Shown in pieces: positions 1-64,000 of a DNA stretch of 64,000 bases; within the stretch, counting starts at the first letter, position 1, and each line of letters begins with the position of its first letter. Below the pieces are notes generated by a model that saw nothing but the letters and a program-made list of their open reading frames with translations, did no database searches and was not told the DNA's origin. The position numbers and the translations under genes are program-made. Source of the stretch: Promicromonospora thailandica. GTDB taxonomy: Bacteria; Actinomycetota; Actinomycetes; Actinomycetales; Cellulomonadaceae. The stretch spans positions 297,300 to 361,299 of the forward strand of contig NZ_JAMTCS010000002.1 in NCBI RefSeq assembly GCF_024171955.1, in the 5' to 3' direction.

Positions 1-873
1 ACCACCACGACGGTCAGGGACACGCCGGGCTACCGGGCGTTCCGGGTCGTCAACGGGCTGGTCCTGGTGGTCATCACGTTCCTGACGCTCTACCCCTTCA
101 TCAACATGGTGGCGAAGGCGTTCAGCTCGCAGGCCTACATCGCCGCCGGCGAGGTCAACCTGTGGCCGCGCGGGTTCAACCTGACGACCTTCGCGAGCGT
201 GATGGGGGACTCGATCTTCTGGGTCAACTACCGGAACACGATCGTGTACACCCTGCTCGCCACGGCGATCGCGATGGCGCTGACCACGACCTTCGCCTAC
301 GCGCTGTCGAAGCCGTACCTGAAGGGCCGGGGCGTCCTGATCGGCCTGGCCATGGTGACCATGCTCTACGCGGGCGGGCTGATCCCGAACTACCTGCTCA
401 TCGACGCGATCGGGTTCAAGAACACGATGTGGGCGATCGTCGTGCCCGGAGCGATCAACGTCTTCAACCTGCTCGTCATGAAGTCGTTCTTCGACAACTT
501 CCCCAAGGAGCTGGAGGAAGCCGCCGAGATCGACGGCATGACGCAGTACGGCGTCTTCTTCCGCATCGTGCTCCCGCTGTCCAAGGCCGTCATCGCCACG
601 ATGACGCTGTTCTACGCCGTCCAGTTCTGGAACTCGTGGTTCCAGGCGTACCTGTACCTGAACGACCGGGACATGTACCCGGTCACGCTCTACCTGCGCA
701 ACCTCCTCGCCGCGGCCACGTCCACGACCGACCTCGGCAGCGACACGGTGCAGATCCAGGCGAACGTCCAGTCCGTGGCGATGCTGCTCACGGTCCTGCC
801 GATCGTCTGCGTGTACCCGTTCATCCAGAAGTACTTCGTGTCCGGCGTGATGCTCGGCTCCGTCAAGGGCTGA
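1..873 (+). CDS. Carbohydrate ABC transporter permease, LplC/YtcP type (5' end outside window)
   Basis: Inner-membrane permease of a CUT1-type importer for oligosaccharides. The frame is open from the first base, so the start lies upstream of the window; about 290 residues are visible. Five or six hydrophobic helices are seen, with the EAA loop that docks the ATPase around the EAAEIDGMTQYG motif, followed by the usual ending in ...GSVKG. Similarity is to the LplC/YtcP subfamily, which in Paenibacillus-type aldouronate clusters travels with an LplA-like binding protein, as here. No ATPase gene lies in the visible part of the operon, so a shared MsmX-like ATPase elsewhere is expected (inference). 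The next gene begins 81 bp downstream. Substrate assignment to xylan aldouronates rests on the GH39 and GH67 neighbours only. Confidence 0.9.
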   Translation, partial: TTTTVRDTPGYRAFRVVNGLVLVVITFLTLYPFINMVAKAFSSQAYIAAGEVNLWPRGFNLTTFASVMGDSIFWVNYRNTIVYTLLATAIAMALTTTFAYALSKPYLKGRGVLIGLAMVTMLYAGGLIPNYLLIDAIGFKNTMWAIVVPGAINVFNLLVMKSFFDNFPKELEEAAEIDGMTQYGVFFRIVLPLSKAVIATMTLFYAVQFWNSWFQAYLYLNDRDMYPVTLYLRNLLAAATSTTDLGSDTVQIQANVQSVAMLLTVLPIVCVYPFIQKYFVSGVMLGSVKG

Positions 874-953
874 CCTCCGCCGGCAGGCACGACGACCATC
901 TCGATCCAGCCTGACCGTCCCGAACGACGGCGTTCACAACCTGAAGGAGAACC

Positions 954-2594
954 ATGAGGATCACCCCGAGGAGGGCCGCGGCCAGCTTCGCCGCGACCGC
1001 CCTGGTCGTCACGCTCACGGCGTGCTCGACCAGCGGCGGCGAGGAGGAGGCCGCCGGCATCGACATGGAGTCGCAGGTCGGCTACATGGAGGACTTCGAG
1101 GTCGGCACCACGTTCAAGGCCACCGAGCCGGTCAGCTTCAGCCTCCTGTACCGCGACCACCCCGACTACCCCTTCAAGGCCGACTGGCCCATCGTCGAGC
1201 ACCTCAAGAACGACCAGAACGTCGAGTTCGAGTACGTCAACGTGCCGCTCGCCGACCTGGCCACGCGCCGCTCGGTGCTGATCAGCTCGGGCGACGGCCC
1301 CGACATCATGCCCTCCATCTACGCCGGCGAGGAGACGCAGTTCCGCAACGCCCTGCTGCCCATCTCGGACTACGTGGAGCACATGCCCCACTTCCTCGAC
1401 AAGATCGAGAAGTGGGGCCTGGAGGCCGAGGTCGAGCAGCTGCGGCAGGAGGACGGGAAGTACTACATCCTTCCCGGCATCCACGAGATCGCGAAGCCGC
1501 AGTACTCCATCGCGGTCCGTGCCGACCTCTGGGAGAAGGCGGGCATCACGGAGGACCCCGAGACCTGGGACGAGTTCAAGGAGCAGCTCGAGGCCGTCAA
1601 GGAGGCCAACCCGGACATCGACTACCCGTTCAGCGACAAGTGGTCGATCAACAGCCCGATGGAGCAGACGCTCAACGCCGCCGCGCCCAACTTCGGCACC
1701 TCGGCGGGCACCGGGTTCATCAACGGGCTGTGGTGGGACGAGGAGGCCGGTGAGTTCACCTACGCCGGAGCCTCGGACGGCTACCGGGACCTGGTGACCT
1801 ACTTCGCCTCGCTCGTCGAGGAGGGGCTGATGGATCCCGAGTCCGTCACCCAGGAGATGGAGCAGGGCGAGCAGAAGTTCGCGTCCGGCAGCGTGGCCGC
1901 CATCAGCTCGAACGACCAGGAGCTCGTGAAGTACCGGGACAACTTCGACCAGCTGGGCACCAAGGACGCCGAGGTGCACCAGATCGTCGTGCCCGCCGGG
2001 CCGTACGGCAGCTACCTCTCGGCGGGCTCGCGCCGCGAGTCCGGCATCGTGTTCGGCGCCGAGGCGGCGAAGGACGAGGACTTCCTCGCGATGCTGCAGT
2101 TCGTCGACTGGCTGTACTACTCGGACGAAGGCCTCGAGTTCGCCAAGTGGGGTGTCGAGGGCGAGACCTTCGAGTGGGACGGCGACAAGCGCGTGCTCAA
2201 CGAGGACATCGACGTCAACGGCCTGAACCCCGGCGCGCCCAAGGAGCTCCGCAAGGACTTCGGCTACCACAACGGGGTCTGGATGCTCGCCCACGGGTCC
2301 ACGGAGGAACTCGACAAGTCGATGCTGCGGGACGAGGTCGTCGAGTTCCTCGACGGGATGAACGCGAAGGAGGAGCTGCCCCTCCCGCCGGCCATCACGT
2401 ACGACGAGATGGAGCAGGAGCAGGCGACGCTCTACCAGACGAACCTGCAGGACATCGTCTACCAGAACACCGCGCAGTTCATCGTCGGTGACCGGCCCCT
2501 CAGCGAGTGGGACGACTACGTCGCCGAGCTCGAGGCGGCCGGGATGGCCGACTACGTCGAGCTGGCCAACAGCGCCGTCTCCGGCGGCGAGTGA
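954..2594 (+). CDS. LplA-type extracellular sugar-binding lipoprotein
   Basis: Large (546 aa) solute-binding lipoprotein of the LplA family, which captures oligosaccharides outside the membrane for the permeases upstream. The start ATG follows an AAGGAG ribosome site. The N-terminus has an Arg-rich head, a hydrophobic stretch and the lipobox LTAC with the lipidated Cys at residue 24, followed by a Ser/Gly/Glu-rich tether. The length (longer than the usual 430 aa) and sequence features such as MEQGEQKFASG fit LplA-type proteins that pair with LplB/LplC permeases. A 15-bp-stem hairpin lies immediately after the stop, separating this highly expressed type of gene from the GH39 gene. The substrate is inferred as xylo- or aldouronate oligosaccharide from context. 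Confidence 0.92.
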   Translation: MRITPRRAAASFAATALVVTLTACSTSGGEEEAAGIDMESQVGYMEDFEVGTTFKATEPVSFSLLYRDHPDYPFKADWPIVEHLKNDQNVEFEYVNVPLADLATRRSVLISSGDGPDIMPSIYAGEETQFRNALLPISDYVEHMPHFLDKIEKWGLEAEVEQLRQEDGKYYILPGIHEIAKPQYSIAVRADLWEKAGITEDPETWDEFKEQLEAVKEANPDIDYPFSDKWSINSPMEQTLNAAAPNFGTSAGTGFINGLWWDEEAGEFTYAGASDGYRDLVTYFASLVEEGLMDPESVTQEMEQGEQKFASGSVAAISSNDQELVKYRDNFDQLGTKDAEVHQIVVPAGPYGSYLSAGSRRESGIVFGAEAAKDEDFLAMLQFVDWLYYSDEGLEFAKWGVEGETFEWDGDKRVLNEDIDVNGLNPGAPKELRKDFGYHNGVWMLAHGSTEELDKSMLRDEVVEFLDGMNAKEELPLPPAITYDEMEQEQATLYQTNLQDIVYQNTAQFIVGDRPLSEWDDYVAELEAAGMADYVELANSAVSGGE

Positions 2595-2601
2595 CCCCTG
2601 C

Positions 2602-2641
2602 GCCAGGTGTGCGGGCCGCCTGTGGCGCCCGCACACCTGGC
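2602..2641 (+). terminator. Perfect 15-bp stem hairpin after the binding-protein gene
   Basis: Inverted repeat with arms GCCAGGTGTGCGGGC and its complement separated by 10 nt. It lies 8 bp after the stop codon of the binding-protein gene and 20 bp before the ribosome site of the GH39 gene, with no U-tract. It probably acts as a partial terminator or 3'-end stabiliser that leaves the binding protein more abundant than downstream genes (inference). Confidence 0.7.
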
Positions 2642-2670
2642 CATGCCTGAACCACCCACCAAGGAGACCT

Positions 2671-4245
2671 GTGCCCCGCACCATCGTGCCGACCGAGCCC
2701 GCCGGAAGCCTCAGCGACGCCTGGCGCACCTGCCTCGGCACCGGACGGTTCAACCTCGCTCTGCGTCGCGACTACCAGGACTCCCTGGCGCTCGTGCAGC
2801 GCGACATCGGGTTCCGGTACATCCGGGGCCACGGCATCCTGCACGACGACGTCGCCGTCCACAGGCCGTACGACGTCGCCGGCCACCGGGGTACCGCCTA
2901 CGTCTTCACGTACGTCGACCAGGTGATCGACGCCTACCTCGGCCTCGGCATCAAACCGTTCCTCGAGCTCGGTTTCATGCCCCGCGGCCTCGCGTCCGGC
3001 AACCAGACCGTGTTCTGGTGGCACGGCAACGTCACCCCGCCGCGCGACCACGCCGAGTGGGCACGGCTCGTGCAGGCCCTGCTGCGCCACCTCGTCGACC
3101 GGTACGGCATCGACGAGGTGCGCACCTGGCCCGTCGAGGTGTGGAACGAGCCCAACCTCACGCACTTCTGGGCAGGCGCCGACCAGGAGGCGTACTTCCG
3201 CCTCTACGAGGCATCGGTGCTCGCCGTGAAGGACGTCGACGCCGAGCTGCGGGTGGGCGGCCCCGCCCTGTCTCCCGGCGCCGACGACTGGTGGAAGCCC
3301 TTCGCCGACTTCGTCACCGCGCGCGACCTGCCCGCCGACTTCCTGTCGGTGCACGCCTACGCCTCCGGACCCGCCCAGCACGTGCCGTTCGGCGTCTACC
3401 AGACGCTCCGCCGGCCCCAGGACCTGCTGGACCAGTTCGCCCGGCCGCGCGAGATCCTCGCGGGGACGGCGCTCGCGGACCGGCCGCTGCACGTCACGGA
3501 GTTCAACACGAGCTACCGGCCGGACAACCCGGTGCACGACACCGCGTACAACGCGGCCTACCTGGCGCCGGTGCTCGCGGGCGGCGGGCAGCACGCCGAC
3601 TCGTTCGCGTACTGGACCTTCAGCGACACGTTCGAGGAGGAGGGCGTCCCGGCGTCGTTCTTCCACGGCGGGTTCGGCATGCTGGCCCACCGCCAGGTGC
3701 GCAAGCCGACGTTCCACCTGTACGCGTTCCTGGCGCGGATGGGCCAGGAGGTGCTCGCGCGCGGCACGGACCACCTGGTCACGCGGCACGCGGGGACCGG
3801 GCAGGTCACGGTGCTCGCGTGGCAGCCGGTGGGTGGCACGGACGACGGCCCGGAGCCGCCCCGCCACGAGCTCCGCCTCAGCCTCCCCCTCAGCCGTCCC
3901 CCGGTGTCGGACCCCCAGGCCGCCCGGGCGACCCCCACGTCTGAGACGTCGCGGGCGTTCGTCATGCGGCACGATGTCGACGAGGTCGCCGGCAACGCCT
4001 GGGCGGCCTGGCGGGAGATGGGGCGGCCCGCGTCGCCGTCGGCCCGGCAGCTCGACGCGCTGCACGAGGCGAGCGAGCCCGCCCGCCGCGCGTACTCCCT
4101 GCCCGTGGTCCCGACGGCGGACGGCGGCCGCGTCGAGCTCGACCTGACCCTCGGCCGGCACGGCGTGACGCTGGTGACCGTCGACGGCGTGCGGGACGAG
4201 ACCCCGCCGTGGCTCGATGACGCGCGGATCCTGGGCCGTGGCTGA
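2671..4245 (+). CDS. GH39 family glycosidase, beta-xylosidase-like
   Basis: Cytosolic retaining glycosidase of family GH39 (no signal peptide), expected to release xylose from imported xylo-oligosaccharides. The start chosen is GTG 2671, five bases after AAGGAG; the open frame extends upstream into the previous gene but without a ribosome site. The protein is 524 aa. The acid/base motif VWNEPN places the catalytic Glu at residue 160 and the nucleophile motif HVTEFNTSY places the second Glu at residue 277, spacing typical of XynB-type enzymes. A (beta/alpha)8 barrel fills residues 15 to 400 with a beta-sandwich behind. Its reading frame overlaps the next gene by 29 bp. Alpha-iduronidase-like specificity, also found in GH39, cannot be excluded, but the xylan context favours xylosidase. 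Confidence 0.88.
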   Translation: MPRTIVPTEPAGSLSDAWRTCLGTGRFNLALRRDYQDSLALVQRDIGFRYIRGHGILHDDVAVHRPYDVAGHRGTAYVFTYVDQVIDAYLGLGIKPFLELGFMPRGLASGNQTVFWWHGNVTPPRDHAEWARLVQALLRHLVDRYGIDEVRTWPVEVWNEPNLTHFWAGADQEAYFRLYEASVLAVKDVDAELRVGGPALSPGADDWWKPFADFVTARDLPADFLSVHAYASGPAQHVPFGVYQTLRRPQDLLDQFARPREILAGTALADRPLHVTEFNTSYRPDNPVHDTAYNAAYLAPVLAGGGQHADSFAYWTFSDTFEEEGVPASFFHGGFGMLAHRQVRKPTFHLYAFLARMGQEVLARGTDHLVTRHAGTGQVTVLAWQPVGGTDDGPEPPRHELRLSLPLSRPPVSDPQAARATPTSETSRAFVMRHDVDEVAGNAWAAWREMGRPASPSARQLDALHEASEPARRAYSLPVVPTADGGRVELDLTLGRHGVTLVTVDGVRDETPPWLDDARILGRG

Positions 4246-4918
4246 GCGCAGGGAGTACGGCGACGGGCCTCTGGGCCGGGGGGCGAACGCCGTCTACTGG
4301 TACCTCGTGGTCGAGCTGCTGCTCGTGCTCACGTCGCTGCCCGGACTGGTCGTGCTCGCGCTGCTGGACAGGTCGGTCGGCAACGCCCCGTTCGTCGTGC
4401 TGTGCCTGCTGCCGCTGGGTCCCGCCGCCTCGGCGGGCCTGTTCGCGCTCCGCGAGCGAGCCACGGCGGACGCACTCCGGCCCGCCGCGTCGTTCTGGCG
4501 CGGATATCGCCTGAACTGGGCGGACGTGCTGCGGGTGTGGACGCCCGCGCTCGTCGTGCTGGGGTTGCTGGGCGTATCGCTCGCGAACCTGGAAGCGGCG
4601 GGCGTGCCGCGGTGGTTCGCGCCGGCCCTCCTGGTGATCGGCGCGGGGGTGCTGCTCTGGTCCGTGAACGCGCTGGTCATCGTCTCGTTCTTCGGCTTCC
4701 GGACGCGGGACGCGGCGCGGCTCGCCGCCTACTACCTCGCTGCCCGCCCGCTGGTCACGCTCGGCACGCTCTCCCTCCTGGTGCTCGCGGGCGGGGTGGT
4801 CGTGCTGACGTCGGAGGTGGTGTTCGGCCTGGTCGTGGTGGTCTGGCTCGCGTTCGTGCTCCGGAACGCACGCCCGCTGCTGGCGGACGTCGAGGAGCGG
4901 TTCACGACCGCGGGCTGA
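4217..4918 (+). CDS. DUF624 (YesL-like) membrane protein
   Basis: Integral membrane protein of 233 aa with about five hydrophobic helices and the DUF624/YesL pattern: an N-terminal helix pair with a Pro-rich turn (LTSLPGLVVLALL), a conserved Ala/Gly-rich segment and a FFGFRTRDAARL loop. Members of this family accompany CUT1 sugar transporters in Bacillus yes-type clusters; their role is unknown. Its start overlaps the GH39 gene by 29 bp; GTG 4238 is an alternative start with an overlap of only 8 bp. This is one of three DUF624-like genes in the window, each the last gene of a sugar ABC operon. The N-terminal residues before the first helix are weakly conserved, so the start is uncertain. Confidence 0.75.
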   Translation: MTRGSWAVAERREYGDGPLGRGANAVYWYLVVELLLVLTSLPGLVVLALLDRSVGNAPFVVLCLLPLGPAASAGLFALRERATADALRPAASFWRGYRLNWADVLRVWTPALVVLGLLGVSLANLEAAGVPRWFAPALLVIGAGVLLWSVNALVIVSFFGFRTRDAARLAAYYLAARPLVTLGTLSLLVLAGGVVVLTSEVVFGLVVVVWLAFVLRNARPLLADVEERFTTAG

Positions 4919-4939
4919 GGCCGTGCAACATTGTCCGAT

Positions 4940-4959
4940 CTGTGGCATGTGCGCCACAG
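4940..4959. promoter_or_regulatory. Inverted repeat CTGTGGC-N6-GCCACAG before membrane-protein gene
   Basis: Seven-base arms separated by six bases lie 30 bp before the start of the downstream membrane-protein gene, in the 70 bp between it and the DUF624 gene. Symmetry and position fit a regulator binding site, but a weak terminator is equally possible. Confidence 0.35.
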
Positions 4960-4988
4960 TGTGGCCATGGGGATCAAGTGGTGATCAG

Positions 4989-5909
4989 ATGGTGATCAAG
5001 CAGGGGGACCCGGCCAGGCTCACCTACCGCTACCTCCGGGTGGCGATCGTGGCCGTCGTGCTGGTGCTGTTCGTGTCGCTGACCTGGCAGATCCTGGCCG
5101 ACCACGGACGGCTCGCGTCGGGTGAGGAGTGGTGGCACGCGTCGATCAGCGCGTACTTCTACTCGCCCGTGCAGAGCATCTTCGTGAGCGCGCTGGTCGG
5201 TATCGGCGTATGCCTCGTGGCGATCAAGGGGCGGCGGGGCGCGGAGGAGGTGCTGCTCAACTTCGCGGGCCTGCTCGCCGTCCTCGTGGCCCTGGTGCCG
5301 ACGCCGCTGGACGCCACGATGTGCACCGCCGAGCCGTACTGCCTCGACGTGCCGGAGCGGGTGACCAACAACGTGGGCACGCTGCTGCTGGTCGGCGGCG
5401 TGGTGCTCGCGCTCGCCACCTGGCCGCGGCGGCGCGACCTCGGCGGGCCGGCGGGCTGGGACCTGTGGCTCACCTGGCTGGCGTGGGCGGGCACCGGTAC
5501 GTGGCTGCTGGCGTGGCCCGCGAGCTTCCTGACCGTGGCGCACTACGCGGCGGCCGTGCTGCTGTTCGCCTGCCTCGTGGCGGTCGCCTGGATCAACGGC
5601 TCGGACCGGGTGGTCACCGCGCAGGCCCTGGAACGGCTGCGCGGCATGTCGGCGGCGGCGTACCGGGTCTGGTACCGGTGGATCGCCGTGGTGATGGCCG
5701 CGGTCCTCGTCGTGGGCCTGTCCGCCATGGTGGTGCTGGACCGGTGGTTCCCCGGCGTGTTCCCGCAGACGCTGTTCGTGGTCGAGGCCCTGATGATGCT
5801 CGTCTTCGCCCTGTTCTGGACGCTCCAGACCATCCAGTTCTGGGACGTCGGCCTGCCCGCGCGGGCCCGGGACGAGGACGTGCCGGTGCCGGGGGACCTG
5901 CCGCTGTAG
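4989..5909 (+). CDS. Polytopic membrane protein, unknown function
   Basis: Product of 306 aa with seven or eight predicted membrane helices and short loops; I do not recognise a named family. The frame is open from 4923, but the stretch before ATG 4989 is Cys-rich, unlike the rest, and overlaps an inverted repeat; ATG 4989 or GTG 4992 is the likely start. Visible features are a Tyr-rich segment at the end of helix 2 (SISAYFYSPVQ), a Cys pair in an external loop between helices 3 and 4 (MCTAEPYC), and a short acidic C-terminus. Such Cys-containing loops suggest an extracytoplasmic disulfide. It is the last plus-strand gene before a convergent regulator gene 17 bp away. It is probably a separate unit from the sugar operon. 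Confidence 0.75.
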   Translation: MVIKQGDPARLTYRYLRVAIVAVVLVLFVSLTWQILADHGRLASGEEWWHASISAYFYSPVQSIFVSALVGIGVCLVAIKGRRGAEEVLLNFAGLLAVLVALVPTPLDATMCTAEPYCLDVPERVTNNVGTLLLVGGVVLALATWPRRRDLGGPAGWDLWLTWLAWAGTGTWLLAWPASFLTVAHYAAAVLLFACLVAVAWINGSDRVVTAQALERLRGMSAAAYRVWYRWIAVVMAAVLVVGLSAMVVLDRWFPGVFPQTLFVVEALMMLVFALFWTLQTIQFWDVGLPARARDEDVPVPGDLPL

Positions 5910-5926
5910 CCGGGTCGGAGCACTGC

Positions 5927-6685
5927 CTACCCGCGGTCCCGGCCGGGCGGGGCGGCAGCATCGTCCGACGTCGGCGCGGGCTGGGCGTGCAGGATCTCGC
6001 GGGCCTGCTCCGCCGCGCGGGCGATGCTCTCGGCGACGAAGTCCATGAACCGGGCGATGTTCTCCAGGCGGGCCGCCGCGGGGGTGTGCGGGCCGAGTAC
6101 CCGCGCGCCCTGCCGTGCGGTCTCGGCGAGCGCGGTGTTGGCTCGCGCTCCGGCGATGGTCGCCTGGTAGAAGAGCTCGTTGTCGACGACGTAGCGCTCG
6201 CGACGGCGGTCGTCCCGTTCGCGACGGACGAGGCTCTGGCTCTCCAGGAAGGAGATCGCCTTGGAGATGGACCCCGGGCTGACCTGGAGGTGGCGGGCGA
6301 GCTCGGACGCGGTGTGGCTGCCCGTGTCGCTGATGAACAGGCAGGTCAGCACCCGGGCAGTCATCCGGGGCAGGCCGGAACCCATGAGGACGGTGGTGAG
6401 GGTCTCCTCGTAGTCGGCCACCGCCGCGGCGTCGCGACCGTGGGCCGGCAGGGCCGACTCCGGGCCGCGCGGGGAGGTGGGCCTGCGCCGCTGCGCGCGG
6501 CGTTCGGTGGCGCGGTGGGCCAGGTCGGCGCGGTAGGCGGTGGGACCTCCGTTGCGCATCACCTCACGGGTGACCGTCGAGGTCGGGCGGTCGATGCTGC
6601 GGGCGATCTCGGCGTACGGCCGGCTGTCGGCCAGTCCCGTCGCGATCTGCTGGCGTTCCTGCTTGGTGAGTCTGCCTCCCGGCAT
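5927..6685 (-). CDS. Regulator: IS30-like HTH fused to MarR/GbsR-like winged helix
   Basis: Predicted transcription factor of 252 aa. Residues about 4-45 (RLTKQERQQIATGLA and following) resemble the helix-turn-helix of IS30-type transposases (HTH_38). Residues about 90-170 form a MarR/GbsR-like winged helix (ASELARHLQVSPGSISKAIS). The C-terminus is helical and may dimerise. ATG 6685 is chosen because GAGGGG lies 6 bases upstream; upstream in-frame Met codons lack a ribosome site. It is divergent from the DUF4097 and hydrolase genes across a 239-bp gap with several TTGCAA-centred palindromes, so it probably controls itself and those genes. No transposase catalytic core is present, so it is not an IS element. 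Ligand is unknown. Confidence 0.82.
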   Translation of the reverse strand: MPGGRLTKQERQQIATGLADSRPYAEIARSIDRPTSTVTREVMRNGGPTAYRADLAHRATERRAQRRRPTSPRGPESALPAHGRDAAAVADYEETLTTVLMGSGLPRMTARVLTCLFISDTGSHTASELARHLQVSPGSISKAISFLESQSLVRRERDDRRRERYVVDNELFYQATIAGARANTALAETARQGARVLGPHTPAAARLENIARFMDFVAESIARAAEQAREILHAQPAPTSDDAAAPPGRDRG

Positions 6686-6734
6686 GCCGTTCCCCTCGGG
6701 TGCTCGTGGCGGGTCTGACGGCTCCACCATAGCG

Positions 6735-6884
6735 TTCAGTGCTGAACCATTGCAATGATTCCTCGTCCGCTCGTTGCGTTGTGTCGCGGGCCGTTGCAAC
6801 GAATATGGTGCTCTGACCTGCGCGGACATTTCCGGAGTGCAACGAACTGCTTGTAGAGATTCGGAAAGCAACGTAGCGTTTCCG
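6735..6884. promoter_or_regulatory. Divergent promoter region with TTGCAA palindromes
   Basis: The gap between the regulator and the DUF4097 gene is AT-richer than its surroundings and carries two perfect 10-bp palindromes sharing a TTGCAA core: CATTGCAATG at 6748-6757 and CGTTGCAACG at 6792-6801. Degenerate copies (CGTTGCGTTG at 6772, GTGCAACGAA at 6838) follow. Further inverted repeats are TTCAGTGCTGAA at 6735-6746 and CGGAAA-N11-TTTCCG at 6862-6884. The pattern suggests binding by the neighbouring dimeric regulator; the promoters themselves cannot be fixed. Confidence 0.6.
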
Positions 6885-6924
6885 ATATCAGAAAGACGCG
6901 CAGCACCGAGACCAGGAGCAGACC

Positions 6925-7593
6925 ATGATGCAGCAGTTCACCACCCCCTCCGCCGTCACCGCCGTCGTCGACACCCCGGCCGGCCGGGTCCAGGTCATCG
7001 CGGCCGACCGCACCGAGACCACCGTCGAGGTGCTGCCGGCCGACCCGGCCAAGGGTCGTGACGTCAAGGCCGCCGAGCGGACCACCGTCACCTACGGCGA
7101 CGGCGTCCTGCGGGTCAGCGCGCCCGAGCCCGCCCACAAGCTCCTCGGCCCGTCCGGGGCCGTCGAGGTCACCATCCAGCTGCCCGCCGGCTCTCGCGTC
7201 GAGGCCACCTCGGCCGCCTCGGAGCTGCGCGGCGTCGGCCGCCTCGGTGAGGTCGTCTTCGAGGGCGCCTACCGGCAGATCAAGATCGACGAGGCCACCG
7301 GCGGGCGCCTGGGCGCGACGGACGGCGACGTCGAGGTCGGGCGCCTGACCGGTCCCGCGCAGATCAGCACCCTTCGCGGCGACATCCGGATCGGCGAGGC
7401 CACCCGCGGCACGGTCGTGCTCGAGACGCAGTCCGGGAACATCTCGGTCGGCGCCGCCGCCGGCGTCTCCGCCGCCCTGGACGCCGGCACCAGCCTCGGC
7501 CGGGTCAGCAACTCCCTCACGAACACCGGCACCACCGAGCTCGACATCCGCGCGACGACCATGCAGGGCGACATCAGCGCCCACAGCCTCTGA
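6925..7593 (+). CDS. DUF4097-family beta-helix-like protein
   Basis: Cytosolic-looking 222-aa protein made of short repeating beta strands (residues 10-220), matching the DUF4097 pattern of adhesin-like beta repeats: motifs such as LRGDIRIGEAT and ETQSGNISVGAA recur every 18-22 residues. There is no signal peptide or membrane segment. The ATG ATG start is preceded by CAGGAG. It is the first gene after the divergent regulator and is followed 47 bp later by an alpha/beta hydrolase. In actinobacteria this type of regulator, DUF4097 and hydrolase or transporter are frequent neighbours; function is not established. Confidence 0.8.
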   Translation: MMQQFTTPSAVTAVVDTPAGRVQVIAADRTETTVEVLPADPAKGRDVKAAERTTVTYGDGVLRVSAPEPAHKLLGPSGAVEVTIQLPAGSRVEATSAASELRGVGRLGEVVFEGAYRQIKIDEATGGRLGATDGDVEVGRLTGPAQISTLRGDIRIGEATRGTVVLETQSGNISVGAAAGVSAALDAGTSLGRVSNSLTNTGTTELDIRATTMQGDISAHSL

Positions 7594-7640
7594 GCCCCCG
7601 GCCCGATCCGCACCTGCCCAGGAGATAACAAGGAGAGAGC

Positions 7641-8459
7641 ATGACGAACGACAGCGCGTCCGCGACCAGCTCCACGTGGACCGGCACGGTGCCGGTCGAC
7701 GACACCGCCCTGGCCGTGACCGACACGGGCGGCACCGGGATCCCGGTGGTCTACCTCAACGGCCAGTTCGCCACCCAGGGCTACTGGCGGCGGGTCGTCG
7801 ACGAGCTCGGCACCGGCTTCCGGCACATCACCTACGACGAGCGGGCCCGGGGCAGGAGGTCCGGGACCTCGGCGGACTACTCCTTCGCGGCCGCCCTCCG
7901 GGACGTCGACGCCGTCCTGGCGGCCCGGGGTGTGGAGCGGGCGATCGTGGTGGGCTGGTCCTACGGGGCCTTCGTCGCGTCGCACTGGGCCAGCCGGAAC
8001 CCCGACCGTGCGCTCGGCGCGGTCCTGGTGGACGGCGCGTACCCGTACGACTGGATCGACGAGGCTATGGAGCGCCGGATCCGCACGATGTTCCGCCGGA
8101 TGAGGTGGTTGACGGTCCCGCTCCGGCTGACGGGCATCACCCCGCGGATGAGCGCCGACCAGCAGGCCGACAGCAACATCGAGCTCGGCTGGATCTCGCG
8201 CGAGAGCGAGCTCGGCCCGGTGCTCGACCGCATCACCGTCCCGACCCAGTACGTGGTCGCCTCGGGCAGGTCTCTCGGCAGCAAGGGCGACGAGCAGGAG
8301 GTCATCCGTACCAGCCTCGGCGGTGTGACCGCCCGGAACCCGCACATCACGATCGGCGCGAAGGTCGCCAGCAACCACGGCGCGATCCTCAAGAAGGACT
8401 TCCGGGCGATCGCGGAGTCCGTGCGCGAGGTCGCGACGCTCGCCGCCGAGACGCCCTGA
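7641..8459 (+). CDS. Alpha/beta hydrolase
   Basis: Alpha/beta-hydrolase fold protein of 272 aa, cytosolic. The nucleophile elbow GWSYG gives Ser107, the oxyanion segment is near YLNGQFATQGYW (residues 38-49), and the C-terminal His is probably His246 in SNHGAIL. A lid region rich in Arg and Met (residues 140-175) covers the active site. AAGGAGAGAGC precedes the ATG. It follows the DUF4097 gene by 47 bp and is probably in the same transcript under the divergent regulator. The substrate is unknown; peroxidase-, lactonase- or esterase-type activities are all possible in this fold. A hairpin immediately after the stop terminates the unit. Confidence 0.85.
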   Translation: MTNDSASATSSTWTGTVPVDDTALAVTDTGGTGIPVVYLNGQFATQGYWRRVVDELGTGFRHITYDERARGRRSGTSADYSFAAALRDVDAVLAARGVERAIVVGWSYGAFVASHWASRNPDRALGAVLVDGAYPYDWIDEAMERRIRTMFRRMRWLTVPLRLTGITPRMSADQQADSNIELGWISRESELGPVLDRITVPTQYVVASGRSLGSKGDEQEVIRTSLGGVTARNPHITIGAKVASNHGAILKKDFRAIAESVREVATLAAETP

Positions 8460-8474
8460 GCCCGCCCGGCGGCG

Positions 8475-8506
8475 GACGCTCAGGTCGGTCGGCCGGCCTG
8501 AGCGTC
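8475..8506. terminator. Bidirectional hairpin between hydrolase and toxin genes
   Basis: Perfect 10-bp arms GACGCTCAGG and CCTGAGCGTC flank a 12-nt GC-rich loop. It sits 15 bp after the hydrolase stop and overlaps the last codons of the convergent doc-like gene, so it can serve both strands. There is no U-tract. Confidence 0.7.
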
Positions 8507-8896
8507 TGACGTGTCCTCGGCAGCGCCGAACATGGACTCGAGCTGCTCGGCGATCCGGTCCAGCTCGGGATGGTCGGAAGCCACCTCGAGAACCAGGGAC
8601 TCGTGCTCGTCCACGGTTCCGACCGGATCCGGATGACCGTTCACGCGGTACGTGGCGGCGACGACGATCCAGGAAAGCCGCTTGTTGCCGTCGACGAGCG
8701 GATGGTTGCGGTTCACCGAGTCGAGAGTCGCCGCCATCTTGAGGTGGATCCCGGGGTAGAGCTCCTGGCCGTAGGAGGTCATGCTCGCGCGTGAGAGGGA
8801 TGCCTCGAGCAGCCCCAGATCGCGGACGACGGGCCTGATGCGCTCGGCGACCTCGAACATGCGCAGGGCGATGTGCGGGGGCACCAGGTGGATCAT
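8480..8896 (-). CDS. doc: Doc-like Fic-domain toxin
   Basis: Small (138 aa) Fic/Doc protein, the toxin of a type II toxin-antitoxin pair. The Fic active-site loop is HPLVDGNKR at residues 65-73, keeping the His, Asp, Asn and Arg positions, with Leu in place of the usual Phe after the His. Doc family members phosphorylate EF-Tu; the family as a whole modifies proteins with nucleotides or phosphate. The ATG overlaps the antitoxin stop by 4 bp (ATGA), so translation is coupled. The C-terminal tail of about 35 residues after the core is acidic. The last codons lie within a bidirectional terminator. Confidence 0.87.
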   Translation of the reverse strand: MIHLVPPHIALRMFEVAERIRPVVRDLGLLEASLSRASMTSYGQELYPGIHLKMAATLDSVNRNHPLVDGNKRLSWIVVAATYRVNGHPDPVGTVDEHESLVLEVASDHPELDRIAEQLESMFGAAEDTSDAQAGRPT

Positions 8897-9135
8897 TGTG
8901 CGAGCCGGTTCAGGAGCTCCCTGTCGCGTTCGCCGACGTAGTCAGCTGCCGCCAGCCAGTCCTCGGCGCTGGGGCGGGGGGTGTCCACGGGGCGCCCCAG
9001 CTCGACCTTCGAGATCACCACGGAGCCGTCCACCACAGAGAAGTCCAGGGCATCGCCCACGTGGAGCCCGGCTGCCTCGGCGATCTCCTTGGGCACGGTG
9101 ACCTGGTTCTTGGGGCGAAGGGTGAGGATGGTCAT
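8893..9135 (-). CDS. AbrB/SpoVT-type antitoxin
   Basis: Antitoxin of 80 aa with an N-terminal swapped-hairpin AbrB domain (LRPKNQVTVPKEIAEAAG, residues 5-22, then GDALDF) that should bind the operon's own promoter as a dimer. The C-terminal half (residues 50-80), rich in Asp, Glu and Arg, would wrap the toxin. GGAGG lies 6 bases before the ATG. The upstream GAGAG-N7-CTCTC repeat is the likely operator. AbrB-type antitoxin with a Doc toxin differs from the Phd-Doc pair of phage P1 but recurs in actinobacteria. Confidence 0.87.
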   Translation of the reverse strand: MTILTLRPKNQVTVPKEIAEAAGLHVGDALDFSVVDGSVVISKVELGRPVDTPRPSAEDWLAAADYVGERDRELLNRLAQ

Positions 9136-9148
9136 GTCGTCCTCCGGT

Positions 9149-9165
9149 GAGAGATTCCTACTCTC
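9149..9165. promoter_or_regulatory. Putative antitoxin operator
   Basis: Inverted repeat GAGAG-ATTCCTA-CTCTC located 14 bp upstream of the antitoxin start, overlapping its ribosome site region and probable promoter. Autoregulation by the antitoxin or toxin complex at such a site is typical of type II modules; no experimental support. Confidence 0.45.
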
Positions 9166-9270
9166 CTACCATCTTACGCTCTCGGCACACCGTCGTGTCG
9201 CGCGCGGGCCCCGCGTTCGGCATGCTCGGCGACGACGGCGCACCGACCGGCGCAACGACGAGGAGACCGC

Positions 9271-9786
9271 ATGAACGACCCCGTGACCACGCTCGATGCG
9301 CGCTTCAGCGAGCCAGGGGCCGCACCGACCACCTGGCAGGCGGCCGAGGAGGTGCTGGAGAACGCCCAGCTCAGCTGGCTGGCCACGGTGCGTGCCGACG
9401 GGCGCCCGCACGTCACGCCGCTCGTGGCCGTCTGGTTCGACGGCGCCCTGCACTTCACCACCGGGCCCGAGGAGCAGAAGGCCGTCAACCTCGCGGTGAA
9501 CCCGAACGTCGTGGTGACCACGGGCACGAGCACCTGGGACGAGGGGCTCGACGTCATGGTCGAGGGGCCGGCACTGCGCGTCACCGACCCGGGCACGCTG
9601 GAGCGGCTGGCCGCGGCGTGGCGTACCAAGTGGGCGGGGCAGTGGGAGTACGAGGTGGGCGACGGCGCGTTCCGGAACGACGCCGGCGGTGTCGCGCTGG
9701 TCTTCGCCGTCGACCCGGTCAAGGTGCTGGCCTTCGGCAAGGGCACGTTCACGCACACCCGCCACGTGCCCCGGCCGGCTCAGTAG
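9271..9786 (+). CDS. Pyridoxamine 5'-phosphate oxidase-fold protein
   Basis: Split-barrel flavin- or F420-binding protein of 171 aa, similar to actinobacterial PNPOx-like/F420-dependent oxidoreductases. The conserved N-terminal strand pair is SWLATVRADGRPHVTPL (residues 34-50), followed by a substrate/phosphate-binding segment KAVNLAVNPNVVVTTG. CGAGGAG precedes the ATG. The product is shorter than true PdxH and lacks its C-terminal dimer motif, so vitamin B6 synthesis is unlikely. The gene converges on aguA with a 7-bp overlap of the 3' ends. Cofactor and substrate cannot be fixed from sequence. Confidence 0.8.
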   Translation: MNDPVTTLDARFSEPGAAPTTWQAAEEVLENAQLSWLATVRADGRPHVTPLVAVWFDGALHFTTGPEEQKAVNLAVNPNVVVTTGTSTWDEGLDVMVEGPALRVTDPGTLERLAAAWRTKWAGQWEYEVGDGAFRNDAGGVALVFAVDPVKVLAFGKGTFTHTRHVPRPAQ

Positions 9787-11867
9787 ATCGTGCGTCCCCG
9801 CTCGTCGGGGATGCCCGACTTCCGCAGGAAGTAGGTGTTGATCTGGTCCCGCCACTCGGTGGCGCTGCGGAGCTGCTCCGCGAACCGCTCGGCCACGCGC
9901 TCGGCGAGGCGCGGGTCCACCAGGGGCGACACGGCCGACCACGCCTCGATCATCCGCTCCACGGCGTCCACGCCCGCGAAGTGGGTGTCGTAGATGTGCT
10001 GGATCACGGTGCTGCCGCTGTGCAGCACGTGCGTGTAGGGCACGTGGTGGAAGAACAGGAGCAGCTCGTCGGGACAGGTCCGCGTCGACTCGTACGTCTC
10101 CCGCCAGGGGGAGGGGTACTGCCCGGCGTACCCGGTGCCGGTGCGCACCGACCGGTCGACGCCGATGCCGTCGCGGTCCGCGAAGTGGTAGGTGCCCCAG
10201 GGGGTGTACTCGTACCCGTCGACGTCCGGGCCGTAGTGGTGACCGGGGCGCACCATGAAGCCCACGCCCAGTGGCGACGTGTACCGCTCGTACGTCTCCC
10301 ACGAGCCGTCCAGCACGGTGTGCAGCGCCTGCCGGACGGCGTCCGGCGCACCCGGGAACGTCAGGCCGGCCCACTCGTCGAGCAGGTCGGCGGGGTCGAG
10401 CGTCGGGTCCCAGCACAGCCGGCCGTAGGCGTACAGGTTCGCCTGGGCGAACGGGTGGCCGGTCCAGAACTCGTCGTCGCCCGCGTTGGAGACCGCCGCG
10501 AACCCGCCGGCCGGCTTGTGCCACGCGCCGGTGCCCGGGTCCTCGACGGCCTTGGCCCGGCCCGTGGCGAGGTCGGCGACGGTGGGCGAGGCGCCGCCGT
10601 CCGCCGACCAGAAGCTGAAACCGAGGATCTGGCTCCACTGCGGCCCGAGGTACACGGCGTGCCGCTGCTGGCCGGTGTACTCCTGCGTGACCTGGAGCTC
10701 CAGGGCGATCCGGGTGCGCGGCATCGCGGCCAGCACGGGGGAGACGGGCTCCCGCACCTGGAAGTCCATCGGGCCGTACTTGACCTGCACGACCACGTTG
10801 TCGGCGAAGGCGCCGTCCAGGGGGTGGAAGTGGTCGTACGCCGCGCGGGCGCGGTCGGTCGACCGGTCGCGCCAGTCCTGCCGGTGGTCGTAGACGAACG
10901 CACGCCAGTGGATCAGCCCGTCGTACGGCTCGACGGCGGCGGCCAGCATGTTCGCGCCGTCGGCGTGCGTGCGGCCGTAGGCGAACGGGCCGGGCTGGCC
11001 CTCGGAGTCCGCCTTGACCACGAACCCGCCGAAGTCGGGGATCGCGGACCACACCCGCGCGGCGGCGCGCACCCACCAGTGCGCGACGTCGGTGTCGAGC
11101 GGGTCCGACGTGGACAGGCCGCCGAGCAGGATCGGGGACGCGAACGACACCGACAGGTGCACCCGGATGCCCCACCGCCGGAACACGGCGGCGATCCGGA
11201 CCACGTCGCCCAGGTCGTCGGTCAGCAGACGCGCCTCGCGCCGGTGCACGTTGACGTTGTTGATCGCCACGCGGTTGATGCCCACGGCCGCGAGCAGCCG
11301 GGCGTACCGCTCGACGCGCGAGAGGTCGGCCCGCACCACGCCGTCCTCGTAGAACAGCGAGCCCCCGGAGTAGCCCCGTTCGACCTGCCCCATGACCGGG
11401 TGGGTGTCCACGTTGTCCCAGTGGTCGAGCATCCGCAGGCCGGTCGCGGGGGCGTGGGTCTCGTCGGCGTCGGGCCCGTCGAACGCGGCCTCGCCCAGGC
11501 GCACCACGTGGAACAGTCCGTGCAGCAGCCCGGCGTCGCCGTCCGCCTGCACGACGACGGCGCCGCCCTCGCGCGTGAGGCGGAAGCCCTCACCGGCGTC
11601 CGGGTCGGTGCCGGAGGCGGAGCCGGCGTCGGTGTCGGTCGCCAGGGTCAGCACCAGGTCGGCGTCGGCCACGCCGTCGCCCACCTCGAGGCGGGAGAAC
11701 GAGCCGCCGAACCGCGCGGTGGCCGCGGCGACCTCCTCCGCCACGGTTCCCGCGAGGGCGCCGTCGCCCGCGACGACCACGCGGCGGCGGCCGAGCGCGG
11801 CGAACGCGTCGTCGGGCAGCCATGCCGGGTGCGGCGTCGGGACGAAGCCGGGGGCGTCAGCGGTCAT
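9780..11867 (-). CDS. aguA: GH67 alpha-glucuronidase
   Basis: Intracellular inverting glycosidase of 695 aa that removes (4-O-methyl-)glucuronic acid from the non-reducing end of aldouronates derived from glucuronoxylan. It has the three-part GH67 layout: N-terminal beta-sandwich (1-140), (beta/alpha)8 barrel (145-460) and helical C-terminal domain. The predicted acid is Glu289 in KADSEGQPGP; the paired bases are Asp368 (YGPMDFQ) and Glu396 (VTQEYTG), spaced as in the Geobacillus enzyme. No signal peptide, consistent with action after import. The start has only a weak ribosome site. It lies downstream of uxaC on the same strand, separated by a long hairpin, so it may have its own promoter in the 11.9-12.1 kb gap. 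It links xylan side chains to the UxaC/UxuB pathway. Confidence 0.96.
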   Translation of the reverse strand: MTADAPGFVPTPHPAWLPDDAFAALGRRRVVVAGDGALAGTVAEEVAAATARFGGSFSRLEVGDGVADADLVLTLATDTDAGSASGTDPDAGEGFRLTREGGAVVVQADGDAGLLHGLFHVVRLGEAAFDGPDADETHAPATGLRMLDHWDNVDTHPVMGQVERGYSGGSLFYEDGVVRADLSRVERYARLLAAVGINRVAINNVNVHRREARLLTDDLGDVVRIAAVFRRWGIRVHLSVSFASPILLGGLSTSDPLDTDVAHWWVRAAARVWSAIPDFGGFVVKADSEGQPGPFAYGRTHADGANMLAAAVEPYDGLIHWRAFVYDHRQDWRDRSTDRARAAYDHFHPLDGAFADNVVVQVKYGPMDFQVREPVSPVLAAMPRTRIALELQVTQEYTGQQRHAVYLGPQWSQILGFSFWSADGGASPTVADLATGRAKAVEDPGTGAWHKPAGGFAAVSNAGDDEFWTGHPFAQANLYAYGRLCWDPTLDPADLLDEWAGLTFPGAPDAVRQALHTVLDGSWETYERYTSPLGVGFMVRPGHHYGPDVDGYEYTPWGTYHFADRDGIGVDRSVRTGTGYAGQYPSPWRETYESTRTCPDELLLFFHHVPYTHVLHSGSTVIQHIYDTHFAGVDAVERMIEAWSAVSPLVDPRLAERVAERFAEQLRSATEWRDQINTYFLRKSGIPDERGRTIY

Positions 11868-11970
11868 GGGTCAGTCATCCCGTCCGTTGTGCGTCTGATG
11901 TGCGGAAATGCGGGCCTACTCGGCACTCTGCCCCAGCGACGCCGCCGGGTCTACCCGCGCGCGCAACCTC

Positions 11971-12036
11971 CTCTTCGAGACCGAGGTTTCTTTGCTTTGA
12001 GCGGCCTCAAAGCGAAGAAACCTCGGTCTCGAAGAG
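11971..12036. repeat. Long hairpin, family A copy 1
   Basis: A 31-nt stem (11971-12001 with 12006-12036) and 4-nt loop; the arms match except for one position that would be a G-U pair in RNA. The core TTCGAGACCGAGGTT is shared with two other hairpins at 36642 and 60647. It lies between the uxaC stop and the aguA start, both on the minus strand, and could terminate uxaC transcripts. No U-tract is present. Confidence 0.85.
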
Positions 12037-12094
12037 GGTCGGCGCGGGGTGGGCCGGGGTCGGCGCGGGGTCGGCCCGGGTGGGCCGGCGGCGG

Positions 12095-13522
12095 TCAGCG
12101 GCGGGCGTAGCTCTGCTTCGGGAGCTCGTACGCCAGGTCCGCCGCTGTCTCGACCGCCTCGTCCAGCTCCAGCCGGTGCTCCGCGACCAGCCGGGCCAGG
12201 TACCCGGCGTCGACCCGGCGGGCCAGGTCGTGCCGCGCGGGGATCGAGCAGAACGCACGCGTGTCGTCGACGAACCCCGACATGTTCGAGAAGCCGGCCG
12301 TCTCCGTCGCCGCCTCCCGGAACCGGCGCATGGCGTCGGGGGCGTCGAGGAACCACCACGGCGCACCGAGCCGGAGCGCCGGGTACACCCCGGCCAGCGG
12401 CGCCAGCTCGCGCGAGTACACGTCCTCGTCGATGGTGAACGCGATCAGCCGGAACGTCTCCGAGTGGCCGAACGCCTCCAGCACGGGCCGCAGCCCCCGC
12501 GTGAACTCGGCGACCACCGGGATGTCGTAGCCCTTGTCCGCCCCGAACGTGCCCGCGACCGCCGCGTCGTGGTCGCGCAGCACGCCGGGGTGCAGCTGCA
12601 TGACGAGGCCGTCCTCGGCCGACATCGCCGCCATCTGGAACAGCATGTGCGCCGAGAACGCGGCCTCCTCCGCGGCACTGATCCCCGGCTCGTCCGGCCC
12701 GGTGGCCAGCGCCTTGTCGAACAGGGCCTGCGCCGCGTCGTCGGGCAGCGGCGTCGTGTCCGCGGAGAAGTGGCCGTGGTCCGTGGCCAGACCGCCCGCC
12801 GCGACGAACGCGGCGCGGCGCTCGCGGAGCGCCGTGAGGTAGCCGTGGTAGGTGTCGGTGGCGACGCCCGACGCCGCCGCGAGCCGCTCCAGGTCGCCCC
12901 GCCACGTGGTGCGGGCGGGGTGCAGCAGCGGGTCCGGGCGGAACGTCGGCAGCACGCGGCCGGGCAGGTCGGCGGCGAGCCGGGCGTGGTCGTCCAGCGT
13001 GCTCCACGCCGGGTCGGTGGTGGCGATGGTCTCGATGCGGAACCGGTCCAGCAGGGCGCGTGGGCGGAACGCCGGGTCGGCGATGGCGGCCGCCACCTGG
13101 TCGTAGATCTCGTCGGCCGTCTCGGCGGACGGGCGCACCGTGACGCCGAAGATCTCGACGAGCTCGTGCTCCATCCAGTACCGCGTCGGCGTGCCGCGGA
13201 AGTGCTTCCAGCCCGCGCAGAACCGGCGGAAGATCTCGCGCGGGTCGGTCTCCAGGCCCGGGGTGCCGGCGGGTCCCACGCCCAGCTCGGGCAGGCGGGC
13301 GCCCTGCGACACGAGCATCCGGGTCAGGTAGTGGTCGGGCACCACCAGGAGCTGGGCGGGGTCGGGGAACGGCTCGTCGTCGGCGAGCGCCGTCACGTCG
13401 ACGTGACCGTGCATCGACACGATCGGCAGGTCCCGCACCGACGCGTAGATCTCGCGGGCTATCGGTCGCGTGACGGGGTCGGCGGGCAGCGCGCGGTCGG
13501 GGTGCAGGGTCCAGTCGGTCAT
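12095..13522 (-). CDS. uxaC: Glucuronate isomerase
   Basis: Uronate isomerase of 475 aa converting D-glucuronate to D-fructuronate (and galacturonate to tagaturonate), the first step of the hexuronate pathway. It belongs to the amidohydrolase superfamily; the metal-binding motif MHGHVD is at residues 37-42, and a conserved YWMEHEL follows near residue 120. Length matches the family (about 470 aa). CCAGGAG precedes the ATG. It is divergent from a LacI regulator, with two operators between them, and works with the fructuronate reductase encoded 5 kb to the right. The downstream enzymes (mannonate dehydratase, KDG kinase) are not in this window. Confidence 0.96.
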   Translation of the reverse strand: MTDWTLHPDRALPADPVTRPIAREIYASVRDLPIVSMHGHVDVTALADDEPFPDPAQLLVVPDHYLTRMLVSQGARLPELGVGPAGTPGLETDPREIFRRFCAGWKHFRGTPTRYWMEHELVEIFGVTVRPSAETADEIYDQVAAAIADPAFRPRALLDRFRIETIATTDPAWSTLDDHARLAADLPGRVLPTFRPDPLLHPARTTWRGDLERLAAASGVATDTYHGYLTALRERRAAFVAAGGLATDHGHFSADTTPLPDDAAQALFDKALATGPDEPGISAAEEAAFSAHMLFQMAAMSAEDGLVMQLHPGVLRDHDAAVAGTFGADKGYDIPVVAEFTRGLRPVLEAFGHSETFRLIAFTIDEDVYSRELAPLAGVYPALRLGAPWWFLDAPDAMRRFREAATETAGFSNMSGFVDDTRAFCSIPARHDLARRVDAGYLARLVAEHRLELDEAVETAADLAYELPKQSYARR

Positions 13523-13599
13523 GCGTGTGCTCCTGGCGTCTTTGCCGTACCGGTGCGGGATGCGGCCGGACAGAGTGGCTGAAAGAGGGACAAGATGGA

Positions 13600-13645
13600 T
13601 GCGAACGTTTGCAGTCTAATCTACGATAGGGTGCAAACGTTTGCA
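13600..13645. promoter_or_regulatory. Two LacI-type operators between uxaC and lacI
   Basis: TGCGAACGTTTGCA (13600-13613) and the perfect palindrome TGCAAACGTTTGCA (13632-13645) are 32 bp apart, about three helical turns. The AT-rich segment between them should hold overlapping divergent promoters. The central AACGTT is typical of LacI-family sites, and the adjacent regulator is the obvious binder, giving autoregulation plus uxaC control. Confidence 0.82.
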
Positions 13646-13685
13646 GAGTCGCACTCGCATCGCACACAGGTCACGAGGAGGTGCC

Positions 13686-14696
13686 ATGGTCACGGTGCAT
13701 GACGTCGCCCGCGCCGCCGGAGTCTCGATCTCCACCGTGTCGCGCGCCCTCTCGTCCCCCGAACGGGTGGCGGCCGAGACGCGCGAGCGGGTCACCCGCG
13801 CGGCCGCCGAGCTGGGCTACCGGCCCAACCAGGCGGCGAGCGGCCTGCGGATCGGGCGTACGCACGCCGTCGGCCTGCTGGTGCCCGACCTGGAGAATCC
13901 CTACTTCGCGTCGGTGACCAAGGCCGTCCAGGCGCGGGCCCGCGCGGAGGGTTACGAGGTCTTCGTCGCCGACACGGACGAGGACGCCGACGTCGAGGCC
14001 GAGCTCATCGCGGCGCTGGCGTCCCGGACCGACGGGCTGGTCGTCGGTTCGCCGCGCTCCGGGGAGGCCGAGCTGCGCGCTGCCCTGTCGGGTGTGACCG
14101 CCGTGCTCGCCAACCGGGAGCTGCCCGCCGAGCCGGGCTCCGACGTGCCGCAGGTCCCGTCCGTCTGCGTGGACGACGCCGACGGCACCGCCCAGGTGCT
14201 GGGCCACCTGCACGCCCTCGGGCACCGCACCATCGCGATCGCGGCCGGCCCGGCGTCGTCCTGGTCCGGCCGACGCCGCGTCGCCGGGCTGATCGCCGCC
14301 GCGGGGCGCTGGGACCTGGAGCTCGTCGAGCTCGGCACGTTCCAGCCGTACTTCGCGGGCGGTGTCCAGGCCGCCGACCACGCGGTGGCGAGCGGTGCCA
14401 CTGCCGTCGTCGCGTTCAACGACCTGATGGCGCTCGGCATCCTGGACCGGCTGCGGCACCGCGGCGTCGACGTGCCGGCGCAGATGACGGTGGTGGGGTT
14501 CGACGACGTCTCGCTCGCCACCCTCGTCTCGCCCGCCCTCACGACGGTGCGCGCGCCGCTGGCCCGGCTCGGCCGCCGCGCCGTCGACCTCCTGCTCGCC
14601 CGCCTGCGCGGTGACGCGCCGGCGAGCACCCAGCTCCCCGTGGAGCTCACGATCCGCGGGTCCTCCGGACCCGCACCTGCCGGGAAGGCCGGCTGA
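13686..14696 (+). CDS. LacI-family repressor of the glucuronate genes
   Basis: LacI/GalR regulator of 336 aa. The N-terminal HTH is VTVHDVARAAGVSISTVSRAL (residues 2-22), followed by the hinge and a periplasmic-binding-protein-like effector domain (residues 60-330; FDDVSLATLVSPALTTVRAP is the typical late motif). The frame is open further upstream, but ATG 13686 has GAGGAGG ahead of it and gives the standard N-terminus. It is divergent from uxaC and leads into the ABC transporter and uxuB genes, so it is probably a uronate-responsive repressor. The effector is inferred, not seen. Confidence 0.92.
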   Translation: MVTVHDVARAAGVSISTVSRALSSPERVAAETRERVTRAAAELGYRPNQAASGLRIGRTHAVGLLVPDLENPYFASVTKAVQARARAEGYEVFVADTDEDADVEAELIAALASRTDGLVVGSPRSGEAELRAALSGVTAVLANRELPAEPGSDVPQVPSVCVDDADGTAQVLGHLHALGHRTIAIAAGPASSWSGRRRVAGLIAAAGRWDLELVELGTFQPYFAGGVQAADHAVASGATAVVAFNDLMALGILDRLRHRGVDVPAQMTVVGFDDVSLATLVSPALTTVRAPLARLGRRAVDLLLARLRGDAPASTQLPVELTIRGSSGPAPAGKAG

Positions 14697-14751
14697 CGCC
14701 CCTCCCGGCGACGAACCCTGGGCGACGAAGCCCGAGAGAGAGGAAGGCACC

Positions 14752-15978
14752 ATGCGCACCTCGAAGAAGGTCGCGGCGCTCGTCGGCGTCGCGGCGCTGA
14801 CCCTGCTCACCGCGTGCACCCCGCCCGCACCGCAGGGCGGGGGTGGTGGCGCGGCCGTCACCGACCCGGCCGACGTGCCCGAGACCCCGTCGGAGCCCGT
14901 CACCCTGAACATCCTCGACGTCGCGGGCAACCAGCGGCTGACGGAGGGCATGGTCGACGAGTTCGTCGAGAACAACCCCGACGTCATCGAGTCGGTGACC
15001 TGGGAGACCGGCGGCGCGCCCGACGTCACGGGCATCGTCAAGCCGCAGGTGGACAGCGGGAACCTGTCCATCGACGTGGTGTTCACCGGCAACGACGGCC
15101 TCTCGGCCGGCATCAGCCAGGACCTGTGGCTGCCGGTCGTGGACGACTACGGCGACCGGCTGACCAACCAGGAGAACTACCTGGAGCCCGCCGCGAACAT
15201 GCAGGACCTCGCCCAGGGCTACGGCGTCGTGACGACGTACTACCCGTCCGGGCCGCTGCTGCAGTACGACCCCGAGGTGGTCGGCACGCCGCCCGCCACC
15301 CCCGACGAGCTGCTGGAGTGGGCCGAGGCCAACCCCGGGAAGTTCGGCTACGCACGCCCCGCGAACTCCGGCCCTGGCCGCACGTTCCTCATGGGCCTGC
15401 CGTACCTGCTCGGCGACGAGGACCCGACCGACCCCGAGAACGGCTGGGACAAGACCTGGGCGTACCTCAAGGACCTCGGGCAGTACGTGGACACCTACCC
15501 CACGGGCACCGGCCAGGTGGTGACCAACATGGCCGACGGCACGTGGGCGATGGTCCCGACGACGACCGGCTGGGAGATCGCTCCGCGTGCCGAGGGTCAG
15601 CTGCCGGACACGCTCGAGGCGGCGGCGTTCGACGACTTCACGTGGGTCACCGACGCGCACTACGCGGCGATCCCCAAGGGCCAGAGCGCGGACAAGATCA
15701 GCGCCATCCTGCTCCTGCTGCAGGACATGCTCACCCCCGAGCAGAACGCCAAGGCGTACGACTCGGGCTACTTCTACCCGGGCCCGGCGGTCGAGGGCGC
15801 GACGATCGACCTCGCGCCCGAGGAGTCGCAGCAGGTCATCGAGGAGTACGGCCGTCCGCTGTTCGACGAGCTCATCGAGTCGCAGGAGGCCGTCGTGCCG
15901 CTCGACGCGGACTCCATGGTGCAGGCGTTCGACATCTGGGACCGCGAGATCGGCGGCGGCAAGGTGGAGGAGGAGTAG
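14752..15978 (+). CDS. PotD/AfuA-like binding lipoprotein, predicted uronate uptake
   Basis: Lipoprotein of 408 aa with lipobox LTAC (Cys22) and a Gly/Ala/Pro linker, then an extracellular binding domain of the iron/polyamine/sugar-phosphate (PotD, AfuA) type. It starts a four-gene ABC transporter whose components overlap by 1-4 bp. GGAAGG precedes the ATG. Transporters of this superfamily carry varied small charged ligands; position between the glucuronate repressor and fructuronate reductase suggests glucuronate or an aldouronate as ligand (inference). A polyamine or iron function cannot be excluded from the sequence alone. Confidence 0.88.
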   Translation: MRTSKKVAALVGVAALTLLTACTPPAPQGGGGGAAVTDPADVPETPSEPVTLNILDVAGNQRLTEGMVDEFVENNPDVIESVTWETGGAPDVTGIVKPQVDSGNLSIDVVFTGNDGLSAGISQDLWLPVVDDYGDRLTNQENYLEPAANMQDLAQGYGVVTTYYPSGPLLQYDPEVVGTPPATPDELLEWAEANPGKFGYARPANSGPGRTFLMGLPYLLGDEDPTDPENGWDKTWAYLKDLGQYVDTYPTGTGQVVTNMADGTWAMVPTTTGWEIAPRAEGQLPDTLEAAAFDDFTWVTDAHYAAIPKGQSADKISAILLLLQDMLTPEQNAKAYDSGYFYPGPAVEGATIDLAPEESQQVIEEYGRPLFDELIESQEAVVPLDADSMVQAFDIWDREIGGGKVEEE

Positions 15979-17105
15979 TGAGCGACTTCGAGTCCCTCGA
16001 GCTGCGCGGCGTCGGACGGCGCTTCGGCGGCGTGGACGCGCTGGCCGGGCTGGACCTGACGATCAAGGCGGGCGAGTTCGTCGCCCTGCTCGGGCCGTCG
16101 GGCTGCGGCAAGTCGACGGCGCTGAACTGCCTGGCGGGCCTGCTCCCGCTCACGCACGGCGAGATCCTGATCGACGGCCGCCGCATCGACACCCTGCCGC
16201 CGGAACGGCGCGGGTTCGGCATGGTGTTCCAGTCGTACGCGCTGTTCCCGCACCTGTCGGTCGAGAAGAACGTGGCGTTCGGCCTGCAGATGCAGGGCGT
16301 GGCGCGCGCGGAGATCGACCGGCGGGTGCGGCAGGCGATCGCGCTGGTCAAGCTCGAGCAGCACGCCAAGAAGCTGCCCGGCCAGCTGTCGGGCGGGCAG
16401 CAGCAGCGCGTCGCCATCGCGCGGGCCGTGGTGCTCGAGCCGTCGCTCGTGCTCATGGACGAGCCGCTGTCGAACCTCGACGCCAAGCTGCGGCTCGACA
16501 TGCGCACCGAGATCCGGCGGCTGCACCAGTCCCTCGGCCTGACCACCATCTACGTGACGCACGACCAGGAGGAGGCGCTCTCCCTGGCCGACCGTCTGGT
16601 GGTCATGCGGGAGGGCCGGGTGCAGCAGGTCGGCACGCCCGACGAGCTCTACGAGAGCCCGGCGAGCTGGTACGTCGCCGACTTCATGGGGTACCGCAAC
16701 ATCCTGCCCGCGACCGTCGTGTCGGTCTCGGGCGGCGGGTCGGGTGCGGAGGCCGTGGTCGAGCTGCCCGGGACGGCGGACGGTGGCGTGCGGCTCACCG
16801 GCCGCGCGGTCGGTGCGCTGGGCGCGGGTGACCAGGTGCGGGTGGCCGTGCGCCCGGACGACTTCTCGGTCGTGCCGGCCGACGGCGCGGCGACCGGTGC
16901 CGCGATCCCCGGCACCGTCGCCGTGGTCGAGTACCACGGCCGCGAGCACGCCGTGAGCGTGCAGACCGGCGACGTGATGCTGCACGCCCGCTCGGCGACG
17001 CCCCCGGAGGTCGGTGGCGCCGTCCGCCTCACGGCGCCGGTCGAGCGGGTGCTGGTGTTCCCGGAGTCGCTCGACGCCGTCGTGCCCCTGGAAGTGGCGG
17101 CGTGA
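15978..17105 (+). CDS. ABC transporter ATP-binding protein, PotA/MalK type
   Basis: ATPase of 375 aa energising the adjacent permeases. Walker A is GPSGCGKST (residues 39-47), the signature is LSGGQQQR (137-144), Walker B is VLMDEP and the H-loop is in YVTHDQEEA. A TOBE-type regulatory region fills residues about 245-370. The GTG start shares one base with the stop of the binding-protein gene (TAGTG). The open frame continues far upstream but only as a shadow of the previous gene. Because three other sugar transporters in the window lack an ATPase, this protein might also serve them, although PotA-like ATPases are usually dedicated. Confidence 0.95.
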   Translation: MSDFESLELRGVGRRFGGVDALAGLDLTIKAGEFVALLGPSGCGKSTALNCLAGLLPLTHGEILIDGRRIDTLPPERRGFGMVFQSYALFPHLSVEKNVAFGLQMQGVARAEIDRRVRQAIALVKLEQHAKKLPGQLSGGQQQRVAIARAVVLEPSLVLMDEPLSNLDAKLRLDMRTEIRRLHQSLGLTTIYVTHDQEEALSLADRLVVMREGRVQQVGTPDELYESPASWYVADFMGYRNILPATVVSVSGGGSGAEAVVELPGTADGGVRLTGRAVGALGAGDQVRVAVRPDDFSVVPADGAATGAAIPGTVAVVEYHGREHAVSVQTGDVMLHARSATPPEVGGAVRLTAPVERVLVFPESLDAVVPLEVAA

Positions 17106-18013
17106 CGGACGGGCGCGCCACCGCGAGCCTGCGGCACCGGCTGGCCGAGCGTGGCATCGACCCCACGCTCCTCCTGCTGGTGCCCGGCCTCGTGGTCGCG
17201 GTGGCGCTCTTCGTCTACCCGTTCTCCTACGGGATCGGGCTCACCGTGCAGCCCACCGCCGCGATGCAGGAGCAGTGGGGCGGCGGCATCCTCGCGAACT
17301 ACGTCGCCTTCTTCCGCGACCCGTTCGTGTTCGACTCCATCGGCCTGACCATGCGGCTCGCCCTGCCCGCCGCGCTGTTCAACGTGCTGGCCTCCGTGCC
17401 GGTGGCCATGGTGCTGCGGCACCGGTTCCGGGGGAAGCGGCTGCTGACGTCGCTGCTGGTGCTGCCGATCACGCTGGGCACCGTGCTCACGGCCCAGGGC
17501 CTGCTGATCTTCGCGGGGCGGCAGGGCTGGCTCAACCGGGCGCTGCTGGAGCTCGGCCTGATCGACGAGCCGCTGCAGCTCGTCAACAACTACCTGGGCG
17601 TCATGTTCTCCCTGGTGATCACAGGCTTCCCGTTCGCCTTCCTGCTCATCTCGTCCTACCTGTCGGGCATCGACCCGTCGCTGGAGCGGGCCGCGAAGAC
17701 GCTCGGCGCCGGCTGGTGGCAGCGGTTCCGGCGCATCATCCTGCCGCTGCTCGCCCCGGGGCTGGCCACGACGTTCATCCTCACGTTCGTGCTCGCGTTC
17801 TCCGTGTTCCCGTCGGCGCGGCTGGTGGGTGACGCCATGGGCTCCACCCGCGTCATGTCGCTCATGGCGTTCCGGGCGTTCGGCGAGCAGAACGACTACG
17901 CGATGGCCTCGACCATCGCGCTCATGATGGGCGCCGTCGAGCTGCTCGTCGTGGTGGCCGTGCTCGGTCTGCGGTCGCTGCTGTACCGCGGGACCACAGG
18001 AGGGAAGGGCTGA
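17102..18013 (+). CDS. ABC transporter permease, PotB type
   Basis: Inner-membrane permease of 303 aa with six predicted helices. The coupling loop with LERAAKTLGAGWWQRFRRIILP (begins near residue 195) is the EAA-like motif in which a Leu/Glu-Arg-Ala-Ala opening is typical of polyamine/iron-type permeases. The GTG start overlaps the ATPase stop by 4 bp (GTGA). It forms the channel with the next gene. Confidence 0.93.
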   Translation: MTDGRATASLRHRLAERGIDPTLLLLVPGLVVAVALFVYPFSYGIGLTVQPTAAMQEQWGGGILANYVAFFRDPFVFDSIGLTMRLALPAALFNVLASVPVAMVLRHRFRGKRLLTSLLVLPITLGTVLTAQGLLIFAGRQGWLNRALLELGLIDEPLQLVNNYLGVMFSLVITGFPFAFLLISSYLSGIDPSLERAAKTLGAGWWQRFRRIILPLLAPGLATTFILTFVLAFSVFPSARLVGDAMGSTRVMSLMAFRAFGEQNDYAMASTIALMMGAVELLVVVAVLGLRSLLYRGTTGGKG

Positions 18014-18870
18014 TGGCGGCGACAACGCTGGAGCGGCCGGTCGCCGCGCGGCCGTCCACCTGGTTCGTCTGGGCGGGGATGGCGGCCTTCGGGGTCTTCC
18101 TCCTCGGGATCCTCGTCGCGGTGGTGGTCGACTCGTTCGGCCGCCAGTGGTTCGACACGTGGTTCCCCGACGGCCTGACCGTCGAGCGCTACACCGAGGC
18201 CTGGGACCGGTTCTCGCTCGGCGAGGTCGTGGGCGTCACGGTCGGGGTGGCGGTGCTCGTCGTCGTCATCTCGGTGCTGGTGGGCGTGCCCGCCGCGTAC
18301 GTGCTGGCCCGGCGTGACTTCCCGGGCAAGCGCGTGGTGATGCTGCTGTTCCTGCTGCCCGTGCTCATGCCGCCCATCACGTACGGCATCCCGCTCGCCA
18401 CGGTCATGTACTCGTTCGGGCTCGGCCGCACGCTGACCGCCGTCGTGCTGGTCAACCTCGTGCCGTCCGTGCCGTTCGTGATCCTGACGATGACGCCGTT
18501 CATCGAGCAGATCAACCCCGCCATCGAGTCCGCCGCCCGCATGTGCGGCGCTCGCACCCGGCAGGTGTTCACGCGCATCCTCGCGCCCCTGCTCGTGCCG
18601 GGCATCCTCGCGGCGGGCATCCTGGTGCTGGTCCGGACGGTCGGGCTGTTCGAGCTGACCTTCCTCGTGTCGGGTCCTGGATCGGACACGCTCGTCGTGG
18701 CGATCTACCGTGGCATGACGGCGGCCGGCGGCGGCGAGGCACGACAGCTCATCTCGGCCATGTCGGTGATCTACACCGCGACCATGCTCGTCATGCTCGT
18801 GGTGGCGCTGCGGTTCGTGAACCCGACGCAGCTCGTGGCACAGGTGAAGGAGGCACGCGATGACGACTGA
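18013..18870 (+). CDS. ABC transporter permease, PotC type
   Basis: Second permease (285 aa, six helices) of the putative uronate transporter. The coupling loop contains IESAARMCGARTRQVFTRIL (near residues 175-194). The ATG overlaps the previous stop by one base (TGATG). Its 3' end overlaps the start of the fructuronate reductase gene by 11 bp, tying transport and catabolism in one transcript. Confidence 0.93.
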   Translation: MAATTLERPVAARPSTWFVWAGMAAFGVFLLGILVAVVVDSFGRQWFDTWFPDGLTVERYTEAWDRFSLGEVVGVTVGVAVLVVVISVLVGVPAAYVLARRDFPGKRVVMLLFLLPVLMPPITYGIPLATVMYSFGLGRTLTAVVLVNLVPSVPFVILTMTPFIEQINPAIESAARMCGARTRQVFTRILAPLLVPGILAAGILVLVRTVGLFELTFLVSGPGSDTLVVAIYRGMTAAGGGEARQLISAMSVIYTATMLVMLVVALRFVNPTQLVAQVKEARDDD

Positions 18871-20353
18871 GGACCACCCGCAGGACCGCCTGCACAGGGA
18901 CCACGTCCCCGACGGCGTCGACGCGCCCGTGACGCCGACGGCGGTGGGCATCGTCCACCTCGGCATCGGCGCGTTCCACCGGGCCCACCAGGCCGTCTAC
19001 ACCGAACGCGCCGCGCTGGCCACGGGCGACACGTCGTGGGGCATCCTCGGCGTGACCCAGCGGTCGGCGACCGTGCGGGACCAGCTCCGGCCCCAGGGCG
19101 GCGTGTACGCGGTGCTCACGGCGGGGGAGCAGGAGTCCTCGCTCGAGCTGGTCGGGTCGGTGGTCGACGTCGCCTACCCCGCGCAGGAGACCGGGCGGGT
19201 GCTGGAGGCCCTCGCGGCGCCGTCGACCCACGTGGTGACCCTGACCATCACGGAGAAGGGGTACGCGCGGCGGCCGGACGGGTCGCTCGACACGTCCGTC
19301 GTCGGCCCGGACCTGGCGGCGCTGCGCGCGGGCGACGCCGTGCCGGCGGCGTCGGCCATCGGCCTGCTGGTGCGCGGGCTCGCCGCGCGTGCGCCGTCCG
19401 GCGCGCCCATCACAGTGCTGACCTGCGACAACATGGTCGACAACGGCCGCGTGCTGGAGCGCCTGGTGCGCGAGGCCGTCGACGCCGCGCTGCCCGGCGC
19501 GGAGGGGGACGCGCTGCGCGGGTTCCTCGACGAGCGGGTCACGTTCCCGTGCTCGATGGTGGACCGCATCGTGCCCGCCACCACGCCGGAGCAGCGTGAC
19601 GAGGTGGGTCGCCTGCTCGGCGTGCGGGACGAGGGCCTCGTGGTGGGCGAACCGTTCGCGCAGTGGGTGATCGAGGACCGGTTCGCCGGGCCGCGCCCCG
19701 CCTGGGAAGCCGCGGGCGCCACGCTGACCAAGGACGTGGCGCCCTTCGAGCAGGCCAAGCTGCGGCTGCTCAACGGCACGCACTCGCTCGTCGCGTACGC
19801 CGGCTGGGTCGCGGGGTACGCGACCATCGCGGAGGCGGTGACCGACCCGGAGATCGCCGAGCGGGCACGGCAGTACCTCTTCGAGGACGCGCTGCCCACG
19901 CTCACCGCACCCGACGGGCTGGACCTGCACCGGTACGGCGAGCAGATCCTCGCCCGCTTCGCCAACCCGCACACCGGGCACACCACCACCCAGGTGGCGA
20001 TGGACGGCACGCAGAAGATCCCGTTCCGCTGGGGCGGCGTGGTCGCCGACGCGCTGGCCGCGGGCCGGGAGCCGCAGGGGGTGGCGTTCGGCCTGGCCGC
20101 GTGGGCGGAGTTCGTGCGACGCCGGCTGCTCACCGGGGAGGGTGTCGACGACCCGCGGGCCGGAGAGCTGGCCGCGCTGGTGAGCGACGCGGAGGTGCCG
20201 GGCGGCTCCGACGGGCTGGGCGACGTCGCCGGGCTGGCCGGCGCCGAGGAGGACCTCCGAGCCCTGCTCGGCCTGCCGGGGCTGCTGCCCGAGGGGACTC
20301 CGGAGAGCTTCGTGGACCTGGTGGCCGGGGAGATCGAGTCGGTGCTGGGCTGA
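18860..20353 (+). CDS. uxuB: Fructuronate reductase (mannitol dehydrogenase family)
   Basis: Polyol/uronate dehydrogenase of 497 aa predicted to reduce D-fructuronate to D-mannonate with NADH. The N-terminal Rossmann fingerprint is HLGIGAFHRAHQA (residues 33-45). The catalytic Lys300, Asn305 and His308 lie in AKLRLLNGTHS. Length fits the long-chain family. Assignment to fructuronate rather than mannitol or tagaturonate rests on co-location with uxaC and the uronate repressor. AAGGAGG precedes the ATG, inside the end of the permease gene. Transcription downstream runs into the mirrored repeat region. Confidence 0.88.
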   Translation: MTTEDHPQDRLHRDHVPDGVDAPVTPTAVGIVHLGIGAFHRAHQAVYTERAALATGDTSWGILGVTQRSATVRDQLRPQGGVYAVLTAGEQESSLELVGSVVDVAYPAQETGRVLEALAAPSTHVVTLTITEKGYARRPDGSLDTSVVGPDLAALRAGDAVPAASAIGLLVRGLAARAPSGAPITVLTCDNMVDNGRVLERLVREAVDAALPGAEGDALRGFLDERVTFPCSMVDRIVPATTPEQRDEVGRLLGVRDEGLVVGEPFAQWVIEDRFAGPRPAWEAAGATLTKDVAPFEQAKLRLLNGTHSLVAYAGWVAGYATIAEAVTDPEIAERARQYLFEDALPTLTAPDGLDLHRYGEQILARFANPHTGHTTTQVAMDGTQKIPFRWGGVVADALAAGREPQGVAFGLAAWAEFVRRRLLTGEGVDDPRAGELAALVSDAEVPGGSDGLGDVAGLAGAEEDLRALLGLPGLLPEGTPESFVDLVAGEIESVLG

Positions 20354-20396
20354 GGTGCTGGGTCGGTCGTCGGTCGTCGGTCGTCGGGGTGGGGTT

Positions 20397-20484
20397 GAGT
20401 TCGGTCGGTCGGTCGACTGGCGGGTTCGGTCGGTTGGTCGATGGGCGGACTGAGTTCGGTCGGTCGGTCGACGGGCGGACTGAG
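20397..20484. repeat. Left arm of mirrored array: about three 25-30 bp direct repeats
   Basis: Units beginning TTCGGTCGGTCGGTCGAC or TTCGGTCGGTTGGTCGAT occur at 20400, 20425 and 20455, with a fourth start at 20485 that runs into the hairpin; spacings are 25, 30 and 30 bp. The preceding 30 bases are a simple GGTCGTC-type repeat. The units are the reverse orientation of the GACCGAA motif that begins each unit on the right. No gene is seen; translations of this region in other frames are Arg/Gly-rich shadows. Confidence 0.85.
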
Positions 20485-20485
20485 T

Positions 20486-20543
20486 TCGGTCGGTTGCCCT
20501 GAGATCGGTCCTTCGGAGGACCGATCTCAGGGCAACCGACCGA
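20486..20543. repeat. Central hairpin of the mirrored array, family C copy 1
   Basis: Perfect 27-bp stem (20486-20512 with 20517-20543) and loop TCGG. The core GAGATCGGTC and flanking TCGGTCGGTTGCC recur in a second hairpin at 28668. It lies 132 bp after the uxuB stop and could terminate that operon, but it also forms the axis between inverted left and right repeat arrays. Confidence 0.88.
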
Positions 20544-20818
20544 TCTCGGTGGAGTGACTGGTGCATGTGACCGGTCTCGGTCGCGTGGCTCGTGCAGGCG
20601 ACCGAACTTGGTGGAGTGGCAGGAGCAAGCGACCGAAGTCGGGGGAGTGGCTGGGAGCAACCGACCGAAGTCGATGGGAGCGCCTGGCGCACGCGACCGA
20701 ACTCACCGAGGTGCCCGCTACACGCGACCGAACTCACCGAAGTGCCCGGCGCATGCGACCGAACTCACCCGAGCAGCGGGCGCAGGCGACCGAGCTCGGC
20801 CGCCCCGCACGACGGGAC
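20538..20818. repeat. Right arm of mirrored array: nine degenerate 31-bp tandem repeats
   Basis: Units beginning GACCGA (one GACCGG) start at 20538, 20569, 20600, 20631, 20663, 20695, 20726, 20757 and 20788, so the period is 31 bp with two 32-bp steps. The first half of the unit (GACCGAACTC or variants) is best conserved; the remainder averages GGTGGAGTGGCNGGAGCA. The period is not a multiple of three, so it is not coding. It is too degenerate, and lacks unique spacers, to be a CRISPR array. The 31-bp period would place the GACCGA boxes on one face of the helix. Confidence 0.88.
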
Positions 20819-20830
20819 GCCGGCAAGCGG

Positions 20831-20883
20831 TTGACCGTGTCCGGCTGCCTCTGCCACGCTCCCCACTGTTTGAATCGCTTCAA
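20831..20883 (+). promoter_or_regulatory. Promoter and LacI-type operator before Gfo/Idh gene
   Basis: A TTGACC -35 box (20831-20836) is followed about 18 bp later by a weak CACGCT -10 and then TTGAATCGCTTCAA (20870-20883), an inverted repeat like the operators upstream of the rhamnose genes. The layout (TTGACC, CT-CCC, then operator) closely resembles the rhaI promoter at 38962. Binding by the LacI regulator at 28734-29750 is inferred. Confidence 0.6.
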
Positions 20884-20913
20884 TCGTCACTGTCCGAGGA
20901 GGACGCACACACC

Positions 20914-21993
20914 ATGAGAACCACGATCCTGGGGGCGGGAGCCATCGCCGGGGCCCACGCGGGAGCCGTCGCGCAGCTGCCGGAGCACGGTGTGGACGCC
21001 GTCCTGGCCCACGTGGTCGACCTGGACTCGGCGCGGGCCGAGGACTTCGCCCGGCAGCACGGCGTCGCCGCGCACGGGACCTCGCTCGACGGCGTGCTGG
21101 CCGACACGGACGTGCTGCACGTCTGCACCCCGCCCGGCGCGCACGTGGCGGCCGCGGTGGCGGCGCTGGAGGCGGGCGTGCACGTGGTGGTCGAGAAGCC
21201 CGCGGCGCTCTCCCTCGCGGAGGTCGACCGGATCGCGGCGGCGGAGGCGGCGTCGACGGCGTCGTTCACGCAGGTGGTGCAGCACCGGTTCGGGCACGGG
21301 ATCCGGCAGCTGCGCCGGCTGCTCGACGAGGGCGCGCTCGGGCGGGCCCTCGTGGCCACCTGCGACACGCTCTGGTACCGCGCCCCGGAGTACTTCGAGG
21401 TGCCGTGGCGCGGCCGCTGGGACACCGAGGGTGGTGGGCCCACGATGGGCCACGGCATCCACCAGTTCGACCTGCTGCTGGCGGCGCTCGGGCCGTGGGC
21501 CGAGGTGACGGCGATGGCCGGACGCCTCGCGCGCGACGTGGACACCGAGGACGTCTCGATGGCGATCGTCCGCTTCGAGAGCGGGGCGATGGCCACGGTC
21601 ACGAACTCGCTGCTGTCCCCGCGGGAGACCTCCGACCTGCGGTTCGACACCGAGGCGGCCACGATCGAGCTGTCGCACCTGTACGGCTACACCGACGCCG
21701 ACTGGACGTTCACGCCGGCACCGGGCCGGGACGACGTCGCGGCCCGGTGGCAGCCGGACCCCGACGCGCTGCCCTCGGGGCACCTGGCCCAGCTGGTGCC
21801 CACCTACCGGGCGTTCGCCGCGGGCGAGGCGCCGCCGGTCACCGTCGCCGACACGCGCGGCACGCTGGAGCTGGTCGCGGCGATCTACCGCTCGGCGTTC
21901 ACGGGCGCCGTGGTCCGCGCGGGCGAGATCACCGCGGGCGACCCCTTCCACACCTCGATGCGTGGCACGGGCCCCGTCTGGCCGCTCCGGTAG
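20914..21993 (+). CDS. Gfo/Idh/MocA-family oxidoreductase
   Basis: NAD(P)-dependent sugar dehydrogenase-like protein of 359 aa. The Rossmann motif GAGAIAGAH is at residues 7-15, the conserved EKP is at 94-96 in VVVEKPAAL, and the catalytic region GGGPTMGHGIHQFD (around 178-191) contains the typical His. GAGGAGG precedes the ATG; the open frame further upstream is repeat sequence. The gene is followed by a terminator-like hairpin and then a CUT1 transporter. Possible substrates are sugar or uronate products from rhamnogalacturonan, but the family is too diverse to say. Confidence 0.85.
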   Translation: MRTTILGAGAIAGAHAGAVAQLPEHGVDAVLAHVVDLDSARAEDFARQHGVAAHGTSLDGVLADTDVLHVCTPPGAHVAAAVAALEAGVHVVVEKPAALSLAEVDRIAAAEAASTASFTQVVQHRFGHGIRQLRRLLDEGALGRALVATCDTLWYRAPEYFEVPWRGRWDTEGGGPTMGHGIHQFDLLLAALGPWAEVTAMAGRLARDVDTEDVSMAIVRFESGAMATVTNSLLSPRETSDLRFDTEAATIELSHLYGYTDADWTFTPAPGRDDVAARWQPDPDALPSGHLAQLVPTYRAFAAGEAPPVTVADTRGTLELVAAIYRSAFTGAVVRAGEITAGDPFHTSMRGTGPVWPLR

Positions 21994-22005
21994 CTCCTGT
22001 CAGGG

Positions 22006-22066
22006 GTCGAGCGTAGGAATCGTCGGCGTCAGGAGGGCTCGTACGCCGACGATTCCTACGCTCGAC
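22006..22066. terminator. Perfect 24-bp stem hairpin after Gfo/Idh gene
   Basis: Arms GTCGAGCGTAGGAATCGTCG (continuing to 22029) and the exact complement at 22043-22066 enclose a 13-nt loop. It starts 12 bp after the stop codon and separates this gene from the transporter operon. The stem is far longer than common rho-independent terminators and has no U-tract. Confidence 0.8.
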
Positions 22067-22120
22067 GACGCGGTGGCCGCGACGACAGCGGTGACAGCGG
22101 AAATTCGTGGCGCTCAGGCC

Positions 22121-22157
22121 TGGACAACGCTTCCCGGACCGGTATTGTATCGATTCA
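22121..22157 (+). promoter_or_regulatory. Promoter and operator of the CUT1 transporter operon
   Basis: A TGGACA -35 box (22121-22126) and a TTGTAT or TATTGT -10 (about 22143-22150) are followed directly by TGTATCGATTCA (22146-22157), one base from the perfect palindrome TGAATCGATTCA found before rhaI. The operator overlaps the -10 box, which fits repression. Confidence 0.6.
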
Positions 22158-22208
22158 GTCAGCCGCCGACGGAGTAGCCGGCGCGCCAGCACGAGCAAGG
22201 AGGCTCAC

Positions 22209-23543
22209 GTGGTCCGCACACGCACCACTCCCAGGACCAGGACGGCCGCCGTCCAGGTCACCGCCCTCGCGGCGGCATCAGCCCTCGCCCTCTCGGCGTG
22301 CGGTGGCGGAACCACCGCCTCGGCCGACGCCGCGCCCGTCGCCACCGACCGCGACATCGAGCTGTCCCTGGTCTGGTGGGGTGACGACGACCGCGCGTCC
22401 CGCTACGAGGAGGCCGTCGCGCTGTTCGAGGAGAAGTACCCGAACATCGACGTCCAGACCCAGTTCCAGGCGTGGGACGACTACTGGACCGCGCGCAGCA
22501 CCGAGGCCGCGGGCCAGACGCTGCCCGACGTCTTCCAGATGGACCTCGCCTACATCCACCAGTACGCGTCGAACAACCAGCTCCTGGACCTGTCGAACCA
22601 GGTGGGCGTCAACCTGGACACCGCGGGGTACGACGAGGCGCTGCTCGCGTCCGGCGCGGTCAACGGCGGCCAGTTCGGTATCCCGACCAGCACCAACACA
22701 CTCGGCATGATCCGTCACGACGACCTCCTGGACGAGCTGGGCATCGACCCGCCCGCGGAGGGCCTCACCTGGGACGAGTACGACGCCTGGATCCGCGAGG
22801 TCAGCGAGGCCGGCGCCGACCACGACCCGCAGGTCTACGGCGGCACCGACTACACGGGCACCCTGTGGCTGTTCATCCAGTGGCTGCTGCAGCAGGGCAA
22901 GACGGCGTTCGACGACGACGGCACGCCCGCCTTCACCAAGGACGACCTGGTGGCCTGGGTCGAGCGCACCCAGCCGCTGCGCGACGACGGCGTGTTCTAC
23001 CCCGTGCAGCGCGCCAAGCAGGTGGAGCCGCTCACGGGCCTCCAGGTCAACGAGGCTGCGACCGAGCTCACCTGGGACAACATGATGGCCGGGTACTCGG
23101 CCAGCGCCGGCACCGAGAACGTCGACCTGCTGCCCGTGCCGACCGGCGCGGACGGCTCGCAGCAGTTCTGGAAGCCGTCGATGCTGCTGTCGTCGTCGGC
23201 GAGCACGCAGGAGCCCGACGCCGCCGCCGCGCTCATCGACTTCCTCGTCAACGACCCCGAGGTGGGCGCGATCTTCGGCACCTCGAAGGGCGTCCCGGCC
23301 GTGGTCGGCCAGCGCGACGCGATGGAGATCGAGGAGGGTTCCGTGGACGGCAAGATCGTCGGCTACGAGGACGCCGTCGCCGAGCGCGTCACCGCCGACA
23401 CCCCGCTCCCCGCCGAGGGTTACGGCGTGGTCGAGGTCGAGTTCAAGCGCCTGGGCGAGGAGCTCTCCTACGGCAACATCACGCCGGAGGAGTTCGCCGA
23501 CCAGTGGTTCCAGAGCGCCGAGGCCAACCTCGGCGGGGCGTGA
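22209..23543 (+). CDS. CUT1 sugar-binding lipoprotein
   Basis: Extracellular binding lipoprotein of 444 aa. The GTG start follows AAGGAGG by five bases; the longer open frame has no ribosome site. The lipobox LSAC places Cys at residue 31. The mature domain shows a cluster-B oligosaccharide-binding fold (LVWWGDDDRASRYEEAV near the start; FGIPTSTNTLGMIRHDDLLD in the hinge region). It opens an operon with two permeases and a DUF624-like gene, upstream of a rhamnogalacturonan lyase, so unsaturated or rhamnose-containing oligosaccharides are plausible ligands. Confidence 0.92.
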   Translation: MVRTRTTPRTRTAAVQVTALAAASALALSACGGGTTASADAAPVATDRDIELSLVWWGDDDRASRYEEAVALFEEKYPNIDVQTQFQAWDDYWTARSTEAAGQTLPDVFQMDLAYIHQYASNNQLLDLSNQVGVNLDTAGYDEALLASGAVNGGQFGIPTSTNTLGMIRHDDLLDELGIDPPAEGLTWDEYDAWIREVSEAGADHDPQVYGGTDYTGTLWLFIQWLLQQGKTAFDDDGTPAFTKDDLVAWVERTQPLRDDGVFYPVQRAKQVEPLTGLQVNEAATELTWDNMMAGYSASAGTENVDLLPVPTGADGSQQFWKPSMLLSSSASTQEPDAAAALIDFLVNDPEVGAIFGTSKGVPAVVGQRDAMEIEEGSVDGKIVGYEDAVAERVTADTPLPAEGYGVVEVEFKRLGEELSYGNITPEEFADQWFQSAEANLGGA

Positions 23544-24523
23544 CCGTGTCCGCGGCGACCGCAGAGCGCTCCGGTCCGGCCGGCGTGCGGGGGACGGCGA
23601 CGTCGTCGTCCCCCGCCCGGGGCGGCGCCGGACCACGGCGCAACCGGGCCGACACGAAGGCCGGCTACGCGTTCCTGTCCCCGTGGCTGCTCGGCTTCGG
23701 GCTGCTCACCGCGGGCCCGATGCTGATGTCGCTGTACCTGGCGTTCACGGACTACAACCTGTTCCGGGCGCCCACGTTCGTGGGCCTCGACAACTTCGCC
23801 GCCCTGTTCGCGGACGCGCGGTTCCTCAAGTCCGCGCAGGTCACCGCGATCTACGTGGTCGTGGGCGTACCCGTGAAGCTTGCGGCGGCGCTCGCCGTCG
23901 CCGTGCTGCTCAACGCGCGCCACCGGGGCCAGGGCGCCTACCGCTCGATGTTCTACGCACCCTCGCTCATCGGGGCCAGCGTCTCGGTGGCGATCGTGTG
24001 GCGCGCCATGTTCATCGACGACGGCGTCGCCGACCGGATCCAGCAGCTCCTCGGCTTCCCCGCCGGCGGCTGGGTGGGCGACCCCGGCATGACCATGCCG
24101 ATGATGATCCTGCTCGCGGTCTGGCAGTTCGGCGCCCCGATGGTCATCTTCCTGGCCGGCCTCAAGCAGATCCCGGCAGAGCTGCACGAGGCGGCCGCCG
24201 TCGACGGCGCGGGCCCGGTCCGACGGTTCGTCTCCGTGACGATCCCGATGCTGTCGCCCGTGCTGTTCTTCAACCTGCTGCTCGAGACCATCGGCGCGTT
24301 CCAGGTGTTCAGCTCGGCGTTCATCATCTCCGGGGGCACGGGCGGCCCGGCCGACTCGACGCTCTTCTACACCTTCTACCTCTACATCAAGGGCTTCACG
24401 GAGTTCCGGATGGGGTACGCCTCGGCCATGGCCTGGGTGCTCGTGATCGTGGTCGGCGTCATCACCGCCGTCTTGTTCCGCACCTCGCGCGCGTGGGTCC
24501 ACTACACGGGAGACGTGCGATGA
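23540..24523 (+). CDS. CUT1 ABC permease (MalF/UgpA type)
   Basis: Permease of 327 aa with a charged, Ser/Ala/Gly-rich N-terminal tail of about 40 residues and six helices; the EAA loop is LHEAAAVDGAGPVRRFVSVT. The GTG at 23540 overlaps the binding-protein stop by 4 bp (GTGA); GTG 23546 is an alternative. No ATPase gene is in the operon. Confidence 0.92.
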   Translation: MTVSAATAERSGPAGVRGTATSSSPARGGAGPRRNRADTKAGYAFLSPWLLGFGLLTAGPMLMSLYLAFTDYNLFRAPTFVGLDNFAALFADARFLKSAQVTAIYVVVGVPVKLAAALAVAVLLNARHRGQGAYRSMFYAPSLIGASVSVAIVWRAMFIDDGVADRIQQLLGFPAGGWVGDPGMTMPMMILLAVWQFGAPMVIFLAGLKQIPAELHEAAAVDGAGPVRRFVSVTIPMLSPVLFFNLLLETIGAFQVFSSAFIISGGTGGPADSTLFYTFYLYIKGFTEFRMGYASAMAWVLVIVVGVITAVLFRTSRAWVHYTGDVR

Positions 24524-25401
24524 CGACAGCGACCGTGACCTCCACCCCCGCCCGCCAGGCTCGGCAGCGCCGGCGCACCCGGTCGGTCGGGTTCCACGTG
24601 CTGGCCGTCGTCGTCGCCGTGGTGATCCTGTACCCCGGCGCGTGGATGGTGATGAGCTCGTTCAAGCCGAGCGGCGAGATCGTCGGCAACGTGAACCTCT
24701 GGCCCGAGACGTGGACGCTCGACAACTACGTGTCCGCGCTCAGCGGCATCGGTGGGGTCTCGTTCTGGACCTTCGTGCTCAACTCGCTGATCCTCGCGGT
24801 CGGCTCCGTGGTGGGCGTGGTGCTCTCCGCGAGCGTCTCGGCCTACGCCTTCGCGCGGATCAGCTTCCCGGGCCGCGGGGTGTTCTTCGCGATCATGATC
24901 GGCACGATGCTGCTGCCGTTCCACGTGGTGATCATCCCGCAGTACATCCTGTTCAACTCCATGGGCATGGTGAACACGTTCCTGCCCCTGCTGGCCCCGA
25001 AGTTCCTGGCCACCGAGGCGTTCTTCGTGTTCCTCATGGTGCAGTTCCTGCGCGGGCTGCCCCGTGAGCTCGACGAGGCCGCGCGCATCGACGGGTGCGG
25101 GCACTGGGGCATCTTCCGGCGCGTGCTGCTGCCGCTCATGCGCCCCGCGGTGATCACCAGCTCGATCTTCGCCTTCATCTGGTCGTGGAACGACTTCCTC
25201 GGGCCGCTGCTCTACCTCAAGCGCCCCGACACCTACCCGCTGCCCATCGCGCTGCGCCTCTACGTGGACCAGACGTCGGTGTCCGACTACGGCGCCCAGA
25301 TGGCCATGGCCGTGCTCGCGCTGGTGCCGGTGCTGCTGTTCTTCGTGGTGTTCCAGCGCTACCTGGTGGACGGTGTCGCGACCCAGGGCCTCAAGGGGTG
25401 A
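24520..25401 (+). CDS. CUT1 ABC permease (MalG/UgpE type)
   Basis: Second permease of the pair (293 aa, six helices, EAA loop ELDEAARIDGCGHWGIFRRV, ending in ...GVATQGLKG). The ATG overlaps the previous stop by 4 bp and the next GTG overlaps its own stop by 4 bp. The C-terminal LKG/VKG ending is common to MalG-type permeases, including the other copies in this window. Confidence 0.93.
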   Translation: MTTATVTSTPARQARQRRRTRSVGFHVLAVVVAVVILYPGAWMVMSSFKPSGEIVGNVNLWPETWTLDNYVSALSGIGGVSFWTFVLNSLILAVGSVVGVVLSASVSAYAFARISFPGRGVFFAIMIGTMLLPFHVVIIPQYILFNSMGMVNTFLPLLAPKFLATEAFFVFLMVQFLRGLPRELDEAARIDGCGHWGIFRRVLLPLMRPAVITSSIFAFIWSWNDFLGPLLYLKRPDTYPLPIALRLYVDQTSVSDYGAQMAMAVLALVPVLLFFVVFQRYLVDGVATQGLKG

Positions 25402-26204
25402 CCGCGGTGGGTGCGGAGCGGGGAGACGCCCGCCGACCGGACGCCGGCCCGGCCGGCGGTACGGACGAGCGGGCGGTCGGCGGTGTGGTCGGCGTCCCGG
25501 ACGCCGGCCCGGCCGGCGGTGCGGACGAGCGGGCGGGCGGACGTGCTGGCGAGCGGCCCGGCGAGCGCGTGCCCGGCGAGGGCCGGTTCGCGCTGCTGGG
25601 CGAGACGCTCCTGACCGGCCTGCTCGTGCTCGCCGGCAGCCTGTTCGTGGTGACGGTCCCGGCCGCGCTCGCCGCCGGCGTCGCGCACCTGCGCCGGTAC
25701 GTCGCGGGGTACGACACGTCGGCTCACTCCTTCGCCCGCGACTGGCGGACGGCGGTGCGCGAGACCTGGCTCCTCGGCGTCCTGGCGCTCGCGGCCGGTG
25801 CGGTGGTGCTGGTCAACACCGGGCTGACGGCGTCGGGCGTGCTGCCCGGCGCGCCGGTGGTGCGCTGGGTGACGTGGGCCGCCGCGGCCTGCGCCGCCGT
25901 CGTGCTGGTCCGCGCGGCGGCGGCGTGGTCGGACGGGGAAGGGGCGACCGCCCGCCCTGCCCAGACTGTCCCCGGTCCGGTGGGGGAACGGGACGTCCCT
26001 CGCAGCGCCCGCGCGCTGCTGGCCCGTGGCGCGGCCCGCGCCGGCGACGACCTGGTCGGCTCGGCGCTCCTGCTCGCTGCCCTGGGCATGTGCGCGGTGC
26101 TCGTGTGGATGTTGCTGCCGCTCGTGCTGGTGACGGGCGGCCTCCTCAGCCTGGCGGCGACCGCCGTCGAGACGCGGCGGACCGGGCGCCCCTCGCTGCC
26201 CTGA
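25398..26204 (+). CDS. DUF624-like membrane protein with repeated N-terminus
   Basis: Membrane protein of 268 aa translated from GTG 25398, overlapping the permease stop by 4 bp. The first 65 residues are a low-complexity segment containing the 20-residue repeat PDAGPAGGxDERAxG twice. Then come about four helices with DUF624 character (LLTGLLVLAGSLFVVTVPAAL; ATAVETRRTG near the end). Assignment to DUF624 is by pattern and by position at the end of a sugar ABC operon, as with the clearer members at 4217 and 53350. The tail after helix 2 is unusually Ala-rich. A start nearer residue 60 would remove the repeat, but no good ribosome site is visible there. Confidence 0.65.
   Translation: MTAVGAERGDARRPDAGPAGGTDERAVGGVVGVPDAGPAGGADERAGGRAGERPGERVPGEGRFALLGETLLTGLLVLAGSLFVVTVPAALAAGVAHLRRYVAGYDTSAHSFARDWRTAVRETWLLGVLALAAGAVVLVNTGLTASGVLPGAPVVRWVTWAAAACAAVVLVRAAAAWSDGEGATARPAQTVPGPVGERDVPRSARALLARGAARAGDDLVGSALLLAALGMCAVLVWMLLPLVLVTGGLLSLAATAVETRRTGRPSLP
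25437..25540 (+). repeat. In-frame 60-bp tandem duplication
   Basis: Segments 25437-25480 and 25497-25540 are identical apart from two bases (25461 and 25477), with an exact 60-bp offset. Sixty bases keep the frame, so the duplication adds 20 residues to the cytosolic N-terminus of the DUF624-like protein. Near identity suggests a recent event. Confidence 0.85.
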
Positions 26205-26222
26205 CGCGCCGCCGCAACAGCT

Positions 26223-26284
26223 CGCCCACCCAGCGATCGTGCCCATCTCAGCACCTGATCGTGGGCACGATGACTGGGTGGGCG
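26223..26284. repeat. Long hairpin, family B copy 1
   Basis: A 23-bp stem (26223-26245 with 26262-26284) with one two-base mismatch and a 16-nt loop. The arm CGATGACTGGGTGGGCG is shared with the hairpin at 30204. It lies 18 bp after the DUF624-like gene and just before the lyase gene, as a likely transcript end. Confidence 0.82.
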
Positions 26285-26326
26285 CGAGAGGTCCGTGAGA
26301 TCGAGAATTCAGAGAGGAATTCAGCC

Positions 26327-28648
26327 ATGATCCCGAGATCGACCCGTGCGGGCGCCGCCCTGGCGGCAGTGCTCTGCCTGGGGCTGAGCGGGGTGGGCGT
26401 CGCGACGTCCGCGCAGTCCGCCGAGCCCGCCCGTCAGACGCACCTCACCCCGGGCCGCCCGTCGTCCGCCGCCCAGGGGACCGAGCCGCTCGGCCGGGGC
26501 CTGGTGGCCGCCGCGACCAGCGAGGGCGTGTTCCTCAGCTGGCGGCTGCTCGCCCCCGAGGTGACCGGCCACACCGGCGACGGCCTGACGGGCCCGGGCT
26601 TCGCGGTGTACCGCGACGGGCGGCGCATCGCGAAGGTGACCGGTGCGACCAACTTCTCCGACCCGGCGGGCAGCCCCGGCTCGCGGTACCGCGTGGTGCC
26701 GCTGAGCGGCCCGAACAAGGGCAGGGCGGCGTCGGCCGAGGTGTGGGCCGACGGCCACCTGGACATCCCCCTCGACAAGCCCGCCGACGGCGTGACGCCC
26801 GCGGGCGAGACCTACACCTACCGCGCCAACGACGCCTCCGTGGCGGACCTCGACGGGGACGACGAGTACGAGCTCGTCGTGAAGTGGGACCCGTCCAACT
26901 CCAAGGACGTCTCCCAGGTGGGCTACACCGGCAACGTCTACCTCGACGCGTACGAGCTCGACGGCACGCAGCTGTGGCGCGTCGACCTGGGCGTCAACAT
27001 CCGCGCGGGCGCGCACTACACGCAGTTCCCCGTCTACGACTACGACGGCGACGGCCGCGCCGAGCTCATGATGAAGACCGCCCCCGGCACGCGCGTGACC
27101 ACGTACCGCGCCGGGCGGCCCGCCGGGCAGCACTACGTGCCGATCGCCAAGGACGACCGCGCGGCCGGGGTGCGGCACACCGACGACTACCGGATGTCCG
27201 CGGGCGACTACTACGAGCACCTCGTGGACGTGTTCCGCGGCTGGTCGACCCGCCCGGAGGTGGTGGCGGGGGACTGGCCCGCCACGCTCGAGGAGGCGTG
27301 GGGCATCGGCCCGCGATGGACGTACCCGCTGTCCGACGCCGACGCGCGCGCCGCCGTCGACCACTTCGTCGACGTCTACGCCCCGTCCCGTTCCACGCGA
27401 AACCAGCTCCGCGCGTTCGAGGGCTTCGTGCTCACCGGGCCCGAGTACCTCACCGTGTTCGACGGGCGCAGCGGCCGCCCGCTGGAGACCGTCGACTACG
27501 AGCCCGGGCGCACCGACGACGGCCTGCTCTGGGGCGACTACGCCATGAGCCGCATCGAGCCGGGCAACCGCGTGGACCGCTTCCTGTCCGGCGTCGCGTA
27601 CCTGTCGAAGGACCGGCCGAGCGCGATCTTCGCGCGCGGCTACTACACGCGCTCGACGGTGGCGGCCTACGACTGGGACGGGCGGCACCTGAGCCGGCGC
27701 TGGCTCGCCGACTCCGGCTGGACGCCCATGCGCAATCCCTTCTCCGACTCCCCGCACGGCGTGCCCGGCACCTCGCCCGAGTGGGGAAGCCTGACCACCC
27801 AGGGCTTCCACTCGCTCTCGGCGGCCGACGTCGACGGCGACGGGCGCCAGGAGATCGTCTACGGGTCCGCGACCCTGGACCACGACGGGTCGCTCCTGTA
27901 CTCGTCGTTCGACACGCTGCCCGAGGGTTCTGCGAACCCGGGAGCGCTCGCGGGTCTCGGCCACGGCGACGCCATGCACGTGACGGACATCGACCCGGCG
28001 CGCCCGGGTCTGGAGATCTGGACCGCGCACGAGGGCGCGACCTGGGCACCGTACGGTTCGGCGATGCGGTCGGCCGAGGACGGCGCCGTGCTGTTCGGGC
28101 AGTACTCCGGGCGGGACACGGGCCGGTCGATGATCGGCGACGTGCTCCCCGACGTGCCCGGCATCGAGGTGTGGGCGTCGATGCCGGACGGCACGCTGGG
28201 CTCGGGCACGCTGAGCGCCACGGGCGAGCAGGTGTCGACGTCGACCATGGGCACCAACCAGTCGGTGCGCTGGGCCGGGGACGGCAGCACGCAGATCGTC
28301 GACGGCGCCGAACCGGCGACGCCGGTGATCCGGGACTGGTCGCGCGGCGTGGTGCGGACCCTCGACGGCACGCTGACCAACAACGGCACCAAGGGCAACC
28401 CGTCGCTCGTGGCCGACGTGCTCGGCGACTGGCGCGAGGAGGTGCTGGTGCGCACCGCCGACTCCGGCGCGCTGCGGCTGTACACCACCACCGAGCCGAG
28501 CGACATCGCGCTCTACACGCTCATGCAGGACCGGCAGTACCGCGTGGAGGTGGCACGGCAGCAGACCACCTACAACCAGCCCTCGTACCCGAGCTTCTAC
28601 CTGGCGACGGACACGAACTGGGCCGAGGTCCCGATCCCGCGCAGCTGA
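26327..28648 (+). CDS. Secreted rhamnogalacturonan lyase, PL11
   Basis: Extracellular enzyme of 773 aa that cleaves the rhamnose-galacturonate backbone of rhamnogalacturonan I by beta-elimination. The signal peptide covers residues 1-32 (cleavage after QSA). The mature protein shows the eight-bladed beta-propeller of family PL11 (YesW/YesX-like) preceded by a small beta domain (residues 45-145); Ca-binding blade loops such as DLDGDDEYE, DYDGDGRAE and DVDGDGRQE are evident. AGAGAGGA precedes the ATG. No carbohydrate-binding module is fused. A hairpin separates it from the upstream transporter operon, but no separate operator was recognised, only two GAATTC boxes before the start. Confidence 0.95.
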   Translation: MIPRSTRAGAALAAVLCLGLSGVGVATSAQSAEPARQTHLTPGRPSSAAQGTEPLGRGLVAAATSEGVFLSWRLLAPEVTGHTGDGLTGPGFAVYRDGRRIAKVTGATNFSDPAGSPGSRYRVVPLSGPNKGRAASAEVWADGHLDIPLDKPADGVTPAGETYTYRANDASVADLDGDDEYELVVKWDPSNSKDVSQVGYTGNVYLDAYELDGTQLWRVDLGVNIRAGAHYTQFPVYDYDGDGRAELMMKTAPGTRVTTYRAGRPAGQHYVPIAKDDRAAGVRHTDDYRMSAGDYYEHLVDVFRGWSTRPEVVAGDWPATLEEAWGIGPRWTYPLSDADARAAVDHFVDVYAPSRSTRNQLRAFEGFVLTGPEYLTVFDGRSGRPLETVDYEPGRTDDGLLWGDYAMSRIEPGNRVDRFLSGVAYLSKDRPSAIFARGYYTRSTVAAYDWDGRHLSRRWLADSGWTPMRNPFSDSPHGVPGTSPEWGSLTTQGFHSLSAADVDGDGRQEIVYGSATLDHDGSLLYSSFDTLPEGSANPGALAGLGHGDAMHVTDIDPARPGLEIWTAHEGATWAPYGSAMRSAEDGAVLFGQYSGRDTGRSMIGDVLPDVPGIEVWASMPDGTLGSGTLSATGEQVSTSTMGTNQSVRWAGDGSTQIVDGAEPATPVIRDWSRGVVRTLDGTLTNNGTKGNPSLVADVLGDWREEVLVRTADSGALRLYTTTEPSDIALYTLMQDRQYRVEVARQQTTYNQPSYPSFYLATDTNWAEVPIPRS

Positions 28649-28667
28649 CCTGCGGCCGGCCACACAG

Positions 28668-28736
28668 TGAGTTCGGTCGGTTGCCTCGAGATCGGTCCTT
28701 CAAGCGACCGATCTCGAGACAACCGACCGAAACTCA
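28668..28736. repeat. Long hairpin, family C copy 2
   Basis: Arms 28668-28697 and 28706-28736 pair over about 30 bp with one bulge and one mismatch. TTCGGTCGGTTG and GAGATCGGTC match the hairpin at 20486. It lies between the converging lyase and LacI genes and contains the LacI stop codon in its right arm, so it can end both transcripts. Confidence 0.85.
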
Positions 28737-29750
28737 GGGGCGGGCGCTCGACGTGCGGACCACCAGGGTGGGCTGGAACATCACGTGCTCCGCCGTGTCC
28801 GGAGCCGTGAGGAGCAGGTCGGCCGCGCGGACGCCGAGCTCGTGGGTCGGCTGGCGCACCGAGGTCAGCGGCGTGGACAGCTCGGCGGCGAAGGCGACGT
28901 CGTCGTACCCGACCACCGCCATGTCGGTGGGCACCGCGATGTTCTCCGTGCGGAGCGTGCGCAGCACGCCCAGCGCGACGAGGTCGTTGACGCAGAAGAC
29001 GGCGGTGGGCTGGTCGCCCGACTCCAGCAGGCCGCGGATCGCCGCCTCGCCGCCCTCCGCGTTGAGGCTGGTCACCGTGATCTCGGTGAGGGCCTGCTCC
29101 GGGTCGAGCCCCACGGCGGCCAGCGCCTTGACCACGCCCTCGTGGCGGTCGGCGCACTGGCGGATCGTGTGCGGTCCGTTGAGGAACGCGATGCGGGTGT
29201 GCCCCTGCTCCAGCAGGTGCTGGGCGGCGAGCTCGCCGCCGCGCACGTCGTCGACGGCGACCGAGGAGATGCCCGGGTCGGGCGACGGCCGGTCCAGCAG
29301 GACGACGCCCGTGCCGCGCCGGCGGACGGCCTGGAGGTGTTCGATGTCGTCGGTGGCGGGCACGACGATGATGCCCTGCACGCCGTGCTCCTCGAACAGG
29401 CGCAGGTAGCGCTGCTCGCGCCCGGGGTCGTCGTCCGACGAGGCGACCATGAGCGTGAAGTCGTCGCGGTCCAGGCGCTCCTCGATGCCGCGCGCCACGT
29501 CGGTGAAGAACGGGTTGGCGATGTCCAGCACGATGGCGCCGATGGTCGTGATGGTGCCCGCCCGCAGCTGCCGGGCCGACCCGTTGCGCACGAAGCTCAG
29601 CTCGGCGATCGCCGCCTCGACCCGCTCCCGGGTGCCGGGCAGCACCCGGTCGGGCCGGTTGAGCACGTTGGACACCGTGCCGACGGAGACGCCGGCGGCG
29701 CGGGCGACGTCGGCGATGGATGCTCGGCGGGGAGCGGCCGGACGAGTCAT
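28734..29750 (-). CDS. LacI-family regulator, probably of rhamnose/rhamnogalacturonan genes
   Basis: LacI/GalR protein of 338 aa with an HTH at residues 11-32 (SIADVARAAGVSVGTVSNVL), hinge residues 50-65 and an effector domain (IVLDIANPFFTDVARGIEE onward). AAGGAGGT precedes the ATG. It is divergent from rhamnose mutarotase with a TGAACCGTTTCA site in between. Similar palindromes lie before the Gfo/Idh gene, the CUT1 operon, the rhaTPQS operon and rhaI, so it is the best candidate for the common repressor. The inducer (rhamnose, rhamnulose or a lyase product) is not determinable. Confidence 0.9.
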   Translation of the reverse strand: MTRPAAPRRASIADVARAAGVSVGTVSNVLNRPDRVLPGTRERVEAAIAELSFVRNGSARQLRAGTITTIGAIVLDIANPFFTDVARGIEERLDRDDFTLMVASSDDDPGREQRYLRLFEEHGVQGIIVVPATDDIEHLQAVRRRGTGVVLLDRPSPDPGISSVAVDDVRGGELAAQHLLEQGHTRIAFLNGPHTIRQCADRHEGVVKALAAVGLDPEQALTEITVTSLNAEGGEAAIRGLLESGDQPTAVFCVNDLVALGVLRTLRTENIAVPTDMAVVGYDDVAFAAELSTPLTSVRQPTHELGVRAADLLLTAPDTAEHVMFQPTLVVRTSSARP

Positions 29751-29779
29751 GGAGCACCTCCTTGCTTCGGGCTACATTA

Positions 29780-29791
29780 TGAACCGTTTCA
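29780..29791. promoter_or_regulatory. LacI-type operator between regulator and rhaM
   Basis: TGAACCGTTTCA, symmetric at ten of twelve positions, overlaps a CATAAT-like -10 box for the LacI gene on the minus strand. It lies 30 bp from both start codons, allowing autoregulation and rhaM control. Confidence 0.6.
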
Positions 29792-29818
29792 GGGCGGGCA
29801 GGTCGAGGAGGACCGAAC

Positions 29819-30178
29819 ATGTCGAGCGACACCGCGGGCGCACGCGTCTGCTTCACGTCCCGGGTGCGGGCCGACCGGCTCGCGGAGTACCGCGCCGCGC
29901 ACGCCGCCGTCTGGCCGGAGATGCTGCGGGCCCTGCGGGACACGGGCTGGCGCGACTACCACCTCTTCCTGCGCGACGACGGCCTGCTGGTCGGCGTCCT
30001 GGAGACCGACGACTACGCCGCGGCGCAGCGGAGGATGGCCGCGACCGAGGTCAACGCGCGCTGGCAGGAGGCGATGTCGGGGTTCTTCGTCGACGACGGC
30101 AACCCGGACGAGGGCTTCGTGGTGCTGGACGAGGTCTTCCACCTGGAGGGTCAGCTCGCGGCACTCGGTGAGGCCTGA
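29819..30178 (+). CDS. rhaM: L-rhamnose mutarotase
   Basis: Small dimeric alpha/beta-barrel enzyme (119 aa) interconverting alpha- and beta-L-rhamnopyranose so that the isomerase receives its preferred anomer. RhaM signatures are visible: an early Tyr-His-x-x-Val-Trp-Pro-Glu-like element (YRAAHAAVWPEML, residues 24-36), WRDYHLFL (44-51) and the terminal DEVFHLE. GAGGAGG-like sequence precedes the ATG. It is divergently transcribed from the LacI regulator, and a family B hairpin follows the stop. Confidence 0.93.
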   Translation: MSSDTAGARVCFTSRVRADRLAEYRAAHAAVWPEMLRALRDTGWRDYHLFLRDDGLLVGVLETDDYAAAQRRMAATEVNARWQEAMSGFFVDDGNPDEGFVVLDEVFHLEGQLAALGEA

Positions 30179-30203
30179 CGGCCGCCCGCGGTAGCGTCCG
30201 CGC

Positions 30204-30267
30204 CCGCCGACCCAGTCATCGTGCCCAGGATCGGGGTCGATCCTGGGCACGATGACTGGGTGGGCGG
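30204..30267. repeat. Long hairpin, family B copy 2
   Basis: Thirty-base arms (30204-30233 and 30238-30267) pair with a single mismatch around a 4-nt loop (GGGT). The outer part CCCAGTCATCGTGCCCA matches the hairpin at 26223. It lies between the converging rhaM and APC-permease genes, 25 bp from each end, and probably terminates both. Confidence 0.87.
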
Positions 30268-30292
30268 AACGGGGCGCGGCGCGTTCCGCCGG

Positions 30293-31732
30293 TCAGTTGA
30301 CGCCGCCCTCGCGCTCGCTGAGTGCCTCGATGTCGGTGATCTCGGTCGGGTCGGGGCGGTTGAAGGCCCAGGTCACGAACCACAGCAGGACGCCGATGAG
30401 CAGCAGCCAGCCCGCGATCTGGTACTGCAGCGGGTCGCGCCCGGTCCACGGCCCGACGAAGAACGCGCAGAGCAGCGCCCCGAGGATCGGCAGGATGGTC
30501 GGTGCCACGAAGTGCTTGCGGTCCACGATGTCGCTGCGCAGCTTGAGCACCGCGACGTTGACGATGGTGAACACCGCCAGCAGCAGGAGCGACGTGGTGC
30601 CGCCGAGCGCCGCGATGACGCCGTTCTCCTCCTGCAGCGTGACCAGCACGATGAGGCCGAGCGCGATGACGGTGGTGAACAGGATGGCCGCGGTGGGCGT
30701 CTGCCGGCGCGGCGAGACGCGTCCGAGGAAGCGGGGCAGCACCCGCTGCTTGGCCATGCCGTAGAGCAGGCGGGACGCCATGAGCATGTTGATGAGCGCC
30801 GAGTTCGCGACGGCGAAGATGGTGATGAAGGGGAAGACCGCCCCGATCGGGAACCCGGGCAGGGCCCGCTCGACCACCAGCGTGAGCGGGGTGTCGCTCG
30901 CGCCGAGCTCGCCCACGGGCACGATCGCCACGGTGAAGACGGCGACCAGCACGTAGATGACGCCGGTGATGCTGATGCCCGCGATCATCATGCGCGGGAA
31001 GTTCTTCACCGGGTCGTGCGTCTCCTCGGCCATGTTGACGGCGTCCTCGAAGCCGACCATCGCGAAGAACGCCAGCGCGGTCGCCGCGGTCACGGCGAGG
31101 AACGCGCTCTTGTCGCCCGGGCTCTCGAAGACCGTCACGCGGCTGAAGTCCGCCTGCCCGCCGAACGCCGCGAAGATGCCGGCCAGGATGATGAACAGCA
31201 GACCGGAGAGCTCGACGAGCGTCAGCACGATGTTCGCCTTGACCGACTCGCCCACGCCGCGCAGGTTCACCAGGGCGACCAGCGCCATGAACACCAGGGC
31301 GACGGCGACGACGGTCCACGTGCCGGCGCCGTCGATGCCGAGACCGACGAGCAGGTTGGACCCGACGGCGCGGGCCGCGGTGGAGGCCGAGGTGATGCCC
31401 GAGCACATCACGGTGAAGCACACGATGAACGTGAGGAAGTGGATGCCGAACGCCTTGTGCGTGTACAGCGCGGCGCCTGCTGCCCGGGGGTACTTGGTCA
31501 CGAGCTCCAGGTAGGAGAACGCGGTGATCAGCGCGATGACGAAGGCGACGATGAACGGCGCCCACGCCGCGCCGCCGACCTCGGCCGCCACCTGCCCGGT
31601 GAGGGCGTACACGCCCGTGCCGAGGATGTCCCCGACGATGAACAGCAGGAGCAGCTTGGGCCCCATGACGCGCTTGAGCTCGGTCGGTTCCTCGCCGAGG
31701 GCTGCGTGTCCCTCGGCCGTTGGCTGGCTCAT
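30293..31732 (-). CDS. APC-family amino acid permease
   Basis: Secondary transporter of 479 aa with about twelve membrane helices. The first helix has the APC signature GDILGTGVYALTGQVA, and helix 6 carries FFAMVGFEDAVNMAEET, as in amino acid-polyamine-organocation transporters of the cationic type. The upstream part of the open frame is a shadow; ATG 31732 has GGAGG 8 bases before it. It is divergent from the rhamnose transporter operon. A link to rhamnose is not evident; it may be a bystander. The C-terminal tail is short and acidic. Confidence 0.9.
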   Translation of the reverse strand: MSQPTAEGHAALGEEPTELKRVMGPKLLLLFIVGDILGTGVYALTGQVAAEVGGAAWAPFIVAFVIALITAFSYLELVTKYPRAAGAALYTHKAFGIHFLTFIVCFTVMCSGITSASTAARAVGSNLLVGLGIDGAGTWTVVAVALVFMALVALVNLRGVGESVKANIVLTLVELSGLLFIILAGIFAAFGGQADFSRVTVFESPGDKSAFLAVTAATALAFFAMVGFEDAVNMAEETHDPVKNFPRMMIAGISITGVIYVLVAVFTVAIVPVGELGASDTPLTLVVERALPGFPIGAVFPFITIFAVANSALINMLMASRLLYGMAKQRVLPRFLGRVSPRRQTPTAAILFTTVIALGLIVLVTLQEENGVIAALGGTTSLLLLAVFTIVNVAVLKLRSDIVDRKHFVAPTILPILGALLCAFFVGPWTGRDPLQYQIAGWLLLIGVLLWFVTWAFNRPDPTEITDIEALSEREGGVN

Positions 31733-31861
31733 TCCGGTCGCCTCCGTTCTCCAGGTGGCACGACGCCGGGCCACCGTCACGAGCTGCGGGCAGTCGATCA
31801 CCCCTGATCGCCCAAGCGTTCCGTAACTGCCACAGCACGGCAACGGACGCGCCGGACGTTC

Positions 31862-31915
31862 TTGACGCTCTGACCAGGTGGGTCTATCTTCCCCAGTATC
31901 GTTTGAACGATTCAA
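31862..31915 (+). promoter_or_regulatory. Promoter and operator of rhaTPQS operon
   Basis: TTGACG (31862-31867) and TATCTT (31885-31890) are 17 bp apart, a good SigA-type promoter. TTGAA-CGA-TTCAA (31903-31915) follows at the expected start of transcription, matching the LacI-type sites elsewhere. Translation starts 62 bp downstream. Confidence 0.72.
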
Positions 31916-31976
31916 CAGCCAGTCGGAAGACAGCCCTGCGGTCACCGCCGACCGCCCGCACGCTCGACGGAGAGAC

Positions 31977-33494
31977 ATGCCGAACGCCGCACCGATGCTG
32001 CGCCTGGAGGGCGTCGCCAAGTCCTTCGGGCCGGTCGCCGCGCTCCGCTCCGGGACCCTCGTGGTCCGGCCGGGGAGCATCCACGCGCTCGTCGGCGAGA
32101 ACGGCGCCGGCAAGTCCACGCTCGTCAAGATCGTGGGCGGGGTGCACCGCCGCGACGCGGGTGTCGTCGAGCTCGACGGCACGCCCGTCGACTTCGGCGG
32201 GCCCGCGGAGGCCAAGGCGGCGGGCGTCGCCGTCATCCACCAGGAGCCCGCCAGCTTTCCCGACCTGACCGTCACCGAGAACATCTACCTCGGCCGCGAG
32301 CCGCTGCGCCGGTTCCGCCGGATCGACCGGCGTGCGATGCGCGACGGCGCGCGCGAGCTGTTCCGCAGCCTCGGCGTCGACCTCGACCCGGACCGCCCCG
32401 CCGAGGGCCTGTCCATCGCGGACCAGCAGATCGTCGAGATCGCCAAGGCGATCTCCCTGGACGCCCGCGTGCTGGTCATGGACGAGCCGACGGCGGCCCT
32501 CAGCGCCGTCGAGGTGCGCCGGCTGTTCACCGTGGCCCGTGGGCTGCGCGACGCCGGGCGCGCCGTCGTGTTCATCTCGCACCGCCTCGACGAGGTCGCG
32601 GACCTCTGCGACACGGTCACCGTGATGCGCGACGGCGCGCACGTGTCGACCGACGCCGTCGCCGACGTGACCCCCGACGAGCTGGTGCGGCGCATGGTCG
32701 GCCGCGACGTCGCCGAGCTCTACCCCAAGGTGCCGAGCACTCCCGGCGAGGTGGCGCTGCGCGTCGAGGGGCTCGAGTCCACGGGCACGTTCCACGACGT
32801 CTCCTTCGAGGTGCGCGCGGGCGAGATCGTCGGCCTCGCGGGCCTGGTCGGCGCCGGGCGCAGCGAGATCGCCCGCGCGGTGTTCGGCGTCGACCGGTAC
32901 GACGCCGGGCGCGTCGTCGTCGGCGGGCGGGTGCTGACGCCCGGCGACCCGGCCGCCGCCATCGCCGCCGGGCTGGCCCTCGTGCCCGAGGACCGGCGCC
33001 TGCAGGGCCTCGTCGTCGAGTCGTCGGTGGCGCGCAACGTGTCCTCGGTCGCGCTGCGCCGCCGGCGCGCCGTGCTGCTGCCCGGCGCCGAGGCCGAGCT
33101 CGCGCGCGACTGGGCCGGCCGGCTCGCCGTGAAGGCCGGGGCGCTCGACGCCGACGCCACCACGATGAGCGGCGGCAACCAGCAGAAGGTCGTGCTCGCC
33201 AAGTGGCTGGCCACGCACCCGAAGGTGCTGATCGTCGACGAGCCCACGCGCGGCATCGACGTCGGCACCAAGGCCGAGGTGCACCGGCTGCTGTCGGGCC
33301 TGGCCGCGCAGGGGCTCGCCGTCCTCATGATCTCGTCCGAGCTGTCGGAGGTGCTGGGCATGGCCGACCGCGTGCTGGTAGTGCGCGAGGGGCGCATCGT
33401 CGCCGAGCTGGACCGCGCCGCCGCGACCCCCGAGGCCGTGATGCGCGCGGCCACGCCGGGCGCTTCCGCCGTCGCCGAGGGCGGTGCCGCATGA
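31977..33494 (+). CDS. rhaT: CUT2 sugar ABC ATPase (RbsA/RhaT type, two NBDs)
   Basis: ATPase of 505 aa with two nucleotide-binding halves, typical of ribose/rhamnose-type transporters. The first half has Walker A GENGAGKST (residues 40-48); the second has the degenerate GLVGAGRSE and the signature SGGNQQKVVLAKWL. The ATG follows a weak GGAGAG site; the longer frame upstream overlaps the operator. It opens the transport operon with two permeases and a binding protein. Assignment to L-rhamnose rests on gene order and the RhaS-like protein at the end of the operon. Confidence 0.9.
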   Translation: MPNAAPMLRLEGVAKSFGPVAALRSGTLVVRPGSIHALVGENGAGKSTLVKIVGGVHRRDAGVVELDGTPVDFGGPAEAKAAGVAVIHQEPASFPDLTVTENIYLGREPLRRFRRIDRRAMRDGARELFRSLGVDLDPDRPAEGLSIADQQIVEIAKAISLDARVLVMDEPTAALSAVEVRRLFTVARGLRDAGRAVVFISHRLDEVADLCDTVTVMRDGAHVSTDAVADVTPDELVRRMVGRDVAELYPKVPSTPGEVALRVEGLESTGTFHDVSFEVRAGEIVGLAGLVGAGRSEIARAVFGVDRYDAGRVVVGGRVLTPGDPAAAIAAGLALVPEDRRLQGLVVESSVARNVSSVALRRRRAVLLPGAEAELARDWAGRLAVKAGALDADATTMSGGNQQKVVLAKWLATHPKVLIVDEPTRGIDVGTKAEVHRLLSGLAAQGLAVLMISSELSEVLGMADRVLVVREGRIVAELDRAAATPEAVMRAATPGASAVAEGGAA

Positions 33495-34549
33495 GCCTCC
33501 TGCGCCGCCGCGAGGCCGGCATCGCCCTCGCGCTCCTGCTGGTCATCGGCGTGACCACCGTGGTCCAGCCCGGCTTCCTGTTCAGCGCGGGCGGCTGGCG
33601 CGACCTGCTGCTCACCCCGGCCATCCTCGTCGTGCTCGCCGTGGGCCAGGCCGTCGTGGTGATCACGCGCAACGTGGACCTGTCCGTCGGGTCGGTGCTG
33701 GGGCTGACCGCGTACCTCACCGGCCGCCTGTTCATCGACGCCCCGGACCTGCCCCTGGTCGTCGTGGCGCTCGCCGCCGTCGCCGCCGGAACCCTGCTCG
33801 GCCTCGTCAACGGCGCGATCGTGGCGTTCGCCCGCGTGCCCGCGCTCGTCATCACCCTCGGCACCCTGTACGTCTACCGCGGCGTGACGTTGACCTGGGC
33901 CGGCAGCGACCGGATCGACGCGGGCGACATGCCGCGCGCCTTCCTGCGGCTCGGCACGCAGCAGGTGCTCGGCGTGCCCGTGCTCACGATCGTCGCCGCC
34001 GTCGTGCTCGCAGCCGTGGCGCACTACCTGCACACGTCGCGCGGCGGGCGGCAGCTCTACGCGATCGGGTCCGACCCGGCCGCCGCGGCCCTGGCCGGCC
34101 TGCCCGTGCGCCGGCGGCTGCTCGGGGCGTTCGCCCTCGGCGGGGCCCTGGCCGGGCTGGCCGGCGTCATGTTCGCCGCGCGGTACGGCACCGTCTCCTC
34201 CGGGGCCGGCACCGGGATGGAGCTCCAGGTCGTGGGCGCCGTCGTGGTGGGCGGCGTGGCCATCTTCGGCGGCAGCGGCACCGTGGCGGGCGCCGCGCTG
34301 GGCGCCATGCTGCTGCTCACCATCAACCGCGCCCTGCCCGTGGTGGGCATCCCCGACTTCTGGCAGCGGGCGGTCGTGGGCGCGCTCATCATCGGCGCCA
34401 TCGCACTCGACCGCGTGCTCGCCACCCGGCGCTCGCGGCGCCTGGCAGCGGCCCGGGACGCCGACCCGCCGGGCGGGACCACCGCCGTCGGCCCGGCCGC
34501 GCCCGGACCGGACCACGACCGCACGCGCACCGAGGAGGCGACCGCATGA
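33491..34549 (+). CDS. rhaP: CUT2 ABC permease, rhamnose type
   Basis: Permease of 352 aa with about nine helices and the RbsC-type motif VITRNVDLSVGSVLGLTAYL near residues 57-76 and GGVAIFGGSGTVAGA near 255. The ATG overlaps the ATPase stop by 4 bp. The C-terminus carries a long hydrophilic tail rich in Asp, Pro and Arg (about 35 residues), unusual for the family. Confidence 0.9.
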   Translation: MSLLRRREAGIALALLLVIGVTTVVQPGFLFSAGGWRDLLLTPAILVVLAVGQAVVVITRNVDLSVGSVLGLTAYLTGRLFIDAPDLPLVVVALAAVAAGTLLGLVNGAIVAFARVPALVITLGTLYVYRGVTLTWAGSDRIDAGDMPRAFLRLGTQQVLGVPVLTIVAAVVLAAVAHYLHTSRGGRQLYAIGSDPAAAALAGLPVRRRLLGAFALGGALAGLAGVMFAARYGTVSSGAGTGMELQVVGAVVVGGVAIFGGSGTVAGAALGAMLLLTINRALPVVGIPDFWQRAVVGALIIGAIALDRVLATRRSRRLAAARDADPPGGTTAVGPAAPGPDHDRTRTEEATA

Positions 34550-35565
34550 GGTCCCACGCCCGCCCGTGGTGGCAGCGCGCGCTGCTCACCCGCGAGATGC
34601 TCACGGTCGCGATCCTGGTCGTCGCCTGGGTGGTCGCCTCGGCGACCGTCCGCGGCTTCGACGGCCCGCTGACCATCACCTACCTGGTGCTCGACATCGC
34701 GCCTGTGCTGCTCGTCGCCCTCCCGATGACGCTGATCGTCGCCACGGGGGAGATCGACCTGTCTGTTGCCTCGGTCGTGGGCCTGTCCAGCGTCACCTTC
34801 GGGCTGCTGTACCAGGCGGGGCTCGGCCTGTGGGCCGCCCTGGCGGCGTCGGTGCTGCTCGGCGCCGTGTGCGGCGCGGTCAACGGGGCGCTCGTCGCGT
34901 ACGCCGGCCTGCCCTCGCTCGCGGTCACCATCGGCTCGCTCGCCCTCTACCGCGGCCTCGCCGTGGGCCTCCTCGGCACGACGGCGGTCACCGGCTTCCC
35001 CGACTCCTGGACCGACGGCGCCACGGCCAACCTGAGCGAGTCGCCCTGGCCGGTGGTCACGCTCGGCCTGCTCGCGCTGGCCGCCGTGTTCGCGGTGCTC
35101 CTGCACGCCACCCCGTTCGGCCGCAACGTGCTGGACATCGGCCGCAGCAGCGAGGCGGCCCGGTTCTCCGGCGTCGACGTGCGGCGCACCCTGCTGATCC
35201 TGTTCGTGCTGTCCGGCGCGGTCTCGGCGCTCGCGGGCGTCTACTACACGCTGCGGTACGGCAGCGCCCGCGGCGACAACGCGACCGGGCTGGAGCTCCA
35301 GGTGGTCGCGGCGGTGCTGCTGGGCGGGGTGTCGATCTTCGGCGGGCGCGGCGCGCTGCACGGCGTCGTCGCGGGCGTGCTGCTCATCGGCGTGCTCGGC
35401 AGCGCCCTGCGGCTCGAGGGCGTCACGGTCAACGTCATCAACATCGTGATCGGCACGGCGCTCGTCGTGTCGGTGGTCGCGCCGCGCATCGCGGGCGGCG
35501 TCAGGGTCCGACGGCGGGCCTCCACCTCACCCCGCGACGGTTCCGCCGTCGCGCAACGAAGCTAG
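34546..35565 (+). CDS. rhaQ: CUT2 ABC permease, rhamnose type
   Basis: Second permease (339 aa) of the same system, with VATGEIDLSVASVVGL (around residue 65-80) and GGVSIFGGRGALHGV. The 4-bp overlap with the previous gene indicates translational coupling. Two different permeases are usual for rhamnose transporters, in contrast to the single permease of ribose systems. Confidence 0.9.
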   Translation: MRSHARPWWQRALLTREMLTVAILVVAWVVASATVRGFDGPLTITYLVLDIAPVLLVALPMTLIVATGEIDLSVASVVGLSSVTFGLLYQAGLGLWAALAASVLLGAVCGAVNGALVAYAGLPSLAVTIGSLALYRGLAVGLLGTTAVTGFPDSWTDGATANLSESPWPVVTLGLLALAAVFAVLLHATPFGRNVLDIGRSSEAARFSGVDVRRTLLILFVLSGAVSALAGVYYTLRYGSARGDNATGLELQVVAAVLLGGVSIFGGRGALHGVVAGVLLIGVLGSALRLEGVTVNVINIVIGTALVVSVVAPRIAGGVRVRRRASTSPRDGSAVAQRS

Positions 35566-35576
35566 GGAGACGGACG

Positions 35577-36593
35577 ATGAAGTTCACATCTGTGGTCACG
35601 GCCGGTACGGCCGTGGTGCTGGCGCTGGGGCTGGCCGCCTGCTCGGGCGGCGGGGGCGAGGGCGGCGGCGGGGGCGACGACGACGTCGCGATCACGATGC
35701 TGCCGAAGAACCTGGGCAACCCCTACTTCGAGGCGTCGACGGCGGGCGCCCAGGAAGCGGCGGGCGAGCTCGGCGTGGCGGTCGACGAGGTGGGCCCGGA
35801 CGCCGCCTCGCCCGACGCCCAGGTGCCGTTCATCAACACCGCGGCCCAGCAGGGTGTGAGCGCGCTCGTCGTGTCGGCCAACGACCCGACCGCGATCGGC
35901 GACGCGCTGGAGGAGGCGCGCTCGGCGGGAACCAAGGTCGTCACGTTCGACTCGGACACCGAGCCGCAGTTCCGCGACCTGTTCGTGAACCAGGCCTCGG
36001 CGGAGGGCATCGCGGACAAGCAGCTCGAGCTGATCGCCGAGCAGATCGGCGGCGCGGGGGAGATCGCGATCCTGTCGGCGTCGGCCAACGCGACCAACCA
36101 GAACGCGTGGATCGCGCTCATGGAGGAGAAGCTCGCGTCCGACTACCCCGACATCGAGCTGGTCGAGACCGTCTACGGCGACGACGACGACCAGACCTCG
36201 TTCGACAAGACCGCGGCGCTGCTGCAGTCCCACCCGGACCTCAAGGGCATCGTCTCGCCCACGACCGTGGGCATCGCGGCGGCCGCGCGCTACGTGTCGA
36301 CGTCGGAGTACAAGGGCAAGGTCGCGGTCACGGGTCTCGGCACGCCGAACCAGATGCGGGAGTACGTCGAGGACGGCACCGTCGAGGCGTTCGCGCTGTG
36401 GAACCCGACCGACCTGGGCTACCTCGCGACGCAGGCGGCCGCCGCGCTCGTGGCGGGCGACATCACGGGCGCCGAGGGCGACACGTTCGAGGCCGGCCGG
36501 CTCGGCGAGTACACGGTGGGGGCCGACGGCGAGGTGCTGCTGGGCGAGCCCTTCGTCTACGACGCGAGCAACATCGCGGACTTCGACTTCTGA
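35577..36593 (+). CDS. rhaS: Rhamnose-binding lipoprotein
   Basis: Periplasmic-binding-protein-like lipoprotein of 338 aa with lipobox LAAC (Cys22) and a Gly-rich linker. It is of the RbsB/RhaS class: LPKNLGNPYFEASTAGAQEA starts the mature domain, and NDPTAIGDALEEA and GLGTPNQMREYVEDGT follow. GGGAGA precedes the ATG. Unlike CUT1 operons, the binding protein is the last gene. A family A hairpin 48 bp after the stop ends the transcript. Confidence 0.9.
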   Translation: MKFTSVVTAGTAVVLALGLAACSGGGGEGGGGGDDDVAITMLPKNLGNPYFEASTAGAQEAAGELGVAVDEVGPDAASPDAQVPFINTAAQQGVSALVVSANDPTAIGDALEEARSAGTKVVTFDSDTEPQFRDLFVNQASAEGIADKQLELIAEQIGGAGEIAILSASANATNQNAWIALMEEKLASDYPDIELVETVYGDDDDQTSFDKTAALLQSHPDLKGIVSPTTVGIAAAARYVSTSEYKGKVAVTGLGTPNQMREYVEDGTVEAFALWNPTDLGYLATQAAAALVAGDITGAEGDTFEAGRLGEYTVGADGEVLLGEPFVYDASNIADFDF

Positions 36594-36641
36594 CGGAGGG
36601 CGGCCGCCGTCGTCCTCGCGCCGATCTCCCTCCGCCTCACT

Positions 36642-36705
36642 CCTTCGAGACCGAGGTTGCTTCGCTGTGCGGTCGCTCACAGCGGAGCAACCTCGGTCTC
36701 GAAGG
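36642..36705. repeat. Long hairpin, family A copy 2
   Basis: Arms 36642-36669 and 36678-36705 (28 bp) pair throughout, with one G-U, around an 8-nt loop. The core TTCGAGACCGAGGTTGCTTC is shared with the hairpin at 60647 and nearly with that at 11971. It separates the converging rhaS and acyltransferase genes. Confidence 0.87.
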
Positions 36706-36730
36706 GGAGGGAGGCGGGGGTGCCGCCCCG

Positions 36731-38845
36731 TCAGAACAGCCAGGGCGCGTCGCGGTGGAGCAGGCCGTCCAGGTAGCCCGTGACCGTGCGGACGTAGGTC
36801 GCCGAGATGTGGTCGTCGTCCCGGTACACCAGCACGTTGCCGACGACGGCGGGGCACTCGTCCGCCGTGCACAGGGCGTCGTTCAGGTCCACGGGCACGA
36901 GGGAGTCGGGGACGCCCGGCGTGGTCGTGAGCGGGTCGGGGGCCCCGAGGATCTCGTCGCGGGCGCGGCCGCAGTCGCCGTCGGCGCCGTGCTCGGCCAC
37001 GCAGTCCACGGGGTTGGTCGGGAACCGCATGTTGTCGCGCAGGGCGAGCACGGGGACGCCCTGCGCGTCCAGCTTCTGCCAGGCGGCGAGCTGACCGGGC
37101 AGGATGCGTTCGGCGACGCCGGTCGCCACGCCCGTCTCGGTGCCGTCCACGACCACGGCGTCGGGCGCGATCCCGTCGAGCACGCCCACCAGGTCCTCGT
37201 TCCACGGCAGGCAGGACGGGAAGCCCTGCACCTCCGTGGCCGGGTCCTGCATGCGGCAGCCCTGCTTGGCCACGAGGACCAGGTGCCAGTCGTTCTCCTG
37301 GGCGATCCGCTCGAAGGCGGGCACCCACTGCATGACGTGCGAGGCGCCGACCATGACCACGGTCCTCGTGGGTGCCGCCGGCGCGTGGATGTCGCAGGTC
37401 AGCACCTCGATGCCGTTCGGCATCTCGCGCCCGTGGCCCTGGACGCAGCCCGGTTCCACCTGGGACTCCGGTACGTCCTCCGCGGCCACGACGGGCGCGG
37501 GGCGCACCTCGGCCTCGGCGGGGGTCGCGCCCTCCGTGAGGGCCAGGGCGCCGGGGTACCGCTCCGACGGGACGGGGGCGCTGAGCGCGGCGAGGTCGGC
37601 CGCCTGCTGGCGCTCGGCGGCGTTCACCCAGGTGGCCGTCGGTACCGCCACCAGGGTGACGGCGAGCACGGCGGCGACCAGGGCGGGCCGGTCGCCCCGG
37701 CGGTCGCGGAAGGCCTGGGCCCCGCGCGCCACCGTGAGGTCGGTGACCCACGCGAGCAGCACGGCGACCGTCAGGATCAGCACGGCGCCGCGGATGCCGA
37801 TCTGCGTGCGGTCACGCAGGTTCAGGTAGGCGATCAGCAGCGGCCAGTGCCAGATGTAGAGGCTGTAGGAGCGGTCGGCGATCCAGGTGAGCGGGCGCCA
37901 GCCGAGGAAGCGCATCAGGCGGGTGGGCGAGTCGCTCGCGTCCCCGCCGCCCGAGCCGAACATGACGAACAGCGTGCCGAGCACCGGCCACAGCGCCAGC
38001 GGCCCCGGGAAGAGCGCACCGCCGTCGAGCACGAACCCGCACGCCACCACGAGGGCCAGGCCGGCCCACGCGAGGACCGGGCGCACCGGGCCGGGCACCC
38101 GCACCCACCGGCCGAGCAGGAAGGCGAGCGCACCCGCGCCGAGCTCCCAGAACCGGGCACCGGAGTGGAAGTACGCGACGGCCTGGTCGGCCGCGGCGAG
38201 CTGGGCCGCGAAGACGAACGACCACACGGTCGCCCCGGCGGTGACCACCGTCAGGGCGGTGTGGACCGGCACCCGGGTGCGGCGCACGGCAGCGGCCACG
38301 AGGAGGATCAGGAGCGGCCAGACGACGAAGAACTGCGCCTGCACCGAGAGCGACCAGAAGTGCTGCACGGGGCTGGTGCCCGGACCGGCCGCGCCGTACG
38401 CGAGCTGGCCGGAGATCATCTCCCAGTTGACCCAGTAGGTGGCGGTCGCGAAGATCTCGCGGAGCGTCTGCAGCCAGGTGTTCTCGGGCGCCGTCAGCAC
38501 CATGAGGAGGGCCGTCGCGGCCAGGACCACCAGGGCGGGCGGGGCGAGGCGCACGAACGTGCGGCCCCAGTACGCCACGGGGTCCAGGGCCCGCCGCTCG
38601 GCGCGCCGCAGCAGGGTGGCGGTGGCCAGGTAGCCGGACACGACGAGGAAGACGTCCACGCCGCCGGAGACCCGGCCGTGCCCGAAGAGGTGGAACAGCA
38701 CCACCAGGGCGAGGGCGAGGCCGCGCAGGCCGTGCAGCTCCGGCACCCAGCTCGACCGCGCGCTCGCGTGCGGGGCGCCGGCGTCGGCACCCGCCGGGGC
38801 GTCGGGCCGGGGGCGGGGCGAGGAGGTCCGGGACAGCGTGGTCAT
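36731..38845 (-). CDS. Membrane acyltransferase-3 with C-terminal SGNH domain
   Basis: Protein of 704 aa combining an acyltransferase-3 (OafA-like) membrane domain, residues about 30-405 with ten or eleven helices, and an extracytoplasmic SGNH-hydrolase-like domain, residues about 470-704. It should O-acetylate an envelope glycan. The start of the membrane domain is ELHGLRGLALALVVLFHLFG, with the catalytic His in FHLFGHG. The family motif SLSVEEQFY appears as SLSVQAQFF (165-173). The SGNH nucleophile block reads VGASHVMQW (500-503 GASH) rather than GDSH, with DDDH at 676-679. ATG 38845 with GGAG is preferred over the longer frame, which overlaps the rhaI promoter. Neighbours are the rhamnose operons, without obvious functional connection. 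Confidence 0.9.
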   Translation of the reverse strand: MTTLSRTSSPRPRPDAPAGADAGAPHASARSSWVPELHGLRGLALALVVLFHLFGHGRVSGGVDVFLVVSGYLATATLLRRAERRALDPVAYWGRTFVRLAPPALVVLAATALLMVLTAPENTWLQTLREIFATATYWVNWEMISGQLAYGAAGPGTSPVQHFWSLSVQAQFFVVWPLLILLVAAAVRRTRVPVHTALTVVTAGATVWSFVFAAQLAAADQAVAYFHSGARFWELGAGALAFLLGRWVRVPGPVRPVLAWAGLALVVACGFVLDGGALFPGPLALWPVLGTLFVMFGSGGGDASDSPTRLMRFLGWRPLTWIADRSYSLYIWHWPLLIAYLNLRDRTQIGIRGAVLILTVAVLLAWVTDLTVARGAQAFRDRRGDRPALVAAVLAVTLVAVPTATWVNAAERQQAADLAALSAPVPSERYPGALALTEGATPAEAEVRPAPVVAAEDVPESQVEPGCVQGHGREMPNGIEVLTCDIHAPAAPTRTVVMVGASHVMQWVPAFERIAQENDWHLVLVAKQGCRMQDPATEVQGFPSCLPWNEDLVGVLDGIAPDAVVVDGTETGVATGVAERILPGQLAAWQKLDAQGVPVLALRDNMRFPTNPVDCVAEHGADGDCGRARDEILGAPDPLTTTPGVPDSLVPVDLNDALCTADECPAVVGNVLVYRDDDHISATYVRTVTGYLDGLLHRDAPWLF

Positions 38846-38961
38846 GAGTTCTCCGTCGGGCCCGTGAAGGGCATATTTCCTATCGGATGAGCCGGACAAG
38901 GCTACCGCCGTCCGCCCGGTGCGCGACCCGCCCTCCCGGGGCGAGTCGGGGTGGGGCGGGG

Positions 38962-39031
38962 TTGACCAGCGAGACACGGCCGCCTAGGCTCCCAGTGAAT
39001 CGATTCAGAACCAGTGTCGTAGAACCGGTTC
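38962..39031 (+). promoter_or_regulatory. rhaI promoter with perfect LacI-type operator
   Basis: TTGACC (38962-38967) and TAGGCT (38985-38990) are exactly 17 bp apart. The perfect palindrome TGAATCGATTCA (38996-39007) covers the expected start of transcription, and a second palindrome, GAACCGGTTC, lies at 39022-39031. Repression of the rhamnose catabolic operon by the LacI regulator at 28.7 kb is the simplest reading. Confidence 0.75.
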
Positions 39032-39095
39032 GGCGGCCGTCCGAGGATGCGCGGGCCGCCGGTGCGTGACGAGGCGCGAAGAGGAAGGATCACCC

Positions 39096-40271
39096 GTGGT
39101 GGGCACGGATCAGATCGCGGCGGCCCAGGCCGCGCTCCAGCAGCAGACCATCGAGCTCCCGTCGTGGGCGTTCGGCAACTCCGGTACCAGGTTCAAGGTC
39201 TTCGCCCAGGCGGGCGTGCCGCGGGACCCCTTCGAGAAGATCGCCGACGCCGCCCAGGTGCACCGGTACACCGGCGTCGCCCCGCGCGTCAGCCTGCACA
39301 TCCCCTGGGACCTCGTGGACGACTTCGGCGCACTCGCCCGGCACGCGGAGGACCAGGGCGTGCGGATCGGGATGATCAACTCGAACGTCTTCCAGGACGA
39401 CGACTTCATGCTCGGCTCGCTCGCCCACCCCGACCCGCGGGTCCGGGCCAAGGCGGTGGACCACCACAAGCAGTGCATCGACGTCATGCGGGCCACCGGG
39501 TCCAAGGACCTCAAGATCTGGTTGTCGGACGGCCTCAACTACCCCGGCCAGGACTCGATCCGCGCGCGCCAGGACCGCATCGCGGAGGCCCTCGCCGAGA
39601 TCTACGCCGCGCTCGACGACGACCAGCACCTCGTGCTCGAGTACAAGTTCTTCGAGCCCGCCTTCTACGTCACCGACGTGCCCGACTGGGGCACCTCGCT
39701 GCTGCACGTCATGGCCCTGGGCGACCGTGCCAAGGTGGTGCTCGACACCGGCCACCACGCGCCCGGCACCAACATCGAGTTCGTCGTCGCCCAGCTCCTG
39801 CGGCAGGGCCGCCTCGGCGCCTTCGACTTCAACAGCCGCTTCTACGCCGACGACGACCTCATGGTCGGTGCCGCCGACCCGTTCCAGCTCTTCCGGATCA
39901 TGCACGAGATCGTCTCCGCCGGGGCCCACGCCCCGGACAGCGGGGTCAACTTCATGCTCGACCAGTGCCACAACATCGAGCCCAAGATCCCGGCGCAGAT
40001 CCGGTCGGTCATGAACGTCCAGGAGGCCACGGCCAAGGCGCTGCTGGTCGACGCCGAGGCCCTCGCGGCGGCCCAGCGCGGCGGCGACGTGCTCGGCGCC
40101 CACGCCGTGCTCATGGACGCCTACGACACCGACGTGCGGCCCCTGGTCGCGCAGGTGCGGGAGCAGATGGGGCTGGAGCCGAACCCGGTCGCCGCCTACG
40201 CGGCGTCGGGCTACGCGGAGAAGATCGTGAGCGAGCGCGTCGGCGGCGCGCAGGCGGGATGGGGAGCATGA
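39096..40271 (+). CDS. rhaI: L-rhamnose isomerase (RhaI type)
   Basis: Metal-dependent TIM-barrel isomerase of 391 aa converting L-rhamnose to L-rhamnulose. It belongs to the RhaI type of actinobacteria and Pseudomonas, not the E. coli RhaA type. The diagnostic N-terminal block ELPSWAFGNSGTRFKVF is at residues 18-34; metal ligands probably include Glu and Asp in VLEYKFFEPAFY and DTGHHAPGTN. GTG 39096 is chosen because GGAAGGA lies 6 bases upstream; an earlier GTG at 39066 lacks one. The gene leads a three-gene catabolic operon and its stop overlaps the next ATG. Confidence 0.94.
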   Translation: MVGTDQIAAAQAALQQQTIELPSWAFGNSGTRFKVFAQAGVPRDPFEKIADAAQVHRYTGVAPRVSLHIPWDLVDDFGALARHAEDQGVRIGMINSNVFQDDDFMLGSLAHPDPRVRAKAVDHHKQCIDVMRATGSKDLKIWLSDGLNYPGQDSIRARQDRIAEALAEIYAALDDDQHLVLEYKFFEPAFYVTDVPDWGTSLLHVMALGDRAKVVLDTGHHAPGTNIEFVVAQLLRQGRLGAFDFNSRFYADDDLMVGAADPFQLFRIMHEIVSAGAHAPDSGVNFMLDQCHNIEPKIPAQIRSVMNVQEATAKALLVDAEALAAAQRGGDVLGAHAVLMDAYDTDVRPLVAQVREQMGLEPNPVAAYAASGYAEKIVSERVGGAQAGWGA

Positions 40272-42328
40272 ACGACAGCGTGCACGACCTGGTGGGCCGG
40301 TCCAACCGGCTGGGTTCCGACCCCCGGGTGACGAACTACGCGGGCGGCAACACGTCCGCCAAGGGCACGGCCACCGACCCCGTGACGGGCGAGCCCGTGG
40401 AGCTGCTCTGGGTCAAGGGCTCGGGCGGCGACCTCGGCACGCTGACGCCCGCCGGGCTGGCGGTGCTCCGGCTCGACCGCATGCGCGCCCTGGTGGACGT
40501 CTACCCGGGCGTCGAGCGCGAGGACGAGATGGTCGCCGCGTTCGACTACTGCCTGCACGGCAAGGGCGGCGCGGCGCCGTCGATCGACACGGCGATGCAC
40601 GGCCTGGTCGACGCCGCGCACGTGGACCACCTGCACCCCGACGCCGGCATCGCGATCGCGACGGCGACCGACGGCGAGGCGCTGACCCGCGAGATCTTCG
40701 GTGACGAGGTGGTGTGGGTGCCGTGGCGGCGCCCCGGTTTCCAGCTCGGCCTCGACATCGCCGCGATCAAGGCCGCCAACCCGCAGGCGGTCGGCTGCAT
40801 CCTGGGCGGCCACGGCATCACCGCGTGGGGCGACACCTCGGCCGAGGCCGAGGTGCGCTCGCTCGGCATCATCCGGCGCGCCGAGGAGTTCATCGAGGCG
40901 CGCACCGCCGCCCGCGACAGCCACCCGTTCGGGGCGGTGCGGCCCGGTCACGAGCCGCTGCCCGACGCCGAGCGGCGGGCCCGGGCGGCCGCCCTCGCCC
41001 CGGTGATCCGCGGGCTGGCGAGCACCGACGCCCCGCAGGTGGGGCACTTCACCGACTCCGCGCCGGTGCTCGACCTCCTGTCCCGCGAGCGGCTGGTGCC
41101 GCTGGCCGAGCTGGGCACGAGCTGCCCCGACCACTTCCTCCGCACCAAGGTGAAGCCCCTGGTGGTCGACGTCCCGGCGTCGGCCACGGTCGAGGAGACC
41201 GTGACTGCGCTCCGTGCCGCGCACGAGGCGTACCGCGCGGACTACGCCGCCTACTACGAGCGCGGCGCCGCCGCGGCCCGGGCGCGCGGCGAGGAGCCGC
41301 CCGCCATGCGCGGCGCGGACCCGGCGATCGTTCTCGTACCGGGCGTCGGCATGTTCTCGTTCGGGCGCACCAAGCAGACCGCGCGCGTGGCCGGCGAGTT
41401 CTACGTCAACGCGATCAACGTGATGCGGGGCGCCGAGGCGATCTCGACGTACCGGCCCATCGCGGAGGACGAGAAGTTCCGCATCGAGTACTGGGCCCTG
41501 GAAGAGGCGAAGCTGCGGCGCATGCCCGCCGCCAAGCCCCTGGCGACGCGGGTCGCCCTGGTGACCGGGGCGGCGTCGGGCATCGGGCGGGCGATCGCGA
41601 CCCGGCTCGCGGCCGAGGGCGCGTGCGTGGTGGTCGCGGACCTGGACCGGGACAAGGCCGCGGAGGTCGCGGCGGAGCTCGGTTCCCCGGACGTCGCCGT
41701 GGGCGTCGCCATGGACGTGTCCTCCGAGGCCGCCGTGCGAGCCGGCGTCCAGGAGGCGGTGCTGGCGTTCGGCGGCGTGGACCTGGTGGTCAACAACGCC
41801 GGGCTGTCGCTCTCGCGGTCGCTGTTCGAGACCACCGAGGCCGACTGGGACCTGCAGCACGACGTCATGGCCAAGGGCTCGTTCCTGGTCTCGCGCGAAG
41901 CGGGGCGGGTGCTTGTGGACCAGGGGATGGGCGGCGACATCGTCTACATCTCGTCGAAGAACTCGGTGTTCGCGGGCCCCAACAACATCGCCTACTCGGC
42001 CACCAAGGCGGACCAGGCGCACCAGGTGCGGCTCCTGGCCGCGGAGCTCGGCCAGTACGGGATCCGGGTGAACGGCGTGAACCCCGACGGCGTCGTGCGC
42101 GGGTCGGGCATCTTCGCCTCCGGCTGGGGCGCGAACCGCGCGGCCGTCTACGGGGTGCCCGAGGAGCAGCTCGGCGAGTTCTACGCGCAGCGCACCCTGC
42201 TCAAGCGGGAGGTGCTGCCGGAGAACGTCGCGGCGGCGGTCTACGCGCTGTGCACCGCCGACTTCTCGCACACGACCGGGCTGCACGTGCCCGTCGACGC
42301 GGGCGTGGCGGCGGCGTTCCTGCGATGA
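40268..42328 (+). CDS. rhaEW: Bifunctional rhamnulose-1-phosphate aldolase / L-lactaldehyde dehydrogenase
   Basis: Fusion of 686 aa. Residues 1-400 are a class II aldolase/epimerase domain with Zn-binding candidates His121 and His123 (DHLHPDAG) and His182 (GGHGITAW); it splits L-rhamnulose-1-phosphate to DHAP and L-lactaldehyde. Residues 425-686 are a short-chain dehydrogenase with TGAASGIG (433-440), NNAG (509-512) and the YSATK pair Tyr576/Lys580, oxidising the lactaldehyde to lactate. This architecture is known as RhaEW in rhamnose pathways of several phyla. The ATG has GGGGAG upstream and overlaps the rhaI stop by 4 bp; rhamnulokinase overlaps its own stop by 4 bp. Confidence 0.93.
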   Translation: MNDSVHDLVGRSNRLGSDPRVTNYAGGNTSAKGTATDPVTGEPVELLWVKGSGGDLGTLTPAGLAVLRLDRMRALVDVYPGVEREDEMVAAFDYCLHGKGGAAPSIDTAMHGLVDAAHVDHLHPDAGIAIATATDGEALTREIFGDEVVWVPWRRPGFQLGLDIAAIKAANPQAVGCILGGHGITAWGDTSAEAEVRSLGIIRRAEEFIEARTAARDSHPFGAVRPGHEPLPDAERRARAAALAPVIRGLASTDAPQVGHFTDSAPVLDLLSRERLVPLAELGTSCPDHFLRTKVKPLVVDVPASATVEETVTALRAAHEAYRADYAAYYERGAAAARARGEEPPAMRGADPAIVLVPGVGMFSFGRTKQTARVAGEFYVNAINVMRGAEAISTYRPIAEDEKFRIEYWALEEAKLRRMPAAKPLATRVALVTGAASGIGRAIATRLAAEGACVVVADLDRDKAAEVAAELGSPDVAVGVAMDVSSEAAVRAGVQEAVLAFGGVDLVVNNAGLSLSRSLFETTEADWDLQHDVMAKGSFLVSREAGRVLVDQGMGGDIVYISSKNSVFAGPNNIAYSATKADQAHQVRLLAAELGQYGIRVNGVNPDGVVRGSGIFASGWGANRAAVYGVPEEQLGEFYAQRTLLKREVLPENVAAAVYALCTADFSHTTGLHVPVDAGVAAAFLR

Positions 42329-43794
42329 GCGCGGGGTTCGTCGCGGTCGACCTCGGCGCGACGTCGGGCCGGGTCATGCTCGGCGTGCTCGACGGCGGCC
42401 GGGTCGAGCTGGTCGAGTGCGGCCGCTTCGCCAACGGCCCGGTGGACTCCGGCGCCGGCCTGCGGTGGGACGTCGAGGCGCTGTGGGCGGGCGTCCTGGA
42501 CGGCCTGCGCGCCGCGGGCACGCTGGCGGCGCGGACGGGGGTGAAGGTCCGGGGTGTCGGCGTGGACTCGTGGGCGATCGACCACGGGCTGCTCGCCCGG
42601 GACGGCGAGCTCGTGGCGGACCCCTGGTGCTACCGCGACCCCCGGACCGAGGGCGTGGCCGAGCGGGTGTACGAGCACGTGCCGTTCGACCGGCACTACG
42701 CCGTCAACGGCCTGCAGCACCTGCCGTTCACCACGGAGTTCCAGCTCGTGGCGGGGGCCGACGGCGGGCCGGGCGCGGCCGAGTGGGCGCACGCCGACCG
42801 GCTGCTGCTCGTACCCGACCTGATCACGTACCGCCTCACCGGGCGGCAGGTCGCCGAGGTGACGAACGCGTCCACGACGGGGCTCCTCGACGTGCGCACG
42901 CGGGCCTGGTCCGACGAGCTGCTGACCCTGCTCGGCACGCGGTACCCGCCGCTGGCCCGGCTGCGCGGTCTGCTTCCCGACCTCGTGGAGCCGGGAGCCG
43001 CCGTCGGACCCCTCACCGACGCCGTCCGCGCGGCGACGGGCCTCGGCCCCGTCCCGGTCTTCGCGGTGGCCTCCCACGACACCGCGTCCGCGGTGGTCGG
43101 CACGCCCCTGCCGGACGACGGCAGCGCCGCGTACATCTCCTCCGGCACCTGGTCCCTGGTGGGCGTGGAGCTGCCCGGCCCGGTGCTGACCGCGGCCGGC
43201 CGCGCGGCGAACTTCACCAACGAGCTCGGCGTCGACGGCACGGTCCGCTACCTGCGCAACGTCATGGGCCTGTGGATTCTGGACGAGTGCGTCCGGGAGT
43301 GGACCGTGGACGCCGCGCGCGGCGACGGCCCGCCCGTCGACCTCACCGAGCTGCTCGACGCGGCCGCCGCCGAACCGGGCGGCCGGTGCCTCCTGACCGT
43401 GGACGGCGACGAGTACCTGGCCCCCGGTGACATGCCCGCCCGGGTGCGGGCCGCCATCGACCGGTCCGGGGCGGACGTGCCGGGCACGCGGGCCGCCCTG
43501 GCCCGGGTGGTCCTCGACAGCCTGGCCGAGGCGTACGCGCGCGTGGTCCGGCAGGCGGGCGAGCTGGCCGGCACCGAGGTCCGGGCCGTGCACGTGGTGG
43601 GCGGCGGTTCGCAGAACGACCTGCTGAACCGGCTCACGGCCCGGGCCACCGGGCTGCCCGTCGTGGCGGGCCCCGCGGAGGCGACGGCGCTCGGCAACGT
43701 GCTGGTCCAGGCGCGCGCGTCGGGCGCCGGACCGCGCACGCTCGCCGGGCTGCGCGAGGTGGTGCGCGCAAGCACGGAGCTGCGCGTGTTCTGA
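42325..43794 (+). CDS. rhaB: L-rhamnulokinase
   Basis: FGGY-family sugar kinase of 489 aa that phosphorylates L-rhamnulose at O1. The ATP/Mg motif VAVDLGATSGRVMLG is at residues 6-20, the catalytic base is in VDSWAIDHGLL, and ISSGTWSLVG and VVGGGSQNDLLNRL are the family's later motifs. Length agrees with RhaB. The ATG overlaps the RhaEW stop by 4 bp. Its product feeds the aldolase in the preceding gene. A deleted secreted-glycosidase remnant follows 54 bp downstream. Confidence 0.94.
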   Translation: MSAGFVAVDLGATSGRVMLGVLDGGRVELVECGRFANGPVDSGAGLRWDVEALWAGVLDGLRAAGTLAARTGVKVRGVGVDSWAIDHGLLARDGELVADPWCYRDPRTEGVAERVYEHVPFDRHYAVNGLQHLPFTTEFQLVAGADGGPGAAEWAHADRLLLVPDLITYRLTGRQVAEVTNASTTGLLDVRTRAWSDELLTLLGTRYPPLARLRGLLPDLVEPGAAVGPLTDAVRAATGLGPVPVFAVASHDTASAVVGTPLPDDGSAAYISSGTWSLVGVELPGPVLTAAGRAANFTNELGVDGTVRYLRNVMGLWILDECVREWTVDAARGDGPPVDLTELLDAAAAEPGGRCLLTVDGDEYLAPGDMPARVRAAIDRSGADVPGTRAALARVVLDSLAEAYARVVRQAGELAGTEVRAVHVVGGGSQNDLLNRLTARATGLPVVAGPAEATALGNVLVQARASGAGPRTLAGLREVVRASTELRVF

Positions 43795-43848
43795 ACCGAG
43801 GGTTCTTTCTGCAGGGCCGAGTGTGCACCTCCGAGTGGAAGGAAGACC

Positions 43849-44077
43849 ATGTCATCGAACGACGACGTCCGACGTCCCTGGCTCCGAGCACTTCTCGCGG
43901 CGGCGACCGCCGTCGGCATCACGGTGGGCGCGGCGCCTGCCGGGCCCGCGGCCGTGGCGTCCGCGAGCCCCGGCACCGCCCCGCTCCCGGGGCGAGGCGC
44001 GGTACCTCGGGGTCCGGGACGGCGTCGCGGTGTACGAGGTGGGTTCGGGCGAGACGCGGTTCGAGCCGGTGCGCTGA
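43849..44077 (+). pseudogene. Remnant of a secreted glycosidase, probably alpha-L-rhamnosidase
   Basis: A good ribosome site (GGAAGGAAG) and ATG 43849 start a convincing signal peptide, MSSNDDVRRPWLRALLAAAT and onward to about residue 40. Soon after, near 43975-44010, the meaningful frame changes by +1, and the rest reads RYLGVRDGVAVYEVGSGETR, FEPVR, stop at 44077. That ending resembles the last strands of bacterial GH78 alpha-L-rhamnosidases (...EVGSG-y-F...). The simplest reading is that a gene of perhaps 2-3 kb lost everything between signal peptide and C-terminus. Its place directly after rhamnulokinase supports a rhamnosidase. The family assignment rests on about 25 residues and is tentative. 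The +1 frame could alternatively be expressed as a tiny peptide. Confidence 0.62.
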
Positions 44078-44096
44078 GGCGGGCGCGTGGCTCGGC

Positions 44097-45263
44097 CTAC
44101 GTCGACGAGCGGACCAGCAGGTGGGGGCTCAGCTCCACGCGGTGCACGGGCCGGTCGTCGCCGCCGCGCAGCCGGCGCGTGAGCAGGTCGACCGCGCCCG
44201 CACCGATCGTGGCCTTCGGCGGTCGCACGGCCGTGAGCGGGGGGTCGGCGAGGCCGGCCACCTCGTCGTCGTAGGCGACCACCGCCAGGTCCGCGGGCAC
44301 GCGCACGCCGCGCTCCTGGGCCTGCTCGACCAGGGAGATCGCCTCCCGGTCGGAGTGGACCAGGAGTGCGGTGGCGCCGGACTCCGCGCACGCGTCCAGC
44401 ACCGCGGCGGCGTCGCCGGACCAGCCGGGGTCGGACAGCGGCACCGTCCCGCGGTCGAGGACCACGTCGAGCCCCCGCTCCTCGGCGACCGCGAGGAACC
44501 CGCGCCGCACGGCGGCCGAGGTGGGGCTGGTCCGGGCCGTCACGAGGCCCACGCGCCGGTGCCCGCGGTCGGCGAGGTGCCGGGCGGCCGTACCCGAACC
44601 CAGCGCATGGTCGGTGGCCACGGACTCCAGGGGCTCCCGGTACGGCCCGGCCGCCAGGCGGCGCTCCATCAGCACCACCGGGAGGCCCAGCCCGGCGAGC
44701 CAGTCGGCCAGCTCGGTCGCCTCGGGTCCCTCGACGGGAGGCGCCACGAGCAGGCCGTCGACCCCGGCCCCGCCCTCGTCGCCCACGAGGGCCGCGAGCT
44801 GGTGCCGGATCTGGTCGACGTCGTACGAGCCGCCCCGCAGGATGAGGCGCGCCCACCCGTGCGCGGCCGCTCGCGCGCCGCGGATCACCTCGGGCCAGTA
44901 GTAGTCGAGCGACGGCACGACCATGCCGATCGTCGGCTGCGCGTCGTCCGCGAAGGAGCCCTCGGGGAGGGCGACGGCGGTCGGGACCACGGTGTGGGCG
45001 CCCAGGCCCGCGCCGGCGGCCCGGCCGGCCCCGGTGCCCTGACCCCCGGCAGAGGTCCCTGCGTCGCGCGCCGGGATGCGGGCGCCGCCGTGCACCTTCT
45101 CCAGCGTGCCGTCGGCGACGAGCAGGGCCAGGTCGCGCCGCACCGTCACGGGCGTCACGCCGAGCCAGCGCGACAGGTCGGTCACCCGTGCCGAGCCGGT
45201 CTCGCGCACCCGTGCGACCAGGCGCGCGCGACGTTCGCTCGGGAGCGGCGCTTCGTGGGTCAT
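44097..45263 (-). CDS. Hybrid regulator: DeoR-type HTH with LacI-type sensor domain
   Basis: Regulator of 388 aa with a DeoR-type winged helix (RLVARVRETGSARVTDLSRW, then VTPVTVRRDLALL, residues 13-50) joined by a Gly/Ala-rich linker (65-90) to a LacI-type periplasmic-binding sensor domain (105-388; IGMVVPSLDYYWPEVIRGA). Such hybrids occur in actinobacterial sugar clusters. AGGAGG precedes the ATG, which overlaps the stop of the heparinase-like gene by 4 bp, so both are one transcript. It probably controls itself and the divergent operon starting at 47.3 kb. The ligand would be a sugar from the pathway. Confidence 0.88.
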   Translation of the reverse strand: MTHEAPLPSERRARLVARVRETGSARVTDLSRWLGVTPVTVRRDLALLVADGTLEKVHGGARIPARDAGTSAGGQGTGAGRAAGAGLGAHTVVPTAVALPEGSFADDAQPTIGMVVPSLDYYWPEVIRGARAAAHGWARLILRGGSYDVDQIRHQLAALVGDEGGAGVDGLLVAPPVEGPEATELADWLAGLGLPVVLMERRLAAGPYREPLESVATDHALGSGTAARHLADRGHRRVGLVTARTSPTSAAVRRGFLAVAEERGLDVVLDRGTVPLSDPGWSGDAAAVLDACAESGATALLVHSDREAISLVEQAQERGVRVPADLAVVAYDDEVAGLADPPLTAVRPPKATIGAGAVDLLTRRLRGGDDRPVHRVELSPHLLVRSST

Positions 45264-47149
45264 CCAACCTCCTGCTGTGCGGACCCGGTGGGTCTCATGG
45301 TCACCCGGAACGTGCCTGTCGGCGGCTCTGTGCGCGCCGTGAGCCGCAACCGCGTCAGGTGCCCGCCCCAGACGGCCGACAGCTCGGGATCGTCCAGCTC
45401 GCGCACGTCGAGCGCGGCGTCGACGACCCCAGGGTCCCAGGTGATCGCGAGCGTGCGGGGCGATCCGTCGTCGGTGGGTGCGAACCGGACGAGCGCCCGG
45501 CCGGGCTCGAGGACGACGTCACCGGCGAGCAGCCAGTGCCAGGCCGTCGGCCCGGCCGCGGTCGGTGCGTCGGCCGGGCCCGGTGCGGTCGCGGGGGAGA
45601 ACTGCCAGGTGTCCTCGACGGTGACCGTCTCGGCGGCCCGGTCGAGCACCACCTCCCGCCACCAGTGCTCCAGCCCTCCGACGGCATAGGCGCCGCCCAG
45701 ATCCATCCGCGCCGCCCAGCGACCCGGGTCCGCGTCGTTCCCCGCCGAGAACGACCTCGCGGCGAACTCGCGGCCCGGGACCTGCTCCACGCCGCGCACC
45801 CGGGGCACGTTGTGCCAGTCTCCCCGCACCACCCACAGGTCGTAGCGGTCCGGCCCGAAGGTGCCTGCGCGGTAGGTCGGCTTGCCGGCGTCGACCACCA
45901 CGGGCACGCCGTCGAGGGCCACGACCACCGAACCGACGTCCACGTGGTTGTGGTTCTCGTCGTTGTGCCCGCCCTTGACCGCGACGGCCGGCCCGCGGGT
46001 GGACCCGGCGGCCGTGCGGGCGACGGCCACGCCCGTCGCCGGGAACGCCGCCTGGTCCACGAGCGGGGGCGTGGCCGGGGGCTCGTCGCCCCAGGGCGCG
46101 GTGAGCAGGCCCACGGCCCGGGGCAGCGAGGAGCGTTCGTCGAACAGGCTGCCGGGCTGCCCGCGGTACGACGCCGCGTGCCGGGCCGCGGCGTCGTCAC
46201 CCACCCGCAGCGCCCACGCGTGCACCACGTTCCAGGGCCAGGTCGACAGCGGGCGCGCGGCCCCGTCGGCGACGTTGACGTACCAGTCGCCGCCCAGGTG
46301 CATGGAGTGCGGGAAGGCGACGGTCGCCCGGATCCGGTCCAGTGCCTCGGCAGCCGGCGCGATGCCCGCGAACGCGAGGAGGTCCTGGGCCTCCAGCGCC
46401 CGGGCCGCGCCCTGCCACCAGTAGTGGTAGCCCTCGTCGACCCCGCCGTCGTCCGGCAGGGCGGCCCAGTACGCCGCGATGCCCTCGGCGACGAGCGCCG
46501 TGGTCGCCCACCGGCGCACCGGGTCATCCTCCAGCGCGAGGTTCGCGGCGAGCACGTTGCCCTGGATCCACGGGCTCCAGTTCATGATCGGGTGGTCCAC
46601 GCCCAGCCACCACCAGTCCCGGCGGTCGGTGAACGGCCGCAGCACCCGGACCCGCGCCTCGTGCCGCACACGCCTTCGGACGCCCGGGGCCCGCTGGTCG
46701 AGCACCGGACCGAGCAGGTGGTCGACCCACGCGAGCTGGGCCGCGACCTCGCCGGCCCCGAGGTCGAGGTACGGCTCGGTGACGACGGGCGTGACGTCAC
46801 CGCGCCGTTCGTGCGCGTCGTCGTGCGCGGCCCAGCACCAGGTGGACTGCTCGCACAGGAGCACCACCCCGTCGACGACCTCGTCGACGTGGTCGGTGGT
46901 GGGGTCGGCCAGCGCCGCCAGGGTGGCCCGGGTCAGGCGGGCGTGGCGGGCGGCGACCTGCGACTCGTAGGCGGTCCGGTCGCCGTCCCGGAAGAACCGG
47001 GCGTACTGCGAGGTGAGGGCCTGCGGCCACGGCGTGCCCCGCTCGGCGTCCGCCCTGGCGAGCGCGGGTGCCAGGGCCCCGGTCACACCGCCGGAGGTCC
47101 AGAAGTCCCGGTCGGTGACGTCGGGGGCGGGCAGGGACGTCGTCGTCAT
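45260..47149 (-). CDS. Heparinase II/III-like polysaccharide lyase, cytosolic
   Basis: Protein of 629 aa without signal peptide. An N-terminal alpha/alpha toroid (residues 50-340) carries HPIMNWSPWIQGNVLAANLAL, with the Asn-Trp and His region typical of alginate/heparin lyases. A C-terminal beta-sandwich begins near residue 370 with the heparinase II/III hallmark GGHNDENHNHVDVGS. ATG 47149 with GGAGG is chosen over ATG 47161. Cytosolic location implies action on imported acidic oligosaccharides, as for exo-type PL15/PL17-like enzymes. It is divergent from a 2-hydroxyacid dehydrogenase/DUF2264/transporter operon. I cannot assign a PL family or substrate. Confidence 0.85.
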   Translation of the reverse strand: MTTTSLPAPDVTDRDFWTSGGVTGALAPALARADAERGTPWPQALTSQYARFFRDGDRTAYESQVAARHARLTRATLAALADPTTDHVDEVVDGVVLLCEQSTWCWAAHDDAHERRGDVTPVVTEPYLDLGAGEVAAQLAWVDHLLGPVLDQRAPGVRRRVRHEARVRVLRPFTDRRDWWWLGVDHPIMNWSPWIQGNVLAANLALEDDPVRRWATTALVAEGIAAYWAALPDDGGVDEGYHYWWQGAARALEAQDLLAFAGIAPAAEALDRIRATVAFPHSMHLGGDWYVNVADGAARPLSTWPWNVVHAWALRVGDDAAARHAASYRGQPGSLFDERSSLPRAVGLLTAPWGDEPPATPPLVDQAAFPATGVAVARTAAGSTRGPAVAVKGGHNDENHNHVDVGSVVVALDGVPVVVDAGKPTYRAGTFGPDRYDLWVVRGDWHNVPRVRGVEQVPGREFAARSFSAGNDADPGRWAARMDLGGAYAVGGLEHWWREVVLDRAAETVTVEDTWQFSPATAPGPADAPTAAGPTAWHWLLAGDVVLEPGRALVRFAPTDDGSPRTLAITWDPGVVDAALDVRELDDPELSAVWGGHLTRLRLTARTEPPTGTFRVTMRPTGSAQQEVG

Positions 47150-47186
47150 GCGCACCTCCATGGTGAGTGCCTCGATGTTTGAAAAT

Positions 47187-47270
47187 GATCGTAGAGCAAC
47201 TCTTCGAACACTGCCAGGGGGTTGCCAAGGCGGCGGCGCTGGGCTTCAATGGGCGACCAGCGGATCGTAG
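47187..47270. promoter_or_regulatory. Divergent promoter region with repeated GATCGTAG boxes
   Basis: The 184-bp gap between the heparinase-like and dehydrogenase genes has the same 8-mer GATCGTAG at 47187-47194 and 47263-47270, 76 bp apart, each in an AT-richer context near a start region. These could be half-sites for the DeoR/LacI hybrid. Promoter boxes are not clear. Confidence 0.4.
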
Positions 47271-47333
47271 TTGATCGGAATTGTTCGTCTGGACGATCGG
47301 GCGGAACACGACTCGACGGAGAGGAGCGCGGTG

Positions 47334-48356
47334 GTGCGCCGACCTGAGGCCCTGCTCGTCATGGACGACCGGGCGCGGAGCATGCAGTTCGGTCCCGACG
47401 AGGACGCCCGGCTGCGCGCGCTCGCGACCCTGGGTGATCCCGTGCGCGTGACGGCCTACGACACGCCGGAGGCCAAGGAGCGCCTGGCGGACGTCGAGGT
47501 GCTCGTCACCTCCTGGGGCGCGCCCCGGATCACCTCCGAGGTGCTGGACCTGGCGCCTCGGCTGCGGGCGGTGCTGCACTGCGCGGGCACGGTCCGGCCC
47601 CTGGTGTCGGACGCCGTCTGGGACCGTGGGCTGGTCGTGACGAACGCGGTGGCCGAGAACGCGGTGCCGGTGGCCGAGTTCACGGTGGCCGCCATCTTCA
47701 TGGCGGGCAAGAAGGCCCCGTTCCTCGCGAACGTCGCCCGCACGCGGCGTGCCGACTGGTCCTTCGTCGACGAGCACGGCGTGCTGTCCAACCGGGACCG
47801 GACGGTCGGCGTCGTGGGCTTCTCGCGGACCGGGCGGCAGGTCGTCGCCCGGCTCACGACGCCGGGCACGGGCCCCGAGACGCGCGAGATCCTCGTCGCG
47901 GACCCCTACGCCGACCCGTCCGACGTCGCCGCGGCCGGCGCGCGGCTGGTGTCGCTCGACGAGCTGCTGACCGCGTCGGGCATCGTGACGCTGCACGCCC
48001 CGGAGCTGCCCTCGACCCGTAAGCTGATCGGCGCCCGCGAGCTGGCGCTCATGCCGGACGGGGCCACGCTGATCAACACCGCGCGCGGCGCCGTCGTGGA
48101 CACCGCGGCGCTGGAGCGCGAGTGCGCCGCGGGCCGCCTCTACGCGATGCTCGACGTCACCGACCCCGAGCCGCTGCCGGCGTCGTCGGTGCTGTACGAC
48201 CTGCCGAACGTCATGATCACGCCGCACGTCGCGGGCTCGCTGGGCACGGAGGCGCGCCGCATGACGGTGGCCGCGCTCGACGAGCTCGAGCGGTACGCGC
48301 GGGGCGAGACGCTCCGCAGCCTCGTCACCCGCGCGGACATGGAGTTCGTCGCATGA
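47334..48356 (+). CDS. D-isomer-specific 2-hydroxyacid dehydrogenase
   Basis: NAD(H)-dependent dehydrogenase of 340 aa. The nucleotide-binding loop is VGVVGFSRTGRQV (a variant of GxGxxG), with the active-site Arg in NTARGAVVD, the Glu in DVTDPEPLP and the catalytic His in TPHVAGSLG. It reduces a 2-keto acid or oxidises a D-2-hydroxyacid. Two GTG codons (47331, 47334) follow GAGAGGAG; 47334 has the better spacing. It opens the operon with DUF2264, a CUT1 transporter and DUF624, so a sugar-acid substrate is likely (inference). Confidence 0.88.
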   Translation: MRRPEALLVMDDRARSMQFGPDEDARLRALATLGDPVRVTAYDTPEAKERLADVEVLVTSWGAPRITSEVLDLAPRLRAVLHCAGTVRPLVSDAVWDRGLVVTNAVAENAVPVAEFTVAAIFMAGKKAPFLANVARTRRADWSFVDEHGVLSNRDRTVGVVGFSRTGRQVVARLTTPGTGPETREILVADPYADPSDVAAAGARLVSLDELLTASGIVTLHAPELPSTRKLIGARELALMPDGATLINTARGAVVDTAALERECAAGRLYAMLDVTDPEPLPASSVLYDLPNVMITPHVAGSLGTEARRMTVAALDELERYARGETLRSLVTRADMEFVA

Positions 48357-50206
48357 CCGCCGACCGCGTTTGGCTCGCCGGCTACGCCGACCGGCTCCTG
48401 TCCGCCGTGCGGCCCTACGCCTCGCCGAGCGGCTCGCTCGTCACGCTCCCCGGCACCCCGGGTGGGTACGGCACCGCGGTGGACGGCCTGGAGGGGTACG
48501 CCCGCACGCTCCTGCTGGCTGGCTTTCGGCTCGCCGGGGAGGGCGGCGCCGATCCGACGGGCCTGGCCGAGCGCTACGCCGCCGGACTGGCCGCGGGCGT
48601 CGACCCCGCCCACCCGGAGCGCTGGACGCGGCCCGACGAGCACGGGCAGGCCAAGGTCGAGGCCGCCTCGCTCGCCCTGATCCTCGACCTCACGCGGCCC
48701 TGGATCTGGGACCGGCTCTCGCCCACGGCGCAGCAGCAGACGGTCGACTACCTCGGCACGGTCGTCGGCGACGACGACTACCCCGACAACAACTGGGTCT
48801 GGTTCCGGATCGTCGTCGAGACGTTCCTGCGGTCGGTCGGCGGACCCTTCTCCGCGGACGACGTCGCCCGGGACCTCGCGGCCCACGACCGGTTCCGGCG
48901 CCCGGACGGCTGGTTCGCCGACGGGCCCGAGCGCAGCTTCGACCACTACGCGGGCTGGGCCCTGCACCTGTACCCGACCCTGTGGGCGCGGATGTCCGGC
49001 GCCGCCGAGGTCGCGTCGGCGGCGGGTGACGACCTGGCCGCCCGCGCGGCGACCGACCGCGAGCACCTGGCCCGCTTCCTGGACGACGCCCTGGCGCTGG
49101 TCGGCTCCGACGGCTCCCCGCTGCTGCAGGGGCGCAGCCTCACCTACCGCTTCGCGGCCGCAGCGCCCTTCTGGGCCGGTGCCGTCGCGGGTGTCGGCCG
49201 GCCGGGGCAGCTCCGCGCGGCCGCGATGCGCGTCGTGCGGCACTTCGCGTCCCACGGCGTCCCGGGTGACGACGGCCTGCTGACCCTGGGCTGGCACCAC
49301 CCGTGGCGCCCGATCGCGCAGCGGTACAGCGGCACCGGATCGCCGTACTGGGCCAGCAAGGGCCTGCTCGGGCTGGCCCTGCCCGCGTCGCACGACGTGT
49401 GGACGGCGCCCGCCGAGCCGCTCCCGGTGGACGACGGCGACGTGCTCGCCGTCGCGACCGGGCCGGGCTGGGCGATCAGCGCCACGCGCGAGGACGGCAT
49501 CGTGCGCGTGATCAACCACGGCACCGACCACGCGCTGCCGGGGTCCGACGTCGCCGACTCGCCGCTCTACGCGCGGCTGGGCTACTCGACCGCGACCTCC
49601 CCGCTCCTGGACGCGACGGGCTGGGCGGCACCGCTCGACCAGTCGGTGGTGCTGCTGGACGCAGCGGACCGGGCGACCCACCGCACGGGCTTCGTCCCGC
49701 TCGACGTCCCGGCCGTCGGCACCGGTGTGGCCCTCGGTTCGGTCGCCGAGGCCCACTGGGTCGACCAGGACCCGACCGTGCCCGACCACGGCTCCGGCCG
49801 GCCCGGCACCGCGATCGCGGCGGGGCGGATCACCACCGTCTCCGTCGTCCGCGGGGCGTGGGAGGTCCGGCTGGTGCGGGTCGAGGAGCCGGCCGGCGCC
49901 GCGGCGGCGCTGCGGATCGGCGGCTGGGCCGCCGGTCCCGGCCTCGCCTCTACGCTGGTTCCCCTGCTCGGCGAGGTCGCACCGGTGAGCGGCGAGACCA
50001 CCGCCGCCGACGCCACACCGCTCGCGGGCCCCACGACCACGCCCTGGCTGCGCTACGCCCCCGTGCCCGAGGGCTGGCTCGCCGTCGGCGTCCACCTCGA
50101 ACGCACCGGCCCGGCCGCCGGACGGCGGCCGCAGCTCGACCTCGTCCCCGGCCGCGTCGTCGTGACGTGGCCGGACGGCGGACAGACCACGGCAACCCTG
50201 CCCTGA
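48353..50206 (+). CDS. DUF2264-family protein, putative carbohydrate-active enzyme
   Basis: Cytosolic protein of 617 aa with a DUF2264 helical domain, residues about 1-350, probably an alpha/alpha toroid; characteristic stretches are GYGTAVDGLEGYARTLLL, DNNWVWFRIVVETFL, DGWFADGPERSFDHYAGWAL and SRQ-type SLTYRFAAAAPFWAGA. Residues 380-617 form beta strands. The fold and aromatic-rich clefts resemble glycoside hydrolases and lyases acting on oligosaccharides, but no activity is established to my knowledge. The ATG overlaps the dehydrogenase stop by 4 bp, and a small hairpin separates the gene from the binding-protein gene. With the heparinase-like enzyme it probably processes the imported substrate. 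Confidence 0.85.
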   Translation: MTADRVWLAGYADRLLSAVRPYASPSGSLVTLPGTPGGYGTAVDGLEGYARTLLLAGFRLAGEGGADPTGLAERYAAGLAAGVDPAHPERWTRPDEHGQAKVEAASLALILDLTRPWIWDRLSPTAQQQTVDYLGTVVGDDDYPDNNWVWFRIVVETFLRSVGGPFSADDVARDLAAHDRFRRPDGWFADGPERSFDHYAGWALHLYPTLWARMSGAAEVASAAGDDLAARAATDREHLARFLDDALALVGSDGSPLLQGRSLTYRFAAAAPFWAGAVAGVGRPGQLRAAAMRVVRHFASHGVPGDDGLLTLGWHHPWRPIAQRYSGTGSPYWASKGLLGLALPASHDVWTAPAEPLPVDDGDVLAVATGPGWAISATREDGIVRVINHGTDHALPGSDVADSPLYARLGYSTATSPLLDATGWAAPLDQSVVLLDAADRATHRTGFVPLDVPAVGTGVALGSVAEAHWVDQDPTVPDHGSGRPGTAIAAGRITTVSVVRGAWEVRLVRVEEPAGAAAALRIGGWAAGPGLASTLVPLLGEVAPVSGETTAADATPLAGPTTTPWLRYAPVPEGWLAVGVHLERTGPAAGRRPQLDLVPGRVVVTWPDGGQTTATLP

Positions 50207-50220
50207 CCACACCCTCCGCG

Positions 50221-50242
50221 CCCGCGACCAGGACGTCGCGGG
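50221..50242. terminator. Small hairpin between DUF2264 and binding-protein genes
   Basis: Arms CCCGCGAC and GTCGCGGG enclose six bases, 14 bp after the DUF2264 stop and 26 bp before the next start codon. It may tune relative expression inside the operon rather than end it. Confidence 0.5.
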
Positions 50243-50268
50243 ACGGGATTACTCGAAGGAGAGTAGGA

Positions 50269-51564
50269 ATGAACCGCAAGATCATGAGCGCGGTCGGCGT
50301 CGCAGCCGCCGCGGCGCTGACCCTGACGGGGTGCGGCGGCGAGTCCGAGCCCGCGGCGGCGGACGGCCCCGTCACCCTGACCCTCGCCGGCTGGGACTTC
50401 GCGTCCACGCCGGAGTTCCAGACCCTCGCGGACGCCTACCACGAGGCGAACCCGGACGTCACCGTCGAGCTCAAGGAGTACCCGGCGGGCGACGACTACG
50501 ACACCGCCCTGACGGCGGACCTGGCCGCGGGTGCCGCGCCCGACGTCTTCATCGTCAAGAACCTGAAGAACTACGTCACGTTCACCGAGGGCGGCACGCT
50601 GCTCGACATCTCGGACGTGGCCGCCGAGCTCGACCCCGCCACCGGCGGCCTCGAGCCGATGGCGATCGACGGCGTCACCTACGCCGTGCCCTACCGTCAG
50701 GACTCGTGGCTCCTGTACTACAACAAGGAGCTGTTCGAGAAGGCCGGCGTCGACCTGCCCGACGGCTCCTGGACCTGGGACGACTACGCCGAGGCCGCGG
50801 AGCAGCTGACCGAGGGCATCGGCGAGAAGCAGGTCACCGGCACCTACCTGCACAGCTGGCAGTCGACCGTGCAGGGCTTCGCGCTCGCGCAGAGCGAGGG
50901 CGCCTCGCTCGACGGCGGCGACTTCTCCTTCCTCGCCCCCTACTACGAGCGTGTGCTGGCGATGCAGGACGCGGGCGCCCAGCCCTCGTACGCCACGGTC
51001 ACCACCAACGAGCTCACCTACCAGGCGCAGTTCGGCACCCAGAAGTCGGCGATGCTCCCCATGGGCTCCTGGTACATCGGCACGCTCGTCGCCGAGCAGG
51101 AGTCGGGCGCGGCCGACACGTTCGAGTGGGGCATCGCGCCCATCCCGCAGCTCGACGAGTCGACCACCGGCACCGAGAGCACGCCCGTCACGTTCGGCGA
51201 CCCGACGACCATGGGCATCAACGCCGGCATCGACGAGGCGAAGATCGAGACCGCCAAGGACTTCCTGACGTTCGCCGCCGGCCCGGACGGCGCCGCGGCG
51301 CTCGCCGGCATCGGCATCACGCCCGCCCTGATCGACGACGCGGTCGCCGACGCGATCTTCGGGCTGGAGGGCGTGCCGCAGGACGACCTGTCCCGCTTCG
51401 CCTACGCCACGCACGAGACGCTGCCGGAGAACCCGGTGGGCCAGAAGACGGCCGCGATCCAGACCATCCTGGGTGAGGCGCACTCGGCGATCATGTCCGA
51501 GTCCACGCCGGTGGACGAGGCGCTCGCCGAGGCCGAGGAGCGCGTCGCCAACGAGGTCGGCTGA
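50269..51564 (+). CDS. CUT1 sugar-binding lipoprotein
   Basis: Binding lipoprotein of 431 aa with lipobox LTGC (Cys22). The mature domain is a cluster-B sugar-binding fold (LAGWDFASTPEFQTLADAYH near the start; VPYRQDSWLLYYNKELFEKA in the hinge). GAAGGAGAG precedes the ATG. The next gene overlaps by one base. The ligand is presumed to be the acidic oligosaccharide processed by the heparinase-like and DUF2264 proteins. Confidence 0.92.
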   Translation: MNRKIMSAVGVAAAAALTLTGCGGESEPAAADGPVTLTLAGWDFASTPEFQTLADAYHEANPDVTVELKEYPAGDDYDTALTADLAAGAAPDVFIVKNLKNYVTFTEGGTLLDISDVAAELDPATGGLEPMAIDGVTYAVPYRQDSWLLYYNKELFEKAGVDLPDGSWTWDDYAEAAEQLTEGIGEKQVTGTYLHSWQSTVQGFALAQSEGASLDGGDFSFLAPYYERVLAMQDAGAQPSYATVTTNELTYQAQFGTQKSAMLPMGSWYIGTLVAEQESGAADTFEWGIAPIPQLDESTTGTESTPVTFGDPTTMGINAGIDEAKIETAKDFLTFAAGPDGAAALAGIGITPALIDDAVADAIFGLEGVPQDDLSRFAYATHETLPENPVGQKTAAIQTILGEAHSAIMSESTPVDEALAEAEERVANEVG

Positions 51565-52514
51565 TGGCGACACCCGTCGCCCACGAGCAGCGGACGCTCG
51601 GGTTCACGCAGCCCGAGCGTCCGCAGCTCCGGGCGCCCCGCACGTCCCTCAGGCTGCGCAACGCGCTGATCGGCTGGACGTTCATCCTGCCGAACTTCCT
51701 CGGCTTCGCGGTGCTCACGCTCGCACCGGTGGCCACGCTGTTCTACATCTCGCTCACGAGCTGGAACATCTTCGGCGCCGCCCAGTGGGTGGGCCTCGAC
51801 AACTTCGCGCGCCTCATCGGCGACAAGAGCTTCCACACCGCGCTGGGCAACACCTTCTACTACGCGGCGCTGCACATCCCGATCACCATCGTCGTGTCGC
51901 TGAGCCTGGCGCTGCTGCTCAACCAGAAGCTGCGTGGCGCCGCCTTCTTCCGCACCGTCGCCTTCTTCCCGTACATCACGTCCATCGTCGCGGTGGCCGT
52001 GGTGTGGAACATGCTGTTCAGCCCGGAGTTCGGGCCCATCAACCAGTTCCTGAGCCTGTTCGTCGACGGCGACCTGCCGGGCTGGACGGTCTCCAAGGAC
52101 TGGGCGATGCCCGCGGTGATCATCGTCGGCACCTGGAAGGACATGGGCTACTACATGCTCCTGTTCCTGGCCGGGCTGCAGACGGTGCCCGGCGAGCTGC
52201 ACGAGGCCGCGCGGATCGACGGCGCGAACGCCTGGCAGCGGTTCTGGAACGTCACGCTGCCGTGCCTGCGCCCCACGATGTTCTTCGTGACCGTCATGGT
52301 CACCATCCAGAGCTTCAAGGTCTTCGACCTGATCCTCGTCATGACCGACGGCGGACCCGGCCAGGCGACGCTGGTGCTGAGCCAGTACATCTACCAGAAG
52401 GGCTTCGAGCAGTTCGAGTTCGGGTACGCCTCGTCCGTCGCCGTCGTCCTGTTCCTCATCTGCATCCTCGTGACCGTGGTGCAGTTCCTGTACAACAAGC
52501 GGAAGGAGGCGTGA
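51564..52514 (+). CDS. CUT1 ABC permease (MalF/UgpA type)
   Basis: Permease of 316 aa with six helices and EAA loop LHEAARIDGANAWQRFWNV. Start and stop are each joined to the neighbours by one-base overlaps (TGATG). A charged cytosolic N-terminus of about 35 residues precedes the first helix. Confidence 0.93.
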   Translation: MATPVAHEQRTLGFTQPERPQLRAPRTSLRLRNALIGWTFILPNFLGFAVLTLAPVATLFYISLTSWNIFGAAQWVGLDNFARLIGDKSFHTALGNTFYYAALHIPITIVVSLSLALLLNQKLRGAAFFRTVAFFPYITSIVAVAVVWNMLFSPEFGPINQFLSLFVDGDLPGWTVSKDWAMPAVIIVGTWKDMGYYMLLFLAGLQTVPGELHEAARIDGANAWQRFWNVTLPCLRPTMFFVTVMVTIQSFKVFDLILVMTDGGPGQATLVLSQYIYQKGFEQFEFGYASSVAVVLFLICILVTVVQFLYNKRKEA

Positions 52515-53353
52515 TGGCCGCCCGCCCGTCCGCACTCCGCAGGTCCGGCCGGGTGCTCCTCTACGTGGTGATGATCGTCGCCGCGGCGGGCATCATGCTG
52601 CCGTTCGCCTGGATGGTCATCTCGTCCCTGAAGCAGAACAACCAGGTGTTCACCGCGCCGGTGCAGTGGATCCCGGCCCCGGTGCAGTGGCGCAACTACC
52701 TCGACATCTGGGTCAAGGCCGACATGGTCACGTGGGTGCGCAACACCCTCGTGCTGTCCGTCGCCGTGACGCTGCTGCAGGTGCTGACCGGCAGCTTCGC
52801 CGCCTACGGCTTCGCCAAGATGCGATTCCCCGGCCGGGACGCGCTGTTCCTGCTCTACATCGGCACCATCGCGGTGCCCTGGCAGTCGTACATGATCCCG
52901 CAGTTCCAGATGCTCTCGAGCTGGGGCCTGAACAACACCCTGTGGGCGATCATGCTGCTCCAGGCGTTCGGGGCCTTCGGCGTGTTCCTCATGAAGCAGT
53001 ACTACGAGTCGATCCCCGACTCGCTCTCGGAGGCGGCGCGCATCGACGGGCTCTCCGAGTACGGCATCTGGTGGCGCATCATCATGCCCCTGTCGGTGCC
53101 CGCGCTCGCGTCGCTGACGATCATCACGTTCGTCTCGACCTGGAACGACTACCTCGGCCCGCTGATCTACCTGCGTGACCGCTCGCTGTGGACGATCCAG
53201 CTCGGCCTGCAGTCGTTCATCGGCGAGTACAACGCCGAGCACGCGCTCATCATGACCGGCTCGGTGCTGTCCGTGCTGCCGATCGCCCTGATCTTCCTGC
53301 TCGGTCAGCGGTACTTCGTCGAGGGCATCGCGACGACAGGCGTAAAGGGATGA
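52514..53353 (+). CDS. CUT1 ABC permease (MalG/UgpE type)
   Basis: Second permease, 279 aa, six helices, EAA loop LSEAARIDGLSEYGIWWRI, ending in ...IATTGVKG. The stop overlaps the start of the DUF624 gene by 4 bp. No ATPase gene is found in the operon. Confidence 0.93.
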   Translation: MAARPSALRRSGRVLLYVVMIVAAAGIMLPFAWMVISSLKQNNQVFTAPVQWIPAPVQWRNYLDIWVKADMVTWVRNTLVLSVAVTLLQVLTGSFAAYGFAKMRFPGRDALFLLYIGTIAVPWQSYMIPQFQMLSSWGLNNTLWAIMLLQAFGAFGVFLMKQYYESIPDSLSEAARIDGLSEYGIWWRIIMPLSVPALASLTIITFVSTWNDYLGPLIYLRDRSLWTIQLGLQSFIGEYNAEHALIMTGSVLSVLPIALIFLLGQRYFVEGIATTGVKG

Positions 53354-54045
53354 GTGCGGTGGGGGTGGCGGCTCCCGCGCGGCGCCGCCGGATGCTCCTC
53401 GGGCCCGAGACCTACGAGCTCGTGTTCGGCACCGTCTACACGGGCCTGATGACCAACCTGCTGCTGGCGCTCGCCTGCCTGCCGCTCGCGGTCCTCGTCG
53501 CCGCGACCGACCTGGCCTCGACCTGGCCGCTCGCCGCCCTGACCGCGCCGCTGCTCGGCCCGGCCCTGGTGGCGGCCTTCACGGTGTTCGCCCGGTTCAG
53601 CGCGGACGGGTCGACGGCCGTGGTCCGCACCTTCGCCGGCGCCTGGTGGCGGCACCTGCGCCGTGGCCTGGCGATCGGGGCGCTGGGTACGGGCGCCGTC
53701 GTCGTCGCCGTCGTCGACGTGGCGTTCTTCTGGGGGCGGACTGCGGGTGCGGCCGCGATCCCGGTGCTGGTCACGCTGGCGGCGGGGGCGGTCGCGACCG
53801 CCGTCCTGGCCCTGGCCGCCGTGCCCGAGATGCCGGACGCCCGCCTGCGCGACATGCTGCTCGCGGCCCTCGTGCTCGGCGCCCGGCGCTGGTACGTCTC
53901 GGTCGGGGTGCTCGTCGTGCTCGGCCTGCTGACCTCCGTGGTGGCGACGCGTCCCGCGGTGGGCCTGGGGTTCGCGGCGGCCCCGCTGCTGTTCGCGGCC
54001 TGGGGCGCGTGCCGCTTCGCCCTCCGCCCACCCCCGCCGAAGTAG
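53350..54045 (+). CDS. DUF624 (YesL-like) membrane protein
   Basis: Membrane protein of 231 aa with five or six helices, the last gene of the CUT1 operon. DUF624 features are the N-terminal TYELVFGTVYTGLMTNLLLA helix, a Pro-containing second helix (LACLPLAVLV), a GPALVAAF motif and a conserved FARFSADGST loop. The ATG overlaps the permease stop by 4 bp. The last codons, Pro-Lys-stop, lie in the left arm of a 111-bp palindrome. Role unknown; see the paralogues at 4217 and 25398. Confidence 0.8.
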   Translation: MSAVGVAAPARRRRMLLGPETYELVFGTVYTGLMTNLLLALACLPLAVLVAATDLASTWPLAALTAPLLGPALVAAFTVFARFSADGSTAVVRTFAGAWWRHLRRGLAIGALGTGAVVVAVVDVAFFWGRTAGAAAIPVLVTLAAGAVATAVLALAAVPEMPDARLRDMLLAALVLGARRWYVSVGVLVVLGLLTSVVATRPAVGLGFAAAPLLFAAWGACRFALRPPPPK

Positions 54046-54147
54046 AACCCCAGCGAAGTAGAACTGCAGCGAGATAGAACTCCAGCTCCACGACGGAGCT
54101 GGAGTTCTACCTCGCCCTGGTTCTACTTCGCTGCAGTTCTACTTCGG
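54037..54147. repeat. 111-bp imperfect palindrome with repeated GTAGAAC units
   Basis: Arms of 53 bases (54037-54089 and 54095-54147) pair around a 5-nt loop, with mismatches confined to three short patches. Each arm contains three related boxes (CGAAGTAGAAC, GCGAAGTAGAAC, GCGAGATAGAAC). It covers the DUF624 stop codon and ends 14 bp before the convergent isomerase gene. It is the longest stem in the window. Confidence 0.87.
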
Positions 54148-54161
54148 CAGGGGGGAGCGGG

Positions 54162-55022
54162 TCAGAGGTGCGGGGCGACGTGCTGCTCGTAGCGGGACAA
54201 GACCGTGGTTGCCGTCTCGGCCGGAGGACGCGCCCAGATCTCCTCGTTGAAGATCTCGGTCTCGACGTCGCCCACGTACCCGGCGTCGCGCACCCAGCCC
54301 GTGATCGTCGCGAAGTCGACGTACCCGTCGCCCACGTGCCCCCGCGAGTTCAGCGGCTCCGCCGCCAGCGGCAGCACCCAGTCGCACACCTGGTACGACG
54401 CGATCCGGTCCTCCCGGCCGGCCCGGGCGATCGACGAGCGCAGCGCCGGGTCCCACCACACGTGGTACGTGTCGACGACGACGCCCACCTCGGTCGGCGC
54501 GAACGGCGCAGCCAGGTCGAGCGCCTGCGCCAGCGTCGAGATCACGGCCCGGTCGGCGGCGAAGATCGGGTGCAGAGGCTCGAGCACGATCCGCACGCCG
54601 TGCTCGGCGGCGAACGGCACCAGGTCGGCGATGCGGTCGGCCACCCGGCCGCGCGTCGCCACCAGGTCCCGGTCCACGCCGGACGACGGTGCGCCGCCCG
54701 GCGTCGACCCCGGCAGCCCGCCCACGACGAACACCAGCTCGGCGGTGCCGATCGTCGCGGCCTCCTCGATCGCCAGTCTGTTGTCGTCGAGCGCGGCGCG
54801 GACGCCGGCGTCGTCTGCCGTGGTGAGGAAGCCGCCGCGGCACAGCGACGAGGCGCGCAGCCCGGCGTCCGCGATGATGCGGGCCGCCTGCGGCGCGCCG
54901 ACGGCCTGGACCACGTCGCGCCACGGCCCGACCGCACCGAACCCGGCCCGCGCCGCCACCTCGCACGCCTCGGCCAGCGACGCGTGCTTCACGGTCGCGG
55001 TGTTCAGCGACGCCCGGCTCAT
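54162..55022 (-). CDS. Sugar phosphate isomerase/epimerase-like TIM-barrel protein
   Basis: Xylose-isomerase-like TIM-barrel (AP_endonuc_2 family) protein of 286 aa. Metal ligands probably lie in VLEPLHP (Glu at about 137) and VVVDTYHVWWDP, and in VETEIFNEEIW near the C-terminus. It is the last gene of a LacI-controlled operon and its ATG overlaps the preceding stop by 4 bp. Members act as isomerases, epimerases, inosose dehydratases or 3-keto-glycoside lyases; with the Gfo/Idh and DHDPS-like partners, action on an oxidised sugar or cyclitol is likely (inference). Confidence 0.85.
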   Translation of the reverse strand: MSRASLNTATVKHASLAEACEVAARAGFGAVGPWRDVVQAVGAPQAARIIADAGLRASSLCRGGFLTTADDAGVRAALDDNRLAIEEAATIGTAELVFVVGGLPGSTPGGAPSSGVDRDLVATRGRVADRIADLVPFAAEHGVRIVLEPLHPIFAADRAVISTLAQALDLAAPFAPTEVGVVVDTYHVWWDPALRSSIARAGREDRIASYQVCDWVLPLAAEPLNSRGHVGDGYVDFATITGWVRDAGYVGDVETEIFNEEIWARPPAETATTVLSRYEQHVAPHL

Positions 55023-56236
55023 GCGGCCACCCCGTTCGTCGTGAGGAACGCCCGCAGCCGGGCGGCGGCCAGGGGCGGGTCGAGCAGCATGCCGCAGCCG
55101 TCGGCCAGACGCGCGAGCTCGACCAGGTGCCGCAGCGACCGGCCGGAGTGCAGCCCGCCCACCAGCGAGAACCCGGGCTGGAAGCCGTTGAGCCAGGACA
55201 GGAACGCGATGCCGGTCTTGTAGTAGTACGTCGGCGCGGCGAAGATGTGCCGGCCGAGCGCCTCGGTCGAGGCCAGGATCTCGTGGCCGCGCGCGGCGTC
55301 CCCGGCGTCGAACGCCTGCAGCGCCGTCGAGGCGGCGGGGTAGATCGCGGCGAAGATGCCGAGCAGCGCGTCCGAGTGGCCCTGCCCGTCGCCCGCGATG
55401 AGCTCGGGGTAGTTGAAGTCGTCGCCCGTGTAGAGCCGCACCGGGCTGCCGGGCAGCGCGGCGAGGGACCGGCGCAGCCCCACCTCGTGCGCGGCGTCGA
55501 GCAGCGAGACCTTGACGCCGTCGACCCGCGGCTGGTGCGCGCGGATCAGGTCGAGGAACGTCGCGGTCGCTTCGTCCACGGCGTCGGACCCCCAGTAGCC
55601 CGCGAGGGCCGGGTCGAACATGGTGCCCAGCCAGTGCAGGATGACCGGCCGGTCAGCTTCGGCGAGCACGGCGTCGTAGACCCGCGCGTAGTCCTCCGGG
55701 CCCCGGGCCACGCGGGCCAGCGCCCGGGACGCCATGACGATCACCTGCGCGCCGGCGTCCTGCACCACGTGCACCTGCTCGCGGTACGCGTCGGTCACGA
55801 TCTTCAGCGCCGCGTCACCCGGATCGAGCGCCGCGACGGCCTCCGGCGCGAGCTGGTCGGTGCCCGCGCCGCACGCGATCCGCGCGCCCACCGAGGCGGC
55901 CTCGGCCGCCGAGCGCCGCACCAGCTCCTGGGTCGCGGCCCAGTCCAGGCCCATGCCCCGCTGGGCGGTGTCCATGGCGTCGGCCACGCCGAGCCCGTGC
56001 GCCCAGATGCGGTGCCGGTAGGCGAGCGTCGCGTCCCAGTCGACGACGGCGGGCGCGCCCGGCACGTTCTCGGCGCCCACCTGCGGCACCACGTGGGCGG
56101 CCGCGAAGGCGATGCGGGACGTGATCGGGCCCGACGGCGTCGTCCACGGGCCGGGGGCGTTCAGCTCGACGGCCTCGGAACCGGTGACCCGGCCCTCGTC
56201 GTCGAACACGGGCAGGGCGACGGGCGCCCCGCTCAC
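55019..56236 (-). CDS. Dihydrodipicolinate-synthase-like aldolase (DUF993)
   Basis: TIM-barrel protein of 405 aa of the DUF993 group, related to DHDPS/NAL class I aldolases. The predicted Schiff-base Lys242 lies in VDGVKVSLLDAAHE, followed by LYTGDDFNYPEL, which mirrors the DHDPS glycine/aspartate loop. An extra N-terminal segment of about 60 residues distinguishes it from standard DHDPS (about 295 aa). The GTG start overlaps the dehydrogenase stop by 4 bp; upstream Met codons are inside that gene. It would cleave or dehydrate the product of the two partner enzymes. The substrate is unknown. Confidence 0.85.
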   Translation of the reverse strand: MSGAPVALPVFDDEGRVTGSEAVELNAPGPWTTPSGPITSRIAFAAAHVVPQVGAENVPGAPAVVDWDATLAYRHRIWAHGLGVADAMDTAQRGMGLDWAATQELVRRSAAEAASVGARIACGAGTDQLAPEAVAALDPGDAALKIVTDAYREQVHVVQDAGAQVIVMASRALARVARGPEDYARVYDAVLAEADRPVILHWLGTMFDPALAGYWGSDAVDEATATFLDLIRAHQPRVDGVKVSLLDAAHEVGLRRSLAALPGSPVRLYTGDDFNYPELIAGDGQGHSDALLGIFAAIYPAASTALQAFDAGDAARGHEILASTEALGRHIFAAPTYYYKTGIAFLSWLNGFQPGFSLVGGLHSGRSLRHLVELARLADGCGMLLDPPLAAARLRAFLTTNGVAA

Positions 56237-57384
56237 AGCGTGATCTCCGGGACGTCGAGGCGCCGGCCCTCCGCGGACGAGCGCAGCCCCAGCTCCGCGA
56301 GCTGCACGCCGCGGGCCGCCGAGAGCAGGTCGTAGCGGTGCGGGCGCCCGGCCACGACGTCGCGCAGGAACTCCTCCCACTGCAGCTTGAAGCCGTTGTC
56401 GAGGTCGGCGTTCGCGGGGACGTCGAGCCACTGCTCGCGGAACGGCTCGGTGACGGGCAGGTCCGGGTTCCACACGGGCTTGGGGGTGTGCGCGCGGTGC
56501 TGCGCCCGGCACCGGCGCAGGCCCGCCACCGCCGACCCGTGCGTGCCGTCCACCTGGAACTCGACGAGCTCGTCGCGGAACACGCGTGTGGCCCACGACG
56601 AGTTGATCTGCGCCACGACGTCGTCGCCGGCGGGCGTGGTCACGTCGAAGATGCCGTACGCGGCGTCGTCGGCGGTCGCCGCGTACTCGCGGCCCTGCTC
56701 GTCCCAGCGGGTCGGGATGTGCGTCGCCGTCTTCGCGGTGACCGTCCTGACCTGGCCGAGGATGCCCTCCAGCACGTAGTTCCAGTGGCAGAACATGTCG
56801 GTGGTGATGCCGCCGCCGTCCTCGGCGCGGTAGTTCCACGACGGGCGCTGGGCGGGCTGCGAGTCGCCCTCGAACACCCAGTAGCCGAACTCGCCGCGCA
56901 GCGACAGGATGCGGCCGAAGAAGCCCTCGTCCACCAGCCGGCGAAGCTTGACCAGGCCCGGCAGGTACAGCTTGTCGTGCACGACGCCGACGGTCACCCC
57001 CGTGGTGGACTGCAGCCGGGCGAGCTCGATCGCCTCGGCGAGCGTCTCCGCCGTCGGCTTCTCGGTGAAGATGTGCTTGCCCTGCTTCATCGCCCGGGTC
57101 AGGGTCGCGGCCCGCAGGTTGGTCATGGCGGCGTCGAACACGATGTCGGCGTCGGCGATCGCGGCGTCGAGGTCGGTGGTCCAGTGCTCGACGCCGTGCC
57201 GGTCCGCGAGCTCCTTGAGCTTGTCGGCGTTGCGGCCCACCAGCACCGGCTCGACCTGGACCCGGGAACCGTCGGCGAGCGTGACGCCGCCCTGGTCACG
57301 GATCGGCAGGATCGAGCGGACGAGGTGCTGGCGGTACCCCATGCGGCCGGTGACGCCGTTCATGGCGATGCGAAGTGTGGTCAC
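56233..57384 (-). CDS. Gfo/Idh/MocA-family oxidoreductase
   Basis: Dehydrogenase of 383 aa with an N-terminal Rossmann fold, starting MNGVTGRMGYRQHL (residues 8-21), an unusual G-x-x-G-x-x-G spacing. EKP is at 108-110 (FTEKPTAE), and the catalytic segment is DGGGITTDMFCHWNYVLEG. GTG 57384 has GGAG seven bases upstream. It is the first gene of the operon behind a near-perfect LacI operator. It probably oxidises a sugar, sugar acid or cyclitol at C3 or C2, the common chemistry in such gene trios. NAD-binding is certain by motif; the substrate is not. Confidence 0.87.
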   Translation of the reverse strand: MTTLRIAMNGVTGRMGYRQHLVRSILPIRDQGGVTLADGSRVQVEPVLVGRNADKLKELADRHGVEHWTTDLDAAIADADIVFDAAMTNLRAATLTRAMKQGKHIFTEKPTAETLAEAIELARLQSTTGVTVGVVHDKLYLPGLVKLRRLVDEGFFGRILSLRGEFGYWVFEGDSQPAQRPSWNYRAEDGGGITTDMFCHWNYVLEGILGQVRTVTAKTATHIPTRWDEQGREYAATADDAAYGIFDVTTPAGDDVVAQINSSWATRVFRDELVEFQVDGTHGSAVAGLRRCRAQHRAHTPKPVWNPDLPVTEPFREQWLDVPANADLDNGFKLQWEEFLRDVVAGRPHRYDLLSAARGVQLAELGLRSSAEGRRLDVPEITL

Positions 57385-57400
57385 GGCGGGACTCCATCGT

Positions 57401-57422
57401 CGTGGGAATGCGCTTTCCCACG
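57401..57422. promoter_or_regulatory. LacI-type operator before Gfo/Idh-DUF993 operon
   Basis: CG-TGGGAATGCGCTTTCCCA-CG is symmetric except for one base pair; the centre TGCGCT/AGCGC is typical of LacI-family sites. It lies 17 bp before the GTG start and 50 bp after the regulator stop, so the promoter should be in the 87-bp gap. Confidence 0.8.
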
Positions 57423-57471
57423 GAGCGTAGCGCACCCGACGGCCTCGCGTACATGCCGGTCGTCCGGCCCG

Positions 57472-58542
57472 TCAGCGCGGTGGCGTCGAGTCGCGGAGCA
57501 CGACCTCGCCGTGCACCGGTGCGCGCGACCCCTCGGCCCGGCCCAGGGCGAGCGCCGTGGCCAGCGAGCCGATCTCCGCCAGCGGGATGCGCACCGTCGT
57601 CAGACCGGGCGACACGTCGCGCAGGGTGTGGATGTCGTCGAACCCGGCCACGGCGACGTCGTCCGGCACGCTCAGGCCCGCCTCGCGGACGGCGGCCATG
57701 GCGCCCACCGCCATCACGTCGTTGACCGCGAACACCACCTGCGGGAGGTCTGCCCGGGCGGACAGGAGCCGGGCCATCGCGGTGTAGCCGCCGTCGCGCG
57801 TGAAGTCGCCGGGCACCACGGAGCCGGCGGGCACCGGGCAGCCCAGTGCGTCGAGCGTGTCGAGGAACCCCGTGGTCCGGTCGGCGGCCGTGCGCAGCCC
57901 GGGCGGCCCGGCGAGCACCCCGAACCGGCGGTACCCGCGGTCGTGCAGGGCCCGGGCGAGGGCTCCCGCGCCGCCCGCGTTGTCGATCTCGACGACCGGC
58001 AGGTCGCCCACGGCCTGGCCGATGGTGGCCACGCCGCCGCCCGCGTCCCGGAAGGCCGTCAGCGCCGACTCCAGGGCGGTGTCCTCGGCCTGGCGTTGTG
58101 CGAGCGCCTCGGCCGAGGCCTCCTCGGGGACGTCGCGCAACGGCACCAGGCGGCTGCCCGCCAGGATGATCGCGCGCGACCGCTGCCGCCGGGCCAGCTC
58201 GACGAAGGCCAGCTCGCGGTCCCGCCGCTGCTCGGTGGAGGCGAGCGTGACGATCAGGCCCTCGCGCTCGGCGGCCCGGGCCACGCCCGCCGCGATGGTG
58301 GAGAAGTACGGGTCGGCGATGTCGTGCACCACCAGGCCGAGCGCCGTGGTGCGGCCGCGGGCCATCGCCTGGGCGCTGGGGTCGGGCGAGTAGCCGAGGC
58401 GCCGGGCGGTCTCCAGGACGCGCTCGCGCAGGTCCTCGCGGACGCTGCGGGTCGCGCTCCCGTTGATCGCGCGCGACGCCGTGGCGAGCGAGACGCCGGC
58501 CTCGCGGGCGACGTGGCTCAGGGTGACGGGGGCGTCGGACAT
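57472..58542 (-). CDS. LacI-family regulator of the Gfo/Idh-DUF993 operon
   Basis: LacI/GalR protein of 356 aa. The HTH is TLSHVAREAGVSLATASRAI (residues 7-26), followed by the YSPDPSAQAMARGRT hinge and a sensor domain (LGLVVHDIADPYFSTIAAGV; DDVAVAGFDDIHTLRD). The start has a weak ribosome site (GGATGACC). It is transcribed in the same direction as the catabolic operon, with its operator in the 87-bp gap between them. The operator differs from those of the glucuronate and rhamnose regulators. Confidence 0.9.
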   Translation of the reverse strand: MSDAPVTLSHVAREAGVSLATASRAINGSATRSVREDLRERVLETARRLGYSPDPSAQAMARGRTTALGLVVHDIADPYFSTIAAGVARAAEREGLIVTLASTEQRRDRELAFVELARRQRSRAIILAGSRLVPLRDVPEEASAEALAQRQAEDTALESALTAFRDAGGGVATIGQAVGDLPVVEIDNAGGAGALARALHDRGYRRFGVLAGPPGLRTAADRTTGFLDTLDALGCPVPAGSVVPGDFTRDGGYTAMARLLSARADLPQVVFAVNDVMAVGAMAAVREAGLSVPDDVAVAGFDDIHTLRDVSPGLTTVRIPLAEIGSLATALALGRAEGSRAPVHGEVVLRDSTPPR

Positions 58543-58592
58543 GAGGTCATCCTGCCGTGTCCGGACGGTCCGTGGTCACCGGAGCGTGCCGA

Positions 58593-58635
58593 CCGCCCGG
58601 GGGCGGGGCCGGGCCCCGGCCCCGCCCCCGGGCGG
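58593..58635. terminator. Perfect 43-bp GC palindrome after glycosyltransferase gene
   Basis: Arms of 21 bases, CCGCCCGGGGGCGGGGCCGG plus one, are exact complements around a single central base. It lies 5 bp after the glycosyltransferase stop and 50 bp before the LacI start, both minus strand, so it should end the glycosyltransferase transcript. It is entirely G and C. Confidence 0.8.
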
Positions 58636-58640
58636 ATGTG

Positions 58641-59846
58641 TCAGACCCGGGCCACGCGTAAGGCCGCGTCGCGGTGGGTGCGCTCGATGATGCTCGAGTA
58701 GCCGGCGATCATCCGCACGTGGCTGAACCGGGGCCGGACGGCGGTCCGCGCCGACTCGAGCTCCTCGCGCCGCGCGGCGGCCTCGATCCACGTCGTGGCG
58801 ATCTCCGCCGGCTCGTACGAGGTCACGAAGCCGATGCGCTCCACGATCGACGGCGCGTCGCCCACGGGGGTCGTGACCGGCACCGCGCCGCACATGGAGC
58901 CCTCGATGAGGCACAGCGGCGCGGCCTCGCCGAACGCCGAGGTGAGGGCGACGACGTCCGCCGTCGCGTACACGAGCTCCATGTCGTGCCGCACGCCCAG
59001 CAGGTCCAGCCGCGTCAGCAGGTCCGGCCGGTCGCCGAAGATGCGGGCGAGGTCGTCGCGCAGGTCGGGGTTGGCCGCCGTCATGCCCGCGCCGCACATG
59101 AGCACGTGGCCCTTCGGCTCGACCTCGAGGAACGCGCGCGCCGACCGCAGGAACAGCTCCGGGTTCTTCATCTCGTCGTACCGCGCGGCGTACACCACGA
59201 CCGTCGCGTCGGCCGGGATGCCCGCGGCACCGCGCAGGGCCAGGCGGCGCGCGCCCTGCACCGGCCGGAACCGGGCCAGGTTGATGCCGTTCGGCACCAC
59301 GCGCAGCAGGTCGGCGGGCACGCCCGCCTCGCGGTACGCGTCCCGGGTGGACTCCGCGCAGCAGACGACGGCGGCCAGCCTGCCGCGGTCGGCCGCCGTG
59401 AGCAGGTCGCCGAGGGCGTCCCCCTGGTGCTCGGGGTCGGAGCGGTGCAGGCAGGCGATCACCGGCCGGCCGCCGAACACGTCCTGGTTCACGAGCCGCA
59501 GCGGCTGTTCCTTGAGCGAGAGCACCACCTGCGCGCCGGCGGCCTCGCGGGCCGCCGTCTCGAGCTCCGCCGCGGAGAAGACGCGCGGGTCGTGGCCCGC
59601 GTCGGTGCTCCGGCCCAGCGACCCGATCCGCACCCCCGCGGCGCGCAGGGCACGGTAGCGGGGGTCGTCCTCCATCCGCTGGAGGGTGGCCTCGCGCCGG
59701 ACCTCGTGGTGCAGGCTCAGCACGGAATGCTGCTGCCGGCCGCCCTGATGCAGTCCGGCGACCACCGTCGAGTGCAGGACACGAGCCCCACCGCTGAAGA
59801 ATCCCTCGTAGAGCGAGAGCACACGCAAACCGTTGCGCTGGATCAC
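58641..59846 (-). CDS. GT4-like glycosyltransferase
   Basis: Retaining GT-B glycosyltransferase of 401 aa. The N-terminal loop is SLYEGFFSGGARVLHST (residues 9-25); the C-terminal nucleotide-sugar site has YAARYDEMKNPELFLRSA and the EX7E motif in FGEAAPLCLIEGSMCG. GTG 59846 is chosen because AGGAGG lies 8 bases upstream; the frame stays open for 32 more codons without such a site. It should transfer a sugar to an unidentified acceptor. It stands alone, with no glycan-synthesis neighbours. Confidence 0.85.
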   Translation of the reverse strand: MIQRNGLRVLSLYEGFFSGGARVLHSTVVAGLHQGGRQQHSVLSLHHEVRREATLQRMEDDPRYRALRAAGVRIGSLGRSTDAGHDPRVFSAAELETAAREAAGAQVVLSLKEQPLRLVNQDVFGGRPVIACLHRSDPEHQGDALGDLLTAADRGRLAAVVCCAESTRDAYREAGVPADLLRVVPNGINLARFRPVQGARRLALRGAAGIPADATVVVYAARYDEMKNPELFLRSARAFLEVEPKGHVLMCGAGMTAANPDLRDDLARIFGDRPDLLTRLDLLGVRHDMELVYATADVVALTSAFGEAAPLCLIEGSMCGAVPVTTPVGDAPSIVERIGFVTSYEPAEIATTWIEAAARREELESARTAVRPRFSHVRMIAGYSSIIERTHRDAALRVARV

Positions 59847-59916
59847 AGACACCACCTCCTGCGCACAGAGTGAGCCCCGCGGATGTGCGAGACATGGCAG
59901 TTCGGTTACACGAGGA

Positions 59917-60561
59917 TTACGTATCCGAGGACTTCTGCACAAGGAGGTTTCGGATGTCCCGCTCGGCCTGTGCGGGTGAGACCTCCCGGCAGCCGAGCGC
60001 CACCCAGCGGCGGATCATCCCGGGCTCGGCCCGCAGCAGCGACGTGCCCCGGCGCAGCAGGGTGCCCAGCGGCTTGCGCGCCTCGGCGACGTCCCGCAGG
60101 AACCGGAACCAGAAGGTGACCAGGCGGGGCCGCGACAGGCAGATCGCGTCGGCGAGCAGCCCCTCGGCCCGGCAGGCGTCGACCAGGTGGGCGGCGAAGA
60201 TGCCTTCGGCCAGGACGAGCGGGGCGTCGCCGATGTCGAGCCGGCGGATCCCGGTGCGGCGCGACGTCGGGATGTCGTACACCGGCACGTCCGCGCGGCC
60301 CTCCGTGGTCAGCTCCTGGAGCGCGGCGAGCGCCCCCTCGGCGTCCCACGTCTCCGGGCTGTCCCAGTCCACGCTGCCGTACCGCTGCGGCAGGCCCGGG
60401 TGGTCGATGTCCAGGTAGAAGTCGTCGAGCTGCACCACCGGCAGCCCGAGCCGCCGCGTGAGCGACGTCTTCCCGGAGCCCGACGGCCCGGTCAGGAGCA
60501 CCACCCGGGCGCGGGGTCGGCGGGCACCGGGGGGCAGCTCGAAGAGGGTCGGTTCGGTCAC
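59917..60561 (-). CDS. Uridine-kinase-like P-loop protein
   Basis: P-loop kinase-like protein of 214 aa. Walker A is TGPSGSGKTSL (residues 23-33), followed by the uridine/phosphoribulokinase-type motif VVQLDDFYLDIDHPGLP and a lid Arg region (FWFRFLRDVAEARKP). Actinobacterial proteins of this type are annotated as uridine kinases but the substrate is unproven. GTG 60561 gives the natural N-terminus (VTEPTLFELP) with a poor ribosome site; the frame extends upstream in Arg/Pro-rich sequence. A family A hairpin lies between it and the AraC gene. Confidence 0.8.
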   Translation of the reverse strand: MTEPTLFELPPGARRPRARVVLLTGPSGSGKTSLTRRLGLPVVQLDDFYLDIDHPGLPQRYGSVDWDSPETWDAEGALAALQELTTEGRADVPVYDIPTSRRTGIRRLDIGDAPLVLAEGIFAAHLVDACRAEGLLADAICLSRPRLVTFWFRFLRDVAEARKPLGTLLRRGTSLLRAEPGMIRRWVALGCREVSPAQAERDIRNLLVQKSSDT

Positions 60562-60646
60562 GAGAGGCCATTCTCCCGCACGACGCCGTGGTCCGTGCCG
60601 CGGGCCGGGCGCCGGGGCCCGCGACGAACCCATCCCGCCCGGATCA

Positions 60647-60710
60647 CCTTCGAGACCGAGGTTGCTTCGCTGTGACGGCCCGCACAGCGAAGCAACCTCG
60701 GTCTCAAAGG
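60647..60710. repeat. Long hairpin, family A copy 3
   Basis: Arms 60647-60674 and 60683-60710 (28 bp) pair with one mismatch around an 8-nt loop. The left arm is identical to that of the copy at 36642 over its 28 bases. The AraC stop codon (60704-60706) lies in the right arm. It sits between the AraC gene and the downstream kinase-like gene, both on the minus strand. Confidence 0.87.
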
Positions 60711-61519
60711 AGGCCGGCGGTCGGCGCGGGGGTGGCGCCGCGCTGGTAGCGACCCGGCGTGGTGCGCAGGAGACGGCGGAAGTGGCGGGTCAGGTGGGCC
60801 TGGTCGTGGAAGCCCGTCGCCACCGCGACGTCGGCCGCCGGCTCGCCCGCCAGCAGGCGGCGGCGCGCCAGGTCCAGCCGCCGCCCCACGAGGTACCGGT
60901 GCGGCGGCAGGCCGAGCTCCCGGGTGAACGCCCGGACCAGGTGCGGCACGGTCACGTCGAGCTCGGCGGCGACCTCGGCCAGCCGGACCGGGCGGGCGGG
61001 GTCGGCGTCGAGCAGGTCGCGGGCCCGCCGGGCGGTCGTCGCGGCGGACGGTTCGCGCGGCGGCGTCGGGCGCCCCGAGAGGTGCCAGGCCAGACCTTCC
61101 GTGACCAGGGCGAGCAGCCCCTCGGCCGCGACGTCCTCGCGCACCGTGAGGGCGCGGTCGAGGCCCGCGAAGCGCGCGCGGAGCGTGTCGTCGGGCACGA
61201 GCGGCGCGTCGACAGCGCGCCCGGTCAGCGCGGGGTCCAGCACCGTGGGCTCCAGGTACAGGACACGCTTGCGGAAGCCCGCGGCGGTCACGGACCGCCC
61301 GTCGTGCACGACGCCGGGCGGCAGCACCGTCACGCCGGTGTGCTCCGCCGCGTGCTCCTGCCCGCCCAGGCCGTACCCGATCAGCCCCCGGTCGACGATC
61401 AGCACCGTCCAGGTGTCGTGCGTGTGCGACGGGTAGGCGTGCTCGTGCCACGCGGCGTGCAGCACCTCGGCGACGCCGGTCACTCCCGGCCGCCACGCGC
61501 GCACCACGTCCGGACCCAT
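60704..61519 (-). CDS. AraC-family regulator
   Basis: AraC-type activator of 271 aa. The N-terminal cupin (residues 15-110; HEHAYPSHTHDTWTVLIV) senses a ligand; the C-terminal double HTH (residues 165-265) has LAEVAAELDVTVPHLVRAF and ADVAVATGFHDQAHLTRHFR. ATG 61519 has no ribosome site but a TACGTT -10-like box ends 7 bases upstream, which suggests a leaderless mRNA. It is divergent from the DUF2000 gene with only 50 bp between, so it probably controls that gene. Confidence 0.88.
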   Translation of the reverse strand: MGPDVVRAWRPGVTGVAEVLHAAWHEHAYPSHTHDTWTVLIVDRGLIGYGLGGQEHAAEHTGVTVLPPGVVHDGRSVTAAGFRKRVLYLEPTVLDPALTGRAVDAPLVPDDTLRARFAGLDRALTVREDVAAEGLLALVTEGLAWHLSGRPTPPREPSAATTARRARDLLDADPARPVRLAEVAAELDVTVPHLVRAFTRELGLPPHRYLVGRRLDLARRRLLAGEPAADVAVATGFHDQAHLTRHFRRLLRTTPGRYQRGATPAPTAGLL

Positions 61520-61569
61520 GTCAAGAACGTACAAGACCGGGGCCGGGCCGCGCTCGCACGCTGGGGGGC

Positions 61570-61983
61570 ATGACCTTCGAACAACCCAAGATCGTGATCG
61601 TCCTGCGCGACGACCTGCTCGGCTGGCAGGAGAACAACGTCACCGCCTTCCTGTCCAGTGCCGTGACGGCCGCCTACCCGGAGCTCGTGGGCGACACCTA
61701 CCGTGACGCCGACGGCCAGGAGTACCTCGCGATGCTCGGCACCCCGGTGATGGTCATGGTCGCCGACGGCGACCGGCTCGGCACGATCCGTGAGCGCGCC
61801 GCGACGCGCGGGCTGCGCATCGGCGTGTACACGGCGGACCTGTTCGCCACGGGGAACGACGTCGACAACCGGGCCACCGTCGCGGGGGTCGCCACGGAGA
61901 AGCTCGACCTGGTCGGCGTCGCGGTCGCGGGTGAGCGGCGCGTGGTGGACAAGGTGGTCAAGGGCGCACGCCTGCACCCCTGA
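61570..61983 (+). CDS. DUF2000-family protein
   Basis: Small cytosolic protein of 137 aa with the DUF2000 pattern: KIVIVLRDDLLGWQENNVTA at the start, LGTPVMVMVADG in the middle and VDKVVKGARLHP at the end. The fold resembles peptidyl-tRNA hydrolase 2 but the function is unknown. In actinobacteria it is commonly divergent from an AraC regulator, as here. GGGGGG immediately before the ATG is the only ribosome-site-like sequence. It converges on lutC with a 2-bp gap. Confidence 0.85.
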   Translation: MTFEQPKIVIVLRDDLLGWQENNVTAFLSSAVTAAYPELVGDTYRDADGQEYLAMLGTPVMVMVADGDRLGTIRERAATRGLRIGVYTADLFATGNDVDNRATVAGVATEKLDLVGVAVAGERRVVDKVVKGARLHP

Positions 61984-61985
61984 CG

Positions 61986-62681
61986 TCAGCGCACGAGCAC
62001 CACGTGCAGCGTCCGCGGGCCGTGCACGCCCTCGACCCGGTCGAGCTCGATGTCGCTCGTCGCGCTCGGCCCGCTGATCCAGGTCAGGGGGCGTTCCGGG
62101 TGGGCGTCGAGCAGGCGCACGGCCTCCGGCACGGTCTGTACCACCTGGCTCGTCCGCACCACGCACACGTGCACGTCGGGCACCAGGGAGATCGCGCGGC
62201 GGCCCTGGTCGGGCTCGCCGTCCAGCACGATCGTGCCGGTCTCGGCCACGGCCACCCGCGCGGCCGTCACCACGGCGCCGACCTCGTCGAGCTCCGTCGC
62301 CGCCAGGGGTGCGTCGCGCGTGTCGGCGCGCACGTCGACGTCGGCCAGGCCGGCGAGCCAGGCGGGGTCCAGTCCGGGCGGTACGACGACGGCGCTCCGC
62401 GCGCCCCGGGCGGGTGCGGCGCCCGGAACCCTGCCCGAAACCCTGCCCGGCGTCCCGCCGAGCAGGTCCGCGAGCAGGCCCGGAAGCCCGGCCGCGGTGA
62501 CCCGGTGCACGTGCGCCCTGTAGTCCTCGAGCCGGTCCACCAGCAGGTCCAGGACCTCGTCCGACCCGGCGGCGTGCTCGCCCGCGGGCCGGTAGGCGCG
62601 CGGGATCCGGGCGGGCGTGGGTGCCGCGGCGCCCAGCGCGTCGCGGACCCGGGACAGGATCTCGGACCTCGCGTCGCTCAT
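61986..62681 (-). CDS. lutC: LUD-domain lactate utilisation protein C
   Basis: LutC/YkgG-type protein of 231 aa, one of three subunits of the NAD-independent L-lactate dehydrogenase complex. The LUD domain covers residues 60-230 (AVVTAARVAVAETGTIVLDG; TWISGPSATSDIELDRVEGV). AGGAGG precedes the ATG, which overlaps the lutB stop by 4 bp. With LutB and presumably LutA outside the window it oxidises L-lactate to pyruvate, which could take the lactate formed by rhamnose breakdown. Confidence 0.92.
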   Translation of the reverse strand: MSDARSEILSRVRDALGAAAPTPARIPRAYRPAGEHAAGSDEVLDLLVDRLEDYRAHVHRVTAAGLPGLLADLLGGTPGRVSGRVPGAAPARGARSAVVVPPGLDPAWLAGLADVDVRADTRDAPLAATELDEVGAVVTAARVAVAETGTIVLDGEPDQGRRAISLVPDVHVCVVRTSQVVQTVPEAVRLLDAHPERPLTWISGPSATSDIELDRVEGVHGPRTLHVVLVR

Positions 62682-64000
62682 CGCTCGTCCTCCTGCCGTG
62701 CCTGCCGTGCCCGCCGCTCCCACCAGTCGTGGAACGTCTGCCGCGGTGGTTCCGGCAGGTCCCGCGAGCGGGTCCAGAGCGAGCCGGGGAACGGCAGCCG
62801 GCGGATCACGCCGTGCCGCGAGATCGCGCGCAGCACCCGCGGCACCCGGGCCGCCCGGCGGAAGCGGTCGCCGTCGGCCATCGCGAACGAGGCCGCCTTC
62901 ATGGCGGCCTGCCAGACGCGGTCCGAGGTGTCGGGCGCGGCGCCGCCGAGCTCCACCTCCCGGGCCCGCAGCTCCACGAGGATGGACGGGATGTCGATCT
63001 TGACCGGGCAGACCTCGTAGCACGCGCCGCACAGCGTGGAGGCGTACGGCAGGTCGGACTTCTCGCCCGTGAGCTGCGGGGTGAGGATCGCGCCGATCGG
63101 GCCGGGGTAGACCGAGCCGTAGGCGTGCCCGCCCACCCGCTCGTACACGGGGCACACGTTGAGGCACGCCGAGCAGCGGATGCAGTGCAGGGCCGAGCGC
63201 CCGGCCTCGTCGGCCAGCACCGTGGTGCGGCCGTTGTCCAGGAGCACCAGGTGGAACTCCTGCGGCCCGTCGCCAGGGGTCACGCCCGTCCACATCGACG
63301 TGTACGGGTTCATCCGCTCGCCCGTCGAGGAGCGGGGCAGCAGCTGGAGGAACACCTCCAGGTCGTCGAACGTGGGCACGAGCTTCTCGATGCCCATCAC
63401 GGTGATCAGCGTCTCCGGCAGCGTGAGGCACATCCGGCCGTTGCCCTCCGACTCCACCACGGCCAGCGTCCCCGTGTCCGCGACGGCGAAGTTGGCGCCG
63501 CTGATCGCCACCTTCGCCGAGAGGAACTTGCGCCGCAGGTGCGCGCGGGCCGCCATGGCGAGCTCGCGCGGCACGTCGGTGAGGTCGGGCGGGGCGTCGC
63601 CCATCCGCTCCAGGAAGATGTCGCGGATCTCCGTGCGGTTGCGATGGATGGCGGGCACCAGGATGTGCGAGGGCATGTCGTCGGCGAGCTGCACGATGAG
63701 CTCCGCGAGGTCGGTCTCGACGGCCGCGATCCCGTCCTCGGCCAGCGCCTCGTTCAGCCCGATCTCCTGGGTCGCCATGGACTTGACCTTGACGACCTCG
63801 TCGGTGCCCTTGGCCCGCACGAGGTCCGCGACGATGCGGTTGGCCTCGGCGGCGTCGCGGGCCCAGTGCACGACGCCGCCGCGCGCCGTCACGTTCCGCT
63901 CGAGCTGCTCCAGGAGCTCCGGGAGCCGGGCCAGCACGTCGGCCTTGAGCGCCGACCCGGCGTCGCGCAGCTCCTCCCAGTCCGGGACCTCGCCCACCAC
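62678..64000 (-). CDS. lutB: Iron-sulfur lactate utilisation protein B (5' end outside window)
   Basis: LutB/YkgF-type protein; 440 residues are visible and the frame is open at the window edge. The homologous N-terminus normally extends about 40-50 residues further, so the start lies beyond base 64000. A LUD domain (residues about 50-240 of the visible part) is followed by two 4Fe-4S clusters, CIRCSACLNVCPVYE and CGACYEVCPVKIDI, and a C-terminal helical domain ending in WWERRARQARQ. It is the electron-transfer subunit of the L-lactate oxidation complex. Translationally coupled to lutC. Confidence 0.93.
   Translation of the reverse strand: MVGEVPDWEELRDAGSALKADVLARLPELLEQLERNVTARGGVVHWARDAAEANRIVADLVRAKGTDEVVKVKSMATQEIGLNEALAEDGIAAVETDLAELIVQLADDMPSHILVPAIHRNRTEIRDIFLERMGDAPPDLTDVPRELAMAARAHLRRKFLSAKVAISGANFAVADTGTLAVVESEGNGRMCLTLPETLITVMGIEKLVPTFDDLEVFLQLLPRSSTGERMNPYTSMWTGVTPGDGPQEFHLVLLDNGRTTVLADEAGRSALHCIRCSACLNVCPVYERVGGHAYGSVYPGPIGAILTPQLTGEKSDLPYASTLCGACYEVCPVKIDIPSILVELRAREVELGGAAPDTSDRVWQAAMKAASFAMADGDRFRRAARVPRVLRAISRHGVIRRLPFPGSLWTRSRDLPEPPRQTFHDWWERRARQARQEDER

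Follow-up and report, generated by a model that had tools for sequence, protein, structure and literature searches.

Pneumococcal BOX elements are dispersed and intergenic, and they contain an internal module in variable copy number. REP sequences and BIMEs, as the portion of PMC3733652 drawn on here describes them, are short dispersed palindromes that lie mostly in convergent or co-directional regions near gene 3' ends, often as inverted pairs; the same portion describes CGTC-tagged REPs as having no dedicated transposase. In the excerpted text of PMC9283540, the stoperators of cluster A mycobacteriophages are many asymmetric intergenic words bound by a monomeric repressor, and their orientation matters for stopping transcription. 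Intrinsic terminators of GC-rich actinobacteria appear in the cited extract of PMC12207403 as long, stable 3'-end hairpins with few U. REP-like repeats are common, though the selection that keeps them is rarely testable.

Here we describe a mirrored repeat array in Promicromonospora thailandica, carried on a stretch of 64,000 nucleotides (the window; contig C2:297300-361299 of a 5.38-Mb draft genome). For repeats of such kind in Promicromonospora, no paper was found among the matches listed in the open PMC literature. The array belongs, as one of its large members, to a genus-specific family of elements dispersed between genes. The reading we favor, with slightly less than even confidence, is that of a REP/BIME-like intergenic element whose 16-bp words may be read as DNA by an inferred protein.

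Structure of the window array

The array occupies an intergenic region of 560 bp (20354-20913, from a simple codon-based gene caller and Pfam) between a mannitol dehydrogenase gene (18860-20353, + strand) and a gene for a GFO/IDH/MocA oxidoreductase (20914-21993, + strand). The ten closest relatives of the oxidoreductase protein, at 83-89% identity, all come from Promicromonospora. Just before this gene stands the palindrome TTGAATCGCTTCAA (20870-20883), which we take to be a LacI-family operator-like motif; similar sequences occur there in some relatives, and a LacI-family gene (Pfam) lies at 28734-29750. The window also contains a 60-bp tandem repeat (25437-25578) where a predicted gene (25398-26204) begins.

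Left of the axis, four words lie on the + strand. Counted outward they are GAGTTCGGTCGGTTGC (20482-20497, 26 bp from the axis and within the stem), GAGTTCGGTCGGTCGG (20452-20467, 56 bp), GGGTTCGGTCGGTTGG (20422-20437, 86 bp) and GAGTTCGGTCGGTCGG once more (20397-20412); their common TTCGGTCGG starts at 20400, 20425, 20455 and 20485, in steps of 25, 30 and 30 bp. The core palindrome, GAGATCGGTC-CTTCGGAG-GACCGATCTC (20501-20528), has a 10-8-10 layout and consists of two head-to-head copies of the array word. It forms the center of a longer palindrome (20479-20550) that folds into 27 uninterrupted inner pairs with a 4-base UCGG loop and 6 more pairs beyond one mismatch (RNA folding, z = -12.2). 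To the right, nine words on the - strand follow at 20532-20547, 20563-20578, 20594-20609, 20625-20640 and 20657-20672 (26, 57, 88, 119 and 151 bp from the axis) and at 20689-20704, 20720-20735, 20751-20766 and 20782-20797. Their GACCG starts (20538, 20569, 20600, 20631, 20663, 20695, 20726, 20757 and 20788) are separated by 31, 31, 31, 32, 32, 31, 31 and 31 bp, and eight of the nine read GACCGA while the second reads GACCGG.

The array is far beyond chance, and an earlier sequence-only reading had captured most of its architecture: the four left unit starts, the perfect 27-bp axial stem, the inverted arrangement with words mirrored about the axis and the non-coding location are all as it had described them. 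Its nine right units at a 31-bp period with two 32-bp steps are likewise present, but its unit consensus GACCGA(A/T/G) fails for the second. Tandem Repeats Finder, a check it had proposed, recovers a period-30 row (20396-20494) and overlapping period-31 rows (one of 32) between 20532 and 20797. We agree with it, too, in rejecting CRISPR, as the repeats are degenerate and mirrored, not near-identical in one orientation. Taken by itself, the window array offers weak support for conservation of words over spacers: with the unit-finding letters left out, words score 7.7 and spacers 5.8 of 9 (p = 0.023), and the difference weakens when the hairpin unit is removed (p = 0.083). Neighboring spacers within one array are alike.

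A genome-wide family with a fixed layout

The array is not unique in its genome; this, and the head-to-head make-up of the core, had escaped the sequence-only reading. A BLAST search with the array gave 90 matches over both strands of the P. thailandica genome, at roughly 40 other places, and TTCGGTCRSTTGC occurs 116 times there with at most one mismatch, vs 14 times for its reversed control. At least 45 cores of the form GAGATCGGTC-N8-GACCGATCTC (up to 2 mismatches) are present in the window and the fetched stretches, in which the reversed control of the pattern gave 0; these counts are lower bounds, since the window array served as the BLAST query that retrieved the copies and scoring covered 40 of 169 first-look candidates. 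The core center is 8 bases long in 45 of 45 P. thailandica cores and in 21 of 21 and 24 of 24 cores of two P. iranensis genomes (G002 and G003), even though 2 to 18 bases were allowed; one center of 9 bases was seen in another genome (G006). Exact cores occur in 12 of 13 genomes of the genus, at 2 to 37 per positive genome (0-37 overall). Outside the genus, a sample of 137 genomes from the bacterial family yielded them in 1, at 2 sites. At one of those two exact cores (L196, in a member of another genus), the second-tier words match partly.

From the elements and the rungs farther out, the family word can be read as the asymmetric 16-mer GASWTCGGTCNNTTGC. Among the 100 matches to the word that were listed, out of 116, 7 lay outside elements by eye, or 10 if a pair with a neighbor near C9:167742-168021 is included. 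Isolated words are at about background, and we rejected the idea of DNA-uptake-like single words on that ground. A second member of the family is present in the window at 28668-28735, in a two-tier form, between the convergent genes 26327-28648 (+) and 28734-29750 (-).

In mirror orientation, the word recurs at approximately 7, 26, 56/57 and 86-88 bp from the axis. Across 90 P. thailandica arms, exact TCGGTC was found at 7 bp in 82, at 26 bp in 87, at 56-57 bp in 43 and at 86-88 bp in 9, and in the opposite orientation in no more than 4 arms at any distance; in P. iranensis it is present at 56-57 bp in 24 of 42 arms (G002) and 36 of 48 (G003). Outward from the second word, 125 of 145 steps measure 30 or 31 bp (24-39 bp searched; 87 sites in three genomes, 3 of the original 90 having been dropped for want of a tier-2 word). 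Spacers are unrelated between sites, and the columns between the second and third word carry little information. A conserved period with drifting sequence was what the sequence-only reading had named as the mark of function, and at the level of the family this is the pattern observed. Its proposal that a 31-bp pitch would align boxes on one helix face would hold outward of the second word and only there, because the inner step is 19 bp.

The third tier is variable. In P. thailandica it is present on both sides of 20 elements, on one side of 3 and on neither side of 22, where 10.3 would be expected on both; the corresponding counts are 8, 9 and 4 in G002 and 15, 9 and 0 in G003, in which this left-right coupling is absent. 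Convergent sites in P. thailandica are two-tier in 11 of 14 cases, and other intergenic sites are three-tier on at least one arm in 19 of 26 (p = 0.003). We rejected two-tier and three-tier copies as functional classes, given that three-tier copies occupy longer regions and that none of the 22 kept G003 sites is two-tier on both arms. Whole elements occasionally stand in tandem (L017, 3046-3547; L014, 3032-3287; L022, 3034-3285; intervals of 217, 188 and 184 bp, respectively), and two loci show an additional core-like match at 50 bp from the principal core (L185, near 2525/2575; L187, near 2516/2566), as if a second axis were forming.

Other repeats of related appearance are present. At 54038-54146 in the window, a second mirrored array of 16-bp units (CGAAGTAGAACTCCAG, inverted GCTGCAGTTCTACTTC) surrounds a hairpin between convergent genes, and its relatives in the genome form palindromes of up to 50 bp with three 16-bp tiers. 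The hairpin family TTCGAGACCGAGGTTGCTTCGCTTTG occurs at 11970-12037, 36640-36707 and 60645-60712, has an 8-base center in the 4 copies that match with at most 2 mismatches, and resembles a hairpin at the window-array slot of three other Promicromonospora species. The family GAGATCTGGT-N8-ACCAGATCTC (L197-L208; L011 at about 7910; L014 at about 4639) has the same 10-8-10 core and 19-bp second step with a third step of 21 bp; a genus genome with only 2 copies of the TCGGTC family (G001) has 11 exact copies of it. Further long hairpins of other sequence lie at gene ends at 22003-22069 and 30204-30267, one in a tandem and one in a convergent region.

Constraint on words, spacers and stem

At nine loci with homologous flanks in P. 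thailandica and P. iranensis, the words and the core persist and the spacers differ. Tiers come and go, because in four of the nine (L010, L013, L031 and L035) the P. thailandica copy is without the third tier found in P. iranensis on one or both sides. At one orthologous locus followed in three genomes (L016, L168 and L194), the right arrays differ in copy number and keep mostly 31-bp steps (counted from the second word on, 31 bp seven times followed by 27; 31, 31, 31, 32, 31; and 31, 31, 62, 30). Local duplication does occur, since neighboring spacers are alike within an array and copy number differs between orthologous arrays.

We compared the two P. iranensis genomes over 14 locus pairs with 16 elements, drawn from 19 G002 and 20 G003 loci, the remaining loci having no detected partner. 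Cores had been chosen by exact match, so that the absence of core-word change between them is by construction. Divergence is about 25% at center, linker and NN positions, and spacers differ at 41 of 197 positions. Tier-2 word positions differ at 14 of 416, a figure with a mild bias in that the left arm was required to have at most one mismatch to the word; on the right arm, where no word filter applied, TCGGTC differs at 0 of 96 positions. The third word of G002 is retained in G003 in 19 of 21 arms vs 0.247 expected at spacer divergence (p = 3e-10), and that of G003 is retained in G002 in 19 of 27 arms (same expectation, p = 7e-7), while the TTG part of the third word differs at 4 of 57 positions vs the 41 of 197 in spacers (p = 0.017). 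Site counts in these comparisons are not independent because sites share descent. Ectopic gene conversion confined to the words could mimic such constraint. We know of no mechanism for gene conversion with so short a tract.

The inner stem behaves differently from the outer words. Both-side changes were found in 16 of 30 pairs (inner 30 pairs, 44 distinct rows), and none of 500 shuffles was as high on any of five measures. These changes include letters outside the word, and covariation at such letters, needless for a DNA reading alone, suggests a hairpin, or else palindromes corrected by template switching. Beyond about 34 bp from the axis, left and right arms are about as alike as shuffled partners, with an exception at 54-59 bp in P. 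thailandica (0.50 vs 0.38), a distance at which third words tend to occur on both arms together or on none. At sites with third words on both sides, in three genomes, letter agreement between them was on average no higher than for shuffled partners, and spacers showed no left-right covariation. In one NN column each of P. thailandica and G003, left and right third words agree less than shuffled ones (3 of 20 and 1 of 15), which may reflect a hidden polarity. RNA folding of the whole array mixes left-right word pairings with other pairings; on this basis, and as third words do not covary, we rejected the idea that left and right words pair over long distances in RNA. Third-tier words are therefore best described as asymmetric, conserved between sister genomes and without base-pairing covariation. 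Together, the family-wide steps and the retention of third words support a putative phased binding platform.

Placement relative to genes and the RNA-level alternative

Among other explanations, the one that survives best would place the function in RNA: the element would be a bidirectional 3'-end hairpin, either an unconventional intrinsic terminator or an mRNA-stabilizing structure, and its outer words would be by-products of duplication. We consider this unlikely, if well worth weighing. Placement speaks for it. A 464-kb sample contained 39 long hairpins of all families (stem of at least 18), of which 21 were convergent, 16 tandem, 1 divergent and 1 coding; the intergenic regions of at least 70 bp in the same sample number 23 convergent, 104 tandem and 66 divergent. 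The TCGGTC family is placed less strictly, with 45 tandem, 24 convergent and 12 divergent sites and 6 inside gene calls among 87 sites in three genomes (in the 4 "coding" sites examined, gene calls were apparently merged across an open frame). The 41 P. thailandica sites outside gene calls fall into 15 convergent, 22 tandem and 4 divergent regions, vs 4.9, 22.1 and 14.0 expected from the 464-kb region counts (p = 8e-7), so that convergent regions are used about three times as often as expected, tandem regions as expected and divergent regions about a third as often. The 45 tandem copies also lie nearer to the upstream stop (median 84) than to the downstream start (median 228), as a 3'-end hairpin would.

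The compensatory changes in 16 of 30 stem pairs agree with an RNA function, as does the description of Streptomyces terminators as long hairpins with few U in the cited extract of PMC12207403. Sense-strand mismatches at tandem sites give a divided answer: G003 has 14 G-U vs 0 A-C (p = 0.0001), but P. thailandica has 20 vs 20 and G002 6 vs 8, and the three genomes together have 40 vs 28 (p = 0.18). Other evidence weighs against this reading. Third words do not covary and sit beyond the paired region, yet they keep a fixed pitch, and 12 of the 87 sites are in divergent regions. The L016 array, among the largest, lies in a divergent region, and the element is not only a terminator for that reason. 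A canonical intrinsic terminator was rejected for the window array: a GC-rich hairpin is present, although no U-tract or T-run was found in 20300-21000. A known RNA family was rejected as well, as the 13 Rfam matches up to E = 1 in 18000-23000 (12 microRNA-precursor models and one AS-traI) were all below the gathering score; the best, MIR4359, reached 48.2 bits (gathering 75). Among the proteins encoded beside divergent copies and the short proteins encoded beside elements, inspection by eye revealed no common theme, and no DNA-binding candidate stood out; we dropped the idea of a regulon accordingly.

The array slot in related species

Nine Promicromonospora genomes keep the gene upstream of the window array, and eight of the nine have another hairpin or none in its slot. 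In P. panici the slot is occupied by the same family, in a copy with fewer words overall and one additional word on the left. Three species have a GAGGCCTAAGTTTCTTCGCTTTG hairpin and two P. iranensis genomes a TTGAGTGCGGGATATTTGT hairpin (one found by script, the other by eye with a loop over the limit), while three of the nine relatives have no stem of at least 14 bp there. In P. citrea, no such element was present at the slot, and no target-site duplication was noticed by eye. The site is, from these comparisons, a slot where hairpin families replace each other.

Such turnover fits a non-autonomous mobile element, in which the words would be binding sites for a transposase or recombinase and the layout would reflect the enzyme complex. 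Dispersed copies in species-specific numbers (0-37 exact cores per genome), the unrelated hairpin families in the slot and the second family with the same core geometry all favor mobility. We nevertheless hold it to be improbable. PF01797 (Y1_Tnp, RAYT) has 0 matches in the P. thailandica genome, where 5 of 14 control genomes were positive, and RAYT/REPIN mobilization was rejected on this basis. The exact core pattern had no match in viral contigs, and blastn against plasmids and phages (E up to 1e-3) had none either, leading us to reject a phage or plasmid origin. Moreover, conservation is highest at the center of the element and not at its outer ends, the words are still constrained between sister genomes, and the P. 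citrea comparison by eye revealed no target-site duplication. Neutral growth of a terminator hairpin through replication slippage, which the sequence-only reading had offered as the duller explanation, is very improbable in its pure form: spacers alike within arrays, copy number differing between orthologous arrays and only weakly greater conservation of words in the window array (p = 0.023 or 0.083) would suit it, and copy number does vary through local duplication, but the 30-31 bp pitch is common to sites with unrelated spacers and third-word retention is far above what spacer divergence predicts.

Discussion

Our data show that the Promicromonospora element has a fixed, mirrored layout, with a 10-8-10 core followed by a word 19 bp farther out and then by others at intervals of 30-31 bp, in which words and pitch are kept while spacers drift, that its inner stem covaries, that it persists at several orthologous sites, and that convergent regions are over-used and divergent regions under-used in the P. 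thailandica genome. Under the reading that we prefer, in which the words are recognized as DNA, a sequence-specific protein, whose existence we infer, would read each asymmetric 16-bp word in double-stranded form. The words from the second outward would lie on nearly one face of the helix, 30-31 bp being about three turns, and bound copies could touch one another because the outer words share that face. Mirrored words would present the same orientation and face to RNA polymerase arriving from either gene; since polymerase from either side would meet the words in the same orientation, the array would act as a two-way boundary, which might be a transcription roadblock or a chromosomal anchor. 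In addition, the inner palindrome may fold into an RNA hairpin at the 3' end. Further words would be gained or lost by local duplication and retained when in phase.

A broader proposal is possible, although we regard it as doubtful: that the genus has a chromosomal system of protein-read, helically phased words serving as two-way transcription or domain boundaries, a mirror-image cellular counterpart of phage stoperators, to which a sister family with the same core geometry and a different word (GAGATCTGGT, third step 21 bp) would also belong. The layout separates a pairing part (the inner 34 bp on each side) from a word part (the outer rungs), and a single reporter construct would therefore be expected to behave differently under the RNA and the DNA reading. 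Should the words indeed be read by a protein, GC-rich actinobacteria with few U-tracts would have a protein-based form of gene punctuation.

Set beside described systems, the element can be likened to BOX by description, with the difference that its module count varies outward from a central palindrome. It resembles REP/BIME, as presented in the portion of PMC3733652 drawn on here, in being dispersed and mainly in convergent and co-directional intergenic regions; the REP/BIME unit described there is a palindrome of 20-40 bp, whereas the Promicromonospora unit is an asymmetric 16-bp word, set in a fixed 10-8-10 core with a ladder phased at 19 and then 30-31 bp, in a genome without RAYT. The consensus of 45 elements begins with CGAG and ends with CTCG; a GTAG/CGTC foot tag, as defined in that portion of PMC3733652, is absent from it, and no conserved tag was seen further out. 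With stoperators, going by the excerpted text of PMC9283540, it shares many asymmetric words in intergenic gaps; unlike them, its words are chromosomal, without a phage match, mirrored about a palindrome and arranged in fixed-pitch arrays, and its reader protein is putative. Finally, like the GC-rich terminators in the cited extract of PMC12207403, it has a long stable hairpin near gene 3' ends, but it differs from these in its conserved primary sequence, its fixed center length and the conserved words that stand outside the paired region.
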